IMG/VR virus record: IMGVR_UViG_3300018080_008436
Coordinates: 122,998-186,997 of that record
Source of the DNA: a virus
Length of the DNA: 64,000 nucleotides
Strand: one strand, 5' to 3'
The notes below the pieces were generated by a model. That model saw only the letters and a list, made by a program, of their open reading frames with translations, was not told the origin of the DNA and did no database searches. The translations under genes and the position numbers were made by a program. Positions 1 through 64,000 of the stretch are shown in pieces. Positions within the stretch are counted from its first letter, which is position 1; every line of letters begins with the position of its first letter.

Positions 1-193
1 TGGGATTTGATCATGTCACATTTGGCTCAAGTTTTTCTTGAGCCTGTACCTAGATTCAGAAATTCCACCAGAACTTGATGAACCAGTCACATTTGGCTCA
101 AGTTTTTCTTGAGCCTGTACCCCGCCGGGAACTGCAAGGTCGCTTGACAGTTTGTCAGTCACATTTGGCTCAAGTTTTTCTTGAGCCTGTACC
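1..193 (-). CRISPR. CRISPR array, truncated by the window edge
   Basis: Three identical 36-nt repeats lie at 15-50, 86-121 and 158-193, separated by spacers of 35 nt (51-85) and 36 nt (122-157). Bases 1-14 are probably the end of a further spacer, so the array continues to the left. Read on plus, each repeat starts GTCACATTT, contains a perfect 8-bp hairpin (GGCTCAAG, loop TTTTT, CTTGAGCC) and ends TGTACC. A promoter and leader to the right point leftward, so the crRNA is probably minus-strand, with repeat 5' end GGTACAGG and 3' end AAATGTGAC; this orientation is inferred. The strong internal hairpin would suit tracrRNA-free processing by a Cas12. No perfect match to either spacer was noticed elsewhere in the window by eye. 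Confidence 0.96.
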
Positions 194-370
194 TTACCCT
201 ATTGTAAATACTTACAATAAGGAAACTTATAACTCGGTTTTCGAGCGCCTCAAAATCTCATCAATAAATTGTCAAAGAACATGTAGAAATTTATAAAAAC
301 TTCCATAAATTTGAGTAGTCAAAACTCTCTGCGAGAGGCTATTGCCTAAGCCTTTACCATTTAACCTCTC
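194..370 (-). ncRNA. CRISPR leader / structured leader RNA
   Basis: This AT-rich 177-nt gap separates the cas operon from the first repeat and lies downstream of a leftward promoter. As minus-strand RNA it begins near GAGAGG and can form several hairpins. Bases 365-371 can pair with 332-338 (CGAGAGG/CCTCTCG), or 333-337 can instead pair with 325-329 (CTCTC/GAGAG). CTCG/CGAG arms lie at 233-236 and 242-245. ATTGTAA/TTACAAT arms at 201-207 and 212-218 lie 8 nt from the first repeat. No clear anti-repeat was found, so a tracrRNA is not supported by eye, though a scout-type RNA cannot be excluded. Confidence 0.6.
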
Positions 371-375
371 GATAT

Positions 376-403
376 ACTATAGCCATAAAAATGCCTATGT
401 CAA
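376..403 (-). promoter_or_regulatory. Class A promoter for the CRISPR leader and array
   Basis: On the minus strand TTGACA (403-398) is followed after 16 bp by TATAGT (381-376). The predicted start near 369 leads into the leader and array. The box begins only seven bases after the stop codon of the Cas3-like gene, so the array has its own promoter. The same TTGACA-N16-TAnnnT layout recurs many times in the window. Confidence 0.75.
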
Positions 404-409
404 ATCATT

Positions 410-2872
410 TTACCAGATCTCATCTGCCATAATGCCGAATTCATCATCATAATCCCCCATCCAAACCAAAATCTCAAGTTGACGTTCTCGAAGCTTTTTC
501 TTCCTATCCCCATCAACCTGAATAGATCCATCCTCAATAATCAAATCCCCTACTGATATTACCCTTTGGCGAGATACCAACTCTTCAAGCTTCTTCTCGC
601 TTAAAAATTTATTGACACTAGCTCTTTGAACGTCAGCATAAGAAACATATTCCCCATCTTCTATCTTCTGCACCAAACCCAAATCTGTTATTAAACAAAC
701 CTGTATGGAGGGAATGATTTGGAATATCTCATCCAGTGTTCTGAAATTTAACTTTTGATATGAATCTTTATATGCCCTTATGTCGTCTTTGATGTTGTCT
801 TTCCCTGAACGCAACCGATACTCGAATTCTTTCTCCATCATATAAGTGCAGTTCTCTGGCGAGTGGTTTCCAACTGATTTAAGATTCCACTCATAGGCTT
901 TCTGAGATGGCTTTAATGAGAAATTCCGACCAAACTTCTTATCGTCATTCAATGGATAATCAGATAGTTTAAATACATACAACATCGAGTCCGTATACTC
1001 AAATCCACGATTTACACGACCTGCCATCTGAAGGACACTTCGGTATGATGGTTCTTCTCGGAAACCATAACGGAAGGAGAGGTCAAGTCCGATATCAGAA
1101 CCATCTGTTGCAACCAGAATCACATCTTCTCCGTCATTCAATGCTTCACTTACTCTTCTGTATTGCTCTTGTTTGTCGCTATGATTTACTGAAGAGTGTC
1201 TAACAAAAACACTCTTGTCAGTATTCTCTTTCAAAAACTTTGCGAACTCAACTGTTCTAAGAACCGTTGACATTACAACAAAAACACTTCCTTCTTTTTG
1301 AATGATAGCATCTGTCAAACTCTGAAATGACTGCTCCCTCCTATAGAGAGTGTGATAATCGTATTTCACCCTGTCACTTTCTAAAGTCAACATCTGATTG
1401 TACAATGAATCTGATAATACATTAACAATCTCCCAGGTCTTATCAGACAAAAGACTTCGTGTTTGCAAATCTTCCAATTCCCAATAAGAGGGGGGAGATC
1501 CTGATCCAAGAACAAATTTAGACCCGAATAAACAACCTAAGTCATAAAGAAGATCATAGATAAGCCCCCAATGTTGCAATTCAGCACAACGGTCATATTC
1601 ATCAAAAACAATTACAGCACCAACAATCTTATGAAAATTTCTTATAACTGACGGTGAGTTTGATGTGAAAATATCGAAAAACGTTTTACTAGTCGCAATG
1701 TTGATTGGAGCAGTAACCCCTTTGGCATAGATCTTATTGGTGTACCTTTCATAATCAAACAAAGAGTGGATCGCATTTATCTCTTTATCCTTATCCTCCA
1801 TGAAAACTAAATCATCCAAACTACCATAACTCTGATCAACCAACGCTATGTAGGGAATATTAATTATGAGTTTATTTAGACCACTTTTCTCTGCTATTTT
1901 AAGAGCCAAAGGGATATAAGAGAATGTTTTCCCTGATCCGACCAAACCTTTCACCAGATAAAACATATCTTGTGGATCGGGTTCAAAAGCATTAACTTCT
2001 TCCCTCATCTTATTTCTAAGGTCATTTCGCCTCTTTACAAAAGGCTTGTCTTCGACTCGAAGATCTTTTGTTTTTTGTCCAAGAACTTCATCTAACTTTG
2101 TGTTGAAACTCTTAAGCCTTTCTTCTGGCTTAAGATCGTGAGTTTGAACTGGGTAGTAAGATTTATAGTTCTCAGACGTATCCTTATGATCAGCATCTAT
2201 CAACAAAGAAAGAAGAAACCTAAACATGAGAAATGACTTCAACGTAGTGTCAACAATCTTATTGTTAACGGGAACGTGTTCGAACTTAAAATATTTCTCA
2301 TGCTTATAAGAATATGACTTCATATATGTGTCAACATGATCTCTTACTCTTGAGTTTCCCATCATGTATTTCGCCATACTAGAGTCATCCCTTAACGAAT
2401 CTAGATCGTAAGAGAACCGTGGACGAAACCTAGACATATCTATTTGAACTACCGAAGAGAAATCATCGAATCCTATGTGGTGGGCGAGGACGATAAATGC
2501 CGCCATGATATATTGGGACTCATTGTATTTATCATAACAGTTAATCAAGAAAGCACAACCAGCATCAACATGGTTAATCATTCTTTGCTTTGTATGTCCA
2601 TCCCTGGATGCATCTGGAGGGGTTCTAAGTACCCTCTGGCATTGATCGTCCAACTTTCCCATGTCATGATAGGTACAAGCCAAACTAAGGATATTCTCCA
2701 TGGCAGAATACGTCTCTTCGTCTACATTAAGATACTGCTTTTTCTCAGCGAGTAGCTTCAATGCATAAGATCTAACACCATTTACATGGTCCTGATAGGA
2801 CTGTGCGGGGATGATTATTTCATCCCCGTAGTGTTTCTTATATTCAGCAGAATGAGCCAAAAGAGGGTTCAT
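410..2872 (-). CDS. Cas3-like HD nuclease-helicase
   Basis: An 820-residue protein with an N-terminal HD phosphohydrolase domain followed by a superfamily 2 helicase, the domain order of Cas3. HD metal ligands are visible as H29, H69-D70, H101 and H131-H132. Helicase motifs are Walker A GLVGSGKT (309-316), motif II DEYD (424-427), motif III as GSGSP rather than SAT, motif V ending IGLDLSF (about 594-600) and motif VI QMAGRVNRG (615-623); the last two are typical of Cas3. In type I systems Cas3 degrades DNA after recruitment by Cascade, but no Cascade gene is present here. Its ATG overlaps the TGA of the Cas12 gene (ATGA), so the two are translationally coupled. It could act on DNA opened or nicked by Cas12, or be an independent nuclease-helicase; that role is inference. 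Confidence 0.85.
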   Translation of the reverse strand: MNPLLAHSAEYKKHYGDEIIIPAQSYQDHVNGVRSYALKLLAEKKQYLNVDEETYSAMENILSLACTYHDMGKLDDQCQRVLRTPPDASRDGHTKQRMINHVDAGCAFLINCYDKYNESQYIMAAFIVLAHHIGFDDFSSVVQIDMSRFRPRFSYDLDSLRDDSSMAKYMMGNSRVRDHVDTYMKSYSYKHEKYFKFEHVPVNNKIVDTTLKSFLMFRFLLSLLIDADHKDTSENYKSYYPVQTHDLKPEERLKSFNTKLDEVLGQKTKDLRVEDKPFVKRRNDLRNKMREEVNAFEPDPQDMFYLVKGLVGSGKTFSYIPLALKIAEKSGLNKLIINIPYIALVDQSYGSLDDLVFMEDKDKEINAIHSLFDYERYTNKIYAKGVTAPINIATSKTFFDIFTSNSPSVIRNFHKIVGAVIVFDEYDRCAELQHWGLIYDLLYDLGCLFGSKFVLGSGSPPSYWELEDLQTRSLLSDKTWEIVNVLSDSLYNQMLTLESDRVKYDYHTLYRREQSFQSLTDAIIQKEGSVFVVMSTVLRTVEFAKFLKENTDKSVFVRHSSVNHSDKQEQYRRVSEALNDGEDVILVATDGSDIGLDLSFRYGFREEPSYRSVLQMAGRVNRGFEYTDSMLYVFKLSDYPLNDDKKFGRNFSLKPSQKAYEWNLKSVGNHSPENCTYMMEKEFEYRLRSGKDNIKDDIRAYKDSYQKLNFRTLDEIFQIIPSIQVCLITDLGLVQKIEDGEYVSYADVQRASVNKFLSEKKLEELVSRQRVISVGDLIIEDGSIQVDGDRKKKLRERQLEILVWMGDYDDEFGIMADEIW

Positions 2873-5800
2873 TTGATGTCTTGTTCTTCTACCGTTAACT
2901 TGATGTGGTTACATCTCAGTTCTTTTGAGACCCATTTCTTTTTCTTAGGCGAGTAATATACAGAAGTGTTTCTGAATGGAACTTTCTCTCCATCGACCAG
3001 AATCTTCTTTCCATCGATATCGAGTTTTTTGCCATCAATTAATCTCTCAACTTCTAGCTCACCATGATCCCCCATTTTCAAAACAGCATCTTTCTTAGAT
3101 TTCCCACCAACATCTTCCAAGAACTTTTTATAGAAACGCTTCCTATTATCACTGGAAACATTTCTCTTTTGCAAAATGTAGACAGTTGATTGGTCTTCAA
3201 CAACAACACCGCTTAACGTTTGGATAAGATCCCGATCAAAGAACCTTTCCCCTATGTTCTTTGAAGCATTGATGTCAGCATCAATAGACTTAATTTTACC
3301 ATTGCGGACAACGTACAGTCTTCCCCCTTTCCTGTATCCTATATCTTTAGTTTCATTATCAAGCTGAGAGGTCAGGTATGGAGAAACGTACTGAACTACA
3401 ACTCTGTGCTTCTCTGCTTTCTCTTCAATGCGTTTTTTGAGTTCCCCACTCCCCCACAAACTCTGGATCGCATTCTTGTCCTTTTCTCTATATTTCGAGA
3501 CAGACGAATCAAGATCTTCAAGGATGATCATATGAGCACCAAGATCAAGGGCATTATTCACAATGGCAGAAGACAAATAGGTCAGGACATTTCTTCGAAG
3601 GCCATTAATATAATCCCAGATCTTCTTTCCATAAATCTGATCTGTCTTCACAACTCGAACTGTACCAATCGAAGACCATGACTTCATTAAAGAAAGAAGT
3701 GCTTTCGCAAACTTAATCTTATGAAATGTTTTCTGGGTAACGACTTGTGTCTTTTTTCCCCTGATATTGTCAAGATTTTCCCTCTTAATTCTTGACATAA
3801 TAGCCTTCGCTTCCTGAATCAGAGGGGGAACAAATTGTGCGTTACTGGTCTTCCATTTCAAAAGTGAGATGTTCAAAATGTCATCTTGATTTCCTTCTAC
3901 ATCTTCGGGAAGATGGCTTAAAATCTTGACAACGTAGGGATCGTCTTCGTCAAGAACTTTGATCCCATCAATATCATCAACAAAATCTTTCGCACTAATT
4001 TTGTCAATATGATCTGCATAGGTATCAACATAATAATTGATTTGTTGGATGCAATTATGAAAAGATTGAACGGCCTTACGGCTTGCGATATCTAATTTTC
4101 CGATATTGCCTAACCCAACAGTATTCCCATTCTCATTCAGGACACCAATAAACTGCCTTTTGAGTTCAGGGTCATCAATGATACTCTTTTTAACAACTGG
4201 GATTAACTTCACTATCTTTTTTAAGTTGAGAACAAAATAATAACCTTGGTCCATCTCAGAACTCTCAGATTTTGAGCGCAGACTTCCACTTGTAAGGTAT
4301 TTATACCCACCCAATACTCCGTCTTTATAAGAGAAATCAAAAGATGACCATGCCCCTACATTACGAATACCCAAATCATATGCAACCGCTCTACAGTTAT
4401 TATCTGAGATATTCAACTTACTAGGGCTTTTTGCAACATGGTTATAGACGAACTTCCTCAGATTCGAGAGAAATTCCCCTTGTTTTCCGAATTTACCATT
4501 CAAAGGGCTGACATCTGATAACTGGAAAGCAATTTCCCACTTCTTTGTCTTTCTATTAAAAAAGATTCTTGGCTCTTTTGATTTGGCAATAAATCTCGCC
4601 TTACCACCCGTAGAATAAGAAATAGTGTAATTGTTATCTTTTCGATTCGGATTTCCACTTAAAATTTCCAAATCACTCAGATACTTGTTATTACAAACAA
4701 CGAAGTGGACTTCCTTACCTGATAACGGATTATCGAACTTAATTACCAAACCTTCTCCTTCTATACTCATCGAGTAATTAAGATAATTTCCGCCAAGAAG
4801 AATAGAAGTGCTGTTCTGGAATGTTGATACGTTAATGGAGTTTTTCCCCCAGTGATAACTTTCCTCAACAACCTTTGCGAATGTCCTCTTCCCATCGTGA
4901 TCTTTACACAATTTGTAAAACTGCTTTTTATTATTAAAAAGAAACTGCATGAGGGTAACATCCAACCCATACATAAACTGTTCACTTTGGGAAAAGGTGT
5001 GATTAGGATCAAGAGACTCAAAATAATCATGAATTGAAGGGGTTTTGTCCCCTCGCTTCCCAAATTCTTTATCGAGTTTCTTGACAATAGTTTTGAACGT
5101 TCTGAGTTTCATCTTCTCAATTGGTCCATATTTAGACTCAATCATATCCTCGACAAAGAGAACAAAATCACTATCTTGTTCATAAAGCTTTACACGTTCA
5201 GCTTCCCAACAATTCTTCGACTTTTGATATTCTTCAGAGGTCTCTTCAAATGATTTAAGCTTCCCCGATACATTCCCAACGATTACATATTTGAAGTCAG
5301 AAGATTCTGACCAACCTATGTCAAACCACAGATAGCCGCTATCTCTTAACTCTTTGTGCGCTTTATATTCAGCAGAACTTATCTCTTTCTTCTTATCCCC
5401 AAAAAAATAGGTCCCAAAACCTCTCGTCTTTTTCTTCTTGGAAAACTTATTGTAGAAGAATCTGCACTTTTTAGCGAAGTCCTCAAAATCTTCAAAATAT
5501 TCCTTGTGCTCTTCGTAGTCTGCTTTCAATTGTCTCTGCACTTCTTCTTTTGAAATCTTTTCTCCGTCAATTGACAGTTCTTCCCCCTTCATATATAAAA
5601 TACGAATCAGCAAAGTGTTACTGAGGTCTTGAACCTTCTCGGATATATCTGACAGAGCCTTTCTCAGGCCACCAGAATGTATATTAAATGCACTAATGCT
5701 AATAGCTCTTGTTAAGGACCTATCTTCATATCGATCCATCATACAGCAACTAAAATCAAGTAGCCCCTTTTTATCTATAGAGTAGTCTGCTTTCTGAATC

Positions 5801-6228
5801 ATATTTTTAAGGGCTGGGAAGAAATCTTCGACTAATGAACCGTTTACACTCATCGAGATAAGTTCATTTAACTTATCAAGATTCTCCTGAGTTGGGTCAG
5901 ATAAAAGTTGAGCATAGGCATCCTGTTGCGCCATCACTCCCTGGTAATACTCCTGATACTCTTTCTTTTTCTGAGCCTTCTTTTCTGCACTGCTCATGTT
6001 CTTTCTGACATTTTTTGCCTTGAAATTTTTCTCCCCCTTTACCCTTGAAAAACAAATGAACATAGAGTCCAAAAATTTAGAGGCATAAGACACTAAACTT
6101 GGATCAACTCCAATATCTGAAAACCCATTTCTCAGTCTTTCTTGAATTTTATTTTTTGTGACAATACCATCATCTTCAAAGAGGTATTCTGACTTCATTA
6201 ATTTAACCATTTCGTTGATGTTCATCAT
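2869..6228 (-). CDS. Cas12-type (type V) RuvC nuclease effector
   Basis: An 1119-residue protein with a split C-terminal RuvC domain of the Cas12/TnpB type. RuvC-I is AYDLGIRNVG with D618, RuvC-II is IILEDLD with E904, and RuvC-III is DADINASKNIG with D985. The segment between II and III (WGSGELKKRI, then SPYLTSQLDNET, then DIGYRKGG) follows the Cas12b-like pattern S-S-x-x-D-x-x-T-x-x-x-G-x-R. It has no CxxC zinc ribbon and is only about 80 residues long. The N-terminal 600 residues are helical and lysine-rich, as expected for the guide/target recognition lobe. About 134 residues follow RuvC-III and include repeated IDGKK-like strands. Length fits full-size Cas12 proteins (b, c, h, i); the subtype cannot be assigned by eye. 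Start ATG overlaps the TGA of the upstream mini-gene, and the stop overlaps the Cas3-like start. Confidence 0.88.
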   Translation of the reverse strand: MMNINEMVKLMKSEYLFEDDGIVTKNKIQERLRNGFSDIGVDPSLVSYASKFLDSMFICFSRVKGEKNFKAKNVRKNMSSAEKKAQKKKEYQEYYQGVMAQQDAYAQLLSDPTQENLDKLNELISMSVNGSLVEDFFPALKNMIQKADYSIDKKGLLDFSCCMMDRYEDRSLTRAISISAFNIHSGGLRKALSDISEKVQDLSNTLLIRILYMKGEELSIDGEKISKEEVQRQLKADYEEHKEYFEDFEDFAKKCRFFYNKFSKKKKTRGFGTYFFGDKKKEISSAEYKAHKELRDSGYLWFDIGWSESSDFKYVIVGNVSGKLKSFEETSEEYQKSKNCWEAERVKLYEQDSDFVLFVEDMIESKYGPIEKMKLRTFKTIVKKLDKEFGKRGDKTPSIHDYFESLDPNHTFSQSEQFMYGLDVTLMQFLFNNKKQFYKLCKDHDGKRTFAKVVEESYHWGKNSINVSTFQNSTSILLGGNYLNYSMSIEGEGLVIKFDNPLSGKEVHFVVCNNKYLSDLEILSGNPNRKDNNYTISYSTGGKARFIAKSKEPRIFFNRKTKKWEIAFQLSDVSPLNGKFGKQGEFLSNLRKFVYNHVAKSPSKLNISDNNCRAVAYDLGIRNVGAWSSFDFSYKDGVLGGYKYLTSGSLRSKSESSEMDQGYYFVLNLKKIVKLIPVVKKSIIDDPELKRQFIGVLNENGNTVGLGNIGKLDIASRKAVQSFHNCIQQINYYVDTYADHIDKISAKDFVDDIDGIKVLDEDDPYVVKILSHLPEDVEGNQDDILNISLLKWKTSNAQFVPPLIQEAKAIMSRIKRENLDNIRGKKTQVVTQKTFHKIKFAKALLSLMKSWSSIGTVRVVKTDQIYGKKIWDYINGLRRNVLTYLSSAIVNNALDLGAHMIILEDLDSSVSKYREKDKNAIQSLWGSGELKKRIEEKAEKHRVVVQYVSPYLTSQLDNETKDIGYRKGGRLYVVRNGKIKSIDADINASKNIGERFFDRDLIQTLSGVVVEDQSTVYILQKRNVSSDNRKRFYKKFLEDVGGKSKKDAVLKMGDHGELEVERLIDGKKLDIDGKKILVDGEKVPFRNTSVYYSPKKKKWVSKELRCNHIKLTVEEQDIK

Positions 6229-6407
6229 TTTGGTTCCTTTAGTTTTTTAGTTTCACAAATAGAACGAGCAGGACAGGTTGAGCAACGAGGAATCCCGAAA
6301 GGGATATCTTCTTTATAACAATTGTAGAAACCAACTGGTTCCCCTAAGAGACGAATCTTCACCTTCTCCCCTGGCTTAGGTTCCCAAAATTTGAATTCTT
6401 TTCTCAT
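6225..6407 (-). CDS. SSB-like mini-protein with Cys cluster, coupled to Cas12
   Basis: A 60-residue protein. Its first half, FWEPKPGEKVKIRLLGEP, resembles the first OB-fold strands of this phage's own SSB (FPEKGEYRVRLCGK, gene at 58652-59413). Its second half has a C-x11-C-x2-C-x5-C cluster (PRCSTCPARSIC) likely to bind zinc. The stop overlaps the Cas12 ATG and the start overlaps the previous gene's stop, so all three are co-translated. It could be a truncated SSB paralogue that binds displaced single-stranded DNA or the effector; function is unknown and the homology is a by-eye judgement. Confidence 0.75.
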   Translation of the reverse strand: MRKEFKFWEPKPGEKVKIRLLGEPVGFYNCYKEDIPFGIPRCSTCPARSICETKKLKEPK

Positions 6408-6712
6408 ATCTGGTTCACCTTAACAGATACTTTCTTAGTGACCTCAACCGCCCCAGAACTCTTGAAAGCGACATAGCTCGGATAGCTTTTCTTTTCTTCT
6501 TCTTCGATTTCTTTCAGCCACTCATCCTCGTCAGTAAAATAACGGTAATCAAAACAAGTTTCATAATGAGCGGGATACCCATGACCTGGATTGGTACGAG
6601 ATCTTTCATCACCTGGAATGCGAATGTTCCTCTGAGTCATGATTACCCAATGAGGTTCTTTAGGAATCTCTTTCAGATCATGAACATAGGTGGTTTTCGA
6701 CTTGTAACTCAT
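6404..6712 (-). CDS. Hypothetical protein in the cas operon
   Basis: 102 residues, not recognised. It is rich in aromatic and charged residues, with a central acidic stretch (FTDEDEWLKEIEEEEKK) and a basic, polar C-terminus. No Cys cluster or membrane segment. It overlaps the downstream mini-protein by 4 nt and the upstream transglutaminase-like gene by one base, so it belongs to the same polycistronic unit as the cas genes. Confidence 0.75.
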   Translation of the reverse strand: MSYKSKTTYVHDLKEIPKEPHWVIMTQRNIRIPGDERSRTNPGHGYPAHYETCFDYRYFTDEDEWLKEIEEEEKKSYPSYVAFKSSGAVEVTKKVSVKVNQI

Positions 6713-7266
6713 TATCTTTCCTCTTCTTCCATTTCTTTGTAGTTATAATCACATGCATCCATGAACTCTTTGCAAGTGAGTTTTTTCTGAAAATACTTTG
6801 GATTCATGATCTTCCAAGAGCCTCCGCTTTCCCCTCCAACCCATTCAGAGACCTTCTTGGCGATCTCTTTGATCGTTCTATAGGGTCCATGAATGCCTCT
6901 ATGATCATTGAAAGCGTTCTCGAAATGATACCACTTCCCACTCTCTTTAAAAATGAGAAATGTATGAGTGCCAATTCCATACTGCTGGACGAAAATCATC
7001 CTACTTGGTATTTCCATCTGATCAAACACATGTTTGGCAAAAACAGTTTGGTCCCAACAGGTCCCCAATCGATGTGTGTACACTTCATGAGGAAGAAGCA
7101 TTGAATATTTTTCCCAGAAACGCCCCCCAGTACTCGTGTATTCGTTGTAATCTGAGTCCATCCAACCATAGTCAATTTTTTTCATCCACTTCAGTAAATG
7201 ATGAGGGTTTTCGAACTTCTTGATCTTTTTGGGCTTCTTGGTCTTAGAAGTAGTGTACCAACTCAT
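6712..7266 (-). CDS. Transglutaminase-like cysteine peptidase-fold protein
   Basis: A 184-residue protein with the Cys-His-Asp arrangement of the transglutaminase/papain-like fold: C70 in RLGTCWDQ, H101 in GIGTHTFLIF and D121 in ENAFNDHRG. Members act as proteases, amidases or transamidases, or are inactive scaffolds; the substrate here cannot be told. The lysine-rich N-terminus has no signal peptide, so it should act in the cytoplasm. Ribosome site AGGAG precedes the ATG. It lies 9 bp after the nicotinamidase and overlaps the next gene by one base, in the same operon as the cas genes. Confidence 0.75.
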   Translation of the reverse strand: MSWYTTSKTKKPKKIKKFENPHHLLKWMKKIDYGWMDSDYNEYTSTGGRFWEKYSMLLPHEVYTHRLGTCWDQTVFAKHVFDQMEIPSRMIFVQQYGIGTHTFLIFKESGKWYHFENAFNDHRGIHGPYRTIKEIAKKVSEWVGGESGGSWKIMNPKYFQKKLTCKEFMDACDYNYKEMEEEER

Positions 7267-7275
7267 ACTTTACTC

Positions 7276-8073
7276 CTATGCAAGAACTTTTACGGAATCA
7301 CTGACCTGCATCCCCTTTGCAGTCATTTCATCGACAAAGCCATCCCCCAAGAACTCCAGAGTTGGAACATTGGAACAAAGATCTTCAAGAAGATAAATCT
7401 TCTGAGCGAAGTCGTCCCCCAACTCATAAACGATGTCGCGTACTGTATTGGCTACGCAATGGCTCAAAGCCTCTCCTGCAACCAACAGCATATCAGCACG
7501 ATTCAGCACTTCCAAAAAGAATCTATTGGGAAGAGTGTTTCTGTCCAACGGATCTGGAACTTCTGCTTTGATGGCCGAATAATGTTCGGTATAGGGGTTC
7601 TCCCCCTTGAAGATGTAATTGATCCCCTTGTGGTGATCTTTGCTCAACTTGCGCAAAGCATCAGATACTCTCTTCTCAATCTGAAACCCTTCAGTTCCAG
7701 CGATACAATGAGGTGGCCAAATGGTCAAAGGATATCGTCCGTTTTCCTCAAGTTCCTTCACATACTGTTCAGCCCAAAGAGCGTCCCGAGTATCTGCCAC
7801 AGTATACAGACCATCCTCCAATACCTTCCTTGTGATAGACGTAAGAGGATTAGGTTCATTCCCTTTGCCATCCTTCCAAAAAACGGGATGAGCAATATCA
7901 TACTCATTATGGCAGTCCATTGTCACATGAGTATGAGTGAATTTATGGCCATGCAGGGCCAGGAATTTGGCGAGACGAACACAGTCTTGGTCTGCGCCTC
8001 TAACATAGAGTGCTCCTTCGGGATCGCAGAAATCGTTCTGTGGGTCAATGATCAACAGTTGTAGGTTTGGCAT
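7276..8073 (-). CDS. pncA: Nicotinamidase (isochorismatase-fold amidohydrolase)
   Basis: 265 residues, close to bacterial PncA plus small insertions. The catalytic triad is visible as D10 (IDPQNDF), K156 (IFKGENP) and C206 (EALSHCV), with metal ligands D53, H55 and H62. It should convert nicotinamide to nicotinate, the first step of NAD salvage; the matching nicotinate phosphoribosyltransferase is at 17939-19123. Start ATG follows AGGAG. It heads the operon that runs through the transglutaminase-like gene into the cas genes. Another hydrolase of the isochorismatase family is possible, but the WPPHC and triad motifs favour nicotinamidase. Confidence 0.85.
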   Translation of the reverse strand: MPNLQLLIIDPQNDFCDPEGALYVRGADQDCVRLAKFLALHGHKFTHTHVTMDCHNEYDIAHPVFWKDGKGNEPNPLTSITRKVLEDGLYTVADTRDALWAEQYVKELEENGRYPLTIWPPHCIAGTEGFQIEKRVSDALRKLSKDHHKGINYIFKGENPYTEHYSAIKAEVPDPLDRNTLPNRFFLEVLNRADMLLVAGEALSHCVANTVRDIVYELGDDFAQKIYLLEDLCSNVPTLEFLGDGFVDEMTAKGMQVSDSVKVLA

Positions 8074-8104
8074 AGTTTTCTCCTATTGCTACGTTGTTAG
8101 TACA

Positions 8105-8134
8105 TAAAAAAGGACTACTATTATAGTAGCCCTT
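8105..8134 (-). terminator. Rho-independent terminator
   Basis: On the minus strand a hairpin (AAGGGCTACT paired with AGTAGTCCTT, 8110-8134) is followed by a T run (8111-8105). It would end the transcript of the 8176-8862 gene. The -10 box of the next promoter lies inside the hairpin's upstream arm, so the downstream transcript starts without a complete hairpin. Confidence 0.75.
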
Positions 8135-8150
8135 AAAATTAATTTGTCAA
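8123..8150 (-). promoter_or_regulatory. Class A promoter of the pncA-cas operon
   Basis: TTGACA (8150-8145), a 16-bp spacer and TACTAT (8128-8123) on the minus strand, about 45 bp ahead of the nicotinamidase start. It should drive pncA, the transglutaminase-like gene, two small genes, Cas12 and the Cas3-like gene as one transcript. It overlaps the terminator hairpin of the gene before it. Confidence 0.7.
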
Positions 8151-8175
8151 GTTGTTCTTAGTAAAAAACTTCGCC

Positions 8176-8862
8176 TTATTTATAAGGCGTTATAGGTAGG
8201 TATTCGTCCTCCGTCCCTGGTGCAATTACAGCCCCTTTGAACGGCCTATCCAATACGAACTTCCCGTCAACAAATTTACCATATCCAGCTTGTTCGAACT
8301 GCTTAAACACTTCCATTTTTGCTTGTCTGGCAATAGCCGTCTTCTCAGCATTTGATAGTGCAACCTTCTCTACAACATTTGTTACGTTAGGCATAGGTTT
8401 TACAGGTTCAACGTTTGATGGTTTTGACAATTCAATTAGTGAGTTATTGACAACGGTCTTAAGCTTTTCAGCCCATTTCTCGAAGTCTTGTTCGGTTACT
8501 TTCTCTTTCTCCAGTTCTTCGATCTGCGTAAGAATCAAATTAATCCTGTTCTCAACGTTTGTCAGATCAGCAGGAGTAGGTTCTTCAGGTTCAACTTTAA
8601 TTGGGTCCATCTTTTCAAGATTGTCCACTCTTTCTTCGAGCTTCCCATTTGCATCTTGTAACCCAGTTAGTGCTTCCAACAACTCAAGATTACTTGAGGC
8701 CAATTCATCATTCTGATAAATCAACTGTTGGATTTGGATCTTGTCCCCCTCATTCAAAGCCTGAATCATTTCTTTCTGTTTGAGAGTGATTGACAGGCAG
8801 TACGCAACGACAGCTACCAGGACAACCCCAGTAATCAATTCTAGCCATTCTTTCCCTTTCAT
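8176..8862 (-). CDS. Membrane-anchored coiled-coil protein
   Basis: 228 residues, family not recognised. An N-terminal transmembrane helix (about residues 9-25, LITGVVLVAVVAYCL) is followed by a long predicted coiled coil (about 30-150) with leucine/glutamate heptads, then a short globular tail. The topology resembles phage-encoded spanin-like or membrane-tether proteins, but no lipobox or partner gene is seen. GGAGG precedes the ATG, and a class A promoter lies 27-54 bp upstream. Confidence 0.75.
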   Translation of the reverse strand: MKGKEWLELITGVVLVAVVAYCLSITLKQKEMIQALNEGDKIQIQQLIYQNDELASSNLELLEALTGLQDANGKLEERVDNLEKMDPIKVEPEEPTPADLTNVENRINLILTQIEELEKEKVTEQDFEKWAEKLKTVVNNSLIELSKPSNVEPVKPMPNVTNVVEKVALSNAEKTAIARQAKMEVFKQFEQAGYGKFVDGKFVLDRPFKGAVIAPGTEDEYLPITPYK

Positions 8863-8888
8863 GGTGATACCTCCGTTACTCTAGTAAC

Positions 8889-8916
8889 ATTATAACTATG
8901 ATATCACCTAGTTCAA
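8889..8916 (-). promoter_or_regulatory. Class A promoter
   Basis: TTGAAC (8916-8911), 16-bp spacer, TATAAT (8894-8889) on the minus strand, ahead of the coiled-coil gene at 8862. Confidence 0.7.
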
Positions 8917-8937
8917 GACTTGTTTCCGAAAATCCTT

Positions 8938-9909
8938 TCAGAAAAGCTCGGCTGGCATGTCAGATTCTTGAAAATAACGCAGGCCCTTGGTTGTGATTTC
9001 TCGGCCCTTACTAGAATTTTTGATGAGGTTAAGTTCCTTAAGTCGAACTTCTAACTCAGACTTAATGTTATTCTCATTCACCATTAATATGAGCGCAAGG
9101 CTCGAACAGGAAATGGGACCGTGATCCTTGATGATCCGAAGAAGCTTGACCTCTTCACTAGTAAGACCTCGCCATTGTATATCAAAGATGTTTTTGATGT
9201 CTTCCCAATCTTTGGTTGTTATAGTGTTGAGCTTGTTCAGATTGGCGTAACGTTTGATATTCTGGGCCAACTGATAAGCATTTCTAGCCCTTGATCGACA
9301 TGCATCGGAAAGTTCCTGGTGAGAACATGCCAATTGGGTGTAACCAAGATACAATTGCAGAATGGCAATCAAATCCTTCTGCTCATATGGAGAGAAATAG
9401 ACTGAATAACATCGATTCCGCAACGGACGAAACATCATATGGGCATCAGTCGTTGCGAAGATGAGGTTAACAAACCGCAAATCGTAAACGAACTCGACAC
9501 CCATATGAGAAAACGTATTTCTATGGTCTGCTGTTGGATTCAGCAGGGTCAACAGGATGGTAGTCATCTCACTATTCAACTGATGGGATTCATCAAAGAA
9601 AATAGTGGTAGGAGAATGGATCTGGGAGATAACATCTTTGAAGAAGTCGTCCCGTTTCTTAATCATACCACTGTTAACGGCAATAAATTTCCTACCCAAA
9701 GATTTAGCTAACTTCTCTGCCAGGAAAGTCTTTCCCAACCCATGAGATCCTGTAAGCAAGACGGTTGGGAAAGGGGTTTCCAGAGAGTGAGACTGAACGA
9801 AGAATTTCATCTTCTTAATGACGGTTTCCTGCCCAATATAGTTGTCCAGATAACTACTTCTCGTAACTGTCTGAGGTTTCTTCTGGGCTATGTCGATTTT
9901 TGTAGCCAT
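8938..9909 (-). CDS. RuvB-like AAA+ ATPase
   Basis: 323 residues with the RuvB layout: an IGQE box, Walker A GSHGLGKT, Walker B IFFDESHQL, a sensor-1-like FATTD, an arginine-finger region (RNRCYSVYF) and a C-terminal winged helix ending in a KGREITTKG turn like RuvB's. RuvB drives Holliday-junction branch migration; no RuvA or RuvC is seen in the window, so it may work with other phage factors or be a loader. The second in-frame ATG is chosen because AAGGAG lies 8 nt before it; the first ATG is only 2 nt from the site. Confidence 0.8.
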   Translation of the reverse strand: MATKIDIAQKKPQTVTRSSYLDNYIGQETVIKKMKFFVQSHSLETPFPTVLLTGSHGLGKTFLAEKLAKSLGRKFIAVNSGMIKKRDDFFKDVISQIHSPTTIFFDESHQLNSEMTTILLTLLNPTADHRNTFSHMGVEFVYDLRFVNLIFATTDAHMMFRPLRNRCYSVYFSPYEQKDLIAILQLYLGYTQLACSHQELSDACRSRARNAYQLAQNIKRYANLNKLNTITTKDWEDIKNIFDIQWRGLTSEEVKLLRIIKDHGPISCSSLALILMVNENNIKSELEVRLKELNLIKNSSKGREITTKGLRYFQESDMPAELF

Positions 9910-9934
9910 TGACATCTCTCCTTATTCTACGAAT

Positions 9935-9962
9935 ACAGTAGCATATAAAAAGGATTTGTCAA
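9935..9962 (-). promoter_or_regulatory. Class A promoter of the RuvB-like gene
   Basis: TTGACA (9962-9957), 16-bp spacer, TACTGT (9940-9935) on the minus strand. It overlaps the last codons of the sigma-factor gene upstream. Confidence 0.7.
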
Positions 9963-10789
9963 GGTAGAATCTCGTCTTCTTGAAGATTTTTTCTGAAAAG
10001 CTTCTTTTGAATCTTTTTCGTCTCTTGCACTCGAATCTGACGAATTCTCTCTGCGCTAACATTATATTTATCTGCCAAGTCCTGTAGACGGACCTTGTCT
10101 TCCTCATATTTGGAAAGAACGATCTCACGAATTCTTGGATCAAGTTCGTAGAGAATCTCTCGTAAGTACGACAACAGGTCTTCCTTCTCCACATCATCAT
10201 ATGGAGTAGAATTATCATCTGGAATCAAATCCTCCAACATAGAGGAATCATCACCAGAACCTTGTCGCTTTTGCAGAGAAACTGTGTTGACGCTTTTTGC
10301 CCTTTCAAGCTTCTGCATCTTCTCTTCTGAGAACTCAAGTTTCTCTTTGATCTCTTCCCTATCCATCTCTCCATCTGATTCACGAATAGCGGTCTGGATC
10401 TTGATTAATCCGTCATGAATGCTTTGAGGAATTGCAACAGGGCAACTTTCTTGGATATGACGAATCATTTCAAGCTTAATCCAGTATCCACAGTAAGTGG
10501 TGAACTTGCAGTTCTTCTCAAGTTCAAATTTCTCGATAGCAGTCATCATACCGATTACACCTGCTCCAATCATGTCATCCATATCTACTTGACACTTCTT
10601 GCAGTAGTAATTGGCCATTTGGGATACGAACCTAATGTGGCTTCTAACAATCTTCTCAATAGCACTATCTTTCTGTGCTTGGGTGTAATCTTCTCCTTTG
10701 ATGATGGAGAAGAGTTCTCTTTCCTCTTTCAGGGAGATATTTGGAATAGAAACTGAGTTTAGGTACTTATCTGCATCCCAATTCTGCAT
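9959..10789 (-). CDS. RNA polymerase sigma-70 family factor
   Basis: 276 residues with recognisable regions. Region 2 is around FVSQMANYYCKK, DDMIGAGVIGMMTAIEKF and TYCGYWIKLEMIRHI, region 3 follows QSIHDGLIKIQ, and region 4 has the helix-turn-helix RLQDLADKYNVSAERIRQIR. It should redirect host core RNA polymerase to phage promoters. It is the best conserved of three sigma-like genes in the window (others at 40347 and 54892). Start ATG follows GAGG. A candidate for reading one of the two promoter families seen here. Confidence 0.9.
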   Translation of the reverse strand: MQNWDADKYLNSVSIPNISLKEERELFSIIKGEDYTQAQKDSAIEKIVRSHIRFVSQMANYYCKKCQVDMDDMIGAGVIGMMTAIEKFELEKNCKFTTYCGYWIKLEMIRHIQESCPVAIPQSIHDGLIKIQTAIRESDGEMDREEIKEKLEFSEEKMQKLERAKSVNTVSLQKRQGSGDDSSMLEDLIPDDNSTPYDDVEKEDLLSYLREILYELDPRIREIVLSKYEEDKVRLQDLADKYNVSAERIRQIRVQETKKIQKKLFRKNLQEDEILP

Positions 10790-10812
10790 AGGGCCACCTC
10801 ACTATTTAAGTC

Positions 10813-11100
10813 TTATTCAATTGAACCAGTTATCAGGTCAATATCCAGATCATCAACATCTGGTTCTTCTGTAGATACCTCTACAGAAGAAACAATCAAT
10901 GGACCATCAGGATCTGGTCTTTCCATGACTACAGGCTCAAATGTTCCATTCGCCCATGATTGCATCGCTTGAACCATCTCACTTAATTCAAACTGATCAT
11001 TCGCTATTACTGATATAGTGCCTCTAGTATAAGATACTGGCAATCCAGCCCTTGCATTCGGCCTCATTATATGTTCAACATCTATTAACGTGACTTCCAA
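10813..11100 (-). CDS. Hypothetical protein, acidic C-terminus
   Basis: About 95 residues, family not recognised. The start is uncertain: a longer frame opens at a TTG inside a GTATAAT promoter box (11134-11140), so the TTG at 11100, nine bases after GGGGAG, is preferred. An ATG at 11067 is also possible. The C-terminus is acidic. A perfect 12-bp inverted repeat (10864-10875 and 10880-10891) lies inside the coding region and encodes SSVEVSTEE. Confidence 0.6.
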   Translation of the reverse strand: MEVTLIDVEHIMRPNARAGLPVSYTRGTISVIANDQFELSEMVQAMQSWANGTFEPVVMERPDPDGPLIVSSVEVSTEEPDVDDLDIDLITGSIE

Positions 11101-11133
11101 TACCCTATACTCCCCTAAGAGACTGTATAGACT

Positions 11134-11140
11134 ATTATAC
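11134..11140 (-). promoter_or_regulatory. Class B promoter (GTATAAT box)
   Basis: TGTATAATA on the minus strand between the macro-domain gene and the small gene at 11100; no -35 match. Confidence 0.55.
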
Positions 11141-11142
11141 AA

Positions 11143-11664
11143 TTACCATGGCAGTTCGTCTGATTGTTCTGACCTTTTGTCAAAAAGGTCATAGACTGTC
11201 ACTTGGATACCTTTGTCGATCAACTCTTCTTTCAAAATCTTCTCGACCTCTTCCCATTTGCCACCTGCCAAGTCACATCCCATAAGATACGGGAAATGAG
11301 CAGTTGCGTTGTAATGCTTGCAAACTTTACGAATGAATGCACAACCTTCTCGCAGTGCCCAGTATCGAACAGGGGGAACGCCGTTCTGTTCCTTCAATCC
11401 ATGCTGACCGATAATGTTAGCAACAACAATGTCATCCTCAACAGCAACAAACTGGACTTTTCCACAAGTGAACTCCTGGTTATTGTGGGAATTAGTTTTG
11501 TGCCAACCAACATAATCAGATCGAACTTTGGGCCATTTGTCCAACAGAGCTTTGGCAACTCCGCTTCCCATTCGGCCCAAATCATTGCAACAATGTCCAA
11601 TAATCTTACGTCCTTCGCCTTGGGGGTTTCTGACATCGCCTCTGCTGATGTATTCAATTTCCAT
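11143..11664 (-). CDS. Macro domain protein (ADP-ribose binding)
   Basis: 173 residues forming a single macro domain. The first strand is followed by IIGHCCNDLGRMGSGVAKAL, matching the H-x-C-N-x-x-G-x-x-G-x-G-x-A ligand loop, and NIIGQHG matches the second. Macro domains bind or hydrolyse ADP-ribose, ADP-ribose-1''-phosphate or O-acetyl-ADP-ribose. In this phage, with NAD-salvage genes nearby, it may clear ADP-ribose made by host defence NADases or remove ADP-ribosylation; that is inference. Start ATG follows AAGGAGG. Confidence 0.85.
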   Translation of the reverse strand: MEIEYISRGDVRNPQGEGRKIIGHCCNDLGRMGSGVAKALLDKWPKVRSDYVGWHKTNSHNNQEFTCGKVQFVAVEDDIVVANIIGQHGLKEQNGVPPVRYWALREGCAFIRKVCKHYNATAHFPYLMGCDLAGGKWEEVEKILKEELIDKGIQVTVYDLFDKRSEQSDELPW

Positions 11665-11695
11665 TGCGTCCTCCTTATAGGTTCTCGTTATAAGT

Positions 11696-11723
11696 AAGGT
11701 AAACGCTATATGGATATTGTCAA
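11696..11723 (-). promoter_or_regulatory. Class A promoter of the macro-domain gene
   Basis: TTGACA (11723-11718), 16-bp spacer, TACCTT (11701-11696) on the minus strand, just before AAGGAGG and the ATG at 11664. Confidence 0.65.
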
Positions 11724-11755
11724 GCTGTATATCGAAATTTAATCGAAGTTGTCGA

Positions 11756-12613
11756 TTAAGTGAACATTCTCTTCTTGAGGTTATCCTTTTTCCCTTCCAA
11801 TTGAGGGGTTTGTGGATATTGTCTTGAAGGAAGTTTCTTTCTCAAAAGCTTGTAGAAGTCATTGTAAGTAAGCTCTGGCTTGCTTCTAATGATCGCAACG
11901 GCATTCGCAGTCATAGCTCCCTGGAATTTCCCACCAATTCTAGCGTCATAGCTATATTGAGTTGGATTACACCCAGTGATAAGAACTTCTTTCATCTTTT
12001 CAGGTGAGAAGACTTTCTTAGAAACTGACTTAGGAGCGATCTCAAATACTTCTTCATCATCTTCAGGTGGAAGATATCTTGGTTTAGGAGCGTTCTCATC
12101 ATAAAGAGTACTCAAAAACGATCTAGTTACTGTTCCTGAATGACATGAGTCAGAAATGAAAGTAAGACTTGCCCCTTCTGGCAATCCGCCTAAGATCTCT
12201 CTCAACTGGTCATCAATCAAAAGTTTGTCATACAAACAAAGAGCTTCGTCTCTTTTGTCAGCTTCGTCTCCACTAACATCTCTGACATTAGTTCCATGTC
12301 CTGAGAAAGTGATGACAACATGACTGTCTGCGGTTGCGTTCTCAACAATCTTTTTCATCTCTCTGACAACATTCTTGTAAGTGGCCTTCTGGTCAAGAAG
12401 TTTGGTCGTTGTGAAGCCATAAAGTTCTTTTAACAATGCTTCCCATGAATTAGCATCGTTAACACAACCTCTAAGATCATTTCTTCTTCCTGGGTAATCA
12501 TTGATTCCAATGTGAAGAGATTGTTTGCAACCTTTCCCCTCACAAACCCTTTCTGTTTTTTTTGTAAAGATTTCAATAAATTTTCTCATGAATTTCCAAT
12601 CCCATAATTTCAT
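11756..12613 (-). CDS. Metacaspase (caspase-fold cysteine protease, C14)
   Basis: 285 residues with a complete type I metacaspase core. The catalytic His is H106 in TFSGHGTN and the catalytic Cys is C157 in SDSCHSGT. An early GINDYPGRRNDLRGCVNDA block and the GDEADKRDEALCLYD specificity loop are also typical. Metacaspases cleave after Arg or Lys. About 30 residues, including a short cysteine motif (CEGKGC), precede the core, and a basic tail (KKDNLKKRMF) ends it. Start ATG follows GGAGG. A phage copy is unusual: it might process virion or host proteins, or interfere with caspase-like host defences. Confidence 0.9.
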   Translation of the reverse strand: MKLWDWKFMRKFIEIFTKKTERVCEGKGCKQSLHIGINDYPGRRNDLRGCVNDANSWEALLKELYGFTTTKLLDQKATYKNVVREMKKIVENATADSHVVITFSGHGTNVRDVSGDEADKRDEALCLYDKLLIDDQLREILGGLPEGASLTFISDSCHSGTVTRSFLSTLYDENAPKPRYLPPEDDEEVFEIAPKSVSKKVFSPEKMKEVLITGCNPTQYSYDARIGGKFQGAMTANAVAIIRSKPELTYNDFYKLLRKKLPSRQYPQTPQLEGKKDNLKKRMFT

Positions 12614-12675
12614 AATACACCTCCATAGGCAAATCTACGGAGATATTTCTAAAAATAATTAATGAATACCTGCCT

Positions 12676-13362
12676 TTAGATCTCGGTTACATCGCCCTTA
12701 GCAACAACTCTGGCAAGCCGACCGCAATAGCCCCCATGATGCCTCTTGGCATACTCATCTGGAGTTAATCCACATTTTTCTGAAGCAATAATTGCCAAGC
12801 AGTCTGTGATGGCCAACATAACAAGAATACTGGTTGTAGGTGCGATACCCATCTCTCCAATTTCGTTGATCTCCCCCATGTCCAAGCAAACATCTACTTC
12901 ATCCCGAATCGGGCTGTCTTCATGTGAAGTAATTCCAATGAACTTTCTTACTCCAAGATTTTTGGCTAACTTGATTGTTTCAAGTACTTCTCTGGTTTTC
13001 CCAGAAGTCGATGCGACAAACAACACATCATTAAATCCAAGGATACCAAGATCCCCATGAGAAGCTTCTCCTGGGTGTAAGTAACAGGAAGAGAACCCTA
13101 AGGAACAAAGAGTTGAGGAAAACTTCCTCATCGCTACTCCTGCCTTTCCCATACCTGTTGTGACTATTTTGTAGTCTTCTTCTGAAGTTGTCGCGAAACT
13201 AGAATTCGCAATCAAATCTATGGCGTGAATAAAATTCTCATCTAGTTGAATATTAGCTATTGCTTCGGAAAGAGTAACTAGGTATTGATTACCTTTACTA
13301 ACCTCACCATTCAACTCCACCCTCACATTCCTCGTCCTCTCCTTCTCCATCATCTCCATCAT
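12676..13362 (-). CDS. SIS-domain phosphosugar isomerase-like protein
   Basis: A single SIS (sugar isomerase) domain resembling the isomerase half of KdsD/GutQ: VTTGMGKAGVAMRKFSS, then a FVASTSGKTREVLETI loop holding the Ser/Thr phosphate-binding residues, and a C-terminal HHGGYCGRLAR. No CBS domains follow, so it is a short form. In LPS or teichoic-acid pathways such enzymes convert ketose- to aldose-phosphates; here it might feed capsule or DNA-modification sugars. The start is uncertain: the frame overlaps the previous gene's acidic tail by 59 nt, so a GTG at 13326 or a TTG at 13314 may be the real start. Confidence 0.8.
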   Translation of the reverse strand: MMEMMEKERTRNVRVELNGEVSKGNQYLVTLSEAIANIQLDENFIHAIDLIANSSFATTSEEDYKIVTTGMGKAGVAMRKFSSTLCSLGFSSCYLHPGEASHGDLGILGFNDVLFVASTSGKTREVLETIKLAKNLGVRKFIGITSHEDSPIRDEVDVCLDMGEINEIGEMGIAPTTSILVMLAITDCLAIIASEKCGLTPDEYAKRHHGGYCGRLARVVAKGDVTEI

Positions 13363-13837
13363 CTATTTCCTCAAATGAGTCCGTATCAACTGGCCCACCC
13401 ATTTGTCCCAATGGAGTGATTTTTCCATCTGGGTTTATGGAGATTGGTATAACACCTTTCTGTCCAGAAAATACGGAGTTTACTAGCGCGTCAAGGAAAG
13501 TTTGACCCTTATTGTAAGCGTCAGACTTGTCGCCTTCTTTTTCAGCATCCTTGACGAAATCATCTACGTCATCTATAGAGTAACTCATTTTTGGATCAGG
13601 TATTGCCGCATGTTTCAAAACGATGTTTTGCTCTAATTCTTCGAGAGTAAATTCTCCACTTTTTATTTGGCTTTTAAAAACATTAAATCTTCTACACGCT
13701 TCTTTCTTCAAAGCAAGAAGGTCGTTTTCGTTAGCCTCGACCGTCATCATCCCCTGAGTCACATCGTAAAATGCAAGTTCAAAGATGAGTAAGTCTCTTC
13801 GTTGTGCTTCTTCTAGAGTCATTCTGAAATTGTGCAT
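13304..13837 (-). CDS. Hypothetical protein with acidic tail
   Basis: 177 residues, not recognised. A helical N-terminal half (MTLEEAQRRDLLIFEL onward) is followed by a polar linker and a very acidic C-terminus (DDGDDGEGEDEECEGG). AGGGAG precedes the ATG. It lies between the 5'-nuclease and SIS genes in one transcript. Confidence 0.7.
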   Translation of the reverse strand: MHNFRMTLEEAQRRDLLIFELAFYDVTQGMMTVEANENDLLALKKEACRRFNVFKSQIKSGEFTLEELEQNIVLKHAAIPDPKMSYSIDDVDDFVKDAEKEGDKSDAYNKGQTFLDALVNSVFSGQKGVIPISINPDGKITPLGQMGGPVDTDSFEEIDDGDDGEGEDEECEGGVEW

Positions 13838-13845
13838 AGTTCTCC

Positions 13846-14964
13846 CTAATCGAACAGGATATCGACTTTATCCACTAATGATGCTATTCCATAGTATTCA
13901 AAATATTCAAGTAGTTTCACTTTATCTTTTTCCAAATAAGTGATTTCTGGCAAATCTGGGATGTCTTTGTCCATCTTCTTCAAAGAATATGCCAACTTAA
14001 CACGATCCTTGAACATCAAAGCCATCAAATCTGTCTTTGGCATCTTGATTTTTCCTTCTTCAAACCAAGAAAGAAGACCACTATGAGGCATCCCCCAGTA
14101 AATCTCTGGATATTTCAGCTTACCAGATTTTGTCTCCGCTTTTGCCAATTCATGCCAATGATAATAACAACCTTGAGGATCATCGTCTTCAGAACACCCT
14201 TGATAAGCAGGGTTCAACTTATGTGGCAACTTACTATCTTCTGTTGTAAGAGGGGCATGCTTCTTTATTAATTCGCTGTGTTTTTCTTCCAAAGCAACAA
14301 TAACTGCTTCCCAAGTCCCACTCTTCTTTATGGCATTCAAGGCGGTTTTCTCGCCCCATCCAGGAATTCCAAAGATGTTGTCTCCATTATCTCCCATCAA
14401 AGCACCAACATGAACATGCTGTTCTGGAGTGATCCCAAACTGTTCCTCAAATGAATCTTTGGTGACGTAGTCCTCTTTCATCCCATCCCAAACAATCACA
14501 TTATCATCCAATAATTGGTAAAAGTCTTTGTCAGAGGTAACAACTATAATTTGATTGTCTCCTTTAAGTAATTCACAATATGAAGCAATCACATCGTCAG
14601 CTTCGAATCCCTCTATAAAGATCTGAGGGATGCCTGTTTTGCCCAAAGCGTTCTGTAAATGATGCCCTGTATCAAACCATGTCTGTAATGGAGGCTTGGG
14701 GTCTTCTTTCTTTCTATTTTGCTTATAGGCTTCTGGAATCAGTTCTTCTTCTACTCCTTTTTGCGATTCTTCCTTCCTTCTCTTTGAACTACGATCCCAG
14801 GCCACAAGCATTTGATGATTGGGGAACTTTTTTTTGAGAGTTAAAAGAGAGTTGAAGAAGCCAAAGTGCGCTCCAGACAGCACTCCGTCTTTGTTGGTCA
14901 ACTTGTCATTTGCAAAAGCAGATCTGATTGCCAAGTTGTTTCCATCAATGAGTAAATAATCCAT
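13846..14964 (-). CDS. 5'-3' exonuclease / flap endonuclease (FEN family)
   Basis: 372 residues, matching T5 D15-like and Pol I N-terminal 5'-nucleases. Metal-binding acids appear in MDYLLIDGNN, EGFEADDVIA and VVTSDKDFYQLL, and the helix-hairpin-helix is GALMGDNGDNIFGIPGWGEKTA. It should remove RNA primers or flaps during replication. About 100 residues beyond the nuclease core are of unclear function. Start ATG follows CGGAG, with a class B promoter box just upstream. Confidence 0.9.
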   Translation of the reverse strand: MDYLLIDGNNLAIRSAFANDKLTNKDGVLSGAHFGFFNSLLTLKKKFPNHQMLVAWDRSSKRRKEESQKGVEEELIPEAYKQNRKKEDPKPPLQTWFDTGHHLQNALGKTGIPQIFIEGFEADDVIASYCELLKGDNQIIVVTSDKDFYQLLDDNVIVWDGMKEDYVTKDSFEEQFGITPEQHVHVGALMGDNGDNIFGIPGWGEKTALNAIKKSGTWEAVIVALEEKHSELIKKHAPLTTEDSKLPHKLNPAYQGCSEDDDPQGCYYHWHELAKAETKSGKLKYPEIYWGMPHSGLLSWFEEGKIKMPKTDLMALMFKDRVKLAYSLKKMDKDIPDLPEITYLEKDKVKLLEYFEYYGIASLVDKVDILFD

Positions 14965-14987
14965 TGTTTGTCTCCGATGTTTTGAAT

Positions 14988-14994
14988 ATTATAC
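14988..14994 (-). promoter_or_regulatory. Class B promoter (GTATAAT box) of the 5'-nuclease gene
   Basis: TGTATAATA on the minus strand, overlapping the stop codon of the 14989-15885 gene; no matching -35 element. Confidence 0.55.
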
Positions 14995-15885
14995 AGATTC
15001 ATTGTACCAAATTCCAATGCAATCCCTAATCCTTCTATCCAATCCTACTAAGTCGTAGTCCATCCACATCCTTTGTAAATTTCTCAGAGTTCCATCTTCA
15101 TTTCTGAATTTATAGAACACTGCTCGTCTGGATTGAAGATAGGGTATCCCTCCCTTTTTGATCTTATGACCACAGTAAGTCAGCCACAATATGGCCGCAT
15201 ATATATTTCCGTTATGAGGTCTGACGCATTTTGTAAAATACTTCTGACAGCATTCAGGCATGAACTTAGTAAACAATGCAGGCCAAAATGGAGAGATAAG
15301 TTGTCTCACTTTCCATTCTATTTTATCCTCGACTGGGATACCTAATTTAACAAGTTCATCAATGACACTATCTTGATACAGCATGTAGGATCTTCCATCC
15401 CTTCTATGGAGCCTACCTGTGCAAAGTAATCCTGCAACATATGACATTGAATCATAATTAGGTTTCAGATACAATGCTGGAACCTTCTGCCAGGATCGAG
15501 GATGCTTTTGTTTCTTCTGGGGCCGTCCATTCTTAATCTTGCCATAATAGGGGCATTCTTTAAAAACCTTTACCAACAAAGGACTCCCCCACCAAGTAAA
15601 TGTCGGGTATTGGGTTTTACTCCAGTTAACAGTCCCACATTTTGTAATGCCTGCGATGAAGTCGCCGTTCCATATCGGATGATCAATTTTCATCATGTGA
15701 TGAATATACCACTTAATATTCTTAGAACTTACTGTTCTGTATAAAGTGTCATGACTTATTGATTCATCCAGGTATTCTTCGACATCACGTTCTGTTAACT
15801 TTGCAGACGCAGGTGGTCCATATTTGATGGCGATCTTAGCCGCCATTCTACACTTCTCTAATTTTCTTTCCTCAGATCTTGTCAC
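14989..15885 (-). CDS. Hypothetical protein, possibly degenerate LAGLIDADG-like
   Basis: 298 residues, basic and rich in Trp, Tyr and Cys. Two segments, FIAGITKCG and YVAGLLCTG, each followed by about 50 residues, recall the two LAGLIDADG helices of homing endonucleases, but neither keeps the catalytic acidic residue, so the assignment is weak. The GTG start overlaps the SLOG gene's TGA (GTGA), suggesting coupled translation. Confidence 0.65.
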   Translation of the reverse strand: MTRSEERKLEKCRMAAKIAIKYGPPASAKLTERDVEEYLDESISHDTLYRTVSSKNIKWYIHHMMKIDHPIWNGDFIAGITKCGTVNWSKTQYPTFTWWGSPLLVKVFKECPYYGKIKNGRPQKKQKHPRSWQKVPALYLKPNYDSMSYVAGLLCTGRLHRRDGRSYMLYQDSVIDELVKLGIPVEDKIEWKVRQLISPFWPALFTKFMPECCQKYFTKCVRPHNGNIYAAILWLTYCGHKIKKGGIPYLQSRRAVFYKFRNEDGTLRNLQRMWMDYDLVGLDRRIRDCIGIWYNESV

Positions 15886-16280
15886 GAGCCTATATTCTCA
15901 ATATCGAATTCTTCCTCATCCTCGTCAAAAAACACAGGCTTTCCCTTGTCCTGTACCTTCTTAACGGTGTCCATAGTCCCCCTACAAAGCTCCCTGTCTT
16001 TTGTGACCATAGCGATCAAGACATCAGAGTTCTCTGCAATGTCCGAGTTACGAATGAAACCCGCTCTCTTTCCGTACATCTCCCACTTAGGGTAATATAT
16101 GGAGATGGGAACACCATAAGCCTGAGCAATTATCTCTGCGAAAGCGTCTCCACCTTGTGGGCATCCTCCAGAGACAATGTAGTCTCCTTCCTCGTAAATC
16201 TCTAGGAACCTTTCGACACAACATAGGAAGTCATGTTCTGAATCCCTGCGTCTACTCCCTACAATTCCAATATACTTCAT
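15882..16280 (-). CDS. SLOG-family (DprA/YspA-like) nucleotide-binding protein
   Basis: 132 residues with the SLOG fold: an N-terminal IGIVGSRRR strand-loop, the VSGGCPQGGDAFAE nucleotide-binding motif and a C-terminal Rossmann half. SLOG proteins bind nucleotide-derived ligands and often appear in NAD/ADP-ribose signalling and defence contexts. It is coupled to the next gene by GTGA. No good ribosome site is visible, and a terminator lies just upstream, so it may depend on read-through or an unseen promoter. Confidence 0.8.
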   Translation of the reverse strand: MKYIGIVGSRRRDSEHDFLCCVERFLEIYEEGDYIVSGGCPQGGDAFAEIIAQAYGVPISIYYPKWEMYGKRAGFIRNSDIAENSDVLIAMVTKDRELCRGTMDTVKKVQDKGKPVFFDEDEEEFDIENIGS

Positions 16281-16292
16281 TGTCGTACCACG

Positions 16293-16325
16293 AAAAAAAC
16301 CTTGGCAAGATTTCTCCCGCCAAGG
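16293..16325 (-). terminator. Rho-independent terminator
   Basis: On the minus strand, arms CCTTGGC and GCCAAGG (16325-16319 and 16306-16300) close a 12-nt loop and are followed by seven T (16299-16293). It ends the transcript of the 46-residue gene. Confidence 0.9.
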
Positions 16326-16338
16326 CTGTTAATTTTAC

Positions 16339-16479
16339 TTAGTCTTCAGTAATGATCGAAAGCTGACCACATGCGGCCTTGGCATTGATTTCTGCCTCAG
16401 TCGCAACAGCAACAGCATGATCATAGTTTTCCTGTTCGAGTTCTTCTTTGATGGTTGTCGTCAGATCTTGAGTTTCCAT
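16339..16479 (-). CDS. Small hypothetical protein (46 residues)
   Basis: An open frame with AAGGAG six bases before ATG, beginning METQDLTTTIKEELEQ and ending GQLSIITED. It is flanked by a GTATAAT promoter (16545-16551) and a clean terminator (16293-16325), so it is a self-contained transcription unit. Acidic, single Cys, no known family. Confidence 0.8.
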   Translation of the reverse strand: METQDLTTTIKEELEQENYDHAVAVATEAEINAKAACGQLSIITED

Positions 16480-16544
16480 GATCTTCTCCTTAATTAGAGT
16501 TTGGACTTAGGTTCGTGTCGGAATGACAATAACCTCATATTCTC

Positions 16545-16551
16545 ATTATAC
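16545..16551 (-). promoter_or_regulatory. Class B promoter (GTATAAT box) of the 46-residue gene
   Basis: GGTATAATG on the minus strand, within the last codons of the radical-SAM gene; no matching -35 element. Confidence 0.55.
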
Positions 16552-17334
16552 CAGATTAATCCCTTCTATTATGCCCTTTCCTAAATTATTTTCGTCAGAA
16601 ATTTCATTTTCATTGATTGGTGAGATCTTGATGAAGAAATGCTCTGGGTCAAAATGTTTGCGTAACTCCTTGATATTCCAGTCATCTTCGTCAACCATTG
16701 TCAGGTTAACAGTGGTCTTCAGATTACTCTTTGTCCTAACTGCCCCCAACTGTTGAATGGTCATCTTTTTCTTGTAGGGGATCAAATCATCCCGTCTTTT
16801 CTCCTGCAAGCTATGCAAAGACAACTGAAGGGTAATGTTGTCTCTGATCCAGGAAAAGTCACTTCCTTTAATCCCAATGGTCGAGATATAATGGTGAGTA
16901 TTCGGGTATATGGCATTGATCTCTTCAATGGCCTTTCTGACCTCTTCTTCATTCAGAAAAGTATCGCCCATCCTTGTGTAGTTGATCTTGAACTCTTTGC
17001 AGGTTGATGGATTAATTTCTGGATGAGTTGTGAGGACAAACATGACCTGTTGCACAATTTCTTCAGCAGTTAAGTTTCTGAATCTTTTGAGCTTTCCTGT
17101 TGCGCAGAATTTGCAACGAATTGGACATCCACTGGATACGGAGACTCCGATCATCCATCGTTCTGTCCTATCTCCAACTTCACAGTCTTTGAGCTTGTTT
17201 TGCTTTCTTCCGATTGCGTCTTTGGTATAGAATGGGAGGAAAGTATCTGTCAACTCAATGGGGTAGCCATCTTCAGTTTCTAGGGCGTAAACAACTCCAT
17301 TGGTGAATTCTCTTTTTCTGATTTCTTTTAACAT
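16546..17334 (-). CDS. Radical SAM protein, RlmN/Cfr-like, short
   Basis: 262 residues. A radical-SAM CxxxCxxC (GCPIRCKFCATG) followed by FRNLTAEEIVQQV matches RlmN/Cfr rRNA/tRNA adenine C2/C8 methyltransferases, as does an LQLSLHS strand. It ends soon after SPINENE and so lacks the C-terminal segment that carries the methyl-accepting Cys in RlmN/Cfr, and its N-terminus is shorter. It may be a non-methylating radical-SAM enzyme or target another adenine. The ATG overlaps the previous stop (TAATG) with GGAG eight bases upstream. Confidence 0.8.
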   Translation of the reverse strand: MLKEIRKREFTNGVVYALETEDGYPIELTDTFLPFYTKDAIGRKQNKLKDCEVGDRTERWMIGVSVSSGCPIRCKFCATGKLKRFRNLTAEEIVQQVMFVLTTHPEINPSTCKEFKINYTRMGDTFLNEEEVRKAIEEINAIYPNTHHYISTIGIKGSDFSWIRDNITLQLSLHSLQEKRRDDLIPYKKKMTIQQLGAVRTKSNLKTTVNLTMVDEDDWNIKELRKHFDPEHFFIKISPINENEISDENNLGKGIIEGINLV

Positions 17335-17723
17335 TACCATATCTCCGTTATTCCAAATGGTTCTTGATCTTCTGGTTCTTCTGGTTCTTGTTTAAAATCT
17401 AATGTTTTCTTTTTCTCTGATTCTGGTGGCTCACTTTTACTAACATCTACCCAGTGAGGAACTCCAACATTAAAAACAGTTTCTGAATAGTGGATTCTAG
17501 CATCACATCCACCATGCATAAACATATGGTTGTTTAGTATGCATTTAAAAGTCTTTTGATCCATAAAATTGAATCCTTTAGGACTCACTTTTATGAAAGT
17601 TACAGGAAACCATGCTTTGAATTTTCCATTCCACTCGGTCCTGATCCAATAGGTCCGACCAAGCTTCAGTTTCATATATTTGTTTCTTTTTCTGTATGTG
17701 GTTTGAAATCTGTAACTAGACAT
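17334..17723 (-). CDS. Hypothetical protein
   Basis: 129 residues, not recognised. Basic N-terminal half (RKRNKYMKLKLGRTYWIR) and acidic C-terminal tail (EPEEPEDQEP). The internal ATG at 17723 is chosen because GGAG lies seven bases before it; an upstream ATG would overlap the previous gene by 89 nt. Confidence 0.7.
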   Translation of the reverse strand: MSSYRFQTTYRKRNKYMKLKLGRTYWIRTEWNGKFKAWFPVTFIKVSPKGFNFMDQKTFKCILNNHMFMHGGCDARIHYSETVFNVGVPHWVDVSKSEPPESEKKKTLDFKQEPEEPEDQEPFGITEIW

Positions 17724-17742
17724 TGATTCACTCCATAGAAGA

Positions 17743-17934
17743 TTATGGTCCAAGAACCTTTCCAATCTTTTTCCAGGTCTCATAACCACGAACAGGTTTA
17801 TCACAAATAGGACAAACTCCTGAAGCTTCAACTATCTGAAACCATTTACTCCCTTGACTGATGGACAATCCGTGTTTCCTATCTGCCAAATGACACTTTC
17901 CTCCTTTGAATTCCCCATGCTCACAACCTTCCAT
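17743..17934 (-). CDS. Small Cys-rich protein
   Basis: About 63 residues with a CPICDKP zinc-knuckle-like motif and a further CEHGEFKGGKCH pair, suggesting a small zinc-binding protein. The ATG at 17934 lies just after the nicotinate phosphoribosyltransferase stop, with GGAG 12 nt before; an upstream ATG at 17952 inside the previous gene is an alternative. Confidence 0.65.
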   Translation of the reverse strand: MEGCEHGEFKGGKCHLADRKHGLSISQGSKWFQIVEASGVCPICDKPVRGYETWKKIGKVLGP

Positions 17935-17938
17935 AATA

Positions 17939-19123
17939 TTACTCAACTCCATAAGCTTTCTTGACTCTTTCAACCATGTCTGGATCGCCCATAGTCTTAC
18001 CTAAATCATCTGACAGCTTGACCAGAGGCTTGCCGTTACAACTCATGAGCTTCATAACGACATTCAGAGGCTTTCTACCTACGTCATTCGACAAGTTAGT
18101 ACCAATCCCGAACGCAACCCCAACTCGACCTGCAAAATGCTTCCAGATGTTGATTGCTTTACTTACATTCAAGCTGTCAGAGAAGATGATCGATTTCCTT
18201 TTGGGGTCAATACCAACACTCTCATAATGAGCAATCATATCGTTACCAAATTTAATAGGATCTCCACTATCCTGCCTGACTCCATCATAAGCCCTGGCAA
18301 CTGGGAATGTGAAGTCATTGAAGAAAGCCTTCGTTGTGAAAGTATCAGTCAAAGCGATACCAAGAGCCTGTCCATACTCCTGTTGCCATACATACAATGC
18401 CCTGCTTTGAGCCTGATCTATACGATCAACCAAACCAAGATGACTCATCGTCCATTCATGTGCAACAGTCCCGATTGGCTTAATTCCATACTTCATGGCA
18501 AGATAGACGTTTGAAGTCCCAATCATATTTCTTGGGCATTTGTCCACCAAAGTGCAAACTTCCTCTTCCTGCCAATCTCTGGAATATCTTCTTCTGGTGC
18601 CGAACTCAGCGAAAATGAGATTTGGGTAGTCACGGATTTGACTTATCTTATTTTCCAGTCTTTCCCTTCCATCACGAAGGATCATATCCAAATCAAGTTC
18701 GAAGATATCTCGTTCAAATTCGAAATACAACTCGTTCACAATAGAAAGGATGTAAACTTCCAGAATGTTGACAAAAACCAAGCTCCCTTTCGCTCGGATG
18801 ATGATATCACCATTTCCATCATCGTCAACAGTAACCCCAGCAATACCTGGAACAAATCTGCTTTGAAACCACTCAAGAAAGTCTTCCTTAAAATATCCGA
18901 GACTTTTGAGATATTCTCTCTCTTCATCACTCAAACGAAGATTTTTCAGATTGTCAATCTGTAGCTTAACATTCTTTTTTAAATGCCCAAGTTTTACCTC
19001 TTTATCACGATTACGAAACTCCCAATGCCCATACGCAGTCGGGTACTGATGATAGTAAGCCTGGAGCATCGAAAGTTTGTAAAGGTCAGTATCCAAAACA
19101 CTTGTGATAATTGGATCGTTCAT
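17939..19123 (-). CDS. pncB: Nicotinate phosphoribosyltransferase
   Basis: 394 residues, the usual length. It starts SVLDTDLYKLSMLQAYY, as NAPRTases do, carries the phosphorylatable His region GTVAHEWTMSH, and has a phosphate-binding DSGDPIKFG loop. It converts nicotinate and PRPP to nicotinate mononucleotide, the step after nicotinamidase in the Preiss-Handler route; NadD and NadE would have to come from the host or from outside the window. Its ATG overlaps the previous stop (ATGA). Confidence 0.92.
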   Translation of the reverse strand: MNDPIITSVLDTDLYKLSMLQAYYHQYPTAYGHWEFRNRDKEVKLGHLKKNVKLQIDNLKNLRLSDEEREYLKSLGYFKEDFLEWFQSRFVPGIAGVTVDDDGNGDIIIRAKGSLVFVNILEVYILSIVNELYFEFERDIFELDLDMILRDGRERLENKISQIRDYPNLIFAEFGTRRRYSRDWQEEEVCTLVDKCPRNMIGTSNVYLAMKYGIKPIGTVAHEWTMSHLGLVDRIDQAQSRALYVWQQEYGQALGIALTDTFTTKAFFNDFTFPVARAYDGVRQDSGDPIKFGNDMIAHYESVGIDPKRKSIIFSDSLNVSKAINIWKHFAGRVGVAFGIGTNLSNDVGRKPLNVVMKLMSCNGKPLVKLSDDLGKTMGDPDMVERVKKAYGVE

Positions 19124-19635
19124 CGAAACACTTCCTTTTTGGCTACAATGTAGCGATCTGCGGTTAAGATCTCTGTTTTTTCAATTTCATCTGAAATGAC
19201 CAGATAGTCTTTGTCTTTGACAAGCCAACGTTGTGGGGCGTTGACAACACGAAATGAAGTCCAACTTGTTTTTCTTTTTGGTGGGACATATACAATATTG
19301 TCTGAAGGGATATGGATCTCTTCTTTCAACTGATCCACTAGATATTTGCTATAGATCTCAAACGAATTCTCATAGCCAGTTAAGCTACTCCCCTTGCGCA
19401 ATTTATAATCTTTCTTTTCGAGCACATTGTAGACTTTCTTTGTCCGAACCAAGTGACCTCGAATAATCAAGATCTCTCCCATAATGATCTTGGGCTTTAG
19501 AATCAATTTTAGTGCGGACTGCCAGTAGAATGGACAGACCGATCTTTCTTTCCAATCTTCATTGTCTGACCAAGCTACTTTACAAACTCCGCCCCTTTCG
19601 ATGAAAATCCATGCATGATCACATTCTAAAATCAT
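19120..19635 (-). CDS. Hypothetical protein
   Basis: 171 residues, not recognised. Mixed alpha/beta with basic patches (KKVYNVLEKKDYKLRKG) and many aromatics; no Cys cluster or membrane segment. AGGAG precedes the ATG, and it is ATGA-coupled to nicotinate phosphoribosyltransferase, so it may take part in the same step. Confidence 0.7.
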   Translation of the reverse strand: MILECDHAWIFIERGGVCKVAWSDNEDWKERSVCPFYWQSALKLILKPKIIMGEILIIRGHLVRTKKVYNVLEKKDYKLRKGSSLTGYENSFEIYSKYLVDQLKEEIHIPSDNIVYVPPKRKTSWTSFRVVNAPQRWLVKDKDYLVISDEIEKTEILTADRYIVAKKEVFR

Positions 19636-19644
19636 TGTAAACTC

Positions 19645-19860
19645 CTAACCTGTAACTTTGTAATTCTTTATCTCTCCACAGTTCGAACACTGGAGGACAT
19701 AAATCTTTCCCACCCTATGTCCTTCATAACCTATATCAAGGGTTTCTTTCGTTTCCCACTCATGACTACAAACTGCTGGTACATGTCTGGCTAAACCGCA
19801 TTTTTCACAGTATTGGTAACCACGCTCATCAATTTTACCATATTTGTGGAAACAAAACAT
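19645..19860 (-). CDS. Small zinc-ribbon protein
   Basis: 71 residues with two Cys pairs (YCEKCG and LQCSNCGE) that should form a treble-clef or zinc ribbon. TAATG overlap with the preceding gene. Function unknown. Confidence 0.75.
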   Translation of the reverse strand: MFCFHKYGKIDERGYQYCEKCGLARHVPAVCSHEWETKETLDIGYEGHRVGKIYVLQCSNCGEIKNYKVTG

Positions 19861-20477
19861 TACGCCCCTCTGATATTCCCTGCGTTAGTTTTTGCATTGC
19901 CATGAATTACCTTGGCATTGATATCGCCTGCATTGGTCTTGGCATCTCCACCAATGTCCCCTTTGCACTTGATATCACCAGAATTGCTTTTAGCATCTCC
20001 ACCAACGTTACCTTCTACTGTAACGTTTCCACTGTTGTTTTTTACTGACCCAACATCACCATTGACTGTAACGTTGATGATATGGTCATTTGAAAAGTCG
20101 CCATCAGTCTGCTCAACCCCATCAATGAAAACCCTACCATTTTGGATGGACAGATTGCTCCCTCTGAAGCTTCTTCCGTTGATAACGACTTCACTATTGG
20201 TGCTGATATTGCTACACTCAAACATATTATTGATAATCCCATTGACTGTATTGTTGATACCTGATGATACTCCTGAGCCACCTCTTGGCGCTTTCGGAGG
20301 GGGAGGTGGTGGGCAAACTGGTCTCGTAGGTTTCTCAGGGGGAGGACTTGGAGGGAGTGGTCTGAAGGTTGGCATCCAGTTCTTTCTCCTTTCCTCTCTT
20401 TCTTTTTTCCTCTTCTCTTGACGCTTTCTACGCTCTTCGAAAAAGGCTTCTATTTTCTCATCGAACCAATTAAACAT
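19860..20477 (-). CDS. Beta-helix (bactofilin-like) protein with Pro-rich linker
   Basis: 205 residues in three parts: a highly charged helix (about 1-35), a Pro-rich linker with runs of PPP, and a C-terminal region of roughly 10-residue repeats such as NVTVNGDVGSVKNNSG and GDIGGDAKTNAG. The repeats match a right-handed beta-helix like bactofilins or other polymer-forming proteins. The repeats are also seen in the DNA. It may form filaments or be a structural protein. The ATG at 20477 has GAAGGG upstream. Confidence 0.7.
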   Translation of the reverse strand: MFNWFDEKIEAFFEERRKRQEKRKKEREERRKNWMPTFRPLPPSPPPEKPTRPVCPPPPPPKAPRGGSGVSSGINNTVNGIINNMFECSNISTNSEVVINGRSFRGSNLSIQNGRVFIDGVEQTDGDFSNDHIINVTVNGDVGSVKNNSGNVTVEGNVGGDAKSNSGDIKCKGDIGGDAKTNAGDINAKVIHGNAKTNAGNIRGA

Positions 20478-20479
20478 TT

Positions 20480-20647
20480 TCAACCCTTCCATTGCTCAAT
20501 CTTGAAACTCTTCTTCACCCGAACACATTCAGTATCTTCATTTCTAAACCATTCGGGACGGTAGTAATAGATTTTCTTATCAACATACAAAGTGAAGGGA
20601 GAACCTCTATCAATCAGTCTCTTTACCAATTGGCATAGATCGTTCAT
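20480..20647 (-). CDS. Small hypothetical protein
   Basis: 55 residues starting MNDLCQLVKRLIDRG; GGAGG is seven bases before the ATG. Basic, no recognised domain. Part of the small-gene run between nicotinate phosphoribosyltransferase and ligase. Confidence 0.7.
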   Translation of the reverse strand: MNDLCQLVKRLIDRGSPFTLYVDKKIYYYRPEWFRNEDTECVRVKKSFKIEQWKG

Positions 20648-20648
20648 T

Positions 20649-20966
20649 TTATTCCTCCAATTCTTCCAATCCATTATGGTCGTGCATGACTAACTCATCA
20701 GATCCAAAATCATGCTCATATAACCTTCCGCACGAATAACACCAGTGATAGTCTCTTAATGCAATATCTAGACTGTCAACCACTTCTGAGACAAACATTA
20801 GATCCCCGTCACAAATACACTTTGGTCTATCACCAGTCTTTATGGATTCTACATGCTTTGATAGCTTATCTATTTTCTTTTTGCAGTCATCGCATGCCCA
20901 ATATTCTCTATTATCAGGATGCATACCATACCCATGTGGACAACATGCTTTTATAGCTGACTCCAT
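20649..20966 (-). CDS. Small zinc-ribbon protein
   Basis: 105 residues with CDDCKKK, CICDGD and CYSCGRLYEHDF knuckles, probably a double zinc ribbon. The ATG at 20966 has GGGAGG eight bases upstream; a longer frame would need a TTG start. Function unknown. Confidence 0.75.
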   Translation of the reverse strand: MESAIKACCPHGYGMHPDNREYWACDDCKKKIDKLSKHVESIKTGDRPKCICDGDLMFVSEVVDSLDIALRDYHWCYSCGRLYEHDFGSDELVMHDHNGLEELEE

Positions 20967-20983
20967 TTTTCTATCCTCCCTTG

Positions 20984-21172
20984 CTACCAAGTGTTTCCAT
21001 TACGGGGAGTATAGCATCTATACAAACAGCTAGTACATACCCATTCGGTTTCAGACACATGAACTAGTCCCTTTTCACAATGAGGGCATTCTTTGCCACG
21101 TTTTGCTTTAGTGGCTTTTGACAAGAAGAATCCAAAGCCAAATGCTGTTATTGCCAGAAGGATGCCTCTCAT
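20984..21172 (-). CDS. Membrane-anchored zinc-ribbon protein
   Basis: 62 residues: an N-terminal hydrophobic helix (LLAITAFGFGFFLS) followed by a CPHCEKG and CTSCLYRC zinc ribbon. It sits between the ligase gene and the other zinc-ribbon genes. Function unknown. Confidence 0.75.
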   Translation of the reverse strand: MRGILLAITAFGFGFFLSKATKAKRGKECPHCEKGLVHVSETEWVCTSCLYRCYTPRNGNTW

Positions 21173-21174
21173 TT

Positions 21175-23214
21175 TTATTCCTCCAACATGGCATGAAAGT
21201 CATCTTCAGAGATAATCTCACATCCAAGCTTGTTTGCTTTATCATACTTACCGCCTGTCATACTACCATCCCATACGAGGATCGTTCCTTTGCCAACGGA
21301 ACCGCATTTACCGCCATTATCAACAACCATCTTCTCAAGCTCTTTGCGCTTGACAGAGAACGTTCCAGTAAAACAGAACTTCTTCCCAACCAGGATCTCA
21401 CTCTCTGCTTCTTCAACTTCTGCTGTAATATAACGAAGAAGCAACTTGATCTCACCTCGAATGGCTTTCCATCCATTGACAAAGTTCTCGGCTTTGACTT
21501 CACCAAAACCTGGGAGAGCCTCAAGCTCTGCAACAGTGAGAGCGTCGATCTCTTCAATACTTGGAGCAATGTAAACAATATCCTTCGCCATCGATCCGAT
21601 CTTGGCGATCCCAAGAGCTTCAATAAAGGTATGCAGAGGAACTTCTTTTACAGACTTGACGGACTCTACAATGTTAGCGTATGCCTTCTCACCAAAGAAC
21701 TCCTTCAGATAGTTGTACTTTCTGAACGGATGATCTGAACGTCTGTCGTTGTCCAACATAAAATACATCTGAGGAAGAGACTCAATGATGGCATGACCTT
21801 CCCATTTCAAAAGATCTTTGTTCGTCAACTTGGAAATAGTTCCAATTCCAAGTCCCTTTACACCGATTTTCTTAAACCAGTTATCGATCTTGGCATTCAA
21901 CTGCGCAAGACAGTTGTAATTGTCACAGATCAAATCAACCTTCTCGCCTTCGGAGTTAGTTGTCCATTTCAAAGGCTCTCCACAAGATGGACATTCTGTT
22001 GGGATGTCGATCATCTGCTTGCTATAATGATCATTGATGACCTTTACGATCTGAGGGATAATATCACCTTTCTTGGCAATGATTACCTTAGTCCCAATAT
22101 GGATCTGATGAGGTTCGCCCTTCAATATTGATCCATAATTATGTAAAGATACTCGCTGAATCATTGCTCCCCCAAGCTCAACAGGCTTTACAATGCCCAC
22201 AGGAGCGATTTTACCCGTTCTGCCGACGTTTGGCTCGACTTTCAGGATCGGAGTAGGGGCAGACTCTTCTGGAGGAAATTTAATAGCTCTAGCCGATTTT
22301 GGCTTTCTACCTTTGGAGACAGATCCCATGTTTTTCCCAAACTTAATATCATCAACTTTGAAAACCACTCCATCAATGTCATATGGGAGCCTTTTACGAT
22401 CAATGCTTTTCATGTAAACATCAGCCGCTTTGACAACACTTTTTGCATCAATACCGACCTTAGTCCATTTGGTGGAAGTTCTGAGAGTATTGAAGCCGTT
22501 CTTCTCTAGAAACTCCATCTTTGACTTCTCAGTATCAAAGTCTTTCTGAACTATCTCATAGGCGACAAAAGAGACTCCACGTTCTTTCGTTACCTTGGCA
22601 TCCTTCTGATTGATTGCACCAGCCGCAAAGTTTCTTGGATTTGCATATGCTCCACCTGCGGAGGTATGCCAACGCTTATAGAAGTCTTGACGATCTTTGT
22701 AGCATTCGCCTCTTACCTCAACAAGACCCTGGTAGGAAATGGTCTTCCTTACACCCTCAACATATACGGCATTTGATGTGACATCAACACCCTCTTCCCC
22801 ATCGCCCCTGGTGACGGCCTTGACAAGCTTACCATTGTCATAGGTCAACCCCAGAGACAGTCCATCAATCTTGTGCTGAAGCTGAAAAGAAAGGCTTTGA
22901 CAGTTCGGATAAGTTTTCCCGAACCAGTCATCAAACTGTTGGATATCCAGAGACTTGCTCAAAGATCCCATAATAACAGCATGTTTTACTTTGGTCCCAT
23001 AGACATGTTCTCCACCAACTTCGTTGAGGAATTCATTGTCAGGATCATTCTCTTCAAGCCATTCGCAGACAGTGTAATACTCTCTGTCATATTCGGCATC
23101 CGAAATGGGGGATTGACCTACTTCATAGGTCTTGCAACAGTGACGCAGAAATGCGATCCTGTCTTCAATGGGGAGGGTACTGTCTACTGCGGTCATTTTT
23201 GTAACGTCAGGCAT
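21175..23214 (-). CDS. ligA: NAD-dependent DNA ligase
   Basis: 679 residues with all LigA domains: an N-terminal Ia region, the adenylation motif KIDG (Lys about 115), OB-fold, a four-Cys zinc finger (CPSCGEP ... CDNYNCLAQ), helix-hairpin-helix repeats and a C-terminal BRCT (about 600-679). It uses NAD+ as cofactor, so the NAD-salvage genes would support it. The ATG at 23214 is preferred because GGAG lies eight bases before it. Confidence 0.95.
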   Translation of the reverse strand: MPDVTKMTAVDSTLPIEDRIAFLRHCCKTYEVGQSPISDAEYDREYYTVCEWLEENDPDNEFLNEVGGEHVYGTKVKHAVIMGSLSKSLDIQQFDDWFGKTYPNCQSLSFQLQHKIDGLSLGLTYDNGKLVKAVTRGDGEEGVDVTSNAVYVEGVRKTISYQGLVEVRGECYKDRQDFYKRWHTSAGGAYANPRNFAAGAINQKDAKVTKERGVSFVAYEIVQKDFDTEKSKMEFLEKNGFNTLRTSTKWTKVGIDAKSVVKAADVYMKSIDRKRLPYDIDGVVFKVDDIKFGKNMGSVSKGRKPKSARAIKFPPEESAPTPILKVEPNVGRTGKIAPVGIVKPVELGGAMIQRVSLHNYGSILKGEPHQIHIGTKVIIAKKGDIIPQIVKVINDHYSKQMIDIPTECPSCGEPLKWTTNSEGEKVDLICDNYNCLAQLNAKIDNWFKKIGVKGLGIGTISKLTNKDLLKWEGHAIIESLPQMYFMLDNDRRSDHPFRKYNYLKEFFGEKAYANIVESVKSVKEVPLHTFIEALGIAKIGSMAKDIVYIAPSIEEIDALTVAELEALPGFGEVKAENFVNGWKAIRGEIKLLLRYITAEVEEAESEILVGKKFCFTGTFSVKRKELEKMVVDNGGKCGSVGKGTILVWDGSMTGGKYDKANKLGCEIISEDDFHAMLEE

Positions 23215-23250
23215 ATTGATTTCTCCAATGTTATTTTTGATATTAGGTCT

Positions 23251-23278
23251 AAAGTAACTCAACAATGGGATTTGTCAA
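23251..23278 (-). promoter_or_regulatory. Class A promoter of the ligase operon
   Basis: TTGACA (23278-23273), 16-bp spacer, TACTTT (23256-23251) on the minus strand. Confidence 0.65.
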
Positions 23279-23290
23279 GCTCAAATAAGC

Positions 23291-23503
23291 TCAAATATGA
23301 AATAAAGCCCAAATGAGCCAAGACCCTAGTATCGGAATCAACATGATGATAGTCACAATACAACCAGTAAAACCTCTGGTGTCAATATAACTACCTCCTG
23401 GACCGCTCATGTCCATAAACCAAACAATGATAGAAATGATGATACAAATGAGAGTTATGATTGCTGGTGCTAACCACCACCCCATAGTTAATGTAATGGC
23501 CAT
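23291..23503 (-). CDS. Small membrane protein
   Basis: 70 residues with two hydrophobic segments (about 9-29 and 46-68) separated by a Gly-rich loop. The size and topology fit a small holin-like or immunity-type protein, but no lysis genes are nearby. Function unknown. Confidence 0.7.
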   Translation of the reverse strand: MAITLTMGWWLAPAIITLICIIISIIVWFMDMSGPGGSYIDTRGFTGCIVTIIMLIPILGSWLIWALFHI

Positions 23504-23505
23504 TG

Positions 23506-23817
23506 TTATTCTCCTGTTATAAGGTCACATGCATGATAAGAAAAGACTTTATTATTGAAAAATGTGTCTCCATCACTTTTCTCTTTCGGGATGAATTCTA
23601 GTGCATCATAGCCAACGTCATCTCCCCATGGACAACTGCCGCAAACCTCAGAAAAAGTCTCAGTTTCCAATCGATGACGGTTAGCCTTTTCCCATGCGTA
23701 AATCTGTTGAATTGTTCTCTCGGCAGTTTCTTTTGTATCACAAACAAGAACTGTACGGACAATACTGTCATCATACTCCAGCAAATTGTCTGATTCAATC
23801 AAATAAATTACACTCAT
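23506..23817 (-). CDS. Hypothetical protein
   Basis: 103 residues with a Cys pair (EVCGSCPWGDD), not recognised. A class A promoter within a long inverted repeat lies directly upstream. Confidence 0.65.
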   Translation of the reverse strand: MSVIYLIESDNLLEYDDSIVRTVLVCDTKETAERTIQQIYAWEKANRHRLETETFSEVCGSCPWGDDVGYDALEFIPKEKSDGDTFFNNKVFSYHACDLITGE

Positions 23818-23833
23818 TGCTTTTCTCCAATAA

Positions 23834-23887
23834 AAATATCCATACTACAGCTATACATTACTGTAGCATGGATATTTAAGAATGCAA
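23834..23887 (-). promoter_or_regulatory. Class A promoter inside a 17-bp inverted repeat
   Basis: TTGCAT (23887-23882), 16-bp spacer, TACAGT (23865-23860). The -10 region lies in one arm of an inverted repeat (23834-23850 and 23861-23877) that pairs fully as minus-strand RNA, with one G-U. A T-rich run follows, so this may also be the terminator of the upstream transcript. Confidence 0.6.
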
Positions 23888-23965
23888 GTCGGTTTTCGGG
23901 AGAAAGCGGAGATTTCGTCTCTTTCAAAAAGAGTACTACTGATTCGAGAGCTTCGCTCGAAGGAT

Positions 23966-24496
23966 CTAGCTCTGATTTTCCAGGATATCTACTGCTTCTA
24001 TATCAAATTCATCGAAAACGGTCTCTGCTAGGAAATATGGAGGTCCATCCATATCTTCTGGGTTTTCTGGTGTATAACGAATCGCAACGACTGTTCTTTT
24101 CCCGACATCAGTGCAAATCCATCTCCCAGTTGCTGATCTGAATATTGTCCCGATCTTGAAGTCTTCATGCTTTGCGCCTGTCGGTTCCCAATCTTTATAC
24201 AACTCGTCAACGGTGCTTTCTAGCATCATAATGTCTCTATCTAGTTTCGCAATTTCTAACACATACTGCCTAAAATCAGAAAAGTCTCCGCGCTGGAGAC
24301 TCTTGGATTTATTCTGGCGTTTTAATAACTCTACTTCGGCATCTTTGAGTGTGGGGTAGTTAGACAACCACCAACTCAGTTCCTCCTTAGAAGAGATGCG
24401 TGAACCTTTACTGTTAGGGAAGTCGGCAAATCTCATAATCTGCTGAAATCGACTATCCAACAATTGGTCCTCCTTTACTATTTCTGCTACTGTCAT
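23966..24496 (-). CDS. Hypothetical protein
   Basis: 176 residues: a helical N-terminal half with coiled-coil character and a C-terminal beta-rich segment (KIGTIFRSATGRWICTDVG). Family not recognised. It overlaps the next upstream gene's stop by 4 nt. Confidence 0.65.
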   Translation of the reverse strand: MTVAEIVKEDQLLDSRFQQIMRFADFPNSKGSRISSKEELSWWLSNYPTLKDAEVELLKRQNKSKSLQRGDFSDFRQYVLEIAKLDRDIMMLESTVDELYKDWEPTGAKHEDFKIGTIFRSATGRWICTDVGKRTVVAIRYTPENPEDMDGPPYFLAETVFDEFDIEAVDILENQS

Positions 24497-24936
24497 TTTT
24501 CTTTCCTTTCAAGGTAACAATCCTCACAGAGTACCTTGATCCATAATAAGTCTGTTCTTCTTTTCGCAGGACTTCCACAAAGTTCGCATATATGAAAAGA
24601 TTGATTTGTTGCTATTTGTGTCAACTCATAAATCTCTTCGTAGAGTTCCTGCCCGATTTGTTTTGGTTGAATGTCTTGCATATAAAAACAAAAAACCCCG
24701 AGTTTCTCTTTAATTTGAGCTACTCGGGGGTGAGCGTCAGAATCTGGATTCTGCACTGTCCAGGCCCTGACTTTTGGTTCAAGGGCTGAGCAGAGATCGT
24801 GAAGAATCTCATGCCAGCCTTCACCAATACATACATTCAACGGAGATACGGAGGGTATAGAGGGGTCTTGAGGATCTGAAAAAATGGTCGGATACCTCTC
24901 AAATAACTCATCTCTAAATTTAATTAAATCTTCCAT
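24493..24936 (-). CDS. Small zinc-ribbon protein
   Basis: About 147 residues ending in CELCGSPAKRR and CEDCYLERKEK, a likely C-terminal zinc ribbon. The ATG at 24936 has GGAG eight bases upstream. A TTGATT/TATAAT pair lies before it with a spacer of only 15 bp. Confidence 0.65.
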   Translation of the reverse strand: MEDLIKFRDELFERYPTIFSDPQDPSIPSVSPLNVCIGEGWHEILHDLCSALEPKVRAWTVQNPDSDAHPRVAQIKEKLGVFCFYMQDIQPKQIGQELYEEIYELTQIATNQSFHICELCGSPAKRRTDLLWIKVLCEDCYLERKEK

Positions 24937-24979
24937 AATGTTGTCTCCTGTTGCCATTATAAGGACTTTGTTAACAAAA

Positions 24980-26686
24980 TCAAGTCCTTTTGACAACATC
25001 GACAATCGTTAAATCAAACTGTTCAAAGCGTTTTGAGTTATCCCAGTGTTGAGGAAAAGTAAAGTAGATATCTACTGGTTCATCTTCAATCTGCTTGTCA
25101 TACTTTGGTGAGAACCATTTAAACTTATGATCAAGAAGCTCTTCCCCTTTATAAACTTTGAACGTCAGAACTCTCCAGCCAGCCCCCTCTCGAAACGTAG
25201 TAGATGTGATTCTTACGTCCTTTAACTGGAAAATCGGCTCAGAGTTATGTTCCTTACAGTATGGAGAAAGCTTATCTACTAAAACCTTGGCTGTCTCTTC
25301 ATTCACTGCCCCAAATTTGAGGGAAGCATTGAACATCTTACTAAGCATACCATCTGCCTTATGCTTTTTGACATATTCAGCACAAGCATTGTCGAAAATT
25401 CCTTGGGCCTTTTGGAGATACTCTTCTTTAATAGTTACACCTACAGCCGCCGCATGACCACCATACTTATCAAACATAAAATTGCAACTATCAAGAATCT
25501 CTTTAAGATTTATGCCTGGAACTGAACGCCCACTCCCTTTCCATACTCCATTATGTTTCCCAATAACTAGTGCTGGAAGACCTGTTTCATCAACAACTCT
25601 TGAGGCAACAATCCCAACAACTCCAATGTGGAAATTCTCGTCAAAAACAACAACCCCATTCTTTGCCTCAATCTTCTTGACCTTCTCCATGGCACCTTGC
25701 TCAACGAATCCCTGAAGCTCTTTTCTCTGGTCATTAATTTCGTTGACTTTCTTTGCCATCTTATCTGCAAGCACATGGTCATGTTCTATCAAAGTTCTGA
25801 AAGCCAAATCTGGAGTCTCAATTCGTCCAGTAGCGTTAATCATTGGAGCGATACGGAATTCAATGTCCCCCTGAGTAATAACGTCAGCAAATTTAACCTT
25901 AGCTTTTATAAGTGAATTTAATCCCGTTGCGCTAACATGATCCAGTGCATATCTGGTCAATCCATTCTTCACTATAATTCGATTGTCACCTATGACTGGC
26001 TGAGCGTCAGCAAGTGTACCAATGGCCGCATAGGACAGGAACTCAATTGGATCAACATGCTTGGTCAACCACCTAATGCCCCTTATGAAGTGAAACGCCT
26101 GCCCACAAGCGCACATTTCATTGAAATCATTAGTGAAATGCCAACTAATCAGGGCATCGGCGTTTTCAGAGACTTCTTTGCCAGGGAGATGGTGGTCAAT
26201 TATGATGACATCCTTGACTCCGAACTCCTTCAGTTGTTTTATCTCTTTGGGGTTGCTAGTTCCACAGTCAGTTACGAACAAAAGGTCTGGAGCCGTTTTG
26301 GTCCTGTCTTTGAATGCTTGAACTGTTTTGTCATTGAGGCCATATCCGTGCTTCAATCTATTGGGGAGGAATGGAACGCACTGCATCTTGAAGTTTCTAC
26401 AAAGTTCATACAACATTGTTGTACTAACAACTCCATCACAGTCATAATCTCCAATGATCCCCACTCTGCTTTTGTTCTTGGCATGTTGAATAAACAAACG
26501 GGCCGCTTTTTCAACATCATTCAATTCAAATGGTTCATTGAGCTTCTGATAGTCTGTCGTCAAAAATTCGCTGATTTCAGACGGTTTTAAGGGACTTTGA
26601 GACAAAATACGAGCTAGGAGTCGATGACTACCATCTTTTCGCAATTCGACCTCTTTGATCTTATCATGTTCTTTTTTAGTCCACAT
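24980..26686 (-). CDS. recJ: RecJ-type single-stranded DNA exonuclease (DHH)
   Basis: 568 residues with DHH-family motifs DYDCDG (metal), DCGTS, DHHLPG and a DHHA1 domain (GGHAAAVG), and a C-terminal OB-like region. RecJ degrades single-stranded DNA 5'-3' in recombination and repair. The start at 26686 (ATG) overlaps the upstream gene; an upstream TTG is a possible alternative. Confidence 0.92.
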   Translation of the reverse strand: MWTKKEHDKIKEVELRKDGSHRLLARILSQSPLKPSEISEFLTTDYQKLNEPFELNDVEKAARLFIQHAKNKSRVGIIGDYDCDGVVSTTMLYELCRNFKMQCVPFLPNRLKHGYGLNDKTVQAFKDRTKTAPDLLFVTDCGTSNPKEIKQLKEFGVKDVIIIDHHLPGKEVSENADALISWHFTNDFNEMCACGQAFHFIRGIRWLTKHVDPIEFLSYAAIGTLADAQPVIGDNRIIVKNGLTRYALDHVSATGLNSLIKAKVKFADVITQGDIEFRIAPMINATGRIETPDLAFRTLIEHDHVLADKMAKKVNEINDQRKELQGFVEQGAMEKVKKIEAKNGVVVFDENFHIGVVGIVASRVVDETGLPALVIGKHNGVWKGSGRSVPGINLKEILDSCNFMFDKYGGHAAAVGVTIKEEYLQKAQGIFDNACAEYVKKHKADGMLSKMFNASLKFGAVNEETAKVLVDKLSPYCKEHNSEPIFQLKDVRITSTTFREGAGWRVLTFKVYKGEELLDHKFKWFSPKYDKQIEDEPVDIYFTFPQHWDNSKRFEQFDLTIVDVVKRT

Positions 26687-27041
26687 CGTCTTCAAACTTT
26701 TCCTTCAGTCGTTCATACATCGCCCTTTCGCGATTTGCATCTTGTTCTTTTTTTCTCTTCTCCCATTGATCTAACGCATCTTTTTCGAGTGCGAGATAAA
26801 TGGGATTTGATCCCTCAAGTCTTTTGCTCTTGTGATAAATTGGCCAATAGAGGATAGGAGGACAATCACATTCATGATGGATCTCTGGTTCCATGTCAAC
26901 AACTTGACAACTTTCATAAGCGAATTTAGTTGCTTCTTTTAGAAACTTCTCTGTTCCAGGTTCGAGATCAGTCTCCCACTCATTCCAAGCATCAACATAC
27001 TCTCCCCAAACGTTAAATCTTGCCATGATTAAATACAACAT
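26676..27041 (-). CDS. Hypothetical protein
   Basis: 121 residues with a CDCPP motif and a basic coiled-coil C-terminus (WEKRKKEQDANRERAMYERL). GGAGAG precedes the ATG. Not recognised. Confidence 0.65.
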   Translation of the reverse strand: MLYLIMARFNVWGEYVDAWNEWETDLEPGTEKFLKEATKFAYESCQVVDMEPEIHHECDCPPILYWPIYHKSKRLEGSNPIYLALEKDALDQWEKRKKEQDANRERAMYERLKEKFEDDVD

Positions 27042-27065
27042 TTTTTACTCTCCTTCGTCTTGTAT

Positions 27066-27072
27066 ATTATAC
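27066..27072 (-). promoter_or_regulatory. Class B promoter (GTATAAT box)
   Basis: TGTATAATA on the minus strand, ahead of the 27041 gene and divergent from the HNH promoter. Confidence 0.55.
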
Positions 27073-27080
27073 ATTTTTAG

Positions 27081-27109
27081 GTATAATATTATTATTCAGT
27101 GCATACATT
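27081..27109 (+). promoter_or_regulatory. Class B promoter and shared leader of HNH gene 1
   Basis: GGTATAATATT followed by CAGTGCATACATT (27097-27109). The same box and a CAGTGCATnCATT motif precede the other HNH gene (36314-36337). Confidence 0.6.
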
Positions 27110-27125
27110 CAGTGCGTAGATTATT

Positions 27126-27422
27126 ATGAGTAAGAAAGCCAAGAAACAGAACAATGCGTCGGGTTGCAGACCTTGCGATGTATGTGGTGCTCAAGAATTT
27201 CTTGAAGAACATCATATCAGGGGAAGAGATATTCCTAAGGCCGAACATCCATCTAATATTGCGAATATCTGTCCTAACTGTCATTTCAAAGTCCACTTAG
27301 GCGAAATTATTCTTGAAAACTGGATGCAGACGACTTCTGGAAGATATCTCATCTGGCATAATAAAGGGGAATCAAGCGTAACAGGAGATAATGCCACTCC
27401 TCACATCATTAAGAAGAGCTAG
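27126..27422 (+). CDS. HNH endonuclease
   Basis: 98 residues with a complete HNH motif: CDVCG, EEHHIRGR and NICPNCHFKVH. It lies on the strand opposite its neighbours, as expected for a mobile homing-type HNH. A shared promoter/leader with HNH gene 2 suggests common origin. It ends 14 bp inside the downstream converging gene. Confidence 0.85.
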   Translation: MSKKAKKQNNASGCRPCDVCGAQEFLEEHHIRGRDIPKAEHPSNIANICPNCHFKVHLGEIILENWMQTTSGRYLIWHNKGESSVTGDNATPHIIKKS

Positions 27423-27597
27423 TTTTCTTCTGCTTCAGTTCAGCCTTATGATAAGCTTGACACTCTAATGAGCAGTAAGCGTATCCCTCATGATCATTAG
27501 GTACTTCCAACCATCTATGAGGTCTTGTCATCTTGAGATCTTGATAGTGAGATCTTCTGTTACTACACCCTGGGTATGAGCATTGTACCTTTTTCAT
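27409..27597 (-). CDS. Small zinc-finger protein
   Basis: 62 residues with CSYPGCSNRRSHY and CSLECQAYH, a C2C2 or C2HC zinc-finger pattern. ATGA coupled to the CYTH gene upstream. Function unknown. Confidence 0.7.
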   Translation of the reverse strand: MKKVQCSYPGCSNRRSHYQDLKMTRPHRWLEVPNDHEGYAYCSLECQAYHKAELKQKKTSSS

Positions 27598-28058
27598 TCT
27601 TTTTGCCTCTTTGCAATTTCTGCGTTGTAATACTCCTTCTTGTCAGTTACTTCTTCTCCCAACCAATCTGGTCGTTCAAACACTTGACCTTCTGTCTTAA
27701 GCTCGATTTCAGCAATTGTCAAACCGTCAGGGAAGACATCAACGAACCATAAATCCTGATCATTTACCACAGCATATCGTTTCTTCCTCAGAACTTTAGT
27801 ATCAACGAGCTTCATAAGATCAGTATATTGATAACGACCAAGCTCAAGTTCGATTTCCATTCTGGTCATTCCACCATTACAACTTTTAATGGTCATGGTA
27901 TGTTGAGTCTTGCCATTAGATTCAGTTTTCCTGATCCTGATACACTTGACACCATCATTCGTCAAATAAGCCTGGACGATATCCATAAATGCACGAACAT
28001 CTTTCGTCCAACTGCCGTTCTTGACTAAAAATTTTCTTTCAATCTCTTTATTAGTCAT
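27594..28058 (-). CDS. CYTH-domain triphosphate tunnel protein
   Basis: About 154 residues starting MTNKEIERKFLV, the signature of the CYTH fold (class IV adenylate cyclase, thiamine triphosphatase, inorganic triphosphatase). Basic and acidic tunnel residues follow (RIRKTE, MEIELELG). The ATG at 28058 has GGGAGAG six bases upstream. The substrate is likely a triphosphate; not known. Confidence 0.85.
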   Translation of the reverse strand: MTNKEIERKFLVKNGSWTKDVRAFMDIVQAYLTNDGVKCIRIRKTESNGKTQHTMTIKSCNGGMTRMEIELELGRYQYTDLMKLVDTKVLRKKRYAVVNDQDLWFVDVFPDGLTIAEIELKTEGQVFERPDWLGEEVTDKKEYYNAEIAKRQKE

Positions 28059-28185
28059 CCCATTCTCTCCCACATTCTTGACATTTCCAACGGTGAGTAC
28101 GATTGCTATAAGCCGTTATGACTTTACGTTCATTGTGGCTGAAGATACAAACAAAAACTTCCCAGAATCTCACTAGGGAACTCAT
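28051..28185 (-). CDS. Small zinc-ribbon protein (44 residues)
   Basis: An open frame starting MSSLVRFWEVFV and ending WKCQECGREWDD. ATGA overlap with the upstream nucleotidyltransferase stop, and its stop overlaps the CYTH start by 8 nt. The C-terminal CxxC suggests half a zinc ribbon. Confidence 0.7.
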   Translation of the reverse strand: MSSLVRFWEVFVCIFSHNERKVITAYSNRTHRWKCQECGREWDD

Positions 28186-29369
28186 ACTAACTCCCTCTCT
28201 GCGACTTCATTCAAATGAGTATACAGAGTGTTAAGTTTTTTGAAGTCTACTTCATCAGGGATGCTGGTCTTTTCCAGAAGAACCTCAAGTTCTGTCTGAA
28301 GCTTATCAACCATTTCCATGATCTCAGCATATTCAAGTTCACCTTTTTTGATATTCATTAACAGGTCTTTGGTTTCACCTTCAAAGCGAACAATTGGGTA
28401 TCCTTCTGTTAAGATGTGTTTGGATGAAAGCATTAATCTCATACAATGAGACATGTTCTTAGCATCGTAATCAAGCTTTCCGCTCTCTTGATCAAGCCAA
28501 CGCTTCTCATTACGATTCTTCATCCATTTCCAGTATTCTTTCCAATCTTCAAAAGCTCTCTTGTATGCCTGCTCGTTATAGATGAGGAAACCTTTGAACT
28601 TATCCCACTCATCATCAATCGGAATTGATTCGCAGATCAACATCTCAGTGTTGCCTTTGAACATGCCATTCTCAACATTCAATTGGTTTTTACCTCTGAA
28701 TACACCTCTGGCATCATCATAGGCATAAAGCCGATACATATTCTCTGCATGTTCAAGCTTGGCACAATGAAATTTTGAAAGGTCCAAGTCAATATCACTA
28801 ACCCTTTGGGGTCTGCAAGGCATACCTTCAGGTTCAATGTAATAACCTTCATTTTCAGCGGCAATCCGATAACCAACTGGCACTACATCAATGTACCAAC
28901 AGAAGTCCTCCTTCTTGGGCGCTTCTTTGGGCTTTGGATTATTGACCCACTTATTCTGGCCCTTCGCTTTACCGATCTGAGCTTTGGCATAACGAAAGTG
29001 AGAATTGTATGAAGCTTTTGAAATGAACAGATGCCTATTGGCCATCATATCATCCATAATTGCTTTATTGTAGGTTCGAACGCAGTCATCAGGAATCCAC
29101 AGCAATTCAATCTGATTTGGGTTCGCTGTCATTAAAAGATCGAACGTTCTTTTCAAATTGTAGAAAGTGATGTCATGTTTGGCATCATTAGCTTGAGGTG
29201 CAACTCCTGTCAAGCCATTTCTGTATTGCAAAGGAACATGATAATAACCACGTAAATCCTCATCGCTGTCTGGAGTATTTAATCCATATGCAACTGATCC
29301 TGCAACCACTTCATAAAAAATTAGACCCTGTTCTCGAAGGTCTTCTAGTGATGGTGCGAAATCTTTCAT
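28182..29369 (-). CDS. Predicted nucleotidyltransferase (RlaP-like)
   Basis: 395 residues. Starts with a nucleotidyltransferase fold of the Pol-beta superfamily: GS (24-25) ... SDEDLRG with acids D36 and D38. The long helical C-terminus fits the large RlaP/YcgL-like group found with RNA ligases. It might act on RNA 3' ends or protein adenylylation; undetermined. The ATG is eight bases after CAGGAG. Confidence 0.75.
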   Translation of the reverse strand: MKDFAPSLEDLREQGLIFYEVVAGSVAYGLNTPDSDEDLRGYYHVPLQYRNGLTGVAPQANDAKHDITFYNLKRTFDLLMTANPNQIELLWIPDDCVRTYNKAIMDDMMANRHLFISKASYNSHFRYAKAQIGKAKGQNKWVNNPKPKEAPKKEDFCWYIDVVPVGYRIAAENEGYYIEPEGMPCRPQRVSDIDLDLSKFHCAKLEHAENMYRLYAYDDARGVFRGKNQLNVENGMFKGNTEMLICESIPIDDEWDKFKGFLIYNEQAYKRAFEDWKEYWKWMKNRNEKRWLDQESGKLDYDAKNMSHCMRLMLSSKHILTEGYPIVRFEGETKDLLMNIKKGELEYAEIMEMVDKLQTELEVLLEKTSIPDEVDFKKLNTLYTHLNEVAERELV

Positions 29370-30094
29370 TACATGTACTCCTGGGCGATCTGTAGAAATC
29401 GCTCAACTTTTTGAATATCAAACACTCTATCGTTATCAGAGCGGACGTGGGTTTCTGCATCAATCCAGATAGTTCTGTCTCCAACGACATCCTCAATCTT
29501 CTTGAGTTGATCTTTCAGATTGTCTGGAGAAAGACCTCCAGCGTATCCACAATAACATTCTCTTGGTTCGGGCCAAAAATCTGGTAACCGACCAATTCCA
29601 CCAGAAGTATCAAACAGAGGAACTGCATCAACTCCCTGGTCTCTCGCTACATCCAGTATTTCATTATTGACATCATCAAACTGGAATATGAATTGCATGT
29701 GGCCAAACGGCCCATTGCCAACTCCCTTCAAACATTCGATAAATCTTTCTGGTTTGATTTTGTGAGTTTGGGAATGGAAGTTCAATTGGAACCTGCTGAA
29801 GTATCCATCAAAAGTGAAGATGCCTTTCCGAAACTTTTGCCAATTACCCTTGCAGATTTCACGAACCCAACGTCCACAAATATGCCCAGATAGGATAGGT
29901 TTGTGTTTTCGATGTTCGTACCCTTGGACCAGAGTGTTTATCCAATCATGAGTTGGGAATCTGTAACTTCCAACAGACCTTTCGCTCAGAAGGATTCCCC
30001 ATTCAACAAAAGGGTATTCTTCGGTCAAACGATAAATATCTTGTCGGTCAGTGCTATCATCAGCACCAGTCATGGTGACTCGATCTATCTTCAT
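29369..30094 (-). CDS. TIM-barrel protein, TrpF-like
   Basis: 241 residues with a beta/alpha barrel pattern and motifs GYAGGLSPDNL near the phosphate site and IDAETHVRSDND near the end that recall phosphoribosylanthranilate isomerase (TrpF). No other trp gene is present, so a different phosphorylated substrate is possible. Coupled to the nucleotidyltransferase. Confidence 0.6.
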   Translation of the reverse strand: MKIDRVTMTGADDSTDRQDIYRLTEEYPFVEWGILLSERSVGSYRFPTHDWINTLVQGYEHRKHKPILSGHICGRWVREICKGNWQKFRKGIFTFDGYFSRFQLNFHSQTHKIKPERFIECLKGVGNGPFGHMQFIFQFDDVNNEILDVARDQGVDAVPLFDTSGGIGRLPDFWPEPRECYCGYAGGLSPDNLKDQLKKIEDVVGDRTIWIDAETHVRSDNDRVFDIQKVERFLQIAQEYM

Positions 30095-30125
30095 TGCTTT
30101 TCTCCGATAAAATGTCTTTTTATAC

Positions 30126-30380
30126 CTATCGGTACTTAATCATTGCGAAATGCAGTTTCTCTACAAACATCTGTAACCTAGCCTTGGGCGCAGTAAATGT
30201 CAAGCCCCCTTCGACTTTTTTCATTTTTACGCCCAGGTTATTGGCTACTTGACTGATCGTCCCGAAAGTTATCCCGCCGTATCTTTGAACTAATCGAAAA
30301 TCAACTAACTCTCTATTTGGACCGATGTCTGGAACAAAAATTGACATCTCTTCTGGTTTATTTGGTTTTTCAATCTTCAT
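30126..30380 (-). CDS. Hypothetical protein
   Basis: About 84 residues starting MKIEKPNKPEEMSIFVPD, not recognised. A longer frame would overlap the upstream gene. No clear domain. Confidence 0.55.
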   Translation of the reverse strand: MKIEKPNKPEEMSIFVPDIGPNRELVDFRLVQRYGGITFGTISQVANNLGVKMKKVEGGLTFTAPKARLQMFVEKLHFAMIKYR

Positions 30381-30402
30381 ATCGAACTCACATAAAGTTG
30401 GT

Positions 30403-30630
30403 TTACATTTGTTCGATTTTTTCTGAAGAAAGTACTGCTTTCCCTTGAGTAACGTTTTCGGTTTCCTGGTCAATCACTACTTCGAAATCATCAAAAGTGT
30501 AGTAAAGAGTTTCTCCATCAAACTCCATATCATCACGACTATTAGCCAGTTCCTGCAAATCACTCTTGCTTCTTTCGGCCTTCTCTGGATTCAGAGCACT
30601 AATGTGTAGGATTTCGATTCTACGTTTCAT
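30403..30630 (-). CDS. Small hypothetical protein
   Basis: About 75 residues with a basic N-terminus (MKRRIEILHIS) and a mixed remainder. The start lies just after the upstream stop. Not recognised. Confidence 0.55.
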   Translation of the reverse strand: MKRRIEILHISALNPEKAERSKSDLQELANSRDDMEFDGETLYYTFDDFEVVIDQETENVTQGKAVLSSEKIEQM

Positions 30631-30631
30631 T

Positions 30632-31189
30632 TTAGACCATATGCGGACCATCGAAGAAAAGCCAACGCTTCAGATCAGCCTTAGTGAATTTATAATTCGG
30701 ATCTGAATCAATAGCGATCAGATACTTTTCTAACTGGCCCCAACTTTCGAAGATATGTTCTGGTGGGAATCTCCCATACATCCAACTGGATATTTTATTT
30801 TTAGGAGAAGATGATACAAGTAAAACTGGTTTACATTGATTGTTTGCTTTGAAAATTTCTTCATATGTTCCGCACATATGAACACTGTTGTCATAGTTAA
30901 CAACCAGAAAAGAACTCAAGTCAACGCATCTTAAGTCCCAGTGATTGAGGTCCTTCATCTCTGCTCTGAGTTCTTCAAACTTACCCTCTTCTTCCAACTG
31001 CTTCATTCTCGGCCTTTTGACATCATCAATATCTTCTGTTCCCCAAAAGATATGTTTCAATGGATCAAAAACCTGAACGTTCCTTTCTTCAAAAAATGGC
31101 GTAATCTTATTTCTCCAACCACTCCCATTGTCTTCTACAAAATCAATGGGGCCACTCAAATAAACGCCCAATCCCTTCAATCTATTCAT
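30632..31189 (-). CDS. Nucleoside 2-deoxyribosyltransferase-like protein
   Basis: 185 residues starting VYLSGPID, the family's typical N-terminal motif, with LNHWDLRCVDLSSFLVV and CGTYEEIF consistent with nucleoside 2-deoxyribosyltransferases or the related MazG-linked nucleotide enzymes. The ATG is six bases after AAGGAG. Confidence 0.7.
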   Translation of the reverse strand: MNRLKGLGVYLSGPIDFVEDNGSGWRNKITPFFEERNVQVFDPLKHIFWGTEDIDDVKRPRMKQLEEEGKFEELRAEMKDLNHWDLRCVDLSSFLVVNYDNSVHMCGTYEEIFKANNQCKPVLLVSSSPKNKISSWMYGRFPPEHIFESWGQLEKYLIAIDSDPNYKFTKADLKRWLFFDGPHMV

Positions 31190-31215
31190 CGTTATCTCCT
31201 TAATCATGTACTACT

Positions 31216-31243
31216 AATCTAGGGTATATTCTAGAAATGTCAA
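31216..31243 (-). promoter_or_regulatory. Class A promoter
   Basis: TTGACA (31243-31238), 16-bp spacer, TAGATT (31221-31216) on the minus strand, upstream of the 31189 gene. Confidence 0.65.
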
Positions 31244-31260
31244 GCTCTATAGTCAAAAAT

Positions 31261-32343
31261 CTAGAACTTGCTCTCTTTTTTACCGCCCCCAGAGATTTTT
31301 ACCAGTTCAGATCGACTTCTGAATTCCTGAAGATTACTGGCACCAGAATAAGAAAATGATGACTGTACATTTTCTCTAGCTTCCCTCAAAATATACTTGA
31401 CATGCCCCCTAAATGGAATCAGTCGAATTCCCCCCTCAACAAATTCCTGTTCTTTTCCTCCCTTGATCTTGCTTTCTGCACTAGCTGATCCAGCCATCGT
31501 TTTGTAAAACTGACCTGTATCCATCGCTTTATAAACATGCCCAGGAGTTTCACTAGTTCCTGCCAAAAAGCCGCCAACCATAACAGCGTCAGCATATTTC
31601 AAAGCTTTGGCAATATCTCCAGTTTTTTTGATACCACCATCAGCTATAATAGTGGCTTTCTTTAAATCTATGTCCCCAGGATATGTATCTAGAGCTTCTC
31701 TTATCTCTTTAAGAATCCACAATTGAGGGATTCCGACTCCAGTATTTTCCCTTGTCTGACAGCAAGATCCAGGGCCGATCCCAACCTTAACAACATTTGC
31801 CCCCCACTTAAAAAGATCAATGGCCCCTTCTGAAGAGGCAACATTACCCGCAATAATAGTAATATCATCCCTATTACCACCATTATAATAGATAAATTCA
31901 AGAATTTGTTTTACTTTCAAATGGTGTCCATGAGCAACATCAACGCAGAATGTCTTTGCCCCAGCGTCCCAAAGCGCTCTAAAACGTCTCTGAGCCTGCT
32001 CTCCAACTCCTATAGAGACTCCAACGTATTCTGCGGCCTTAGCATTAGTATAGTCTTTAATTCCAGACTTAACCAGATACTCCATCAACTCCTGATGAGT
32101 TTTCTGGAACATTTTGACGTTTTCTTCAATGGTCATGAAACGATGCATTATTCCGAGACCACCATGAGCAAACATTTCTTTCACCATCTTTTCTTCAGTT
32201 ATGTCTGACATATTCGCAGAAATGATGGGTAACTTCAAATCCAGGTTGCCAATTCTTGTACTAAGATCAACTTTGGATCTTGACGAAACTTCCGAGTACT
32301 TGGGTTTGAACATTACATCATCAAAAGTGAATGCTGTATCCAT
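31261..32343 (-). CDS. IMP dehydrogenase / GMP reductase family protein
   Basis: 360 residues of (beta/alpha)8 barrel lacking the CBS domain found in full-length IMPDH. It has the IMP/GMP-binding GIGPGSCCQTR catalytic-Cys loop and the IADGGIKKTGDI loop. Length and the TRENTGVG segment fit GMP reductase or a CBS-less IMPDH. Either would alter guanine nucleotide supply for DNA synthesis. AGGAG before the ATG. Confidence 0.88.
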   Translation of the reverse strand: MDTAFTFDDVMFKPKYSEVSSRSKVDLSTRIGNLDLKLPIISANMSDITEEKMVKEMFAHGGLGIMHRFMTIEENVKMFQKTHQELMEYLVKSGIKDYTNAKAAEYVGVSIGVGEQAQRRFRALWDAGAKTFCVDVAHGHHLKVKQILEFIYYNGGNRDDITIIAGNVASSEGAIDLFKWGANVVKVGIGPGSCCQTRENTGVGIPQLWILKEIREALDTYPGDIDLKKATIIADGGIKKTGDIAKALKYADAVMVGGFLAGTSETPGHVYKAMDTGQFYKTMAGSASAESKIKGGKEQEFVEGGIRLIPFRGHVKYILREARENVQSSFSYSGASNLQEFRSRSELVKISGGGKKESKF

Positions 32344-32353
32344 TTCTTATCTC

Positions 32354-33208
32354 CTAAAGGTCTGTTATTTCAAATGGGTCCATCTCTTCGAGTTCGAAGA
32401 CATTACTTGTACTAGAATCGATTTGAAGAAACTGTCGATCTTCTTCGATATAGTTCCCCACCTCTTCAAAAGGTTCCATGTGCTTATCAATTACACTTCT
32501 TTCTTTTTTATTGTTTATAGTATAAAAGAAGCCTCTTTTACTTCTAATGTTCTTTTGGTTCTGCTCAAGGAACCATTTCTTAGGACAGCCAAAACCGTTG
32601 TTTATGATATCTCTAATCACTTCCATTGGAAGAAATGAGATCTGGGGGTCGAAATAAACGTCAGTGGACGCATATCCCCCACTACCCCTACCTAAATTGA
32701 TATTGATCCCTTTGACCCCAGAAAGAACAGCGAAGTCAGTTTTCGATTCCTTACAATAATCAACTAAATATTTGACAGAATGGTGTGGAAAAACAAAATA
32801 GTACAAGCAATTCTTTGGTAGGTCCATGTTGCTTTCTAACAAAACAACAGTGGTCAGAAGACACTTCTTCCATCTACTACGATCTCCAGCTACTTCTAGT
32901 TCTGCTCGATGAGCGTCATTGAAGCGTTGAGCACGTTGATTGTATCGATCATAAGGATTGAACCGAACTTCTGGCACTTTAAGGGTTCCATTTAGAATTT
33001 TCCTCAGATCTTCTGAAGACATCCTTTGAGCCATTGAATTTTCGTTACAAATGAAACAACGCTTTGCTTTGTAAACTGGACCCACTATTCTGACTTTCGC
33101 AGACTTTCTTTTAGGAATGTGTAGAACTTTGTAGCTGTCACAAACGTCTTCCCAGTCGTTTTCGTCCTGGTTTGGGGCAAAGACCTGCCGTAAATCATCA
33201 ATTTTCAT
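32354..33208 (-). CDS. Hypothetical SSB-like protein
   Basis: 284 residues. An early segment, IPKRKSAKVRIVGPVYKAK, followed by CFICNENS resembles the first OB strands of the phage SSB and of the Cas-linked mini-protein; the C-terminus is acidic. It may be a second single-strand binding or structural protein. The ATG at 33208 follows the upstream stop; a TTG further up is possible. Confidence 0.6.
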   Translation of the reverse strand: MKIDDLRQVFAPNQDENDWEDVCDSYKVLHIPKRKSAKVRIVGPVYKAKRCFICNENSMAQRMSSEDLRKILNGTLKVPEVRFNPYDRYNQRAQRFNDAHRAELEVAGDRSRWKKCLLTTVVLLESNMDLPKNCLYYFVFPHHSVKYLVDYCKESKTDFAVLSGVKGININLGRGSGGYASTDVYFDPQISFLPMEVIRDIINNGFGCPKKWFLEQNQKNIRSKRGFFYTINNKKERSVIDKHMEPFEEVGNYIEEDRQFLQIDSSTSNVFELEEMDPFEITDL

Positions 33209-33227
33209 TGTTGGAATCCTGAAGAGA

Positions 33228-33950
33228 TTATCCTTTAAGTCCCTCAAGTATCTTTTGGATAATTTCTCTTTCTCTGTCGTTTTCTGCTTCTATGATGGCG
33301 GTGTTAAATACGTCGATAAATTTCTTTCTTGCAATAGAAATAATATCTCCACTGTCCCTCATCTCCCCAAGAACAGTTGCCCTTAACTTCATGAAGTCTC
33401 CATACGTCTTCATCAATCGATTAATCTCAGCATTTTTAACCTTTTCGATTTCTGCCACAGTATGGTCATGATCTGGAGCAATGGTATTCATCTCCATGAT
33501 TCTGTCAGTGATAATTGCAAGACATAGTTGAATTTGATCAAGAGTTGTTGCAGAACCATTTCCGTAGAGTCTTCTAACCCTGTCAACGAACTCTACCTTT
33601 CTAATCTCTCGATCTCCACTATCCTTATGGTTTTTCATGTGGTGCCTAACGACCTCGGCACTTACTTTCAAACCAGTCCTCTCTTTGAGAAAATCCTGAA
33701 TTGGTTTCGTAATCCTATTGCCAGGAGTTTTGTCCCACATGTCCTCTACATCTGTACGAAGCGGACTATTGCAAATGGGACAGGTAGGTTCATGCATTCT
33801 CTTGTCGTTGCTTAGATTGATTGCCTGAGACAGCATTGATTCTACATGATCGAACCCTTTTTGATATGGTGTTAATTCAGAAGTTTCTTCAGTGAATTTT
33901 ATTTCTTCCATTGAGTCTTCTGGCTTGTTTCCTTCATTCTCTTCGCTCAT
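33228..33950 (-). CDS. Hypothetical protein with Cys pair
   Basis: 240 residues with one CPICNSPL knuckle, then a long helical charged region (KNAEINRLMKTYGDFMKL). The ATG at 33950 is chosen by position. A class B promoter box lies upstream. Confidence 0.65.
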   Translation of the reverse strand: MSEENEGNKPEDSMEEIKFTEETSELTPYQKGFDHVESMLSQAINLSNDKRMHEPTCPICNSPLRTDVEDMWDKTPGNRITKPIQDFLKERTGLKVSAEVVRHHMKNHKDSGDREIRKVEFVDRVRRLYGNGSATTLDQIQLCLAIITDRIMEMNTIAPDHDHTVAEIEKVKNAEINRLMKTYGDFMKLRATVLGEMRDSGDIISIARKKFIDVFNTAIIEAENDREREIIQKILEGLKG

Positions 33951-33980
33951 AAAAATACCTAGTAGATCTATCCTTAAAAT

Positions 33981-33987
33981 ATTATAC
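33981..33987 (-). promoter_or_regulatory. Class B promoter (GTATAAT box)
   Basis: TGTATAATA on the minus strand ahead of the 33950 gene. Confidence 0.5.
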
Positions 33988-34021
33988 AACCATATATTGG
34001 GAAAACAAGGTAGAAAGGTAA

Positions 34022-34285
34022 TTAATTCATACCTGTTTTGAGGATGTCGCCAGCAATGTCTTTGACTATAAAGGAAAGGGTGTTAGGACGGCCATCTATA
34101 AGCATAGAATGGAAGTTATCGATCTTTTCAAAAGGGATGGGGTAATTCTTGGCTTGAGCATAGATAGTAAAAGCGTTCATTACTTCTCTAGCATCTTGAC
34201 GATTGTTGGAAAGCACTATAAGTTCATCGATATTGTTTAACAAAACCAATAGTGATTTCGCTGTTGGAGACAATTCTTTGGCCAT
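34022..34285 (-). CDS. Hypothetical protein
   Basis: 87 residues, mainly helical; not recognised. Confidence 0.55.
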   Translation of the reverse strand: MAKELSPTAKSLLVLLNNIDELIVLSNNRQDAREVMNAFTIYAQAKNYPIPFEKIDNFHSMLIDGRPNTLSFIVKDIAGDILKTGMN

Positions 34286-34295
34286 TATCTACCTA

Positions 34296-34715
34296 CTATA
34301 CTCTTTCGACAGATAAGATGCTTTGGATCTCGTACTCGTTGTCGTCACCTATCAAGGTGCAAGCTTTTTGAAAAGCTTCTGAATTAGATGATGCGAAAAC
34401 AGTTTTGTTAATATCGTGAGAAGTGAATACATTGCCATATACGTCTTCAAAAACAAACGAGAACTCAATGTCCTCGTCTTCCGTACTCACACCCATTTCT
34501 TTAGCCATGGTTATATAGGATTGGGCCGCTTCCCTATCCACGCCATCGACAATTAATAACTCAATCGCTTCTGAATCAGAAAGTCCTGAAGTTACATATT
34601 CACGAGCGGAACTGGCATACTTATTATATTCGTCCTGAACCTTCTCAGCCTCTTTTTTTAGGTGAGTGTAGAGCGCATCTACAAATAAAGTTCTTTGATC
34701 TACATATTCTTTCAT
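34296..34715 (-). CDS. Hypothetical protein
   Basis: 139 residues, helical N-terminal half and beta-rich C-terminal half; acidic. No recognised domain. Confidence 0.55.
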   Translation of the reverse strand: MKEYVDQRTLFVDALYTHLKKEAEKVQDEYNKYASSAREYVTSGLSDSEAIELLIVDGVDREAAQSYITMAKEMGVSTEDEDIEFSFVFEDVYGNVFTSHDINKTVFASSNSEAFQKACTLIGDDNEYEIQSILSVERV

Positions 34716-34735
34716 ATATCCAAATCTTCTGCTGT

Positions 34736-35659
34736 CTATTCGTCGCTAATGGGGAAATCTCCAATCTCCTCATCGTCATCGAAATCATTATTCGATGTCG
34801 GCGTAAAAACTTCCTCTTTCTCTTCAGAAATTTTTTCACTCGCGACGATTTCTCTTTCAACAGTAGAGTTATTCGGATTTTCTTGCGCTTTTTCCTCCAA
34901 ATTCAAATCTTTTTCTTCAAGTGTCCATTTTACTTCATACTTGTCACTTTTATCGATCCACTTTCCGCACTCAAAAGATTTGACTGACAGCTTGCCTGAA
35001 CCAGGAGTATAAATATAGTCTATAGCCTCACTTCCTTCCCATGAACTAGCAGTAACAACACCAAATGCTTTGTATTCAATGTTCCTATATTTCCCTGAAA
35101 AAACAATTTGAATTTCACTCCCATCATCAGAAATTTGATGACCTTCAATTGAACCAATTTTATAACAGCTCATAGTGGTTTCAACAACTTTGTTGGCATT
35201 CTTTACCATATTAGGAGCTTGAAGACCTGATAAGTGTCTTAGTGGCTCAAACTTCGCAGTTGTTTCCCCAAGATAATTAAGACATGCCCCTGTGGTATCA
35301 ATTAAGTCTACCAAATTCCCTTCTACCCCAGAATTCAATCCACTTCTTTCAAATACGTCAATAAGTCCCCCATGAACCCTTTTCAAAGTCGAAATGAGCT
35401 TAACATCTCTCTGAGGTTCTGCGGCATGCTTATGAACAGTTGTCCCAGTACCACTAAAACTACCGATAGGAGCATAATCAAGTTCATCACCAGATGCAAC
35501 AATCTCTTGTTCTACTTGAGCAATTACTTGAGGATTGGGTCTACCAAGTTCTTTTAATAAACCCTGAGTCAAAAGATCGGCAGAATCATATTGCTCTGCA
35601 TCTGGATTCCCTGCTCTTACCAATCGAGCCAATTTTTCCTGTTCTGTTAATTCATTCAT
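34736..35659 (-). CDS. Hypothetical protein, acidic C-terminus
   Basis: 307 residues. A helical region (TQGLLKELGRPNPQVIAQVEQ) is followed by a beta-rich region and a very acidic C-terminus (DDDEEIGDFPISDE). The ATG at 35659 is the second of two closely spaced starts. Not recognised. Confidence 0.6.
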   Translation of the reverse strand: MNELTEQEKLARLVRAGNPDAEQYDSADLLTQGLLKELGRPNPQVIAQVEQEIVASGDELDYAPIGSFSGTGTTVHKHAAEPQRDVKLISTLKRVHGGLIDVFERSGLNSGVEGNLVDLIDTTGACLNYLGETTAKFEPLRHLSGLQAPNMVKNANKVVETTMSCYKIGSIEGHQISDDGSEIQIVFSGKYRNIEYKAFGVVTASSWEGSEAIDYIYTPGSGKLSVKSFECGKWIDKSDKYEVKWTLEEKDLNLEEKAQENPNNSTVEREIVASEKISEEKEEVFTPTSNNDFDDDEEIGDFPISDE

Positions 35660-35661
35660 AA

Positions 35662-35904
35662 TCAAACTCCGATATCTGTCTTTAGATCAACACATCCACA
35701 ATTTGGACATCCTTCCTCAACTAAGAGAATAGAAGCGACCATCCCACAACCTTTACATTGAACAACTTCGTTGCCATAGTTTTTCTCATCTGACAGTGAA
35801 GCATCCAGATTGAGTATCGCCTCTTTAGTCAAAGGTCTGCCTTTAGGGGTTCTTTCAAGCTCTATTTGTGTCTTGAGTATCTTTTTAGCTTGTTCTATGT
35901 TCAT
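35662..35904 (-). CDS. Small zinc-ribbon protein
   Basis: 80 residues with CKGCGMV and CPNCGCVD pairs, a zinc ribbon. The ATG at 35904 has GGAAAGG upstream, and a class B promoter box lies nearby. Confidence 0.7.
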   Translation of the reverse strand: MNIEQAKKILKTQIELERTPKGRPLTKEAILNLDASLSDEKNYGNEVVQCKGCGMVASILLVEEGCPNCGCVDLKTDIGV

Positions 35905-35922
35905 ATCTAAAACCTTTCCAAT

Positions 35923-35929
35923 ATTATAC
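35923..35929 (-). promoter_or_regulatory. Class B promoter (GTATAAT box)
   Basis: TGTATAATA on the minus strand ahead of the 35904 gene. Confidence 0.5.
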
Positions 35930-35941
35930 AAAAATAATAAC

Positions 35942-36295
35942 TTAAGTATTGTCTTTCGTTTTGGAATCAGATTTGGCCTTTGTTTCATTTAGCTTGTCAA
36001 GATATCCCGTCATCTCTTCCTTTTCTAAGCTTCCATCGTTGTAATGGTCTAAAGTTAGATCACAAATGGCATCGTGAATCTTCTCGTTCAGTGCCCCTAC
36101 TTGGTCAACAAATTTCTCAACAGGTATTTGACCTGCGAACCCTACAGTAAGTAATTCTACTAACTCTTCCATCAAATCATTCAAAGATGGATGGTCTCCA
36201 AAGACACATAAAGCATCTGTTAGCGCTTTCTTGCCACCCTGTCTATATAGTCGAAATAATTCCTGAGGATTTAATTTCACATCATCTTCGTTCAT
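35942..36295 (-). CDS. Hypothetical helical protein
   Basis: 117 residues beginning MNEDDVKLNPQELFRLY, helical, Lys/Asp-rich at the C-terminus. Not recognised. Confidence 0.6.
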   Translation of the reverse strand: MNEDDVKLNPQELFRLYRQGGKKALTDALCVFGDHPSLNDLMEELVELLTVGFAGQIPVEKFVDQVGALNEKIHDAICDLTLDHYNDGSLEKEEMTGYLDKLNETKAKSDSKTKDNT

Positions 36296-36313
36296 TAATA
36301 TACACCCGTTTTG

Positions 36314-36341
36314 TATAATATTCTCAGTGCATCCATTATAC
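36314..36341 (+). promoter_or_regulatory. Class B promoter region of HNH gene 2; divergent class B box
   Basis: On plus, TGTATAATA (TATAAT 36314-36319) followed by CAGTGCATCCATT (36325-36337), the motif shared with HNH gene 1. A minus-strand TGTATAATG (36335-36341) points the other way, toward the 36295 gene. Confidence 0.6.
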
Positions 36342-36358
36342 ATCTAGTGAATAGACAA

Positions 36359-36925
36359 ATGCTAAAAAGAATCAAATATAAAAAGATATCTAACAAAAGC
36401 GGAAGAAACTTTTGTGATTCCTTATGGTCCTTAACAGTCCGAACAAGGGATAACTTCTCTTGCGCAATTTGTGGAGACACAAATCTTCCGAACGCACACC
36501 ATCTAATAACTAGAAAAGTTTTTCAGTATCGGTGGGATATCGACAACGGAATTACTCTGTGTCCTAGCCATCATGAATTCGACGTTAGACTCTCTGCTCA
36601 TACGGCTCCTTGGGGGCTAGAGGAATGGTTAAAAGAAAATCGACCTGATCAATATGCCAGTCATGTGAAACAGAGAAATAATATCGAGAATGTTAAAACA
36701 GATTACCAGGAAACATATTACAGACTTGAGCAAGAGTATAAAGAGTTAACTGGGGAGTATCATATGATCTCAAGATTAAATCAATACATCATGTTTAAGA
36801 ATGCCGCTGACATTAATGCATTGCACGTTCATCAAGGGAAAAGTTGTAACGAGATTGCTGATATATATGGTGTTAGCAAGAATATGTTGAAAAAATTTAT
36901 GAAGGACAACAGAATCTCTTCATAA
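36359..36925 (+). CDS. HNH endonuclease with C-terminal helix-turn-helix
   Basis: 188 residues with CAICGDT, AHHLITRK and CPSHHEFDVR (HNH), then a helical region and a C-terminal HTH (SCNEIADIYGVSKNMLKKFM). On the strand opposite its neighbours, with its own promoter: a likely mobile homing-type HNH. The 5' leader matches HNH gene 1. Confidence 0.85.
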   Translation: MLKRIKYKKISNKSGRNFCDSLWSLTVRTRDNFSCAICGDTNLPNAHHLITRKVFQYRWDIDNGITLCPSHHEFDVRLSAHTAPWGLEEWLKENRPDQYASHVKQRNNIENVKTDYQETYYRLEQEYKELTGEYHMISRLNQYIMFKNAADINALHVHQGKSCNEIADIYGVSKNMLKKFMKDNRISS

Positions 36926-37038
36926 ACTACTCTGCACCTCTGTGGACCATTAAGGCCGCAAATAAAAACCACCCCCAGCCATCCAGGCCCTTGACCACAA
37001 GAATCGCTGAAATCGTTAAACAAAGCAAACAAGGTATA

Positions 37039-37251
37039 TTACGTTTCGTCCAATCCTTCTGCATCATCAACCCTCGTTAATTTAAACTTCACAACTTCCA
37101 TTTCTATATCCTCATTCCAAGGATGATCCATAAACAATTCTGCAACATGCCTTGTGCCCCAATGAGAAGTGTTTGTCTTTATTGTTGACCACCACTTCTT
37201 ATTAGTCTTGTCCCAAAGCTTATAGACATATTCTTCTTGATCCTCAGTCAC
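37039..37251 (-). CDS. Small protein, tandem paralogue A
   Basis: 70 residues. It shares a pattern with the next gene: E-x-Y-x-Y-x-x-W-x-K-x-x-x-K-W, then a hydrophobic VVKFKL or IIKYKL end. GTG start overlaps the upstream stop. Function unknown. Confidence 0.65.
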   Translation of the reverse strand: MTEDQEEYVYKLWDKTNKKWWSTIKTNTSHWGTRHVAELFMDHPWNEDIEMEVVKFKLTRVDDAEGLDET

Positions 37252-37433
37252 CCCTCAACCTCTAAGAGTTTATACTTGATGATCTCATAATCACCAGGAT
37301 AAATCCCAACAACTACCTTCTTGGCACTGGTCAAATTGAACCAGACAGACGTTTTCCCGCCACCATTAAACCATTTCTGGGTAGGTTTGTGCCAAATTCT
37401 GTAGATATACTGATCTCTGTCTCTTTCCATCAT
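37248..37433 (-). CDS. Small protein, tandem paralogue B
   Basis: 61 residues, similar to the downstream gene (YIYRIWHKPTQKWF). ATGA overlap with the upstream gene. Function unknown. Confidence 0.65.
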   Translation of the reverse strand: MMERDRDQYIYRIWHKPTQKWFNGGGKTSVWFNLTSAKKVVVGIYPGDYEIIKYKLLEVEG

Positions 37434-37693
37434 GATACCTCTTTAATCATACCTCTTTCAAGCATTTCGTTGATATCGATCATCAATTCTTCTTTTGACG
37501 GAACTGGAATGTTATCCTCTGGATGCCATTCTTCACAGTACTCTCTGTGAAACTCATGATATTCTTCCAGTGACATTGGAATTTCTGGATCGAATCCATG
37601 AACTCCGACTCCATGTATGATGAAATCATCTTTGCCATCAAAATCGAACAAACAGTTCCCGTCTTCATCATGAGTTGTTCTTAAATACTTCAT
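37430..37693 (-). CDS. Hypothetical protein
   Basis: 87 residues, acidic, with His clusters (EYHEFHREYCEEWHPED) that could bind metal. AGGAG before the ATG. Not recognised. Confidence 0.6.
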   Translation of the reverse strand: MKYLRTTHDEDGNCLFDFDGKDDFIIHGVGVHGFDPEIPMSLEEYHEFHREYCEEWHPEDNIPVPSKEELMIDINEMLERGMIKEVS

Positions 37694-37702
37694 CACAATC
37701 TC

Positions 37703-38944
37703 CTAAGCGTATGGATTGGTCCATAATTTAACCATGTCATATAAACGTTGCTTCTGTTCATCAACAGAATATCGGATCTCTTCTAGATTCTCGCAACAGC
37801 CTAAATAAACATTAACAGCCCTCTCAAGAACTTTGACCCTAAGTTGGGTATTGTCGTACCTTTTTTTGTTACAAGCAACGACAACATCTCTAGCATATGC
37901 AACCATCATATCAGCAATAAAAGGCATAGGAACAACTTCGCCTTTCTTGACGGCTTTGCTAGTGGTTTTGGTCTTTTGGGGTTCGATATTGATGTATTTC
38001 TCTGGGATGCCAAGTTTCCTCGTCATGAACTCCTTAAGATTATCAGGATCGTTCATTGATATTGAGATCTTCTTCTTTTCAGAAGGTGGTATCTGATCAT
38101 TATGCCAAATACAAGATGGGAATTTGCCCATTTCCAACAATTCATGACGTATGGTTCCCCAGTCAAGACCCTGACTATACAAATGACAAATCGCCAAATG
38201 CCATCTAGCTTTGGTAACAATAATTTGTGCTAAAACATTTGCATTGATTCCAAGGTTAGAAAAACTTTCCAAAGATGAAATTGCGTTGCCATAGTCTTTA
38301 TCCAAGTCATTGCCAAACTTATAAAGCACAGCTTCTTTGGACGAGGGAAAAGTATTGTCAAGGATGAACTCTTTGGTAACTCGCTCTGGAGCAGTGAAAC
38401 AAAGCTTACTAACCTCAGATGAAATCATGGATCGATTCTTACCAACAAGATCGACAAAGATCCTGGCGGCAACACTGTCAACAATCCTTTTTCTTTTCTT
38501 GAAAAGTTCTTGCACATACTTAACAGAGTCTTTCTGATCATTCTCAGCGAAGTCCCCGCCATTATTAACCAGAACAAAACCATCAACAGCTTTCAATTCG
38601 TTGATCCAATCTTGCCATGTCTTGTTGATACCTTTTTTGGGATCAATCTTAATCTGACCTTCTGAGTCCCATATAACAAACTTCAAATCATCTGAGTTTG
38701 ATTTGACTAAATCCACTATAAATGATCGAATCTGCTTTCGGTTTGGGAGATCAGTGATCAAGACGACTTTCTTGGACTGACCTAACTGCCTGAAACCAGA
38801 AATCATTCTGATCTCATCAGGGGATTGTTTCGTTGCAGAAACGGTTTCCCAGTAGTACGACTTGTATTTGTTTTTAGCCTTAACTACGGTATTCTTCCCT
38901 AACTGGGTATCACCGATAACCAAGACAACAGAGAACATTGACAT
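37703..38944 (-). CDS. holA: DNA polymerase III delta-like clamp-loader subunit
   Basis: 413 residues with the delta subunit layout: an AAA+-like N-terminal fold lacking a functional Walker A (VLVIGDTQLGKN), the RIFVDLVGKNRSMISSEV region and a helical collar domain. It loads the beta clamp with DnaX; adjacent to dnaN, ATG after AAGG. Confidence 0.8.
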   Translation of the reverse strand: MSMFSVVLVIGDTQLGKNTVVKAKNKYKSYYWETVSATKQSPDEIRMISGFRQLGQSKKVVLITDLPNRKQIRSFIVDLVKSNSDDLKFVIWDSEGQIKIDPKKGINKTWQDWINELKAVDGFVLVNNGGDFAENDQKDSVKYVQELFKKRKRIVDSVAARIFVDLVGKNRSMISSEVSKLCFTAPERVTKEFILDNTFPSSKEAVLYKFGNDLDKDYGNAISSLESFSNLGINANVLAQIIVTKARWHLAICHLYSQGLDWGTIRHELLEMGKFPSCIWHNDQIPPSEKKKISISMNDPDNLKEFMTRKLGIPEKYINIEPQKTKTTSKAVKKGEVVPMPFIADMMVAYARDVVVACNKKRYDNTQLRVKVLERAVNVYLGCCENLEEIRYSVDEQKQRLYDMVKLWTNPYA

Positions 38945-38946
38945 AA

Positions 38947-40269
38947 TTAGTCCTTCAGAAGCTTGTAATAAATCGGATTGTCAACTGCCATTGAGTAGTA
39001 TTGGAGATTTGGATCGGCCTTGCTGACAATTCTAACAGATCTCATATCATCAGGAATAGTGAAGAAGATACTGTCATCCTCAATGACCTTGGAAACTTCC
39101 GTAATATGTTTGACTCCCCAAACGGCCTTGAGGCTTTTCTTCAAATCCTCAACTGGTGCATTTGAAACATTGGGAGCATAACCTCTTTCGGAAACAGCAT
39201 GAACGACAAGCATATCGCCTTTGTCACTCTGGCTGAAGTTAAAAAGGACGACATGATCATTGACCAATGAGGCAGATACCAAACGATTCATCAGAGTTGA
39301 CTTTGGGACACTGGCAAGATCCTCGTACTTCTTGGACATAAGCAGTGCAATCGTTGGAAACCCATTGAACTTTGAAGCTCCAACAGTAGTCAGTCTGACA
39401 TACCATTTCCCCACCTTTAAATAGACTTTGTCTTTCTTGGCATCGTAGGAAACCTCAATATCTGCCCCTTCTGAAAGCTTGGAGATACTTTTTAGGAAAG
39501 AGGACGGAATCAGAATCTTTTGGCCATGACTCATGTTACCATCTTTCACTGTTGTTTCAACGAAGAACTCTTTATTGACATCTGTCGCCTGATCAAGTTT
39601 ATAGATGGAGCATCTATGAGCATCAGTTGCGGCGAGGCAAACACTACCTCCAAAACTCTCAATGGCAACACTGTCAAGAACATGCTGATAATCTTTGGGT
39701 TGAGAGGCAAAAGCGACATTCTTCAACGCTTTTGTCATTTGCTCTGAAGGGATGGTTATAACTGAATCTGGGGCCTGTTTGAAGTCAACGCTCTTAAGCT
39801 GAGAGTGGTCGTAACAGTCAACATGCCATCTGTTACCCGTCTTTGAGTCATCTCTTGAAGCCAACTTCAAATTACCAATCTTTTTGACTGACAAAGAATC
39901 ATCTTCACTGTAGTCCATATCCCCATCACTGGACTTAATGACCTCTGGAGTATCGAGTTTTGCCAGATTCAGAACAATCTTGGACTTGGTTTGCTTTGAG
40001 GCCCAATCATACAATAGCTTAGCGGGAACAAGAATTGTTCCACCCTCTTTTACATCAATTCCGTTCTCTTTTTCTGACTTCATTGACCATTTGGTGGCGA
40101 CCAGACTCGTACCAGATTCGACAATAAAATCATCCCCGACAGTGATTTTAACAGATTGAATTAGAGGGGCAAAGCTACTGGTATCTCCTTGAGCTTCATC
40201 TGAAAGAGCCGCCATTGCCCCTTTTTCCAATGCACGGACTAATACTGTTTGATCGATTGCAAGTTTCAT
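38947..40269 (-). CDS. dnaN: DNA polymerase III beta sliding clamp
   Basis: 440 residues, longer than the usual 365-380. Three clamp domains are recognisable, starting MKLAIDQTVLVRALEKGA. The extra length includes an acidic insertion (SSDGDMDYSEDDSLS). It encircles DNA and tethers the phage polymerase. The class A promoter lies upstream. Confidence 0.85.
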   Translation of the reverse strand: MKLAIDQTVLVRALEKGAMAALSDEAQGDTSSFAPLIQSVKITVGDDFIVESGTSLVATKWSMKSEKENGIDVKEGGTILVPAKLLYDWASKQTKSKIVLNLAKLDTPEVIKSSDGDMDYSEDDSLSVKKIGNLKLASRDDSKTGNRWHVDCYDHSQLKSVDFKQAPDSVITIPSEQMTKALKNVAFASQPKDYQHVLDSVAIESFGGSVCLAATDAHRCSIYKLDQATDVNKEFFVETTVKDGNMSHGQKILIPSSFLKSISKLSEGADIEVSYDAKKDKVYLKVGKWYVRLTTVGASKFNGFPTIALLMSKKYEDLASVPKSTLMNRLVSASLVNDHVVLFNFSQSDKGDMLVVHAVSERGYAPNVSNAPVEDLKKSLKAVWGVKHITEVSKVIEDDSIFFTIPDDMRSVRIVSKADPNLQYYSMAVDNPIYYKLLKD

Positions 40270-40304
40270 TGATTTTCTCCTATAAATTAAAACGAAGTTA
40301 CTTA

Positions 40305-40332
40305 ATCATACCCTGGAATCTGAGAAATGCAA
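40305..40332 (-). promoter_or_regulatory. Class A promoter of dnaN
   Basis: TTGCAT (40332-40327), 16-bp spacer, TATGAT (40310-40305) on the minus strand, 36 bp ahead of the ATG. Confidence 0.65.
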
Positions 40333-40346
40333 GATAAATCAGGGAA

Positions 40347-41189
40347 TTACCGTTCCATAAATAATGGTAATCCATCTGGACTGGAGTCTTCTTTAAGCTT
40401 ACAAGCTTTTTTCCTGATCCTCCATAAAGCATTATCAACGGCTTTGTTCCGTTTAACTCTCTCATGCAGAGGTAATTCGGTGTAGTCTTCTCCCATTCTT
40501 TCAGTGATATTACGTCCAATCTCTTTGTACGATGCGTTAGTAAGATATTCTTCCAATACCATCTTCTCGAAGTCTGACAGAGAATTCATCAACGTCATTC
40601 GAGTGACAGCAATTGCCTCTTTCTGTTCTGTTGCCTCATCAACTGCTGGATTTTCATCTGGGATCAGGTTAGCAAACGTATTGTTCGGCTGATCCTCATT
40701 TGGAGAAACTTGACTATCAAGTGATACCGCTCTGTTAATGGACTGATCTCTTTGTCGGTTCTTTGAGGCGTTAAGAATGGTTATCAAATGCCTTCGAATA
40801 CACATCTTGGCAAAATTAAGGAAACTCATTCCTTTGCCAGTTTTGAAATTCGGTATTGCCTTAAACCTCAAAGCGATCAACGCTTCTTGATACGTATCTG
40901 AATGATCCATCCCTCTTATATAAGGAAATTGTTTGAGGACCACATTGACCAGATAGCTATGCATATAGAGCAGTATGCGTTCATACTCATAATCGCTTTC
41001 TGGACTTTCAGGATCTTTCTGAATCTTGACAACGAGCTTGTCAAGTTCTTCCTGGACTTCTTTTGGTGTCCCGACCAAAGGACTTTTTATTGCTGGAATT
41101 CTAAAGAGGACATCTTCTACATATGTGTCCTTCTTTGGTTCCAAGACCATCTGATCTATATTGTTCTTAAATCTGCTTACAAACTCCAT
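40347..41189 (-). CDS. RNA polymerase sigma factor, SigH-like
   Basis: 280 residues. Region 2 has SFLNFAKMCIRRHLITILNASK, split here as FLNFAKMCIRR and HLITILNASK, followed by QSINRAVSLDSQV; this resembles B. subtilis SigH closely. A helix-turn-helix (ASYKEIGRNITERM) fits region 4. One of three sigma-like genes in the window; probably recognises phage promoters. Confidence 0.8.
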   Translation of the reverse strand: MEFVSRFKNNIDQMVLEPKKDTYVEDVLFRIPAIKSPLVGTPKEVQEELDKLVVKIQKDPESPESDYEYERILLYMHSYLVNVVLKQFPYIRGMDHSDTYQEALIALRFKAIPNFKTGKGMSFLNFAKMCIRRHLITILNASKNRQRDQSINRAVSLDSQVSPNEDQPNNTFANLIPDENPAVDEATEQKEAIAVTRMTLMNSLSDFEKMVLEEYLTNASYKEIGRNITERMGEDYTELPLHERVKRNKAVDNALWRIRKKACKLKEDSSPDGLPLFMER

Positions 41190-41234
41190 CTTTACCTTTC
41201 CCTTAAGGGAGAAGGTGTTGAAAACTCAATGCGT

Positions 41235-42338
41235 CTAACTTTTCTTCTTAAACCTTGCTGTACATCTAATAAGTGCTGATTCCAAAACCAATCTCTTGTT
41301 TATACTATAAGTCAGCTTCTTCTCAACCTCTGTGAAGTCATCTGACATAGCGTTAATCTGGCCCAAAGTCATCCTTCGACCCAAATCCACTAGTTTTTTA
41401 ATTTCATGGTCGGGAAGATCGACAAGACGAGTCTTCTCCCCTGAAAGTTTGATTACCTGAATCCCTCGAAAAACTTCAGTGATTTCATACAAGATGCTTT
41501 TCAAGTCTGCTGATCCAACAATCATATCATTACATTGCTCTAAAACCATGACGTAATCTGCCTTGGCCATAGATTCTACCAAATCATAAACCCCCTTGCG
41601 ATCTGCTACCCCGAAGTATTTGTAGACTGCCTTCTCTGTAACTTCTCTATCTCCAGCGGCAGTGGAAATCTGCTCCAGATAACCAATCGCATCCCTCATA
41701 CTCCCTCTTCCAAGACGGGCAAGTGAGTGGAAGGCTCCTTCCTCAACATTTATCTTCTCTTGCTCAGCAATATACTTTAGTCTTTGAGCGATAAGATTAG
41801 AAGGAATTTTGTGGAAAAGATGTCTTTGGGATCTTGATTGAATAGTATCGGGTATTTTGTCCTGCTCAGTGGTACAGAAAATGAAGACTAAATATTCAGG
41901 GGGTTCCTCTACGATCTTCAATAAAGAAGATATAGCCGTAGAGCTTAACTGATGACACTCATCAATAATAAACACTTTCTTCTTCAATTCCTGAGGACTC
42001 CATGATGCGCTATCAATAAGGCTATTAATATCCTCGACCTTACGTTGTTTGGCTCCATCAAGCTCCTTGACATCAACTGCACTACCAAAAGGAATCGACT
42101 TACATGCTGGGCACTCTCCACAAACTTTGCCATCTTGAACGTTTTCGCAGTTCATAAGATTAGCAACAATTCTAGCTGAAGAAGTCTTACCGCAACCCTT
42201 CGTACCACAAAACAGATAGGAATGGGCATATCTGTCGTTTTTGGACGCTTGCTTGATCGTTGAAACGATGTTCCTCTGTCCTACCAAATCATCCAATTGA
42301 GTTGGTCTATACTTCAGATAGAGTGAATTTTTACTCAT
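41235..42338 (-). CDS. dnaX: DNA polymerase III gamma/tau-like clamp loader ATPase
   Basis: 367 residues. Starts YLKYRPTQLDDLVGQ as DnaX does, Walker A GTKGCGKTSSAR, a four-Cys zinc module (CENVQDGKVCGECPACK), Walker B IIDECHQLS and sensor region QSRSQRH (the usual SRC is SRS). It lacks the tau C-terminal extension and so matches gamma. The ATG at 42338 is chosen by AAGGAC upstream. Confidence 0.88.
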   Translation of the reverse strand: MSKNSLYLKYRPTQLDDLVGQRNIVSTIKQASKNDRYAHSYLFCGTKGCGKTSSARIVANLMNCENVQDGKVCGECPACKSIPFGSAVDVKELDGAKQRKVEDINSLIDSASWSPQELKKKVFIIDECHQLSSTAISSLLKIVEEPPEYLVFIFCTTEQDKIPDTIQSRSQRHLFHKIPSNLIAQRLKYIAEQEKINVEEGAFHSLARLGRGSMRDAIGYLEQISTAAGDREVTEKAVYKYFGVADRKGVYDLVESMAKADYVMVLEQCNDMIVGSADLKSILYEITEVFRGIQVIKLSGEKTRLVDLPDHEIKKLVDLGRRMTLGQINAMSDDFTEVEKKLTYSINKRLVLESALIRCTARFKKKS

Positions 42339-42363
42339 TAGTCTTGTCCTTTTGTATACTTTT

Positions 42364-42370
42364 ATTATAC
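42364..42370 (-). promoter_or_regulatory. Class B promoter (GTATAAT box) of dnaX
   Basis: GGTATAATA on the minus strand, between the class A promoter and the dnaX start. Confidence 0.55.
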
Positions 42371-42385
42371 CATGATTACGATAAT

Positions 42386-42413
42386 AATATAACAGTATTT
42401 TCAAATTTGACAA
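42386..42413 (-). promoter_or_regulatory. Class A promoter of dnaX
   Basis: TTGTCA (42413-42408), 16-bp spacer, TATATT (42391-42386) on the minus strand. dnaX therefore has both promoter classes. Confidence 0.6.
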
Positions 42414-42455
42414 GATAAGAGGCAGGAATATTCTTCATTTTCTGAGAATGGGCGG

Positions 42456-42746
42456 TTAGATGACCTTAGAGAAAGGCGTTTTATTATCCTCTTCCCTCAG
42501 ATCGGCAATAACAATTCTTGTTTCGGCTCTAGCACACATCAAGGCATAATTTACCCAATAACGGGAACTGATATTATATCCTTTATCCCTAACTCGCTGA
42601 ACTTCTTCATCTGTTAATTCTTTTTTGAACAATGCTTCACCAAAATTTCTTGCATGCTCATCAAGATATTCTATGTGATATCCTTGATCAATATAGCTTT
42701 GTACTTTGTCCGAATTGTCTTTCAAAATTCCAATGATAATTTTCAT
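42456..42746 (-). CDS. Hypothetical protein
   Basis: 96 residues starting MKIIIGILKDNSDKV. The TAATG start overlaps the upstream stop. A possible alpha/beta fold; not recognised. Confidence 0.6.
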   Translation of the reverse strand: MKIIIGILKDNSDKVQSYIDQGYHIEYLDEHARNFGEALFKKELTDEEVQRVRDKGYNISSRYWVNYALMCARAETRIVIADLREEDNKTPFSKVI

Positions 42747-43798
42747 TATGGAGTCCCCAATGCTTTCCCTACACCAACAAATGGTAACGTATGGAGCAAC
42801 GCTCTTGTGCTACCCGTTCTCTCGATAGGTTTATAGATTACGGTCAATTCTTCTTCAAAATCTGGTGCAGTAGCTCCAGGCCCAAACCCTGCGGATGGTG
42901 GTGCTCCAGGAAACCCTGCGGATGGTGGGCTTCCGAAAGAGAATGAAGCAGATACTGAGGAAGTAGCGAATCCACCTGATGGAGGAGTTCCACCGAACCC
43001 GTCAGATGGAGCATCCCCATCAAACCCGTCAGATGGCAGAGATCCAAAATACCCTCCGCTCTTTGCGACAACGCAATCATCTGTTATCTTTATTTTGATC
43101 GTATCTGAATCAGTATCTTTATCAAGATCTTCATAGTCTATCCCCTTGATATAGTAAACAACACTTCCAGTTACTTCTTGCATACCAACTCTTATGTATT
43201 TGGGAAATAATTCCCTATTAACATTTCCTCCAGTGGTATAGATAGGGATACAGTTATTGTTTACGGAGAAAGTAAACATTTGTACAGGGTTTGTACTATC
43301 TGTAGTAATCTCAACTTGATCCCATGTGATAAGTTTCTCAGGGGTATCATAACGAAGAGTACCAGTTCCTTCTTCAATGTATCTTCCCATAACGTCAACT
43401 TGAACCGTTACAACTTCCCCTGCCGTAGAGGTAAAGGTAAAGTTATTAACTCTACACTTATCAAAAACTCTAGCAACATCATCACAAGCATAATGGAATG
43501 TCAATTTGAATTCATCACCATTCCTTGCCAGATCAAAAGTCTTCTGAAGATTGAAAACTGTTGCAGGAAAAGTAAAACTACCTGTGCATATTTTTGTTCC
43601 AGGTCTCCAGAAATACTTCTGGACATTCAAATTGCCAGCATCACCTTTTGTACTTAAACCTTTTGGGACGCTGTCTCTGAGACCAATGATGTGATCGTAG
43701 AACGATACTTCTTGCTTGACATTTACATTAAAATCTGAAACGCGAATCTTGAGACCATCGATCTCGCAGATCCCCATATAACCGCCTTTGAGAGCCAT
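42746..43798 (-). CDS. Tail-tube-like structural protein with GF/PPS repeats
   Basis: 350 residues. The N-terminal 230 residues are beta-rich with a tail-tube-like or virion look (ISVDFNVNV-type strands, DVMGRYIEEG). Residues about 250-315 contain tandem repeats of PSDGF, PPSGGF and PPSAGF separated by Gly and Ala, coded by repeated DNA. No other virion gene is in the window. AAGG before the ATG. Confidence 0.55.
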   Translation of the reverse strand: MALKGGYMGICEIDGLKIRVSDFNVNVKQEVSFYDHIIGLRDSVPKGLSTKGDAGNLNVQKYFWRPGTKICTGSFTFPATVFNLQKTFDLARNGDEFKLTFHYACDDVARVFDKCRVNNFTFTSTAGEVVTVQVDVMGRYIEEGTGTLRYDTPEKLITWDQVEITTDSTNPVQMFTFSVNNNCIPIYTTGGNVNRELFPKYIRVGMQEVTGSVVYYIKGIDYEDLDKDTDSDTIKIKITDDCVVAKSGGYFGSLPSDGFDGDAPSDGFGGTPPSGGFATSSVSASFSFGSPPSAGFPGAPPSAGFGPGATAPDFEEELTVIYKPIERTGSTRALLHTLPFVGVGKALGTP

Positions 43799-43807
43799 AG
43801 ATTCACC

Positions 43808-45790
43808 TTATACATCTAGTATATCATCTACGGCGCTTGATTCGGTATGTTTACACTTGGGATACTGATTACAGCCGTAGAAGTATGAGTTATCTTTTTT
43901 ATTCTTTCTCTTAATCAGATAACCCTTTCTCTTGGCTTTTTTGCATTCAGGACACGGCTTACTCTTATCTATCTTCTGAACAACTCTTTCCGTAAACTTC
44001 CCATCCTCTCCGAGATTGAAGATCGTTTTGCAATCTGGATATCTATCGCAGGCATAGAAAATACCATACTTCCCACCCTTCTCGACAATATTCCCTTCTC
44101 CACAAGAAGTGCATTTCATTGAACCTACAACCTTAGCGGCAGTCCCTCTAGCCTTCCTGATCTCTTCCATCATCTTATCGTAGGTTTCTTTGACAACTTC
44201 AATGTAAGTTTTAGTCCCCTCACAAATAACATCCAAAGCTTCTTCCAATAAAGCTGTGTATTTGATGTCCATAATGAAATCATCAAAATGTTCTCCCAAA
44301 TAATCGGAGACTCTGATCCCCAACTCAGTCGCTTCCAATACACCTTTCTTGTTAAGCTTCTTTACATACTCCCTCTTCTGAATATTCTCCATGATAGCAG
44401 GATATGTCGAGGGCCTTCCTACACCTTCATCTTCCATTTTCTTGACCAACGAACCTTCATTGTATCTTGGAGGTGGTTTGGTTGTACCTTTGGTCTTATC
44501 CAACTTCAATAAGTCCAGAGCTTCCCCTTCTTTACAAGCAGGAAGAGTATTCTCTTTAGTAGAGATATGTTTATAAACCTTTGACCATCCATCAAACCTG
44601 ACTGTCTGACCCTTGGCTATCAACATGTTCTTTGTACTCGCCTTAACATGATATGTGACAGTATCAACAATCATTGGAGTCATTTGACAAGCGATAAAAC
44701 GCTCTCGAATGAGCTTATATAACTTTTTCTGATCTGCTGGAAGATCATTTCCAGAATATGAGCAATCTGTAGGTCTAATGCACTCATGGGCCTCTTGGGC
44801 CGAACTCTTTGCCTTCTTTTTGAAGTAATTTGGCTTAGAGGGCAAGTATTGATCCCCTACATTACTCTTAATAAGTTTTCTAGCCTCTTCTACGGCCTCT
44901 TTAGATATATTGTAGGAATCGGTACGGATATACGTTACATGGCCTTGTTCGTACAGTTTCTGGGCATTTTGGGCTGTCTTCTTAACAGGCCAGTTGAATA
45001 ACGTTGACGCTGTAGTTTGTAATGATGATGTATCAAAAGGAGGTTTGGCCTTTTCCTTCTTCTCCTTCTTCTCGATCTTGTGCATCAAGTAATCTGCTTT
45101 CTCAAGCTTCTTGTACTCATCCTCTGCCAATTTCTTGTCAAGATATCTGTTATCTTTGTCCTTAGTGACAACTCTGGCAGTAAACTGACCTTCTTTGGCC
45201 TTCAAGTCTGCATCTATATACCAAAAATCAGTGGGCTTAAACGCCTTGATTTCCTTTTCTCTATCTGCTACAATCTTCAAAGCAATTGACTGAACTCTGC
45301 CAGCAGATGTCTTGGAAGCGACTTTATTCCATAATAAAGGTGAAATAGAGTAGCCGATAAGTCTATCCAGAACTTGTCGAGCCTTCTGAGCGTCAACCAT
45401 TTTTTGATCGATGTCTCTCTTGTTATTTAATGAATCCCGAACAGGTTTGGGCTTAATCTCGGTAAAAGTAACTCTCTTGCACTTAGCTTGGTCTCTCTTT
45501 GGCAAGATGTCATAGATATGGAAGGCAATCGCCTCACCTTCTCGGTCTTGGTCAGTCGCCAAAAGGATTTCTTCTGCTTGAGAAGCAAGTTTCTTGATAT
45601 TTTTTACGACATCACCCCTCCCTCTGGAGACCTCAAATTTCGGCTCGAAACCGTTTTCGATGTCGATATTCATACCTTTTGCTGGTATGCTCCTAATGTG
45701 TCCAACTGAGGCAATTATGTTATATTCCTTTCCCAGAATCTTCCTCAAAGTACCACATTTATTTGGACTTTCTACAATGAATAGCTTCAT
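43808..45790 (-). CDS. topA: DNA topoisomerase I (type IA)
   Basis: 660 residues: N-terminal TOPRIM (KLFIVESPNK), catalytic Tyr in YIRTDS, the gate domain, and two C-terminal four-Cys zinc fingers (CTSCGEG ... CDRYPDC and CPECKKA ... CNQYPKC). It relaxes negative supercoils during replication. GGGGAT precedes the ATG, and a class B promoter lies upstream. Confidence 0.95.
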   Translation of the reverse strand: MKLFIVESPNKCGTLRKILGKEYNIIASVGHIRSIPAKGMNIDIENGFEPKFEVSRGRGDVVKNIKKLASQAEEILLATDQDREGEAIAFHIYDILPKRDQAKCKRVTFTEIKPKPVRDSLNNKRDIDQKMVDAQKARQVLDRLIGYSISPLLWNKVASKTSAGRVQSIALKIVADREKEIKAFKPTDFWYIDADLKAKEGQFTARVVTKDKDNRYLDKKLAEDEYKKLEKADYLMHKIEKKEKKEKAKPPFDTSSLQTTASTLFNWPVKKTAQNAQKLYEQGHVTYIRTDSYNISKEAVEEARKLIKSNVGDQYLPSKPNYFKKKAKSSAQEAHECIRPTDCSYSGNDLPADQKKLYKLIRERFIACQMTPMIVDTVTYHVKASTKNMLIAKGQTVRFDGWSKVYKHISTKENTLPACKEGEALDLLKLDKTKGTTKPPPRYNEGSLVKKMEDEGVGRPSTYPAIMENIQKREYVKKLNKKGVLEATELGIRVSDYLGEHFDDFIMDIKYTALLEEALDVICEGTKTYIEVVKETYDKMMEEIRKARGTAAKVVGSMKCTSCGEGNIVEKGGKYGIFYACDRYPDCKTIFNLGEDGKFTERVVQKIDKSKPCPECKKAKRKGYLIKRKNKKDNSYFYGCNQYPKCKHTESSAVDDILDV

Positions 45791-45827
45791 GTCTCTATCC
45801 CCTATGTTTGTTTGAAGTACATGAATT

Positions 45828-45834
45828 ATTATAC
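45828..45834 (-). promoter_or_regulatory. Class B promoter (GTATAAT box) of topA
   Basis: TGTATAATA on the minus strand, 38 bp before the topA ATG; no -35 match. Confidence 0.6.
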
Positions 45835-45905
45835 AAAATAGCAGGGGAACTTTTCATTCACTATGAAATAAAGATCCATAGCCTTTATTGTGAGGATTAG
45901 TTGAT

Positions 45906-46319
45906 ATGACATTTCTTGAGTTACTTCCAGTAATCTGTACTTTAATAACAATGCTTGGAGCATTGTTTGGTTCAGTAAAGTGGTTGTTGTCTTCTAAAGT
46001 TTCGCCTCTTCAGGATAAGATTAAAGATCTGAGTGAAGAAAATAAAAAGCAATCAGATGAGATTGACGAATTGAAACAAGACTTGGTAGACGATGTCAAA
46101 GAAATTTCCAAAGGCAATTTCGAGTTTAGATTAAAGTATGAGAATGCTCTGAACGAAATCAAACTTCTCTTGGCTGAGAAGTACACTTGCAAAGAACAAT
46201 GTGACAAAAACATTGCAGATATCAAAAAGAGAATCGAGCAGAACAGTGAGCTTCATCAGATTCATCATGAGGTTCAGACTATACGCAACACTCTCGAAAA
46301 AGAGGGAAAAAGAAAATGA
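45906..46319 (+). CDS. Membrane-anchored coiled-coil protein
   Basis: 137 residues on plus: a transmembrane helix (residues about 7-28) followed by an extended coiled coil rich in Lys/Glu. ATGA coupled to the next gene. Function unknown; could be a lysis, entry or signalling accessory. Confidence 0.65.
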   Translation: MTFLELLPVICTLITMLGALFGSVKWLLSSKVSPLQDKIKDLSEENKKQSDEIDELKQDLVDDVKEISKGNFEFRLKYENALNEIKLLLAEKYTCKEQCDKNIADIKKRIEQNSELHQIHHEVQTIRNTLEKEGKRK

Positions 46320-46639
46320 AAATAATGGTACTGGAGGCAGATCCTCAGGAGCAGGCTTTGATCTCCGATATGTTAAACGATTGTGAAGTTGTATATGAGA
46401 CAAAGATCGCAAGAGCAATAAATCGCTTGGGAATCCAAACCATTGACCATGCTTTTGTAGATGCTGATTTCGGTGATGAAAATAGAACTTACAGCTATGA
46501 AGAGCTAACTTCTTTTCTCAATCTGCTTGACATTGACTACTCAGTATTTTCTTCCAATGGGAAAGTCGGAATAAAGAACGGCCAAGTAATCGTCTCTATT
46601 CACGACATCCCAAAAGTAATGGAAGAAGCTTCGAACTAA
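46316..46639 (+). CDS. Receiver-like small protein
   Basis: 107 residues with a strand MKIMVLEAD at the start and FVDADFGD mid-way, a layout like response-regulator receiver domains. The key Lys is not evident, so phosphorylation is uncertain. Its stop interleaves with the stop of the converging gene at 46636. Confidence 0.5.
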   Translation: MKIMVLEADPQEQALISDMLNDCEVVYETKIARAINRLGIQTIDHAFVDADFGDENRTYSYEELTSFLNLLDIDYSVFSSNGKVGIKNGQVIVSIHDIPKVMEEASN

Positions 46640-47130
46640 TCTTCCTCTCCGTCTTCATTCTCTTCTTCGAGACCTGGACGTAGAGTAAGATCGAAGTCAA
46701 TTGGGTCACCCATAGTCAATGATGGAAGATTTGCGCCCTCAACATCCCAATCAAAGCTGACTTTATCAAGAAGAATCTTAAAGTCAACACAATCTGGCTT
46801 AACCAACTTACCCTCATCCTCAGAGATCCTGAGCAACGCATTGAAAATCGTCCACTCTTTTCTTGGGCCAGTCCAAGTATTCCATCTACTCCACCAAAGT
46901 TCAATAATGAACCTTGTGGAGACATTGTTCATAAGAAGGATAGCTTTCTCAGCATTCTTTACTGAACGAACCATGAAATCCTTCGATCTCTTGGTTGGCT
47001 CTTTGTTGTCAATCCCAAGTACTGCTATGCGCTCAGGACTCACTCTCCAAAGAACCTCTGGATACTTCTCAACCAACTTCTTGACGATTTCCTGACCCTC
47101 TTTGATTTCTGAATACGTTCTGTCACTCAT
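46636..47130 (-). CDS. Hypothetical protein
   Basis: 164 residues, mixed alpha/beta with many aromatic residues and an acidic C-terminus (EEENEDGEED). AGGAG before the ATG. Not recognised. Confidence 0.65.
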   Translation of the reverse strand: MSDRTYSEIKEGQEIVKKLVEKYPEVLWRVSPERIAVLGIDNKEPTKRSKDFMVRSVKNAEKAILLMNNVSTRFIIELWWSRWNTWTGPRKEWTIFNALLRISEDEGKLVKPDCVDFKILLDKVSFDWDVEGANLPSLTMGDPIDFDLTLRPGLEEENEDGEED

Positions 47131-47140
47131 TGTTTTTCTC

Positions 47141-47359
47141 CTAATCTAATATTGATACCCAAAGGTCTGGCTCGAACATCTCAAGCCCACCATCTTCCGA
47201 CATTGCTTCCCTATAATTTTGTTTTAAGTAATCTACACCCTGATAAACAAACCATTCCCCATCCCTCAACTCACTAAACATGACCTGATTAGTCATTGAT
47301 GGCTGATCCATCGGTTCGAACATCCCATCTAAAGGCCCGATATTCGCTACATTAAACAT
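47141..47359 (-). CDS. Small hypothetical protein
   Basis: 72 residues, acidic; the ATG overlaps the upstream radical-SAM stop by 8 nt. Not recognised. Confidence 0.6.
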   Translation of the reverse strand: MFNVANIGPLDGMFEPMDQPSMTNQVMFSELRDGEWFVYQGVDYLKQNYREAMSEDGGLEMFEPDLWVSILD

Positions 47360-48071
47360 ACCTCGAATGTGCTTCCTTTGTATACGTCCTTGCAATTTCT
47401 CCCAATTTCTGGAATTGCTCGTAACTGTAAGGCTCTACCCCTTCTGTTGCTTCCATATCATACATCTTCTTCGTTGGGCGATATTGTTGCAATACCCAAC
47501 GCTCACCATCCTCTAATATTTGTCCAATCTCATTGATTGTAACCTCATTTACGTATGGTGGGTAAAGCGTTGTTCTAATCTCATAATCAAAAACACCCCT
47601 ATTATACTTCGCCTTTCGCAGTATGTTTAGTGACTGCATGACATATGCAAATGGATTGAAATCATCACCAATAGTAATCGACTCATACAAATTGGGATCT
47701 AATGACTTAATGTCAAGTGCAACATAGCTAAGACTTGGAATGATTTTGTTCAACTCACCAACCAAGATCCCATTTGTTGACAAACCAATTTTCAGTCCCT
47801 TGCGTCTGAAATGATTGATCAATTTAGATAAGTTCGGACTCAAAAGAGGTTCCCCACCAGATATCATGATCATCTCTGGTTTCTCTTCCTCAACAAACCG
47901 ATCCACTTTTTCTAATGGCACTCCATCGCTTTTAACCTTGCACTTAGCCAAAGTTGAATTCATGCAATAAGGACATTTCATGTTGCATCCCTGCAAAAAG
48001 ATTGATGGAGCAAAAACTTTAACGCCAGCCTCACTAGTCTTATTAAATCCACATATTTTAGGTATACTCAT
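47352..48071 (-). CDS. Radical SAM activase, NrdG/PflA/QueE-like
   Basis: 239 residues with the CxxxCxxC motif (GCNMKCPYCMN), SGGEPLL and a TNG motif. These fit the glycyl-radical activating enzymes (NrdG, PflA) or QueE. No NrdD or other glycyl-radical enzyme is in the window. ATGA coupled to the previous gene. Confidence 0.8.
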   Translation of the reverse strand: MSIPKICGFNKTSEAGVKVFAPSIFLQGCNMKCPYCMNSTLAKCKVKSDGVPLEKVDRFVEEEKPEMIMISGGEPLLSPNLSKLINHFRRKGLKIGLSTNGILVGELNKIIPSLSYVALDIKSLDPNLYESITIGDDFNPFAYVMQSLNILRKAKYNRGVFDYEIRTTLYPPYVNEVTINEIGQILEDGERWVLQQYRPTKKMYDMEATEGVEPYSYEQFQKLGEIARTYTKEAHSRYV

Positions 48072-48676
48072 CTTGCTTCGTTCCAAATAAAAGGGTCTAC
48101 CAATTCATAATCAGCTTCATCTAAATCGTCATCGAACTCTGGCTCTGGGATACGCTCAATAGACATAGAAGCTCCTTCAAGATAACCTACTGCATCTATC
48201 ACTTGCTTCTCTAAACCAGTAGTGCTCTTGTCCCCATGTCGATAGATGTACTTTGCAAAGCCACTCGTCGCCTTAGATTTTGTAAATGCTTGGTAGATCA
48301 GGTCTCTATGGCAATGCGCCCCTTTACAGGTGTTTTCCCAACAACAGAGCAAATACGCCCTTATTTCCAATTGGGATAGCCAAGACTTAATCTCTTTTTG
48401 ATTATTCTTAAGAACGCCCTTATAGTCTTTGACATACTGTTCCCAATCCTTATCTCTCCTGTATGATTTAAGCATGTCCCATGTTGGACAAAAGAAGGAT
48501 AGTTGGGGATAAGTTGAACCAAGATCCTTGGGCTGAGCCAATGCAATTGAATGAATCTTGATTTCCTCTGGTTTGAGCCTTACGACATAGTTGTCAAATA
48601 TAAATCCACCATTCTGCAAGATGCTTTTGGCATCCCAAAAGGTAGTAAAAACTATAATCGGTTTCTTTGCGTCCAT
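48068..48676 (-). CDS. DUF488-like protein
   Basis: 202 residues ending its core in LLCCWENTC and CHRDLI, similar to the conserved Cys and CHR of DUF488 proteins. Function unknown. The ATG at 48676 has GGAG nine bases upstream. Confidence 0.6.
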   Translation of the reverse strand: MDAKKPIIVFTTFWDAKSILQNGGFIFDNYVVRLKPEEIKIHSIALAQPKDLGSTYPQLSFFCPTWDMLKSYRRDKDWEQYVKDYKGVLKNNQKEIKSWLSQLEIRAYLLCCWENTCKGAHCHRDLIYQAFTKSKATSGFAKYIYRHGDKSTTGLEKQVIDAVGYLEGASMSIERIPEPEFDDDLDEADYELVDPFIWNEAR

Positions 48677-48702
48677 TACAATAATCTCCAAACGTATGAG
48701 TA

Positions 48703-48730
48703 AATATAGACGCTAAAAACGAAAAGGCAA
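48703..48730 (-). promoter_or_regulatory. Class A promoter
   Basis: TTGCCT (48730-48725), 16-bp spacer, TATATT (48708-48703) on the minus strand, ahead of the DUF488-like gene. Confidence 0.6.
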
Positions 48731-48732
48731 GC

Positions 48733-48993
48733 TCATTCGGCAAGTTTTTTAAGGGTTTCTACGAGCTTGTCATGATCGTAGTTATCCCCTTCTATGATAG
48801 TGCCATTAATATTGCATCCTGGGACATCAGAAATATCATTGTCAAGAGCGATATCTATGGACTCATCTTCTTCACAGTTATACGCATATAGCTGAGCATC
48901 TAACTCCAAATGCTTGATCATAGAATTGATTGTTTGTCTCATCGTCGCACATTGAGGACACTTCTTTGCAAATATCATGATTATCTTAGTCAT
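48733..48993 (-). CDS. Thioredoxin/glutaredoxin-like protein
   Basis: 86 residues with a CPQC active site and a cis-Pro region (DVPGCN). A likely redox protein, possibly an electron donor for nucleotide reduction with the nearby radical activase. Confidence 0.8.
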   Translation of the reverse strand: MTKIIMIFAKKCPQCATMRQTINSMIKHLELDAQLYAYNCEEDESIDIALDNDISDVPGCNINGTIIEGDNYDHDKLVETLKKLAE

Positions 48994-49260
48994 TTAGTAC
49001 ACCAATCGTTGCTTACATTCGATCTTCTGTTCCAGTTCTTCGTCAAAGACAATGCTAATGTATTTGCCCACCATCAACTCAGCAGTCTTTTCCATTTCAT
49101 AATCAATTTCCTTTTCAGTTCTGGCACCGAAATAAAAACTGGATTTGTTAATCTGAGTTCTTAAGTTGCCTTCCTCACATTCCCCAAGAATCACAATACT
49201 ATCAACATCTTTGACATATTCTGCTCGAAGGACTTTGATCTTCTTTTTAACAGGTTCCAT
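48994..49260 (-). CDS. Hypothetical protein
   Basis: 88 residues starting MEPVKKKIKVLRAEYV. The ATG at 49260 overlaps the preceding gene's stop. Not recognised. Confidence 0.65.
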   Translation of the reverse strand: MEPVKKKIKVLRAEYVKDVDSIVILGECEEGNLRTQINKSSFYFGARTEKEIDYEMEKTAELMVGKYISIVFDEELEQKIECKQRLVY

Positions 49261-49429
49261 CGTCTTCTTCCAATTCATCTTGTTCCATTTCATAATCGCC
49301 ATAACAGATCTCACAGTAACCAAGATCATTCATGGCACCATCAAAAGGTAGATCTCTTTGACACTTGGGACACAAGTTGTCCTCTTTTTCTATCTGCTTA
49401 AACCCAAAATCTTCAAAAAAATCATTCAT
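49247..49429 (-). CDS. Small zinc-ribbon protein
   Basis: 60 residues with CPKCQRD and CEICYGD; a small zinc ribbon with acidic tail. The ATG overlaps the upstream stop by one base. Confidence 0.7.
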   Translation of the reverse strand: MNDFFEDFGFKQIEKEDNLCPKCQRDLPFDGAMNDLGYCEICYGDYEMEQDELEEDDGTC

Positions 49430-50262
49430 CAGAACTTATCCTCAATATCTTCATTGTCCAAATCGAGAGTTTCTTCAACGACACTTCTTAATTGAACAAC
49501 TTGGTCTTCCATTTGCTCTCTGTTCGCAGACATCATAAAAGTGGTAAGCATTGACAGCCAGTCTTCCCCGAATACTTTTAAAAGTAGCCAATCATGGAAA
49601 GTTCTGTAGTTCTCTTTGCTTTTGATCTGCAAATTGGAGAAGTTACCCACAGTTTTATCCAGAGAATCCAGCTTGCCAAAAAGTTCATCGATCTCTTTCA
49701 TAGTCAACTCTTTGGAACCATCAGCCCTCCTAATCATTCTACACTGCTTGGCCAATGGCAGATCTTCTCTGGTGAGTCCATAATCTCGATAAGCTTCTTC
49801 AAACTTATCTACACGCCTTTTATACTCTTCTTCTGGCCATAAGCCATAACACCTACATGATAATGGTCGATTTTCATAGACAGTGCATTTACCATCCTTA
49901 TCAACAAATTGACATGGCTTTACAAGACTATCCATCCCCCACTTCTCATACTCATTTCGGAAAAAGTACTCAATACTGGTGCAAATAACCTTAACCTTCT
50001 CTTCCCTTGAAGCGTCATTCCAGAAATCAGTAGCCAATTGGACAAATTCGCTGTAGTTCATCTGGGGCATGGCGACTCTACAACATGCACATGCACAGAC
50101 ATTTATGTCGCATCCTGTTGTCTTGAGGTCAACACTGTTATAAATATTCTGGAGCTTCTGTTTAAGATTCTTGCGAACCTTTTTCTTATTCTTAGCTATT
50201 ACTTCAGCTTGTGTCATCCCTTTGCGACTTTTATTTTTCCTGCTTTTTTTAGAATTGGCCAT
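49429..50262 (-). CDS. YkgJ-family cysteine-cluster protein
   Basis: 277 residues. Cys clusters CDINVCACACCRVA, CQFVDKDGKCTVYENRPLSC and CYGLWPEEE match the YkgJ (zinc/iron chelating) family pattern. Basic N-terminus (KKSRKNKSRKGM). Function in the family is not established. AAGG precedes the ATG. Confidence 0.75.
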   Translation of the reverse strand: MANSKKSRKNKSRKGMTQAEVIAKNKKKVRKNLKQKLQNIYNSVDLKTTGCDINVCACACCRVAMPQMNYSEFVQLATDFWNDASREEKVKVICTSIEYFFRNEYEKWGMDSLVKPCQFVDKDGKCTVYENRPLSCRCYGLWPEEEYKRRVDKFEEAYRDYGLTREDLPLAKQCRMIRRADGSKELTMKEIDELFGKLDSLDKTVGNFSNLQIKSKENYRTFHDWLLLKVFGEDWLSMLTTFMMSANREQMEDQVVQLRSVVEETLDLDNEDIEDKF

Positions 50263-50284
50263 ATTTAAAATTCCTTTTTGGACT

Positions 50285-50291
50285 ATTATAC
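50285..50291 (-). promoter_or_regulatory. Class B promoter (GTATAAT box)
   Basis: GGTATAATA on the minus strand, overlapping the 3' end of sbcC and ahead of the YkgJ-like gene. Confidence 0.5.
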
Positions 50292-52853
50292 CGAAACATC
50301 ACAAATTCTTGTGATTTTACTAAGCCCTACATTTCCTGAAGCTTTTTCCACAATGATATTATTCTTAACCAAAGATTGTATCTCAGACTTATGACTTATC
50401 AAAAAGACCCTCTTAAATCGATCTTTCAGTGCATCAAGCATTCTAAAGACTGACTTGGTATGTTCTGGATCAAGTGGTCCAAAGATCTCATCCAGACAAA
50501 TCATATCTGGGGTTCTAGAGGTTCTGGAGAATGATAATAACGAAAGACCAACATCAACAGCCAGTCTAACAACCATTTTCTCTCCACCACTTAACATGAT
50601 GTAGTTATCTGCTGTTCCCCCAATGATCTCCATATCAATCTTTGATTTGTCGTTAATGATCAGATTGACGATAAGCTTCCCATTACTCAAAACATCCAGG
50701 AATTGCTTCACATACATATTTAGCAATGGCAGGTATTTGGAAACGATCCTTGTTTGAACTCCTTCAAGACCAAATGCGCTCTCCAAGATCTTAAGTCTAT
50801 GAAGTTGCATTTTGATTTCTTCAGCTTTCTTTTCTTCATCAGCGATTTGCTTGCCAAGATCGATAACCTGATCTTGCTTCTCCTGCAAAGATCCACATTC
50901 TTTATCGATGGTAGCAATAGCATTAACATGTACTTTCTTTTGGGCGTTAAGCTCTAAGATGTCTTCCTCGATCCCACTCGCTTTCCTATTAAGTTCAATT
51001 ATTTCAGCTTTTTTGTCTTTGATCTTCTGATCAATGTCTTTGATGTTTTCCTGAAAATTAGACTCAATATTCAAACACTTCTTCTTGTACTCTTCAATCT
51101 TCTTCAGAAGCTCTTCTTTCTTTTTATTATTCTCAGTGATATCTTCTTCGTTCTTATTGATCTGATCTTTCGTTTGTTTGATGTTATCAGAGGCATTGTC
51201 TGCGGATTGTTTCTCTGCAAGAAGCTTTTGGTGCTGAACCTTGTATTCCCTTATCTTCTGAAGCTTTTCTCGAACTGACTTTCTGGCTTCATTTAACTTG
51301 TCCAGCTTTTCCTGAACCTTATCTCTAGTCTCTGTGTTCGTTTTTACAACTTCAGTAATATCTTCAATCTTTTTCAAAGTATGTTCTTTAGTAACAACAC
51401 TCTGGCATTCCTTACAAACAAAATGATCTCCGTCACCTGTTTTCTCTACTTGTTCTTGTAACGACTCCAAGTCTTTTGTTCTGTAGGTAATGACTGCATC
51501 GAACTCAGAAACTGTTTTCAAAGTTTCTTCTCGTTTCTTCTCAAGCTCATCTGACATCTCTTGATATTTTTCTGTGAGACCATCTGCCTTCTCACATTTA
51601 GCAATCTTCTCTTTCCACTCTTCTTCATTAAAGCCAGAAGCGGTATCTTGATAACCTTTGAGCTTCAGGACCAGGGAATCGAATTTCGATTTACAAGCAG
51701 AGAGCTTATCTTTGACACTTGATTCATCAGATTCGCATTGTTTCAAAACAGCCTTCCAGTCCTTCAACTCTTGATCTTTCTTCTGTTCTGCTTCTTTGCG
51801 CTTTTTAACAAGGGCACTTCCCTCTTCCTTCAGTTCTTTAATCTTCTTTAAAACATCAGATTCCTCAAGTTTTTTAATCTCTTCTTCCAGAGCCTTTATG
51901 TCCCCAAGAGCCTTGTCCTTCGCGTCTTTATTGTCTTTAAGAATATCATTGATAATCCCAGTGATACAGTCTATCATCCCTGAAGAATATTCTTCACCAT
52001 CCTTTTCCCATTCTGGACTCAATTTTTTGTAGTCTTTGGCAACCAAATCTTGAAAAGAAGACGATCTGGATACCGAATCACTGAGTTTGTCATTCTCTTC
52101 TTTTTTCTTAGCCCTGATAACATCGATACAGCCTTTGACAATGTCTTCAAGCTTTAGAAGCTCGATGATCATATCTTTCTTAATTTTATCAGTTCCTGTG
52201 AGAAACTTGCCAGCATCACTTTGGCCAAACATAACTGTATTAACGAAAATGTCATAATCTTCAACAATGACATCTTCCAAAGATCTTTTAGTGTCTTTCT
52301 TTCTATGTCCAGAAAGACTATCAACCTCGTCATCTTTAATACAATCAAATTCGAAAACAGGAGTGCTGTTCTTATGAGTCTTGGTAAAAGTCCTTCCCCT
52401 CTTAACTCTGTAGATCTTCTCGTTCTCTTCGAAATATGCTTCTACATACGATTCTCTAAGAGTTTTAGGGTATTCACCTGCCAGTTTGGTAACGACTGAT
52501 AATCCTGCAATGGCTTTCTTATCAGTGTTAGCAGTCTGTCTAACAACTCTATCATAGAATAGAAATGCCATAGCTTCGAAAATAGTTGATTTGCCACTAC
52601 CATTCGAAGAATCAAAAGAACCTGCTGTCATCCCTGAAATTCCAATAATACCTTCCAATACATTATCTTCAGTTGCATTAACTGTTTCAATGTACTCAAG
52701 TGGATTGTCGGACAAAGACTGATATAGTTGATCAAACGTCAGATGCCCATCTTGGATTTGACTTCTTTGCTCTTCGGTGACATTGAAAACGATGGAGTTG
52801 TCGGATTCTCCAAAACGCATGAAGTTGAACATTTTCATTCCATAAAGTTTCAT
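50286..52853 (-). CDS. sbcC: SbcC / Rad50-like recombination ATPase (gp46-type)
   Basis: 855 residues: Walker A SSNGSGKST near the N-terminus, long coiled coils with a zinc hook CKEC at mid-length, ABC signature LSGGEKMV and Walker B MICLDEIFG. It forms a nuclease complex with SbcD, with which it overlaps by ATGA. T4 gp46/47 does this in recombination-dependent replication. Confidence 0.93.
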   Translation of the reverse strand: MKLYGMKMFNFMRFGESDNSIVFNVTEEQRSQIQDGHLTFDQLYQSLSDNPLEYIETVNATEDNVLEGIIGISGMTAGSFDSSNGSGKSTIFEAMAFLFYDRVVRQTANTDKKAIAGLSVVTKLAGEYPKTLRESYVEAYFEENEKIYRVKRGRTFTKTHKNSTPVFEFDCIKDDEVDSLSGHRKKDTKRSLEDVIVEDYDIFVNTVMFGQSDAGKFLTGTDKIKKDMIIELLKLEDIVKGCIDVIRAKKKEENDKLSDSVSRSSSFQDLVAKDYKKLSPEWEKDGEEYSSGMIDCITGIINDILKDNKDAKDKALGDIKALEEEIKKLEESDVLKKIKELKEEGSALVKKRKEAEQKKDQELKDWKAVLKQCESDESSVKDKLSACKSKFDSLVLKLKGYQDTASGFNEEEWKEKIAKCEKADGLTEKYQEMSDELEKKREETLKTVSEFDAVITYRTKDLESLQEQVEKTGDGDHFVCKECQSVVTKEHTLKKIEDITEVVKTNTETRDKVQEKLDKLNEARKSVREKLQKIREYKVQHQKLLAEKQSADNASDNIKQTKDQINKNEEDITENNKKKEELLKKIEEYKKKCLNIESNFQENIKDIDQKIKDKKAEIIELNRKASGIEEDILELNAQKKVHVNAIATIDKECGSLQEKQDQVIDLGKQIADEEKKAEEIKMQLHRLKILESAFGLEGVQTRIVSKYLPLLNMYVKQFLDVLSNGKLIVNLIINDKSKIDMEIIGGTADNYIMLSGGEKMVVRLAVDVGLSLLSFSRTSRTPDMICLDEIFGPLDPEHTKSVFRMLDALKDRFKRVFLISHKSEIQSLVKNNIIVEKASGNVGLSKITRICDVSV

Positions 52854-54091
52854 TGTGCAACCTCCTTCGCGTCTTTGCGAATTTCTTCAGCCATCTTATA
52901 AAGTATTTTGTATTCTTTCTCATCAACTTGCTCTTGGATAATCTCTCCAATAACATCCATGACCTCATCCTCAGTCATGTGTCCAGTTTCGATAATTTTC
53001 TGTTCGATTTCTTTACCCTGTTTCTCTTTCTCTTCCTCAACAATTTCTTGAGCATCGAATAAGTGAACAGGCTTTAATTTCTTCCTGATGTCATAACGGA
53101 TACTTTCCAGAGCCAGATGGAAGTCATGAGATTCCTTTGGATTCCCTTTAAAAAGTATTCGTACAGCCGCGCCCTCATCTTTATCATCCAACATGGTTAC
53201 AGCCTCTCTAATCTCCTTAAGAGAACCAGCAAGAGAAATCATGGGACGACAATTAGGATATTCAACAAATTTGGACTGTCCGTATTTGGGATCTTTAGGA
53301 AGTTCTGTATCATAAACAATATAACCCTTATCCATATTTCTGTGGGTCATGTCATCTCTTTCAATACTTCCAGTATACATTGCGATACAGTTTTTAGTGG
53401 GAAGGATTTGATGGCTATGGAAGTCTCCTAGAAAGATATAGTCTGCTCCCGATTTGTCCAAATCAGCGATGGAGATATCTGTGTTATTCTTGTTTGCAAT
53501 ATTTAGCTGTCCTCCAAACCTCTTCTTCCCTGTATTAAAAGAAGCTCCACAAACTCCGAAATGTCCGAACAGTAAAACTGGGAGACCTTTAAGATCATCA
53601 TTATCTTCGATCTTCTGTTTAGACTCTTCGATAAACTTATGAAATAACACTTTGTTCTCAATCAGAGACCTTTCAACACTAATTGAGTAGGGGTATAGAA
53701 GTAGGACATGGTCCTTAAACTTGAAGAATTTGGGTTCTTCAATAACCATAACATTTCGCATCTTGATATTAGCAAGTGGACTTAATGCATGATTCTTCTT
53801 ACATATGTCATGATTCCCAACCAGGATAATAACAGGAATCTTATTAGCGACCAATTTAGCTAATTGACGGCTAAAGAATGCCCTTACACTATTGGAGGGA
53901 TCGTATGTATCATAAACATCTCCAGCGATAACAAAAACTTCTGGTTTGATATTTTTGATATTGTCATCCACTATATATTCAAATGCTTTCATAAAGTCAT
54001 ATGACTTATAGGGGATTCCTGAATCTTTCTCTTTATGTGCAGAGAAATTTACTTTATTGAGATGGCAGTCTGCCACTATCGTTGCTTTCAT
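52850..54091 (-). CDS. sbcD: SbcD / Mre11-like nuclease (gp47-type)
   Basis: 413 residues with metallophosphoesterase motifs ADCHLN, AGDVYD, GNHD and LFGHFGV. C-terminal helical region binds SbcC. CGGAG precedes the ATG. Confidence 0.93.
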   Translation of the reverse strand: MKATIVADCHLNKVNFSAHKEKDSGIPYKSYDFMKAFEYIVDDNIKNIKPEVFVIAGDVYDTYDPSNSVRAFFSRQLAKLVANKIPVIILVGNHDICKKNHALSPLANIKMRNVMVIEEPKFFKFKDHVLLLYPYSISVERSLIENKVLFHKFIEESKQKIEDNDDLKGLPVLLFGHFGVCGASFNTGKKRFGGQLNIANKNNTDISIADLDKSGADYIFLGDFHSHQILPTKNCIAMYTGSIERDDMTHRNMDKGYIVYDTELPKDPKYGQSKFVEYPNCRPMISLAGSLKEIREAVTMLDDKDEGAAVRILFKGNPKESHDFHLALESIRYDIRKKLKPVHLFDAQEIVEEEKEKQGKEIEQKIIETGHMTEDEVMDVIGEIIQEQVDEKEYKILYKMAEEIRKDAKEVAQ

Positions 54092-54117
54092 TGTCTTCTC
54101 CGATATTTTGGTGTTTC

Positions 54118-54804
54118 TTATTCGTTTGAATAAGCGTAGAAAGCTATACCAGTCAACTCAGTGCCATCATCAAGGGTAGAGACGATAAAAGTACACCAGC
54201 AATACAAATCTGGTCCTCTAGTCGCAGTAAATCCTCTTGCAATGGCCAAAGCCTTCGTCGCCTTTCCAATGGCCGCACTACCGAAGCAACGAACAATACA
54301 TTCCTTGTTTTGAGCAACCGCATGAGAAATAGCTCCAGCCAACTTTCTGACCCTAACCTTTCTTTCGTCAACGCTTATGTCTTTAGGATCGGCTTTTGCC
54401 ATTAAAACACTTTTAACATCATCGAGGTTATCAACGGTAGAGTCTTCTGTGGTAAATGTACAAAAACTAATTCCTGTTAAAGTTTGTCCTCCGATTTCCG
54501 ATTCAATAAAAGCTGGAGAAAAAGACAATCTGATCTCATCTGTTTGATTGATATATTCTCTAGCAATACTGAGTGCTTTAGCGGCTTTCCCTATTGAAGA
54601 ATTCCCAAAACATCTAACGTTGATCTCTCCGCTGGTTCTCAACGAATGTGAAATAGCTCCTGCAAGCTTCTTAACATTTCGTTTTCTTATCTCTGCTGAA
54701 ACTCCTGGTGGATCAGCAGAAACTCTAAGATCCTTTAGAGGAACTTCTTTGAATTCAGGCTTGATTGATGAAAGATCTTGGGGGTTATTCGAATCCTCTG
54801 TCAT
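54118..54804 (-). CDS. Tandem SpoVS-domain protein
   Basis: 228 residues with two copies (about 23-115 and 135-226) of the SpoVS fold. Each has LAGAISH, CFG, IGKA-KAL-IAR and a terminal LTGI strand. SpoVS is a small sporulation regulator in Bacillota related to Alba-type nucleic-acid-binding folds. The double copy is unusual and may bind DNA or RNA. GGAG before the ATG; a class B promoter lies upstream. Confidence 0.85.
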   Translation of the reverse strand: MTEDSNNPQDLSSIKPEFKEVPLKDLRVSADPPGVSAEIRKRNVKKLAGAISHSLRTSGEINVRCFGNSSIGKAAKALSIAREYINQTDEIRLSFSPAFIESEIGGQTLTGISFCTFTTEDSTVDNLDDVKSVLMAKADPKDISVDERKVRVRKLAGAISHAVAQNKECIVRCFGSAAIGKATKALAIARGFTATRGPDLYCWCTFIVSTLDDGTELTGIAFYAYSNE

Positions 54805-54863
54805 GGTTTTTACTCCTGTATGTAAATGCGATGTTGTATTTTATGAACTTTGTTCACAATTGC

Positions 54864-54870
54864 ATTATAC
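54864..54870 (-). promoter_or_regulatory. Class B promoter (GTATAAT box) of the SpoVS gene
   Basis: TGTATAATG on the minus strand; no -35 match. Confidence 0.55.
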
Positions 54871-54891
54871 ATACTTACGGAGTAAGTGGGA

Positions 54892-55770
54892 TTAATCCTG
54901 CCTGATTTTCCTAATGTATTCTTCTTTATTTTTTCTCAAGTTCTTAATAGTTTTTTGAATCAATTTCGCTTTTTCAGTTTCCTTGAACTCGATTGAATAA
55001 CTCATTGTGTTGTTAGAAAAATCATAATTAACAACTACGAATTCCTGTCCATCACAATCTTCATTCTTCGCAATAATCTTCTTAAGTTTTGGGCAATCGT
55101 TCCCATCAATTCCATTCTTCTGTCTTGTGCTAACTTTTACATTCCCACTAACAGTTTTGAAATCTCTGATGATTGAGGAAAGAGTGCTTCCCTCTCCCAA
55201 CTTAACAAAGACACTTCTAAGGAAATCATCTCCATCCGAAAGGAGATTTACGGTCTCTCGGAAACTAGTTGACCCAATAACATCTTCTTCATCTCCCCCT
55301 TCAGTCTTACTCAGTATATCTTTCAGAGTAGTTCTACTGCCACTCTTGTCATTTGAGTATGTATGATCTAAAGAAAGAAGTACTCCACTAATAGGCCCAT
55401 CATAGTTTTCTGGTCGGCGCTTCTTAGCATGGGTACTGTTTTTCATGTTCTTAATTCGATTATTCAAGTAAGTATACAAACAAGTATTAAACGATCCTTT
55501 TGTGATGTTATACTTGTTAGCCGCTTTTACAAAAACAATCGAAAGTTCTTCCATAAAATCATCTATGGAAAGCTCTAACCCAGGGTAGTAGTATTTCAGT
55601 GCCCAATTCTTAAGAGTTGGTATTCTTTTCTTATATACCTCATCTAAGATTGTCAAATCACCAGTTTGTTGAAAACGATGTACTGATTCGTTTTCTTCTT
55701 TTCTATCTACGTTAACTGAGTCCTTATCGTATTTATTAAAAATTTCAGAAAAAAGGTCTTCCTTACCCAT
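54892..55770 (-). CDS. Sigma-factor-like protein
   Basis: 292 residues. The region-2-like segment LKYYYPGLELSIDDF, then FNTCLYTYLNNRIKNMKN, resembles sigma-70 family proteins; the C-terminal part is divergent, so region 4 is not clear. Third sigma-like gene in the window. Overlaps the Cas4-like gene by 8 nt. Confidence 0.6.
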   Translation of the reverse strand: MGKEDLFSEIFNKYDKDSVNVDRKEENESVHRFQQTGDLTILDEVYKKRIPTLKNWALKYYYPGLELSIDDFMEELSIVFVKAANKYNITKGSFNTCLYTYLNNRIKNMKNSTHAKKRRPENYDGPISGVLLSLDHTYSNDKSGSRTTLKDILSKTEGGDEEDVIGSTSFRETVNLLSDGDDFLRSVFVKLGEGSTLSSIIRDFKTVSGNVKVSTRQKNGIDGNDCPKLKKIIAKNEDCDGQEFVVVNYDFSNNTMSYSIEFKETEKAKLIQKTIKNLRKNKEEYIRKIRQD

Positions 55771-56434
55771 CCCCTATATCTCTCCAGCATTTCTCGGCAA
55801 AACAACACTCCTGACACTCTTTGGAGTCAGAAGTTTCATATTTCCGTTCTGGCAGAGTACCTGCCATCTTGCATTTCCCTAGTGCAAGAAGTTTTTGCTT
55901 TACAGCATTTAGAACGGAAACGTTTGGTAATATGTGGAACATGTTGATCTTTTTGTCCTCAATATCCTCATATACCAAAAATCCATCATTAACTTCAACC
56001 AACCACATCTGAGTCATTAACTCGACTACATGAGATCTCTTGACTGAGTTATTTTGGAAAGTGTCTTTATCAACTTCTCGAATCATTAAGGCCACTGGAA
56101 TGTCATCAAATTTCCCAACGATGTCAATCCTAGAAGTGATATTGTGATTTTGGTCTGCTACTATCAAATTCTTATCTAACAGTTCAAAAGTTTTAGCTTG
56201 AAGCAAGAATCCTTCCCATTTATTTACGATGTGGGAATGATGAGATCGCCTCTTTTTGTCACAGAAAGTGTTAACCCCTATTAACTTATAGTAAACTCTG
56301 CGATCACATTTTGTGATATCGACAGAATCCACCACCTCACTGTTTATATCATTATAACCCTTTTCGAAGATTTTTTCAACATCACTTTGCAAAGTTTTTG
56401 AGAATTTATCACAAAGAACGAAATCATTTGGCAT
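55763..56434 (-). CDS. Cas4/RecB-like PD-(D/E)XK protein, altered active site
   Basis: 223 residues. The Fe-S cysteines fit Cas4/AddB: C43 (KCDRRVYYK), and C207, C210 and C216 in CQECCFAEKC. The PD-(D/E)XK core has D104 (SRIDIVG) and E120, but the catalytic lysine position is D122 (REVD), so nuclease activity is doubtful. AAAGGAGG precedes the ATG. It could be a Cas4-related adaptation helper or a replication nuclease, being next to primase; no Cas1/Cas2 is seen. Confidence 0.7.
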   Translation of the reverse strand: MPNDFVLCDKFSKTLQSDVEKIFEKGYNDINSEVVDSVDITKCDRRVYYKLIGVNTFCDKKRRSHHSHIVNKWEGFLLQAKTFELLDKNLIVADQNHNITSRIDIVGKFDDIPVALMIREVDKDTFQNNSVKRSHVVELMTQMWLVEVNDGFLVYEDIEDKKINMFHILPNVSVLNAVKQKLLALGKCKMAGTLPERKYETSDSKECQECCFAEKCWRDIGDG

Positions 56435-57212
56435 AACAATCCTCCTTTGCTCTGTCGTCAACTCTCTGGCAAACCTTGCTGATATCTTTCTTAGACAAAA
56501 CTCTTTCGTGACTTAAATATGAAGTTAACCCATATTTGCGAACATAAGAGTCAGGGTCTTCTCCGACAGGAATCGTATCGATGATAGATATGTTCTCACA
56601 AAAGTTATATTTATTCACCATGACAATTGATGTATCAGATGCTCTTTGCCCTGCTTTATTTTCATCAACATCAAAGCAAAAACAAATATTGTTACAGAAA
56701 CGGGAGATCAAAGCTATCTTTCGAAGAGTCAGAGCCGTTCCCATTATCGCAACAACGTTTCTTAAGCCATGCTGATACAGCATTAGCGCGTCAACGTAAC
56801 CTTCAACGATATAGACCTTGTTCTCAGTAAACATCGTCTTCTTGGCTTTGTTAACAAGAAATAAGGCATGGCTTTTGATGAAGGGGAGGTTCCACCATGG
56901 GTTCTTCCCGATAGCAGGTTTCTTTGTTGCTAGACTAACAACTTCGCCAAACTCATTGCAGATTGGAACTATGATTCTTCCCCAAATATTGAATTTCCAA
57001 TCACGCTTGTCTTCTTCTTCCAGGTTCTCACCAAAAAACTGTACATTAGGGTCGAGGTCTATCCCCCATGGGCAAAACCCAATACCATGATCAATCAGTG
57101 TTTGTTCTTCTAAAGAACGTGTTTCGAGTAGGTATTTTCTGGGAGTATAGACCTTTTCCCCATGCATCAGTTGCTTATGACAAGTTTTGGCAAAGCCGAG
57201 CAACGGGTTCAT
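56424..57212 (-). CDS. DnaG-type primase (TOPRIM), lacking N-terminal zinc domain
   Basis: 262 residues with the primase RNA polymerase core: TOPRIM motifs VEGYVDALML and CFDVDENKAGQRA. It has no N-terminal CHC2 zinc-binding domain and no helicase-binding C-terminal domain, so it is a minimal primase. GGAG before the ATG. Confidence 0.85.
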   Translation of the reverse strand: MNPLLGFAKTCHKQLMHGEKVYTPRKYLLETRSLEEQTLIDHGIGFCPWGIDLDPNVQFFGENLEEEDKRDWKFNIWGRIIVPICNEFGEVVSLATKKPAIGKNPWWNLPFIKSHALFLVNKAKKTMFTENKVYIVEGYVDALMLYQHGLRNVVAIMGTALTLRKIALISRFCNNICFCFDVDENKAGQRASDTSIVMVNKYNFCENISIIDTIPVGEDPDSYVRKYGLTSYLSHERVLSKKDISKVCQRVDDRAKEDCYAK

Positions 57213-57218
57213 AGAAGA

Positions 57219-58565
57219 TTACTCCAGGTCTAGTTCTTCTTCTACTATACCCTCATTTTCAGCGTTCTCAAGAACTTCTTCGCCTTTCTCTTCGCCTTTC
57301 TCTTCGCTTTCTTCAACTAATGTTTTGCAAACAGCAAAATCAGTTGGCTCAGAATAATCCCCAACAGGAGACTCCCAAAGATGTTTCTCTGTGAAGTCCT
57401 CTTCACCATCATTCTCTTCAGTCTTAATAAGCTCATAGATGAGTGGATCGATGAGTTTCAACTTATCCTCATCTTCTTCTTGCTCAACAAGATCTTTCAT
57501 CTTCCATAAGACATCTTCGAAGTAACCGTTGGCAAGCACCCAATGAGCAAGCTCACCAAAAGTTTGCATACTGGTATTATAGAACTTCGTTTTAATACCA
57601 TGCTCTTTCTTAACCTTATCGTCAATGAACTCAGCACTGATTCCATAATCACCAGTTCTTATATTGAAAAGTTTGTATGACTTAGCGAGAGTAACCAATT
57701 TTACAACTGGATTCATTGCCGTTTCGTCAAAAACAATTTCGATGATACACTTGCCATAAGGAACAGCAGTTTTGTTCTTCATGAAGGTAATGTGACTCTT
57801 CTTGGCAATAGCCTGTTCAATGCCATCCTTACCAAGAGATTTGATAACACCTCCAGGCCAGACACTCAAACGCATATGAGCGTAGAACGGGAGAGCATTT
57901 CCTCCACAAGTCTTAACTTCTCCACCCTTTCCAGAGTTCTTACAATCTTCTCGAATCTGATTGATAAAAACGCAGGTAGTTTCAGTTCTTGCGCAGTTCA
58001 TGACAAACTTTGGACAGGCTTTTGACATAGCTCTGGCAAGCAAAGCGTAATCTTGATCTTCAACACTACCTTCCATTTGTTTCTTTGGAACGAGGGCCGC
58101 TGTTGAGTCAACAACTACCAATGCAAAAGCTCCACTTGCACAAATGGCATTAACATAGTCAAGAGCTTTTTCTGCTGTTAATGCTTCATTCATAAGATAA
58201 AGCTCATTAACATCTACACCTTGTTTTGCCGCCCAGTTCGGGTCAAATGATTGCTCAACATCAACCAAAATACATTTCAGACCTTCTTTTTGAGCTTCTC
58301 CAATCAGGTTCAAACTTAGAACTGATTTTCCTGCTGACGGATAACCCCAGATCTCGATAAGTTTACCTCTAGGTGCTCCACCAATATGACTTGCTTCATT
58401 TACTTGGGGGTAACCAAATGAGATAACTTTTACTTCTCGACTTTCTTCATCTACGTCACCGTATTTGAAGATTTTGGGCTTTCCGTTTTTGTTCCCCACC
58501 ATCTTTTCGATGTTGGCAAGAACAGCGATCATAGGATCAGTAGGTTCTTTCTTTTTACGCGCCAT
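57219..58565 (-). CDS. recA: RecA recombinase
   Basis: 448 residues with Walker A GYPSAGKS, Walker B VVVDSTAAL and the RecA core, plus an acidic C-terminal extension of about 90 residues (EEKGEEKGEE). It should pair homologous strands in phage recombination. The ATG at 58565 has GGGAG eight bases before it. Confidence 0.93.
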   Translation of the reverse strand: MARKKKEPTDPMIAVLANIEKMVGNKNGKPKIFKYGDVDEESREVKVISFGYPQVNEASHIGGAPRGKLIEIWGYPSAGKSVLSLNLIGEAQKEGLKCILVDVEQSFDPNWAAKQGVDVNELYLMNEALTAEKALDYVNAICASGAFALVVVDSTAALVPKKQMEGSVEDQDYALLARAMSKACPKFVMNCARTETTCVFINQIREDCKNSGKGGEVKTCGGNALPFYAHMRLSVWPGGVIKSLGKDGIEQAIAKKSHITFMKNKTAVPYGKCIIEIVFDETAMNPVVKLVTLAKSYKLFNIRTGDYGISAEFIDDKVKKEHGIKTKFYNTSMQTFGELAHWVLANGYFEDVLWKMKDLVEQEEDEDKLKLIDPLIYELIKTEENDGEEDFTEKHLWESPVGDYSEPTDFAVCKTLVEESEEKGEEKGEEVLENAENEGIVEEELDLE

Positions 58566-58599
58566 TTTATGTGTCTCCCTCACGCAATGGTATTTGATT

Positions 58600-58637
58600 A
58601 AAAAAATAGCCTGATCGAGAAGAAATCCCGATCAGGC
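58600..58637 (-). terminator. Rho-independent terminator after SSB
   Basis: On the minus strand, arms AGCCTGATCG and CGATCAGGCT (58637-58608) enclose a short loop and are followed by a run of T (58606-58600). It separates the SSB transcript from recA. Confidence 0.9.
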
Positions 58638-58651
58638 TAAAGGTCGATGGA

Positions 58652-59413
58652 CTAGAATCCAGTGCTGTCGTCGTCTCCGAAGAGGTCATCTGCATCATCG
58701 ACTGCAACAGTTTCTACTGGGGGTGTTTCTTGCATTGGAGGTGCAGGAGTAGAGGTTTCTGAAGAAACGTTCTTTTCTTCGGACTTAGGCGGAACCTTAG
58801 CGTCCTCAGGAAGCGCATCCCACAATTCAACGATTTTCTCCAATGGAGTGGGAGCGTAGATCTTCTTCAGATCTGCATGGTCTCTTTTGACCATTTCCAA
58901 CTCTTGTTGCGTCCATTCAGCCGCGCCTTGAGTGGCAGTAACAGTATACGTTGCCGCACGTTTGTTATTGCCAGGCCAATTTACGGTGATAACAAAATCA
59001 GGACCTTGCTTCCCAGCAGGGTCAATCTTGTTAATGCGCTTGAAGTTGGCGAATGCTTCGAAAATTGACGAACCCTTCTCAAGGATCTTCAACTTTCCAG
59101 TTGGATGTTCTGCATCCACATCATTTCTGTCAATGACATGGATAGCGAAAGTCTTGCGAGGCCAGAAACCTGCGTTCCAAGCAGGATCTTGATCCTTGTA
59201 AGAAATGTGGGTGATTACTCTGGAGGTGAATGGGGACCACCATCTGTGGAATCTTACGAACTTACCGCAAAGACGAACTCTGTATTCACCCTTTTCGGGG
59301 AACTTCATCCAGTCTAGTTTGCGTTGTCCTTCGTTGTTTCCCCCGTTACTGTTCTTCTCTTCTGGCCCTTTGAAATCTTCATCCCAATTGCCGTTTTCCG
59401 CGAATTCACTCAT
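58652..59413 (-). CDS. Single-stranded DNA-binding protein (gp32-like)
   Basis: 253 residues with an OB-fold core (FPEKGEYRVRLCGKFVRF), aromatic residues and an acidic C-terminal tail DDADDLFGDDD typical of SSB and gp32-like proteins, which recruit partner proteins. A 5' leader between the class B promoter and the ATG contains a small hairpin, TGAGTAAA/TTTACTCA. Confidence 0.88.
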   Translation of the reverse strand: MSEFAENGNWDEDFKGPEEKNSNGGNNEGQRKLDWMKFPEKGEYRVRLCGKFVRFHRWWSPFTSRVITHISYKDQDPAWNAGFWPRKTFAIHVIDRNDVDAEHPTGKLKILEKGSSIFEAFANFKRINKIDPAGKQGPDFVITVNWPGNNKRAATYTVTATQGAAEWTQQELEMVKRDHADLKKIYAPTPLEKIVELWDALPEDAKVPPKSEEKNVSSETSTPAPPMQETPPVETVAVDDADDLFGDDDSTGF

Positions 59414-59490
59414 TTTTCAGTCTCCTGTTTTTAGTGGTTCTGTTTTGAGCTATTTAGTATAAAGTGAGTAAACCTTTTACTCATATAACT

Positions 59491-59497
59491 ATTATAC
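59491..59497 (-). promoter_or_regulatory. Class B promoter (GTATAAT box) of SSB
   Basis: TGTATAATA on the minus strand; followed by a small hairpin (about 59465-59483) in the 5' leader that could modulate SSB translation. Confidence 0.55.
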
Positions 59498-59552
59498 AAA
59501 ATACTCCACGAAAAAACCTGTAAAAATGATAAAATTATCAATGTTTTTTGCC

Positions 59553-60332
59553 CTAAAATTGAAGCTCGTCGGCTTCAAGTACCTCATCAGTCGTTTCTTT
59601 AGTGTTTACGACTAATGTTCCAATGGAATTGCCCTGTATATTACCCTCTATATCAGGAACTTCTACGCCCAAAGAAGGTCCTGTGAATTCGTATCCTGGC
59701 ATAGAAGTTCTGCCAAGTTCATGCATTTTTAGTTCCAGGCTGACAATCGTTATTCTGCGAGATAGGATCTCTTGCAGAGAGTCAAGATTCTTTGCAACAT
59801 GAGTGGCCGCTTTCATCAGTCCATCTGTAGCTGTTAAATCAGCATCAAATTGATAGAATCTGAAAATCGCATCTGCCTTTCTAATATCAGCGGACTTTCC
59901 ACTCGCAAACTTTCCCCATGAGTCTTGAAGCAGATCCAAATACCTTTTCTTCATAGCATGAGCAGGTAGGATCTCCCTCATGATTTCTGAAACCCTTTCT
60001 TTAACTGCCTGCACCCTCTGCAATTGTTGATTAATTAATTGCAATGTAGGAGTCGGGATGTTTTCCACTGTTAACGTTGATAACTCTGCCATTGTTGATT
60101 GATAATCAACCTGGGGCATCAAACGATAATAGTGATGAATCATATCTACCATCCTTAGAAATTCCTGAGGATAATCATCTCCTTGCAACTGAGGTACATC
60201 ATCGAATAACTCAGGTGGAGGGCTGACATCTTCAGGATTTCCGCAGATGTTCTCGACCTGTTCTGTAGCAAGGTCGATAGGGAAGAAGTCTTCTTCTTCA
60301 TGAAGAATTGCATCAATCTCTTTGTCGTCCAT
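59553..60332 (-). CDS. Hypothetical helical protein
   Basis: 259 residues, mostly helical with a long central coiled coil (NQQLQRVQAVKERVSEIM). Not recognised. Confidence 0.65.
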   Translation of the reverse strand: MDDKEIDAILHEEEDFFPIDLATEQVENICGNPEDVSPPPELFDDVPQLQGDDYPQEFLRMVDMIHHYYRLMPQVDYQSTMAELSTLTVENIPTPTLQLINQQLQRVQAVKERVSEIMREILPAHAMKKRYLDLLQDSWGKFASGKSADIRKADAIFRFYQFDADLTATDGLMKAATHVAKNLDSLQEILSRRITIVSLELKMHELGRTSMPGYEFTGPSLGVEVPDIEGNIQGNSIGTLVVNTKETTDEVLEADELQF

Positions 60333-60422
60333 AAATCGGTCTTCAGTTAAGTTCTTATGTTTTTAGTATAGTTCAGGCTTTCAGTACAAACAAGGATTTT
60401 ATTGAGATTTTTCGAGAAAACT

Positions 60423-60764
60423 TTATTCAGATATGTAGACAACCTGAAATTCGTTTCCGCCGAGTGTTCTCGTTTCCTCTGGAACATAGCGAAAAGTCAA
60501 TCTGCCCTTGTCTGCTCTCTGAATTTCAACAGTCTCAATGTTCTCAACTTGTCCATAAGTGTCAACGGTGGGACTGCCAGCCATGCCATATAAACTAACA
60601 TAAGCAGTAACCCCATTGTCACCAACCCTTCTTTCAACTTCTACTTCTGGGTCATCAATATCGTTAGGCTCTGCAACCTGCTCTGTGAATGCTTGTTCAA
60701 AGAGATCCAAGATCTCAGTATCGCCCATCGTACTAATGTCCATCTTTACATTTGGAATATCCAT
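60423..60764 (-). CDS. Hypothetical protein
   Basis: 113 residues, acidic; AAGGAG before the ATG. Not recognised. Confidence 0.65.
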   Translation of the reverse strand: MDIPNVKMDISTMGDTEILDLFEQAFTEQVAEPNDIDDPEVEVERRVGDNGVTAYVSLYGMAGSPTVDTYGQVENIETVEIQRADKGRLTFRYVPEETRTLGGNEFQVVYISE

Positions 60765-60775
60765 TTTTGTTCTCC

Positions 60776-61426
60776 TTAGTCATCAAATAAGTCATCATCA
60801 TCAAAGAAATCTGAGAAGTCATCATTCTCCACAACTGCCTCAGTCTTCTTTTCTTCAACCTTTACAGGCTCAGTCTCAGCAGGAGAGGATTTAGCGACCT
60901 CTGGGGCCGTTTCAGTCTCTTCTGCGACTTCAGGTTCGGCTGGAGGCTCATCGTCCTCAAAAAGGTCTCCTTCAACCTCAAGCTCTCGCTCTTCCATGTC
61001 CTCCAAGGTTTTTCCTGGAGTACCAATCTGTTCTTCATCAACATCCAAAATGTCTTCAGAAGCTTGGTCTTTATTGTCCTTTTGTTCAGCCGCCACTCTG
61101 TTAATCTTATCCTGAGCCTTGTTGGAAGTAGTCGCAATATTAGGAGTTTGGTGATTATCCAACCATTCAGGAATTGCGTTGATGATTTCCTCTTCAACTT
61201 CCTGAGCGTTTGAAACACCTTTCCCCAACTTCTCTGGAATCGTTCTCATGCTACGGATGATCCCTGTAACAAGATCATTCGTCAGTTCCTCTTCCAGAGC
61301 CACTCTTTCTTCCTCAGTCTCATAAGAGATTGATTCTTCAGCATATTTTGTGATTTCGATATGCTGATAGTTGCCGACATTGATTCTGACGTTTACACAT
61401 TCAGAAATTTTACGTTGCTTTGACAT
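60776..61426 (-). CDS. Hypothetical acidic protein
   Basis: 216 residues with a helical N-terminal region and a long acidic linker (EEREL, EGDLFEDDEPP) ending DDDDLFDD. The C-terminus resembles the DLFDD tails of SSB-interacting proteins. GGAG before the ATG. Not recognised. Confidence 0.65.
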   Translation of the reverse strand: MSKQRKISECVNVRINVGNYQHIEITKYAEESISYETEEERVALEEELTNDLVTGIIRSMRTIPEKLGKGVSNAQEVEEEIINAIPEWLDNHQTPNIATTSNKAQDKINRVAAEQKDNKDQASEDILDVDEEQIGTPGKTLEDMEERELEVEGDLFEDDEPPAEPEVAEETETAPEVAKSSPAETEPVKVEEKKTEAVVENDDFSDFFDDDDLFDD

Positions 61427-61461
61427 TGTAGTTTCTCCTGTTTTAAATAATTGATGTATCT

Positions 61462-61468
61462 ATTATAC
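61462..61468 (-). promoter_or_regulatory. Class B promoter (GTATAAT box)
   Basis: TGTATAATA on the minus strand just before the 216-residue gene; TTGGAA lies 16 bp upstream of the box. Confidence 0.55.
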
Positions 61469-61469
61469 A

Positions 61470-64000
61470 TTAAATGTCTACACTTCCAAATGAATCAAAC
61501 AGAGAACCGCTATATTGATTTCTATGCGCTTCCTGTTTCTTAATTGCCTTTTTCTCCTTTACTACTTTAGCCTTAACCCTCTCATAATTCATCAATAAAG
61601 CTTCTCGGTATTCGCTCATAGGTTGGTTCTGATTCTTCCTCCAAACGTCCATACTCTCTGCATGTACCAAAGAAGTAAAAACCTTCGAAGAGACTCTACT
61701 AGTATCAACTCTTTTTAGAAAATCCTCAAGATCAGTGTAAGGTTGATTTTTGACAATAGACTGAGAAGCTTTCTCTCCAACACCATCAAGCATAGTTAAT
61801 GGACTCCTGATGAAATCAAACTTCTCCTTCGTTTGATTGTGTACCCCACTCTCAATCCTGAATTTACTCCCACTTCTATTAACACTGGGGTTACCAACCA
61901 TAATCCCCATGGCCTGAGCCTGAGCAATATATGATCTGAGCTTCTTACCTTTATCACTATTATCAATTTCAGACGACAATAACGCAGTCATAAACTCAAT
62001 GGGATAGTAAACCTTCAGATAACAACATTGGTATGCCAGAAATGCATATGCACAACTATGGGACTTGTTGAAACCATATCCACCAAATTTCTCAATATCT
62101 GCAAAAATCTTTCCTGCGATATTGGCGCTAATACCATTCTTCTCACAGCCCTCAATGAACAAACCTCTCTGCTTCTCCAGAAGATCCATCTTCTTCTTAC
62201 CCACAGCCTTTCTCAGAGTATCGGACTGACCCTTAGTAAACCCTGCAAGTTCCTGGGAGATCTTCATAACATTCTCCTGATACACCATAATTGAATAGGT
62301 ATCTTTGAGAATTTCCTTCATCTTAGGATGTAGAGGCTTGATTGGTTTTCGACCATGCTTATAGTCTGCATACATTACATGCATTTTCGCACCTAATGGA
62401 CCAGGACGGTAAAGAGCGTTGGCAACGATCATATCTTCAAAAGTGTCTACACGAATTGATTGAAGAAGCTTAGTAATCCCATCTGACTCAAACTGGAAAA
62501 CGCCTCGATTGTCCATGCCCCTAAGCTTTCCATTCAACAGTGCAAATACCTTTGGATCATTTGGCTCAAGCTTATCAATGTCAATACTAATACCATGACG
62601 ATCCTTGATGAATTTTAAAGTGTCTTCAACTACTGTTAAGGTCTTAAGGGCAAGAAGGTCAAACTTAAGTAGTCCTAGATCCTCAACTTCAGGACCGTCC
62701 AACTGCGAACAGATCTGACCCTTAGAATCACGTAATGGAATATACTTGTCAATCTCTTCCTTGCAAATAACAACACCAGCAGGATGAACTCCTGATGAAG
62801 ACAAAACACCTTCAAGATGTTTAACCGCATCTACAAGCTCTGGAAACTTGGAAATTGTATTCCTGAAATCATGGTTCTCTTTCAACTGTGCGTTAATTGA
62901 AGTATCTACAACCTGACTGACAGGAATCTTCTTTGAGATCATATCGGCCATGTTCAAACTATTTTTGAACCAATCCAACTTCGCATTTGGATTCGCTTTC
63001 TCTTCCTGGAATTTCTTCCAGTCTCTTCCAATGTCCAAAGCTTTTGAACAACGCCTCACAACCTCTTTCGATTGAAGGGAATTGTAGGTTCCAATCTTAC
63101 AACAGTGATCCTGACCATACTTCCTGTAAATATAGTCATAGATCTCATTTCTTCGGTAATAATCAAAATCAACGTCAACATCAGGAGGACTAATACGTTC
63201 AGGATTTAAAAACCTCTCAAACAGCAAATCATATTTGAGTGGATCAATCTTTGTAATGCCAAGAATATAGAGAACCAAACTTCCAACAGCGCTACCTCGA
63301 CCAATTCCAACTCTAATATCAGAATGCTTTGCAAAATTAATGATATCCCAGAGGATTAAGAAATACTTGACATAACCACAATTTGCAATAACGCCCATCT
63401 CAAACTTAATTCGTTCTCTGTATTCAGGCTTATTTATAAAACCATACGCCGTCATGCCTTCCTTGACCAAAGTCTTTAGATAGTGAAGCTCATCCCTATA
63501 CCCTTCAGGTACTTTGAATTCAGGGAGCAGATCAGGAACAAAAGTCAATAAATCTTCATCAGCAATCTTCTCAGAGATCTCTACGGTATTCTGAAGCATT
63601 TCTGGAGCGCTGGAATACAACTTTAACATCTCATCAAATGATTTAAGATAAAAATCATCACTTCCAAAAGTAAAGCGGTCTGGATTATGGATATTGGCCT
63701 TGGTTTGGACGCAAAGCAATGTGTCATGATGTTTGGCATCTTTTTGAGAAGCATAATGAACGTCATTAGTGCAAATGGGTTTGATGCCCATCTTTTTACT
63801 CAAACCATAAGTCGCCTTGGCTATTCTTTTTTCAGTTTCGCAGAAGCTCTGCTTCTTCGGGTTAGTGTAGGAGTGAGTCATCACCTCCAGGTAATAATCA
63901 TCTCCAAACAGTTCTTTGTAACGACCGACAACATCCTTAACCCTTGAAACATCTTTGTCCTGTATAGCTCTAGAGAGTTCTCCTCCTGGACAACCAGAAC
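61470..64000 (-). CDS. dnaE: DNA polymerase III alpha subunit (partial, 5' end beyond window)
   Basis: At least 843 residues are visible. The frame runs in from the right edge as SGCPGGELSRAIQD, the usual PHP-domain motif, then TNDVHY, GIGRGSAVGS, PDVDVDF (catalytic acids) and GYGFNKSHS. It ends after a helix-hairpin-helix region with a clamp-binding-like motif SGSLFDSF. The OB-fold and tau-binding C-terminal domains of bacterial DnaE are missing, so it is shorter. It is the phage replicative polymerase. Confidence 0.95.
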   Translation of the reverse strand, partial: SGCPGGELSRAIQDKDVSRVKDVVGRYKELFGDDYYLEVMTHSYTNPKKQSFCETEKRIAKATYGLSKKMGIKPICTNDVHYASQKDAKHHDTLLCVQTKANIHNPDRFTFGSDDFYLKSFDEMLKLYSSAPEMLQNTVEISEKIADEDLLTFVPDLLPEFKVPEGYRDELHYLKTLVKEGMTAYGFINKPEYRERIKFEMGVIANCGYVKYFLILWDIINFAKHSDIRVGIGRGSAVGSLVLYILGITKIDPLKYDLLFERFLNPERISPPDVDVDFDYYRRNEIYDYIYRKYGQDHCCKIGTYNSLQSKEVVRRCSKALDIGRDWKKFQEEKANPNAKLDWFKNSLNMADMISKKIPVSQVVDTSINAQLKENHDFRNTISKFPELVDAVKHLEGVLSSSGVHPAGVVICKEEIDKYIPLRDSKGQICSQLDGPEVEDLGLLKFDLLALKTLTVVEDTLKFIKDRHGISIDIDKLEPNDPKVFALLNGKLRGMDNRGVFQFESDGITKLLQSIRVDTFEDMIVANALYRPGPLGAKMHVMYADYKHGRKPIKPLHPKMKEILKDTYSIMVYQENVMKISQELAGFTKGQSDTLRKAVGKKKMDLLEKQRGLFIEGCEKNGISANIAGKIFADIEKFGGYGFNKSHSCAYAFLAYQCCYLKVYYPIEFMTALLSSEIDNSDKGKKLRSYIAQAQAMGIMVGNPSVNRSGSKFRIESGVHNQTKEKFDFIRSPLTMLDGVGEKASQSIVKNQPYTDLEDFLKRVDTSRVSSKVFTSLVHAESMDVWRKNQNQPMSEYREALLMNYERVKAKVVKEKKAIKKQEAHRNQYSGSLFDSFGSVDI

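Follow-up and report, generated by a model that had tools for sequence, protein, structure and literature searches.

A metacaspase-type cysteine protease encoded in the replication region of a very large phage

Introduction

Metacaspases are proteases akin to the caspases, which act in the cell death of animals. They have been described in bacteria, protists, plants, fungi and the giant viruses that infect eukaryotes. Type I metacaspases are defined by a prodomain with proline-rich repeats or a zinc finger (PMC7475262). The residues proposed to form the S1 pocket of TbMCA2 are Cys92, Asp95, Ser156 and Asp211 (PMC4357240), and the Ca2+ site of CgMCA-I consists of Asp198, Asp214 and Asp245 (PMC9622860). 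Among the giant viruses of eukaryotes, medusavirus and Heterosigma akashiwo virus 01 encode metacaspases (PMC6450098). For phages, the operon context of metacaspase genes in Clostridium botulinum was described as phage-related in a 2012 survey (PMC3501461). Our literature search, with subscription journals largely outside its scope, gave only this note on operons and no description of a large phage with a metacaspase. Metacaspases in phages have hardly been noticed so far. Here we describe one in a 64-kb stretch of DNA, called the window below, which is part of a virus record of 476,248 bases.

Results

The original prediction placed a phage metacaspase at 11756-12613 of the window. An ORF lies exactly there, on the minus strand, while the plus strand is full of stops. 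The ORF is complete and encodes a 285-aa metacaspase-type cysteine protease with p20, a short linker and p10. A strong Shine-Dalgarno sequence, GGAGGTG (12618-12624, minus strand), stands 4 bases 5' of the first ATG, and because of this the N-terminus is likely real. A promoter scan gave fewer sites than in shuffles and was left unused. The protein matches Peptidase_C14 (PF00656) with an E-value of 2.8e-28 and 99.6 bits, where the curated cut-off is 21.4, and it is the only such match in the whole record. It had no match among the PHROGs, which are without a matching family. The complete catalytic motifs that had been predicted are confirmed, with H106 within FSGHGT and C157 within SDSCHSG. 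These are the dyad motifs SGHGT and DxCHSG, and both the His and the Cys are invariant across 19 aligned relatives. An AlphaFold2 model built with 19 aligned sequences has a mean pLDDT of 81.6 and a pTM of 0.81, and its best PDB matches are GSU0716 of Geobacter (3bij) and the Arabidopsis metacaspases 9 and 4 (E ~1e-17). The motif is not a chance pattern, and by family the phage enzyme itself is an ordinary metacaspase.

The type I label given to the protein holds for its architecture. The p20 region precedes p10, both align to AtMC4, Yca1 and CgMCA-I, and their strands are seen in the model. The linker between DSCHSG and the p10 strand has ~45 residues, so the long linker of type II is absent. 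However, only ~29 residues lie ahead of p20, with no proline-rich or zinc-finger prodomain, and in this respect the label does not apply. Several Lys and Arg residues are found in the linker, none of which could be singled out as an autoprocessing site.

In a motif alignment with invariant spacing around the dyad, Cys92, Asp95, Ser156 and Asp211 of TbMCA2 correspond to C50, D53, S104 and D155 of the phage protein. Since all four residues of the acidic S1 pocket are kept, cleavage after Arg or Lys is expected, and this specificity is what we predict from the sequence. We infer that the enzyme is catalytically active. The Ca2+ site is partly kept. The equivalents of Asp198, Asp214 and Asp245 of CgMCA-I are D122, D134 and R164, with D135 also at the site, so that the third of the three aspartates found in a calcium-activated metacaspase is replaced by arginine. 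As judged from this alignment, a Ca2+ switch of the eukaryotic type is probably weakened or absent, R164 standing in the place of D220 (TbMCA2 numbering). R164 is nearly invariant among the aligned group, bacterial copies included. Because of this, weak or absent Ca2+ control is predicted for the group as a whole and is not a phage trait.

The DNA of the window is phage DNA. It is a replication region with genes for a DNA polymerase, a NAD-dependent ligase, a RecJ-like nuclease, UvsX, SbcC, a clamp, a clamp loader and a sigma factor, and there are no tRNA genes within the 64 kb. The terminase, portal, major head protein (capsid) and head-maturation protease are encoded elsewhere in the same record, from parts of which the gene content was drawn. 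A location in host DNA had been named as the finding that would overturn the original prediction, and the replication module, capsid, portal and terminase instead mark the record as phage.

Many large phages process their head proteins, and cutting of head proteins after Arg or Lys would be possible. The original prediction had named the maturing of virion proteins as one possible role, and an enzyme packaged in the virion is a variant of it. However, ~295 kb away, a gene between those for portal and capsid encodes another protease, one for head maturation (phrog_18299, E 1.9e-19), and a second protease-like ORF lies near the terminase. The metacaspase itself has neither the family match nor the head-cluster position of a head-maturation protease, and a syntenic relative, L126, is without it. 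Because the phage encodes its own head-maturation protease beside the capsid genes, we consider the virion role very unlikely.

The metacaspase gene lies in a conserved block. Its upstream neighbour, a SIS-domain sugar-phosphate isomerase gene (12676-13362, minus strand), is conserved in the phage contigs L003 (161 kb) and L126 (186 kb), and a phage sigma factor gene (9959-10789, minus strand) forms the conserved downstream border. In L003, these two genes likewise flank a metacaspase, which is 53% identical. The run common to the window and L003 comprises NAPRTase, SLOG, a 298-aa protein, an exonuclease, a 177-aa protein, SIS, the metacaspase, the sigma factor and a RuvB-like protein. The nine other genes common to the two loci have identities of 26-52.5%, below that of the metacaspase. 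In the same run of L126, SIS is followed directly by a phosphoesterase, with no metacaspase in the slot, and there is no C14 match anywhere in the L126 record; the virus records compared are linear and may be fragments. In the shared genes, L126 resembles L003 more than either resembles the window. Therefore, loss of the metacaspase in L126 is the simplest reading, with separate gains as the alternative. The window and L003 are the only case of retention seen within this lineage. One gene of L003 (12340-13536) has its homologue in L126 (17985-20945) split in two ORFs, the second ending in an intein-like manner (NDMLVHNS), and this is probably an intein. In a 1167-aa ribonucleotide reductase (L096:524-4027), two matching stretches are separated by foreign families, and this protein may also hold one.

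Each of the three phages has a different content in the slot between SIS and the sigma factor, and both L003 and L126 have a phosphoesterase where the window has a macrodomain gene. This variability, together with the empty slot in L126, would fit a moron, i.e., cargo with no role in infection. Yet the full active site has been kept across a wide divergence, with 53% identity between the two copies, and the gene is as well conserved as its replication neighbours, so that mere cargo appears highly improbable.

The enzyme had been called unusual in phages, and a search for relatives in other phages had been proposed, which we carried out. In annotated phage records the rarity is evident, since only one of 50,697 has a relative at an E-value of 1e-5 (LR745208; 485 kb, 31%). 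A scan of IMG/VR with the single sequence found no relative. Searches with two-row and nine-row alignments did find relatives; at least ~25 IMG/VR contigs carry a metacaspase. A Pfam search found the C14 domain in 26 of 29 virus records examined, the window's included, and a terminase match in 11 of the same 29. Nearly all full-length viral copies have both catalytic motifs, the exceptions being L105, which falls outside the Cys pattern searched, and L009, which has no His motif at the usual place. The relatives retain the active site, and the substitutions in close relatives that would have told against the original prediction were not seen. At L009:7872-8723 the metacaspase His block is at the C-terminus, after p10, which represents either a rearranged enzyme or a misassembly.

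The copies of the window and L003 are sisters in the trees, with support of 100/96, and of 100/94 in a 55-row tree. Well-supported branches force at least three label changes in the tree, and by tree path KSB1 and Calditrichota are the nearest bacteria. In the 55-row tree, where the placement of long branches is uncertain, the AU test rejected one common clade for all metacaspases from viral contigs (p 5e-53). Clustering of neighbouring genes gave no conserved partner gene in phages outside the block common to L003, and no potential substrate protein accompanies the metacaspase gene in two or more of the phages.

In the window only, a gene for a macrodomain-like protein (phrog_335, DarG-like; 11143-11664, minus strand) adjoins the metacaspase. 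Its match to DarG of DarTG is weak, and it is a possible anti-ADP-ribosylation factor. Genes for NAD+ salvage are found in the vicinity or in other parts of the genome. They encode a nicotinate phosphoribosyltransferase (17939-19123, 5e-71), an isochorismatase-like protein (7276-8073, a weak match at 7e-5) and, in the same phage, a NAD synthase (G000:108060-108842, which is L097:5063-5845; 6.6e-45). These genes could rebuild NAD+ against NAD-depleting defences. Because of the DarG-like neighbour and the salvage genes, the region may hold anti-defence genes, and the metacaspase could then cut or compete with a host defence protein of the caspase-like, gasdermin or toxin-antitoxin kind. Two further points favour such counter-defence. 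The cyanobacterial metacaspase MaOC1 cleaves an antitoxin (PMC7935541), and bacterial relatives often stand beside a ~1800-aa protein, by eye lipase-CHAT-TPR, that looks like a cell-killing module. The gene for this ~1800-aa protein follows the metacaspase in L024, L035, L040 and 15 other bacterial loci; the L024 copy was the one read by eye, and its apparent lipase, CHAT and TPR-like parts could point to a module for cell death or defence. However, the macrodomain neighbour is not conserved in L003 and L126, and the phage would itself suffer if the protease released a toxin. We regard counter-defence as possible but unlikely.

Residues 6-23 of the phage protein, WKFMRKFIEIFTKKTERV (12545-12598, minus strand), form a predicted N-terminal amphipathic helix, of which residues 6-17 are helical in the model. 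Its hydrophobic moment of 0.62 was reached by 49 of 5000 shuffles, and all 121 other ORFs tested from the same phage fail to match its moment and hydrophobicity. This segment is likely a membrane-surface anchor. Similar N-terminal helices are found in L112 and L114, hydrophobic TM-like segments in L103, L118 and L119, and a lipobox in L110. In L003, the N-terminus of the metacaspase lacks such an amphipathic helix. Therefore, membrane binding is not conserved in the pair of window and L003, and the membrane part of our explanation is weakened.

Membrane anchors in several viral copies would also fit a lysis or envelope factor that would act late at the inner membrane and aid lysis, either by cutting envelope proteins or by activating a lysis protein. 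In five contigs (L099, L104, L115, L116 and L118) an endolysin gene is at most two genes away from the metacaspase, against 1.9 expected (P 0.035 under a rough chance model), though this enrichment is weak, with candidates picked by eye and a crude null. An amidase gene is at +3 in L007, and two lipoprotein-like ORFs precede the metacaspase in L003. However, no endolysin was found near the metacaspase in the window or in L003, the gene of the window lies among replication genes, and the L106 and L108 copies are also near replication genes. A role in lysis seems unlikely, with a chance close to that of its rival, counter-defence.

Discussion

The fold family, the complete dyad and S1 pocket, the phage location and the conserved gene order are directly supported by our data. 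We favour a membrane-associated protease of the infection stage because of the separate head protease, the location in the replication region, the N-terminal helix, and the anchors and endolysin neighbours of other copies. In our proposal, a C14 metacaspase passed from bacteria to a lineage of very large phages, which then kept the gene. The protease would fold as a single p20-p10 domain, its amphipathic helix would place it on the inner surface of the membrane, and it would cut selected proteins after Arg or Lys inside the infected cell. Among possible substrates, host proteins of regulation, the envelope or defence would be more likely than proteins of the virion. We infer activity, membrane binding, specificity, timing and substrate from the features described above. 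Taken as a whole, this explanation has, in our judgement, somewhat less than an even chance of being correct. Of the roles in the original prediction, the cutting of host proteins stands as the best guess. A broader idea, that phages repeatedly took up metacaspases as membrane-tethered proteases for takeover or lysis, as a counterpart of caspase-driven cell death, is doubtful.

The less expected part of these findings is the repeated acquisition by phages and the retention in gene order. If active, the enzyme offers a simple system for the function of a caspase-fold protease outside programmed cell death, and lets one ask whether phages steer host death or lysis with such proteases. If the tethering is true, membrane-tethered phage metacaspases would be a class not described so far.

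Among known systems, bacterial metacaspase-like proteases are the closest, with up to 49% identity (nearest KSB1/Calditrichota and Chloroflexota; GSU0716, 3bij, is a solved example). The phage protein shares with them the p20-p10 order, the dyad and the S1 residues, and R164 with the sequenced relatives. A hydrophobic TM-like segment at the C-terminus sets the KSB1/Calditrichota copies apart from the phage protein, and many Pseudomonadota copies have a large CHAT-type gene adjacent, which the phage gene has not. In BFVD, all 22 fold matches at E <= 1e-4 are giant-virus proteins; these have 10-29% identity to the phage protein, and their viruses have eukaryotic hosts. The operons of Clostridium botulinum (PMC3501461) are an earlier hint of a link to phages, yet they are in bacterial genomes. 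With Yca1, CgMCA-I and TbMCA2, the phage protein shares the dyad, the S1 pocket and D122 and D134 of the shared Ca2+/Sm3+ sites, plus D135. It differs from them in having no prodomain and in R164, which replaces the third aspartate (D245 of CgMCA-I, D220 of TbMCA2).
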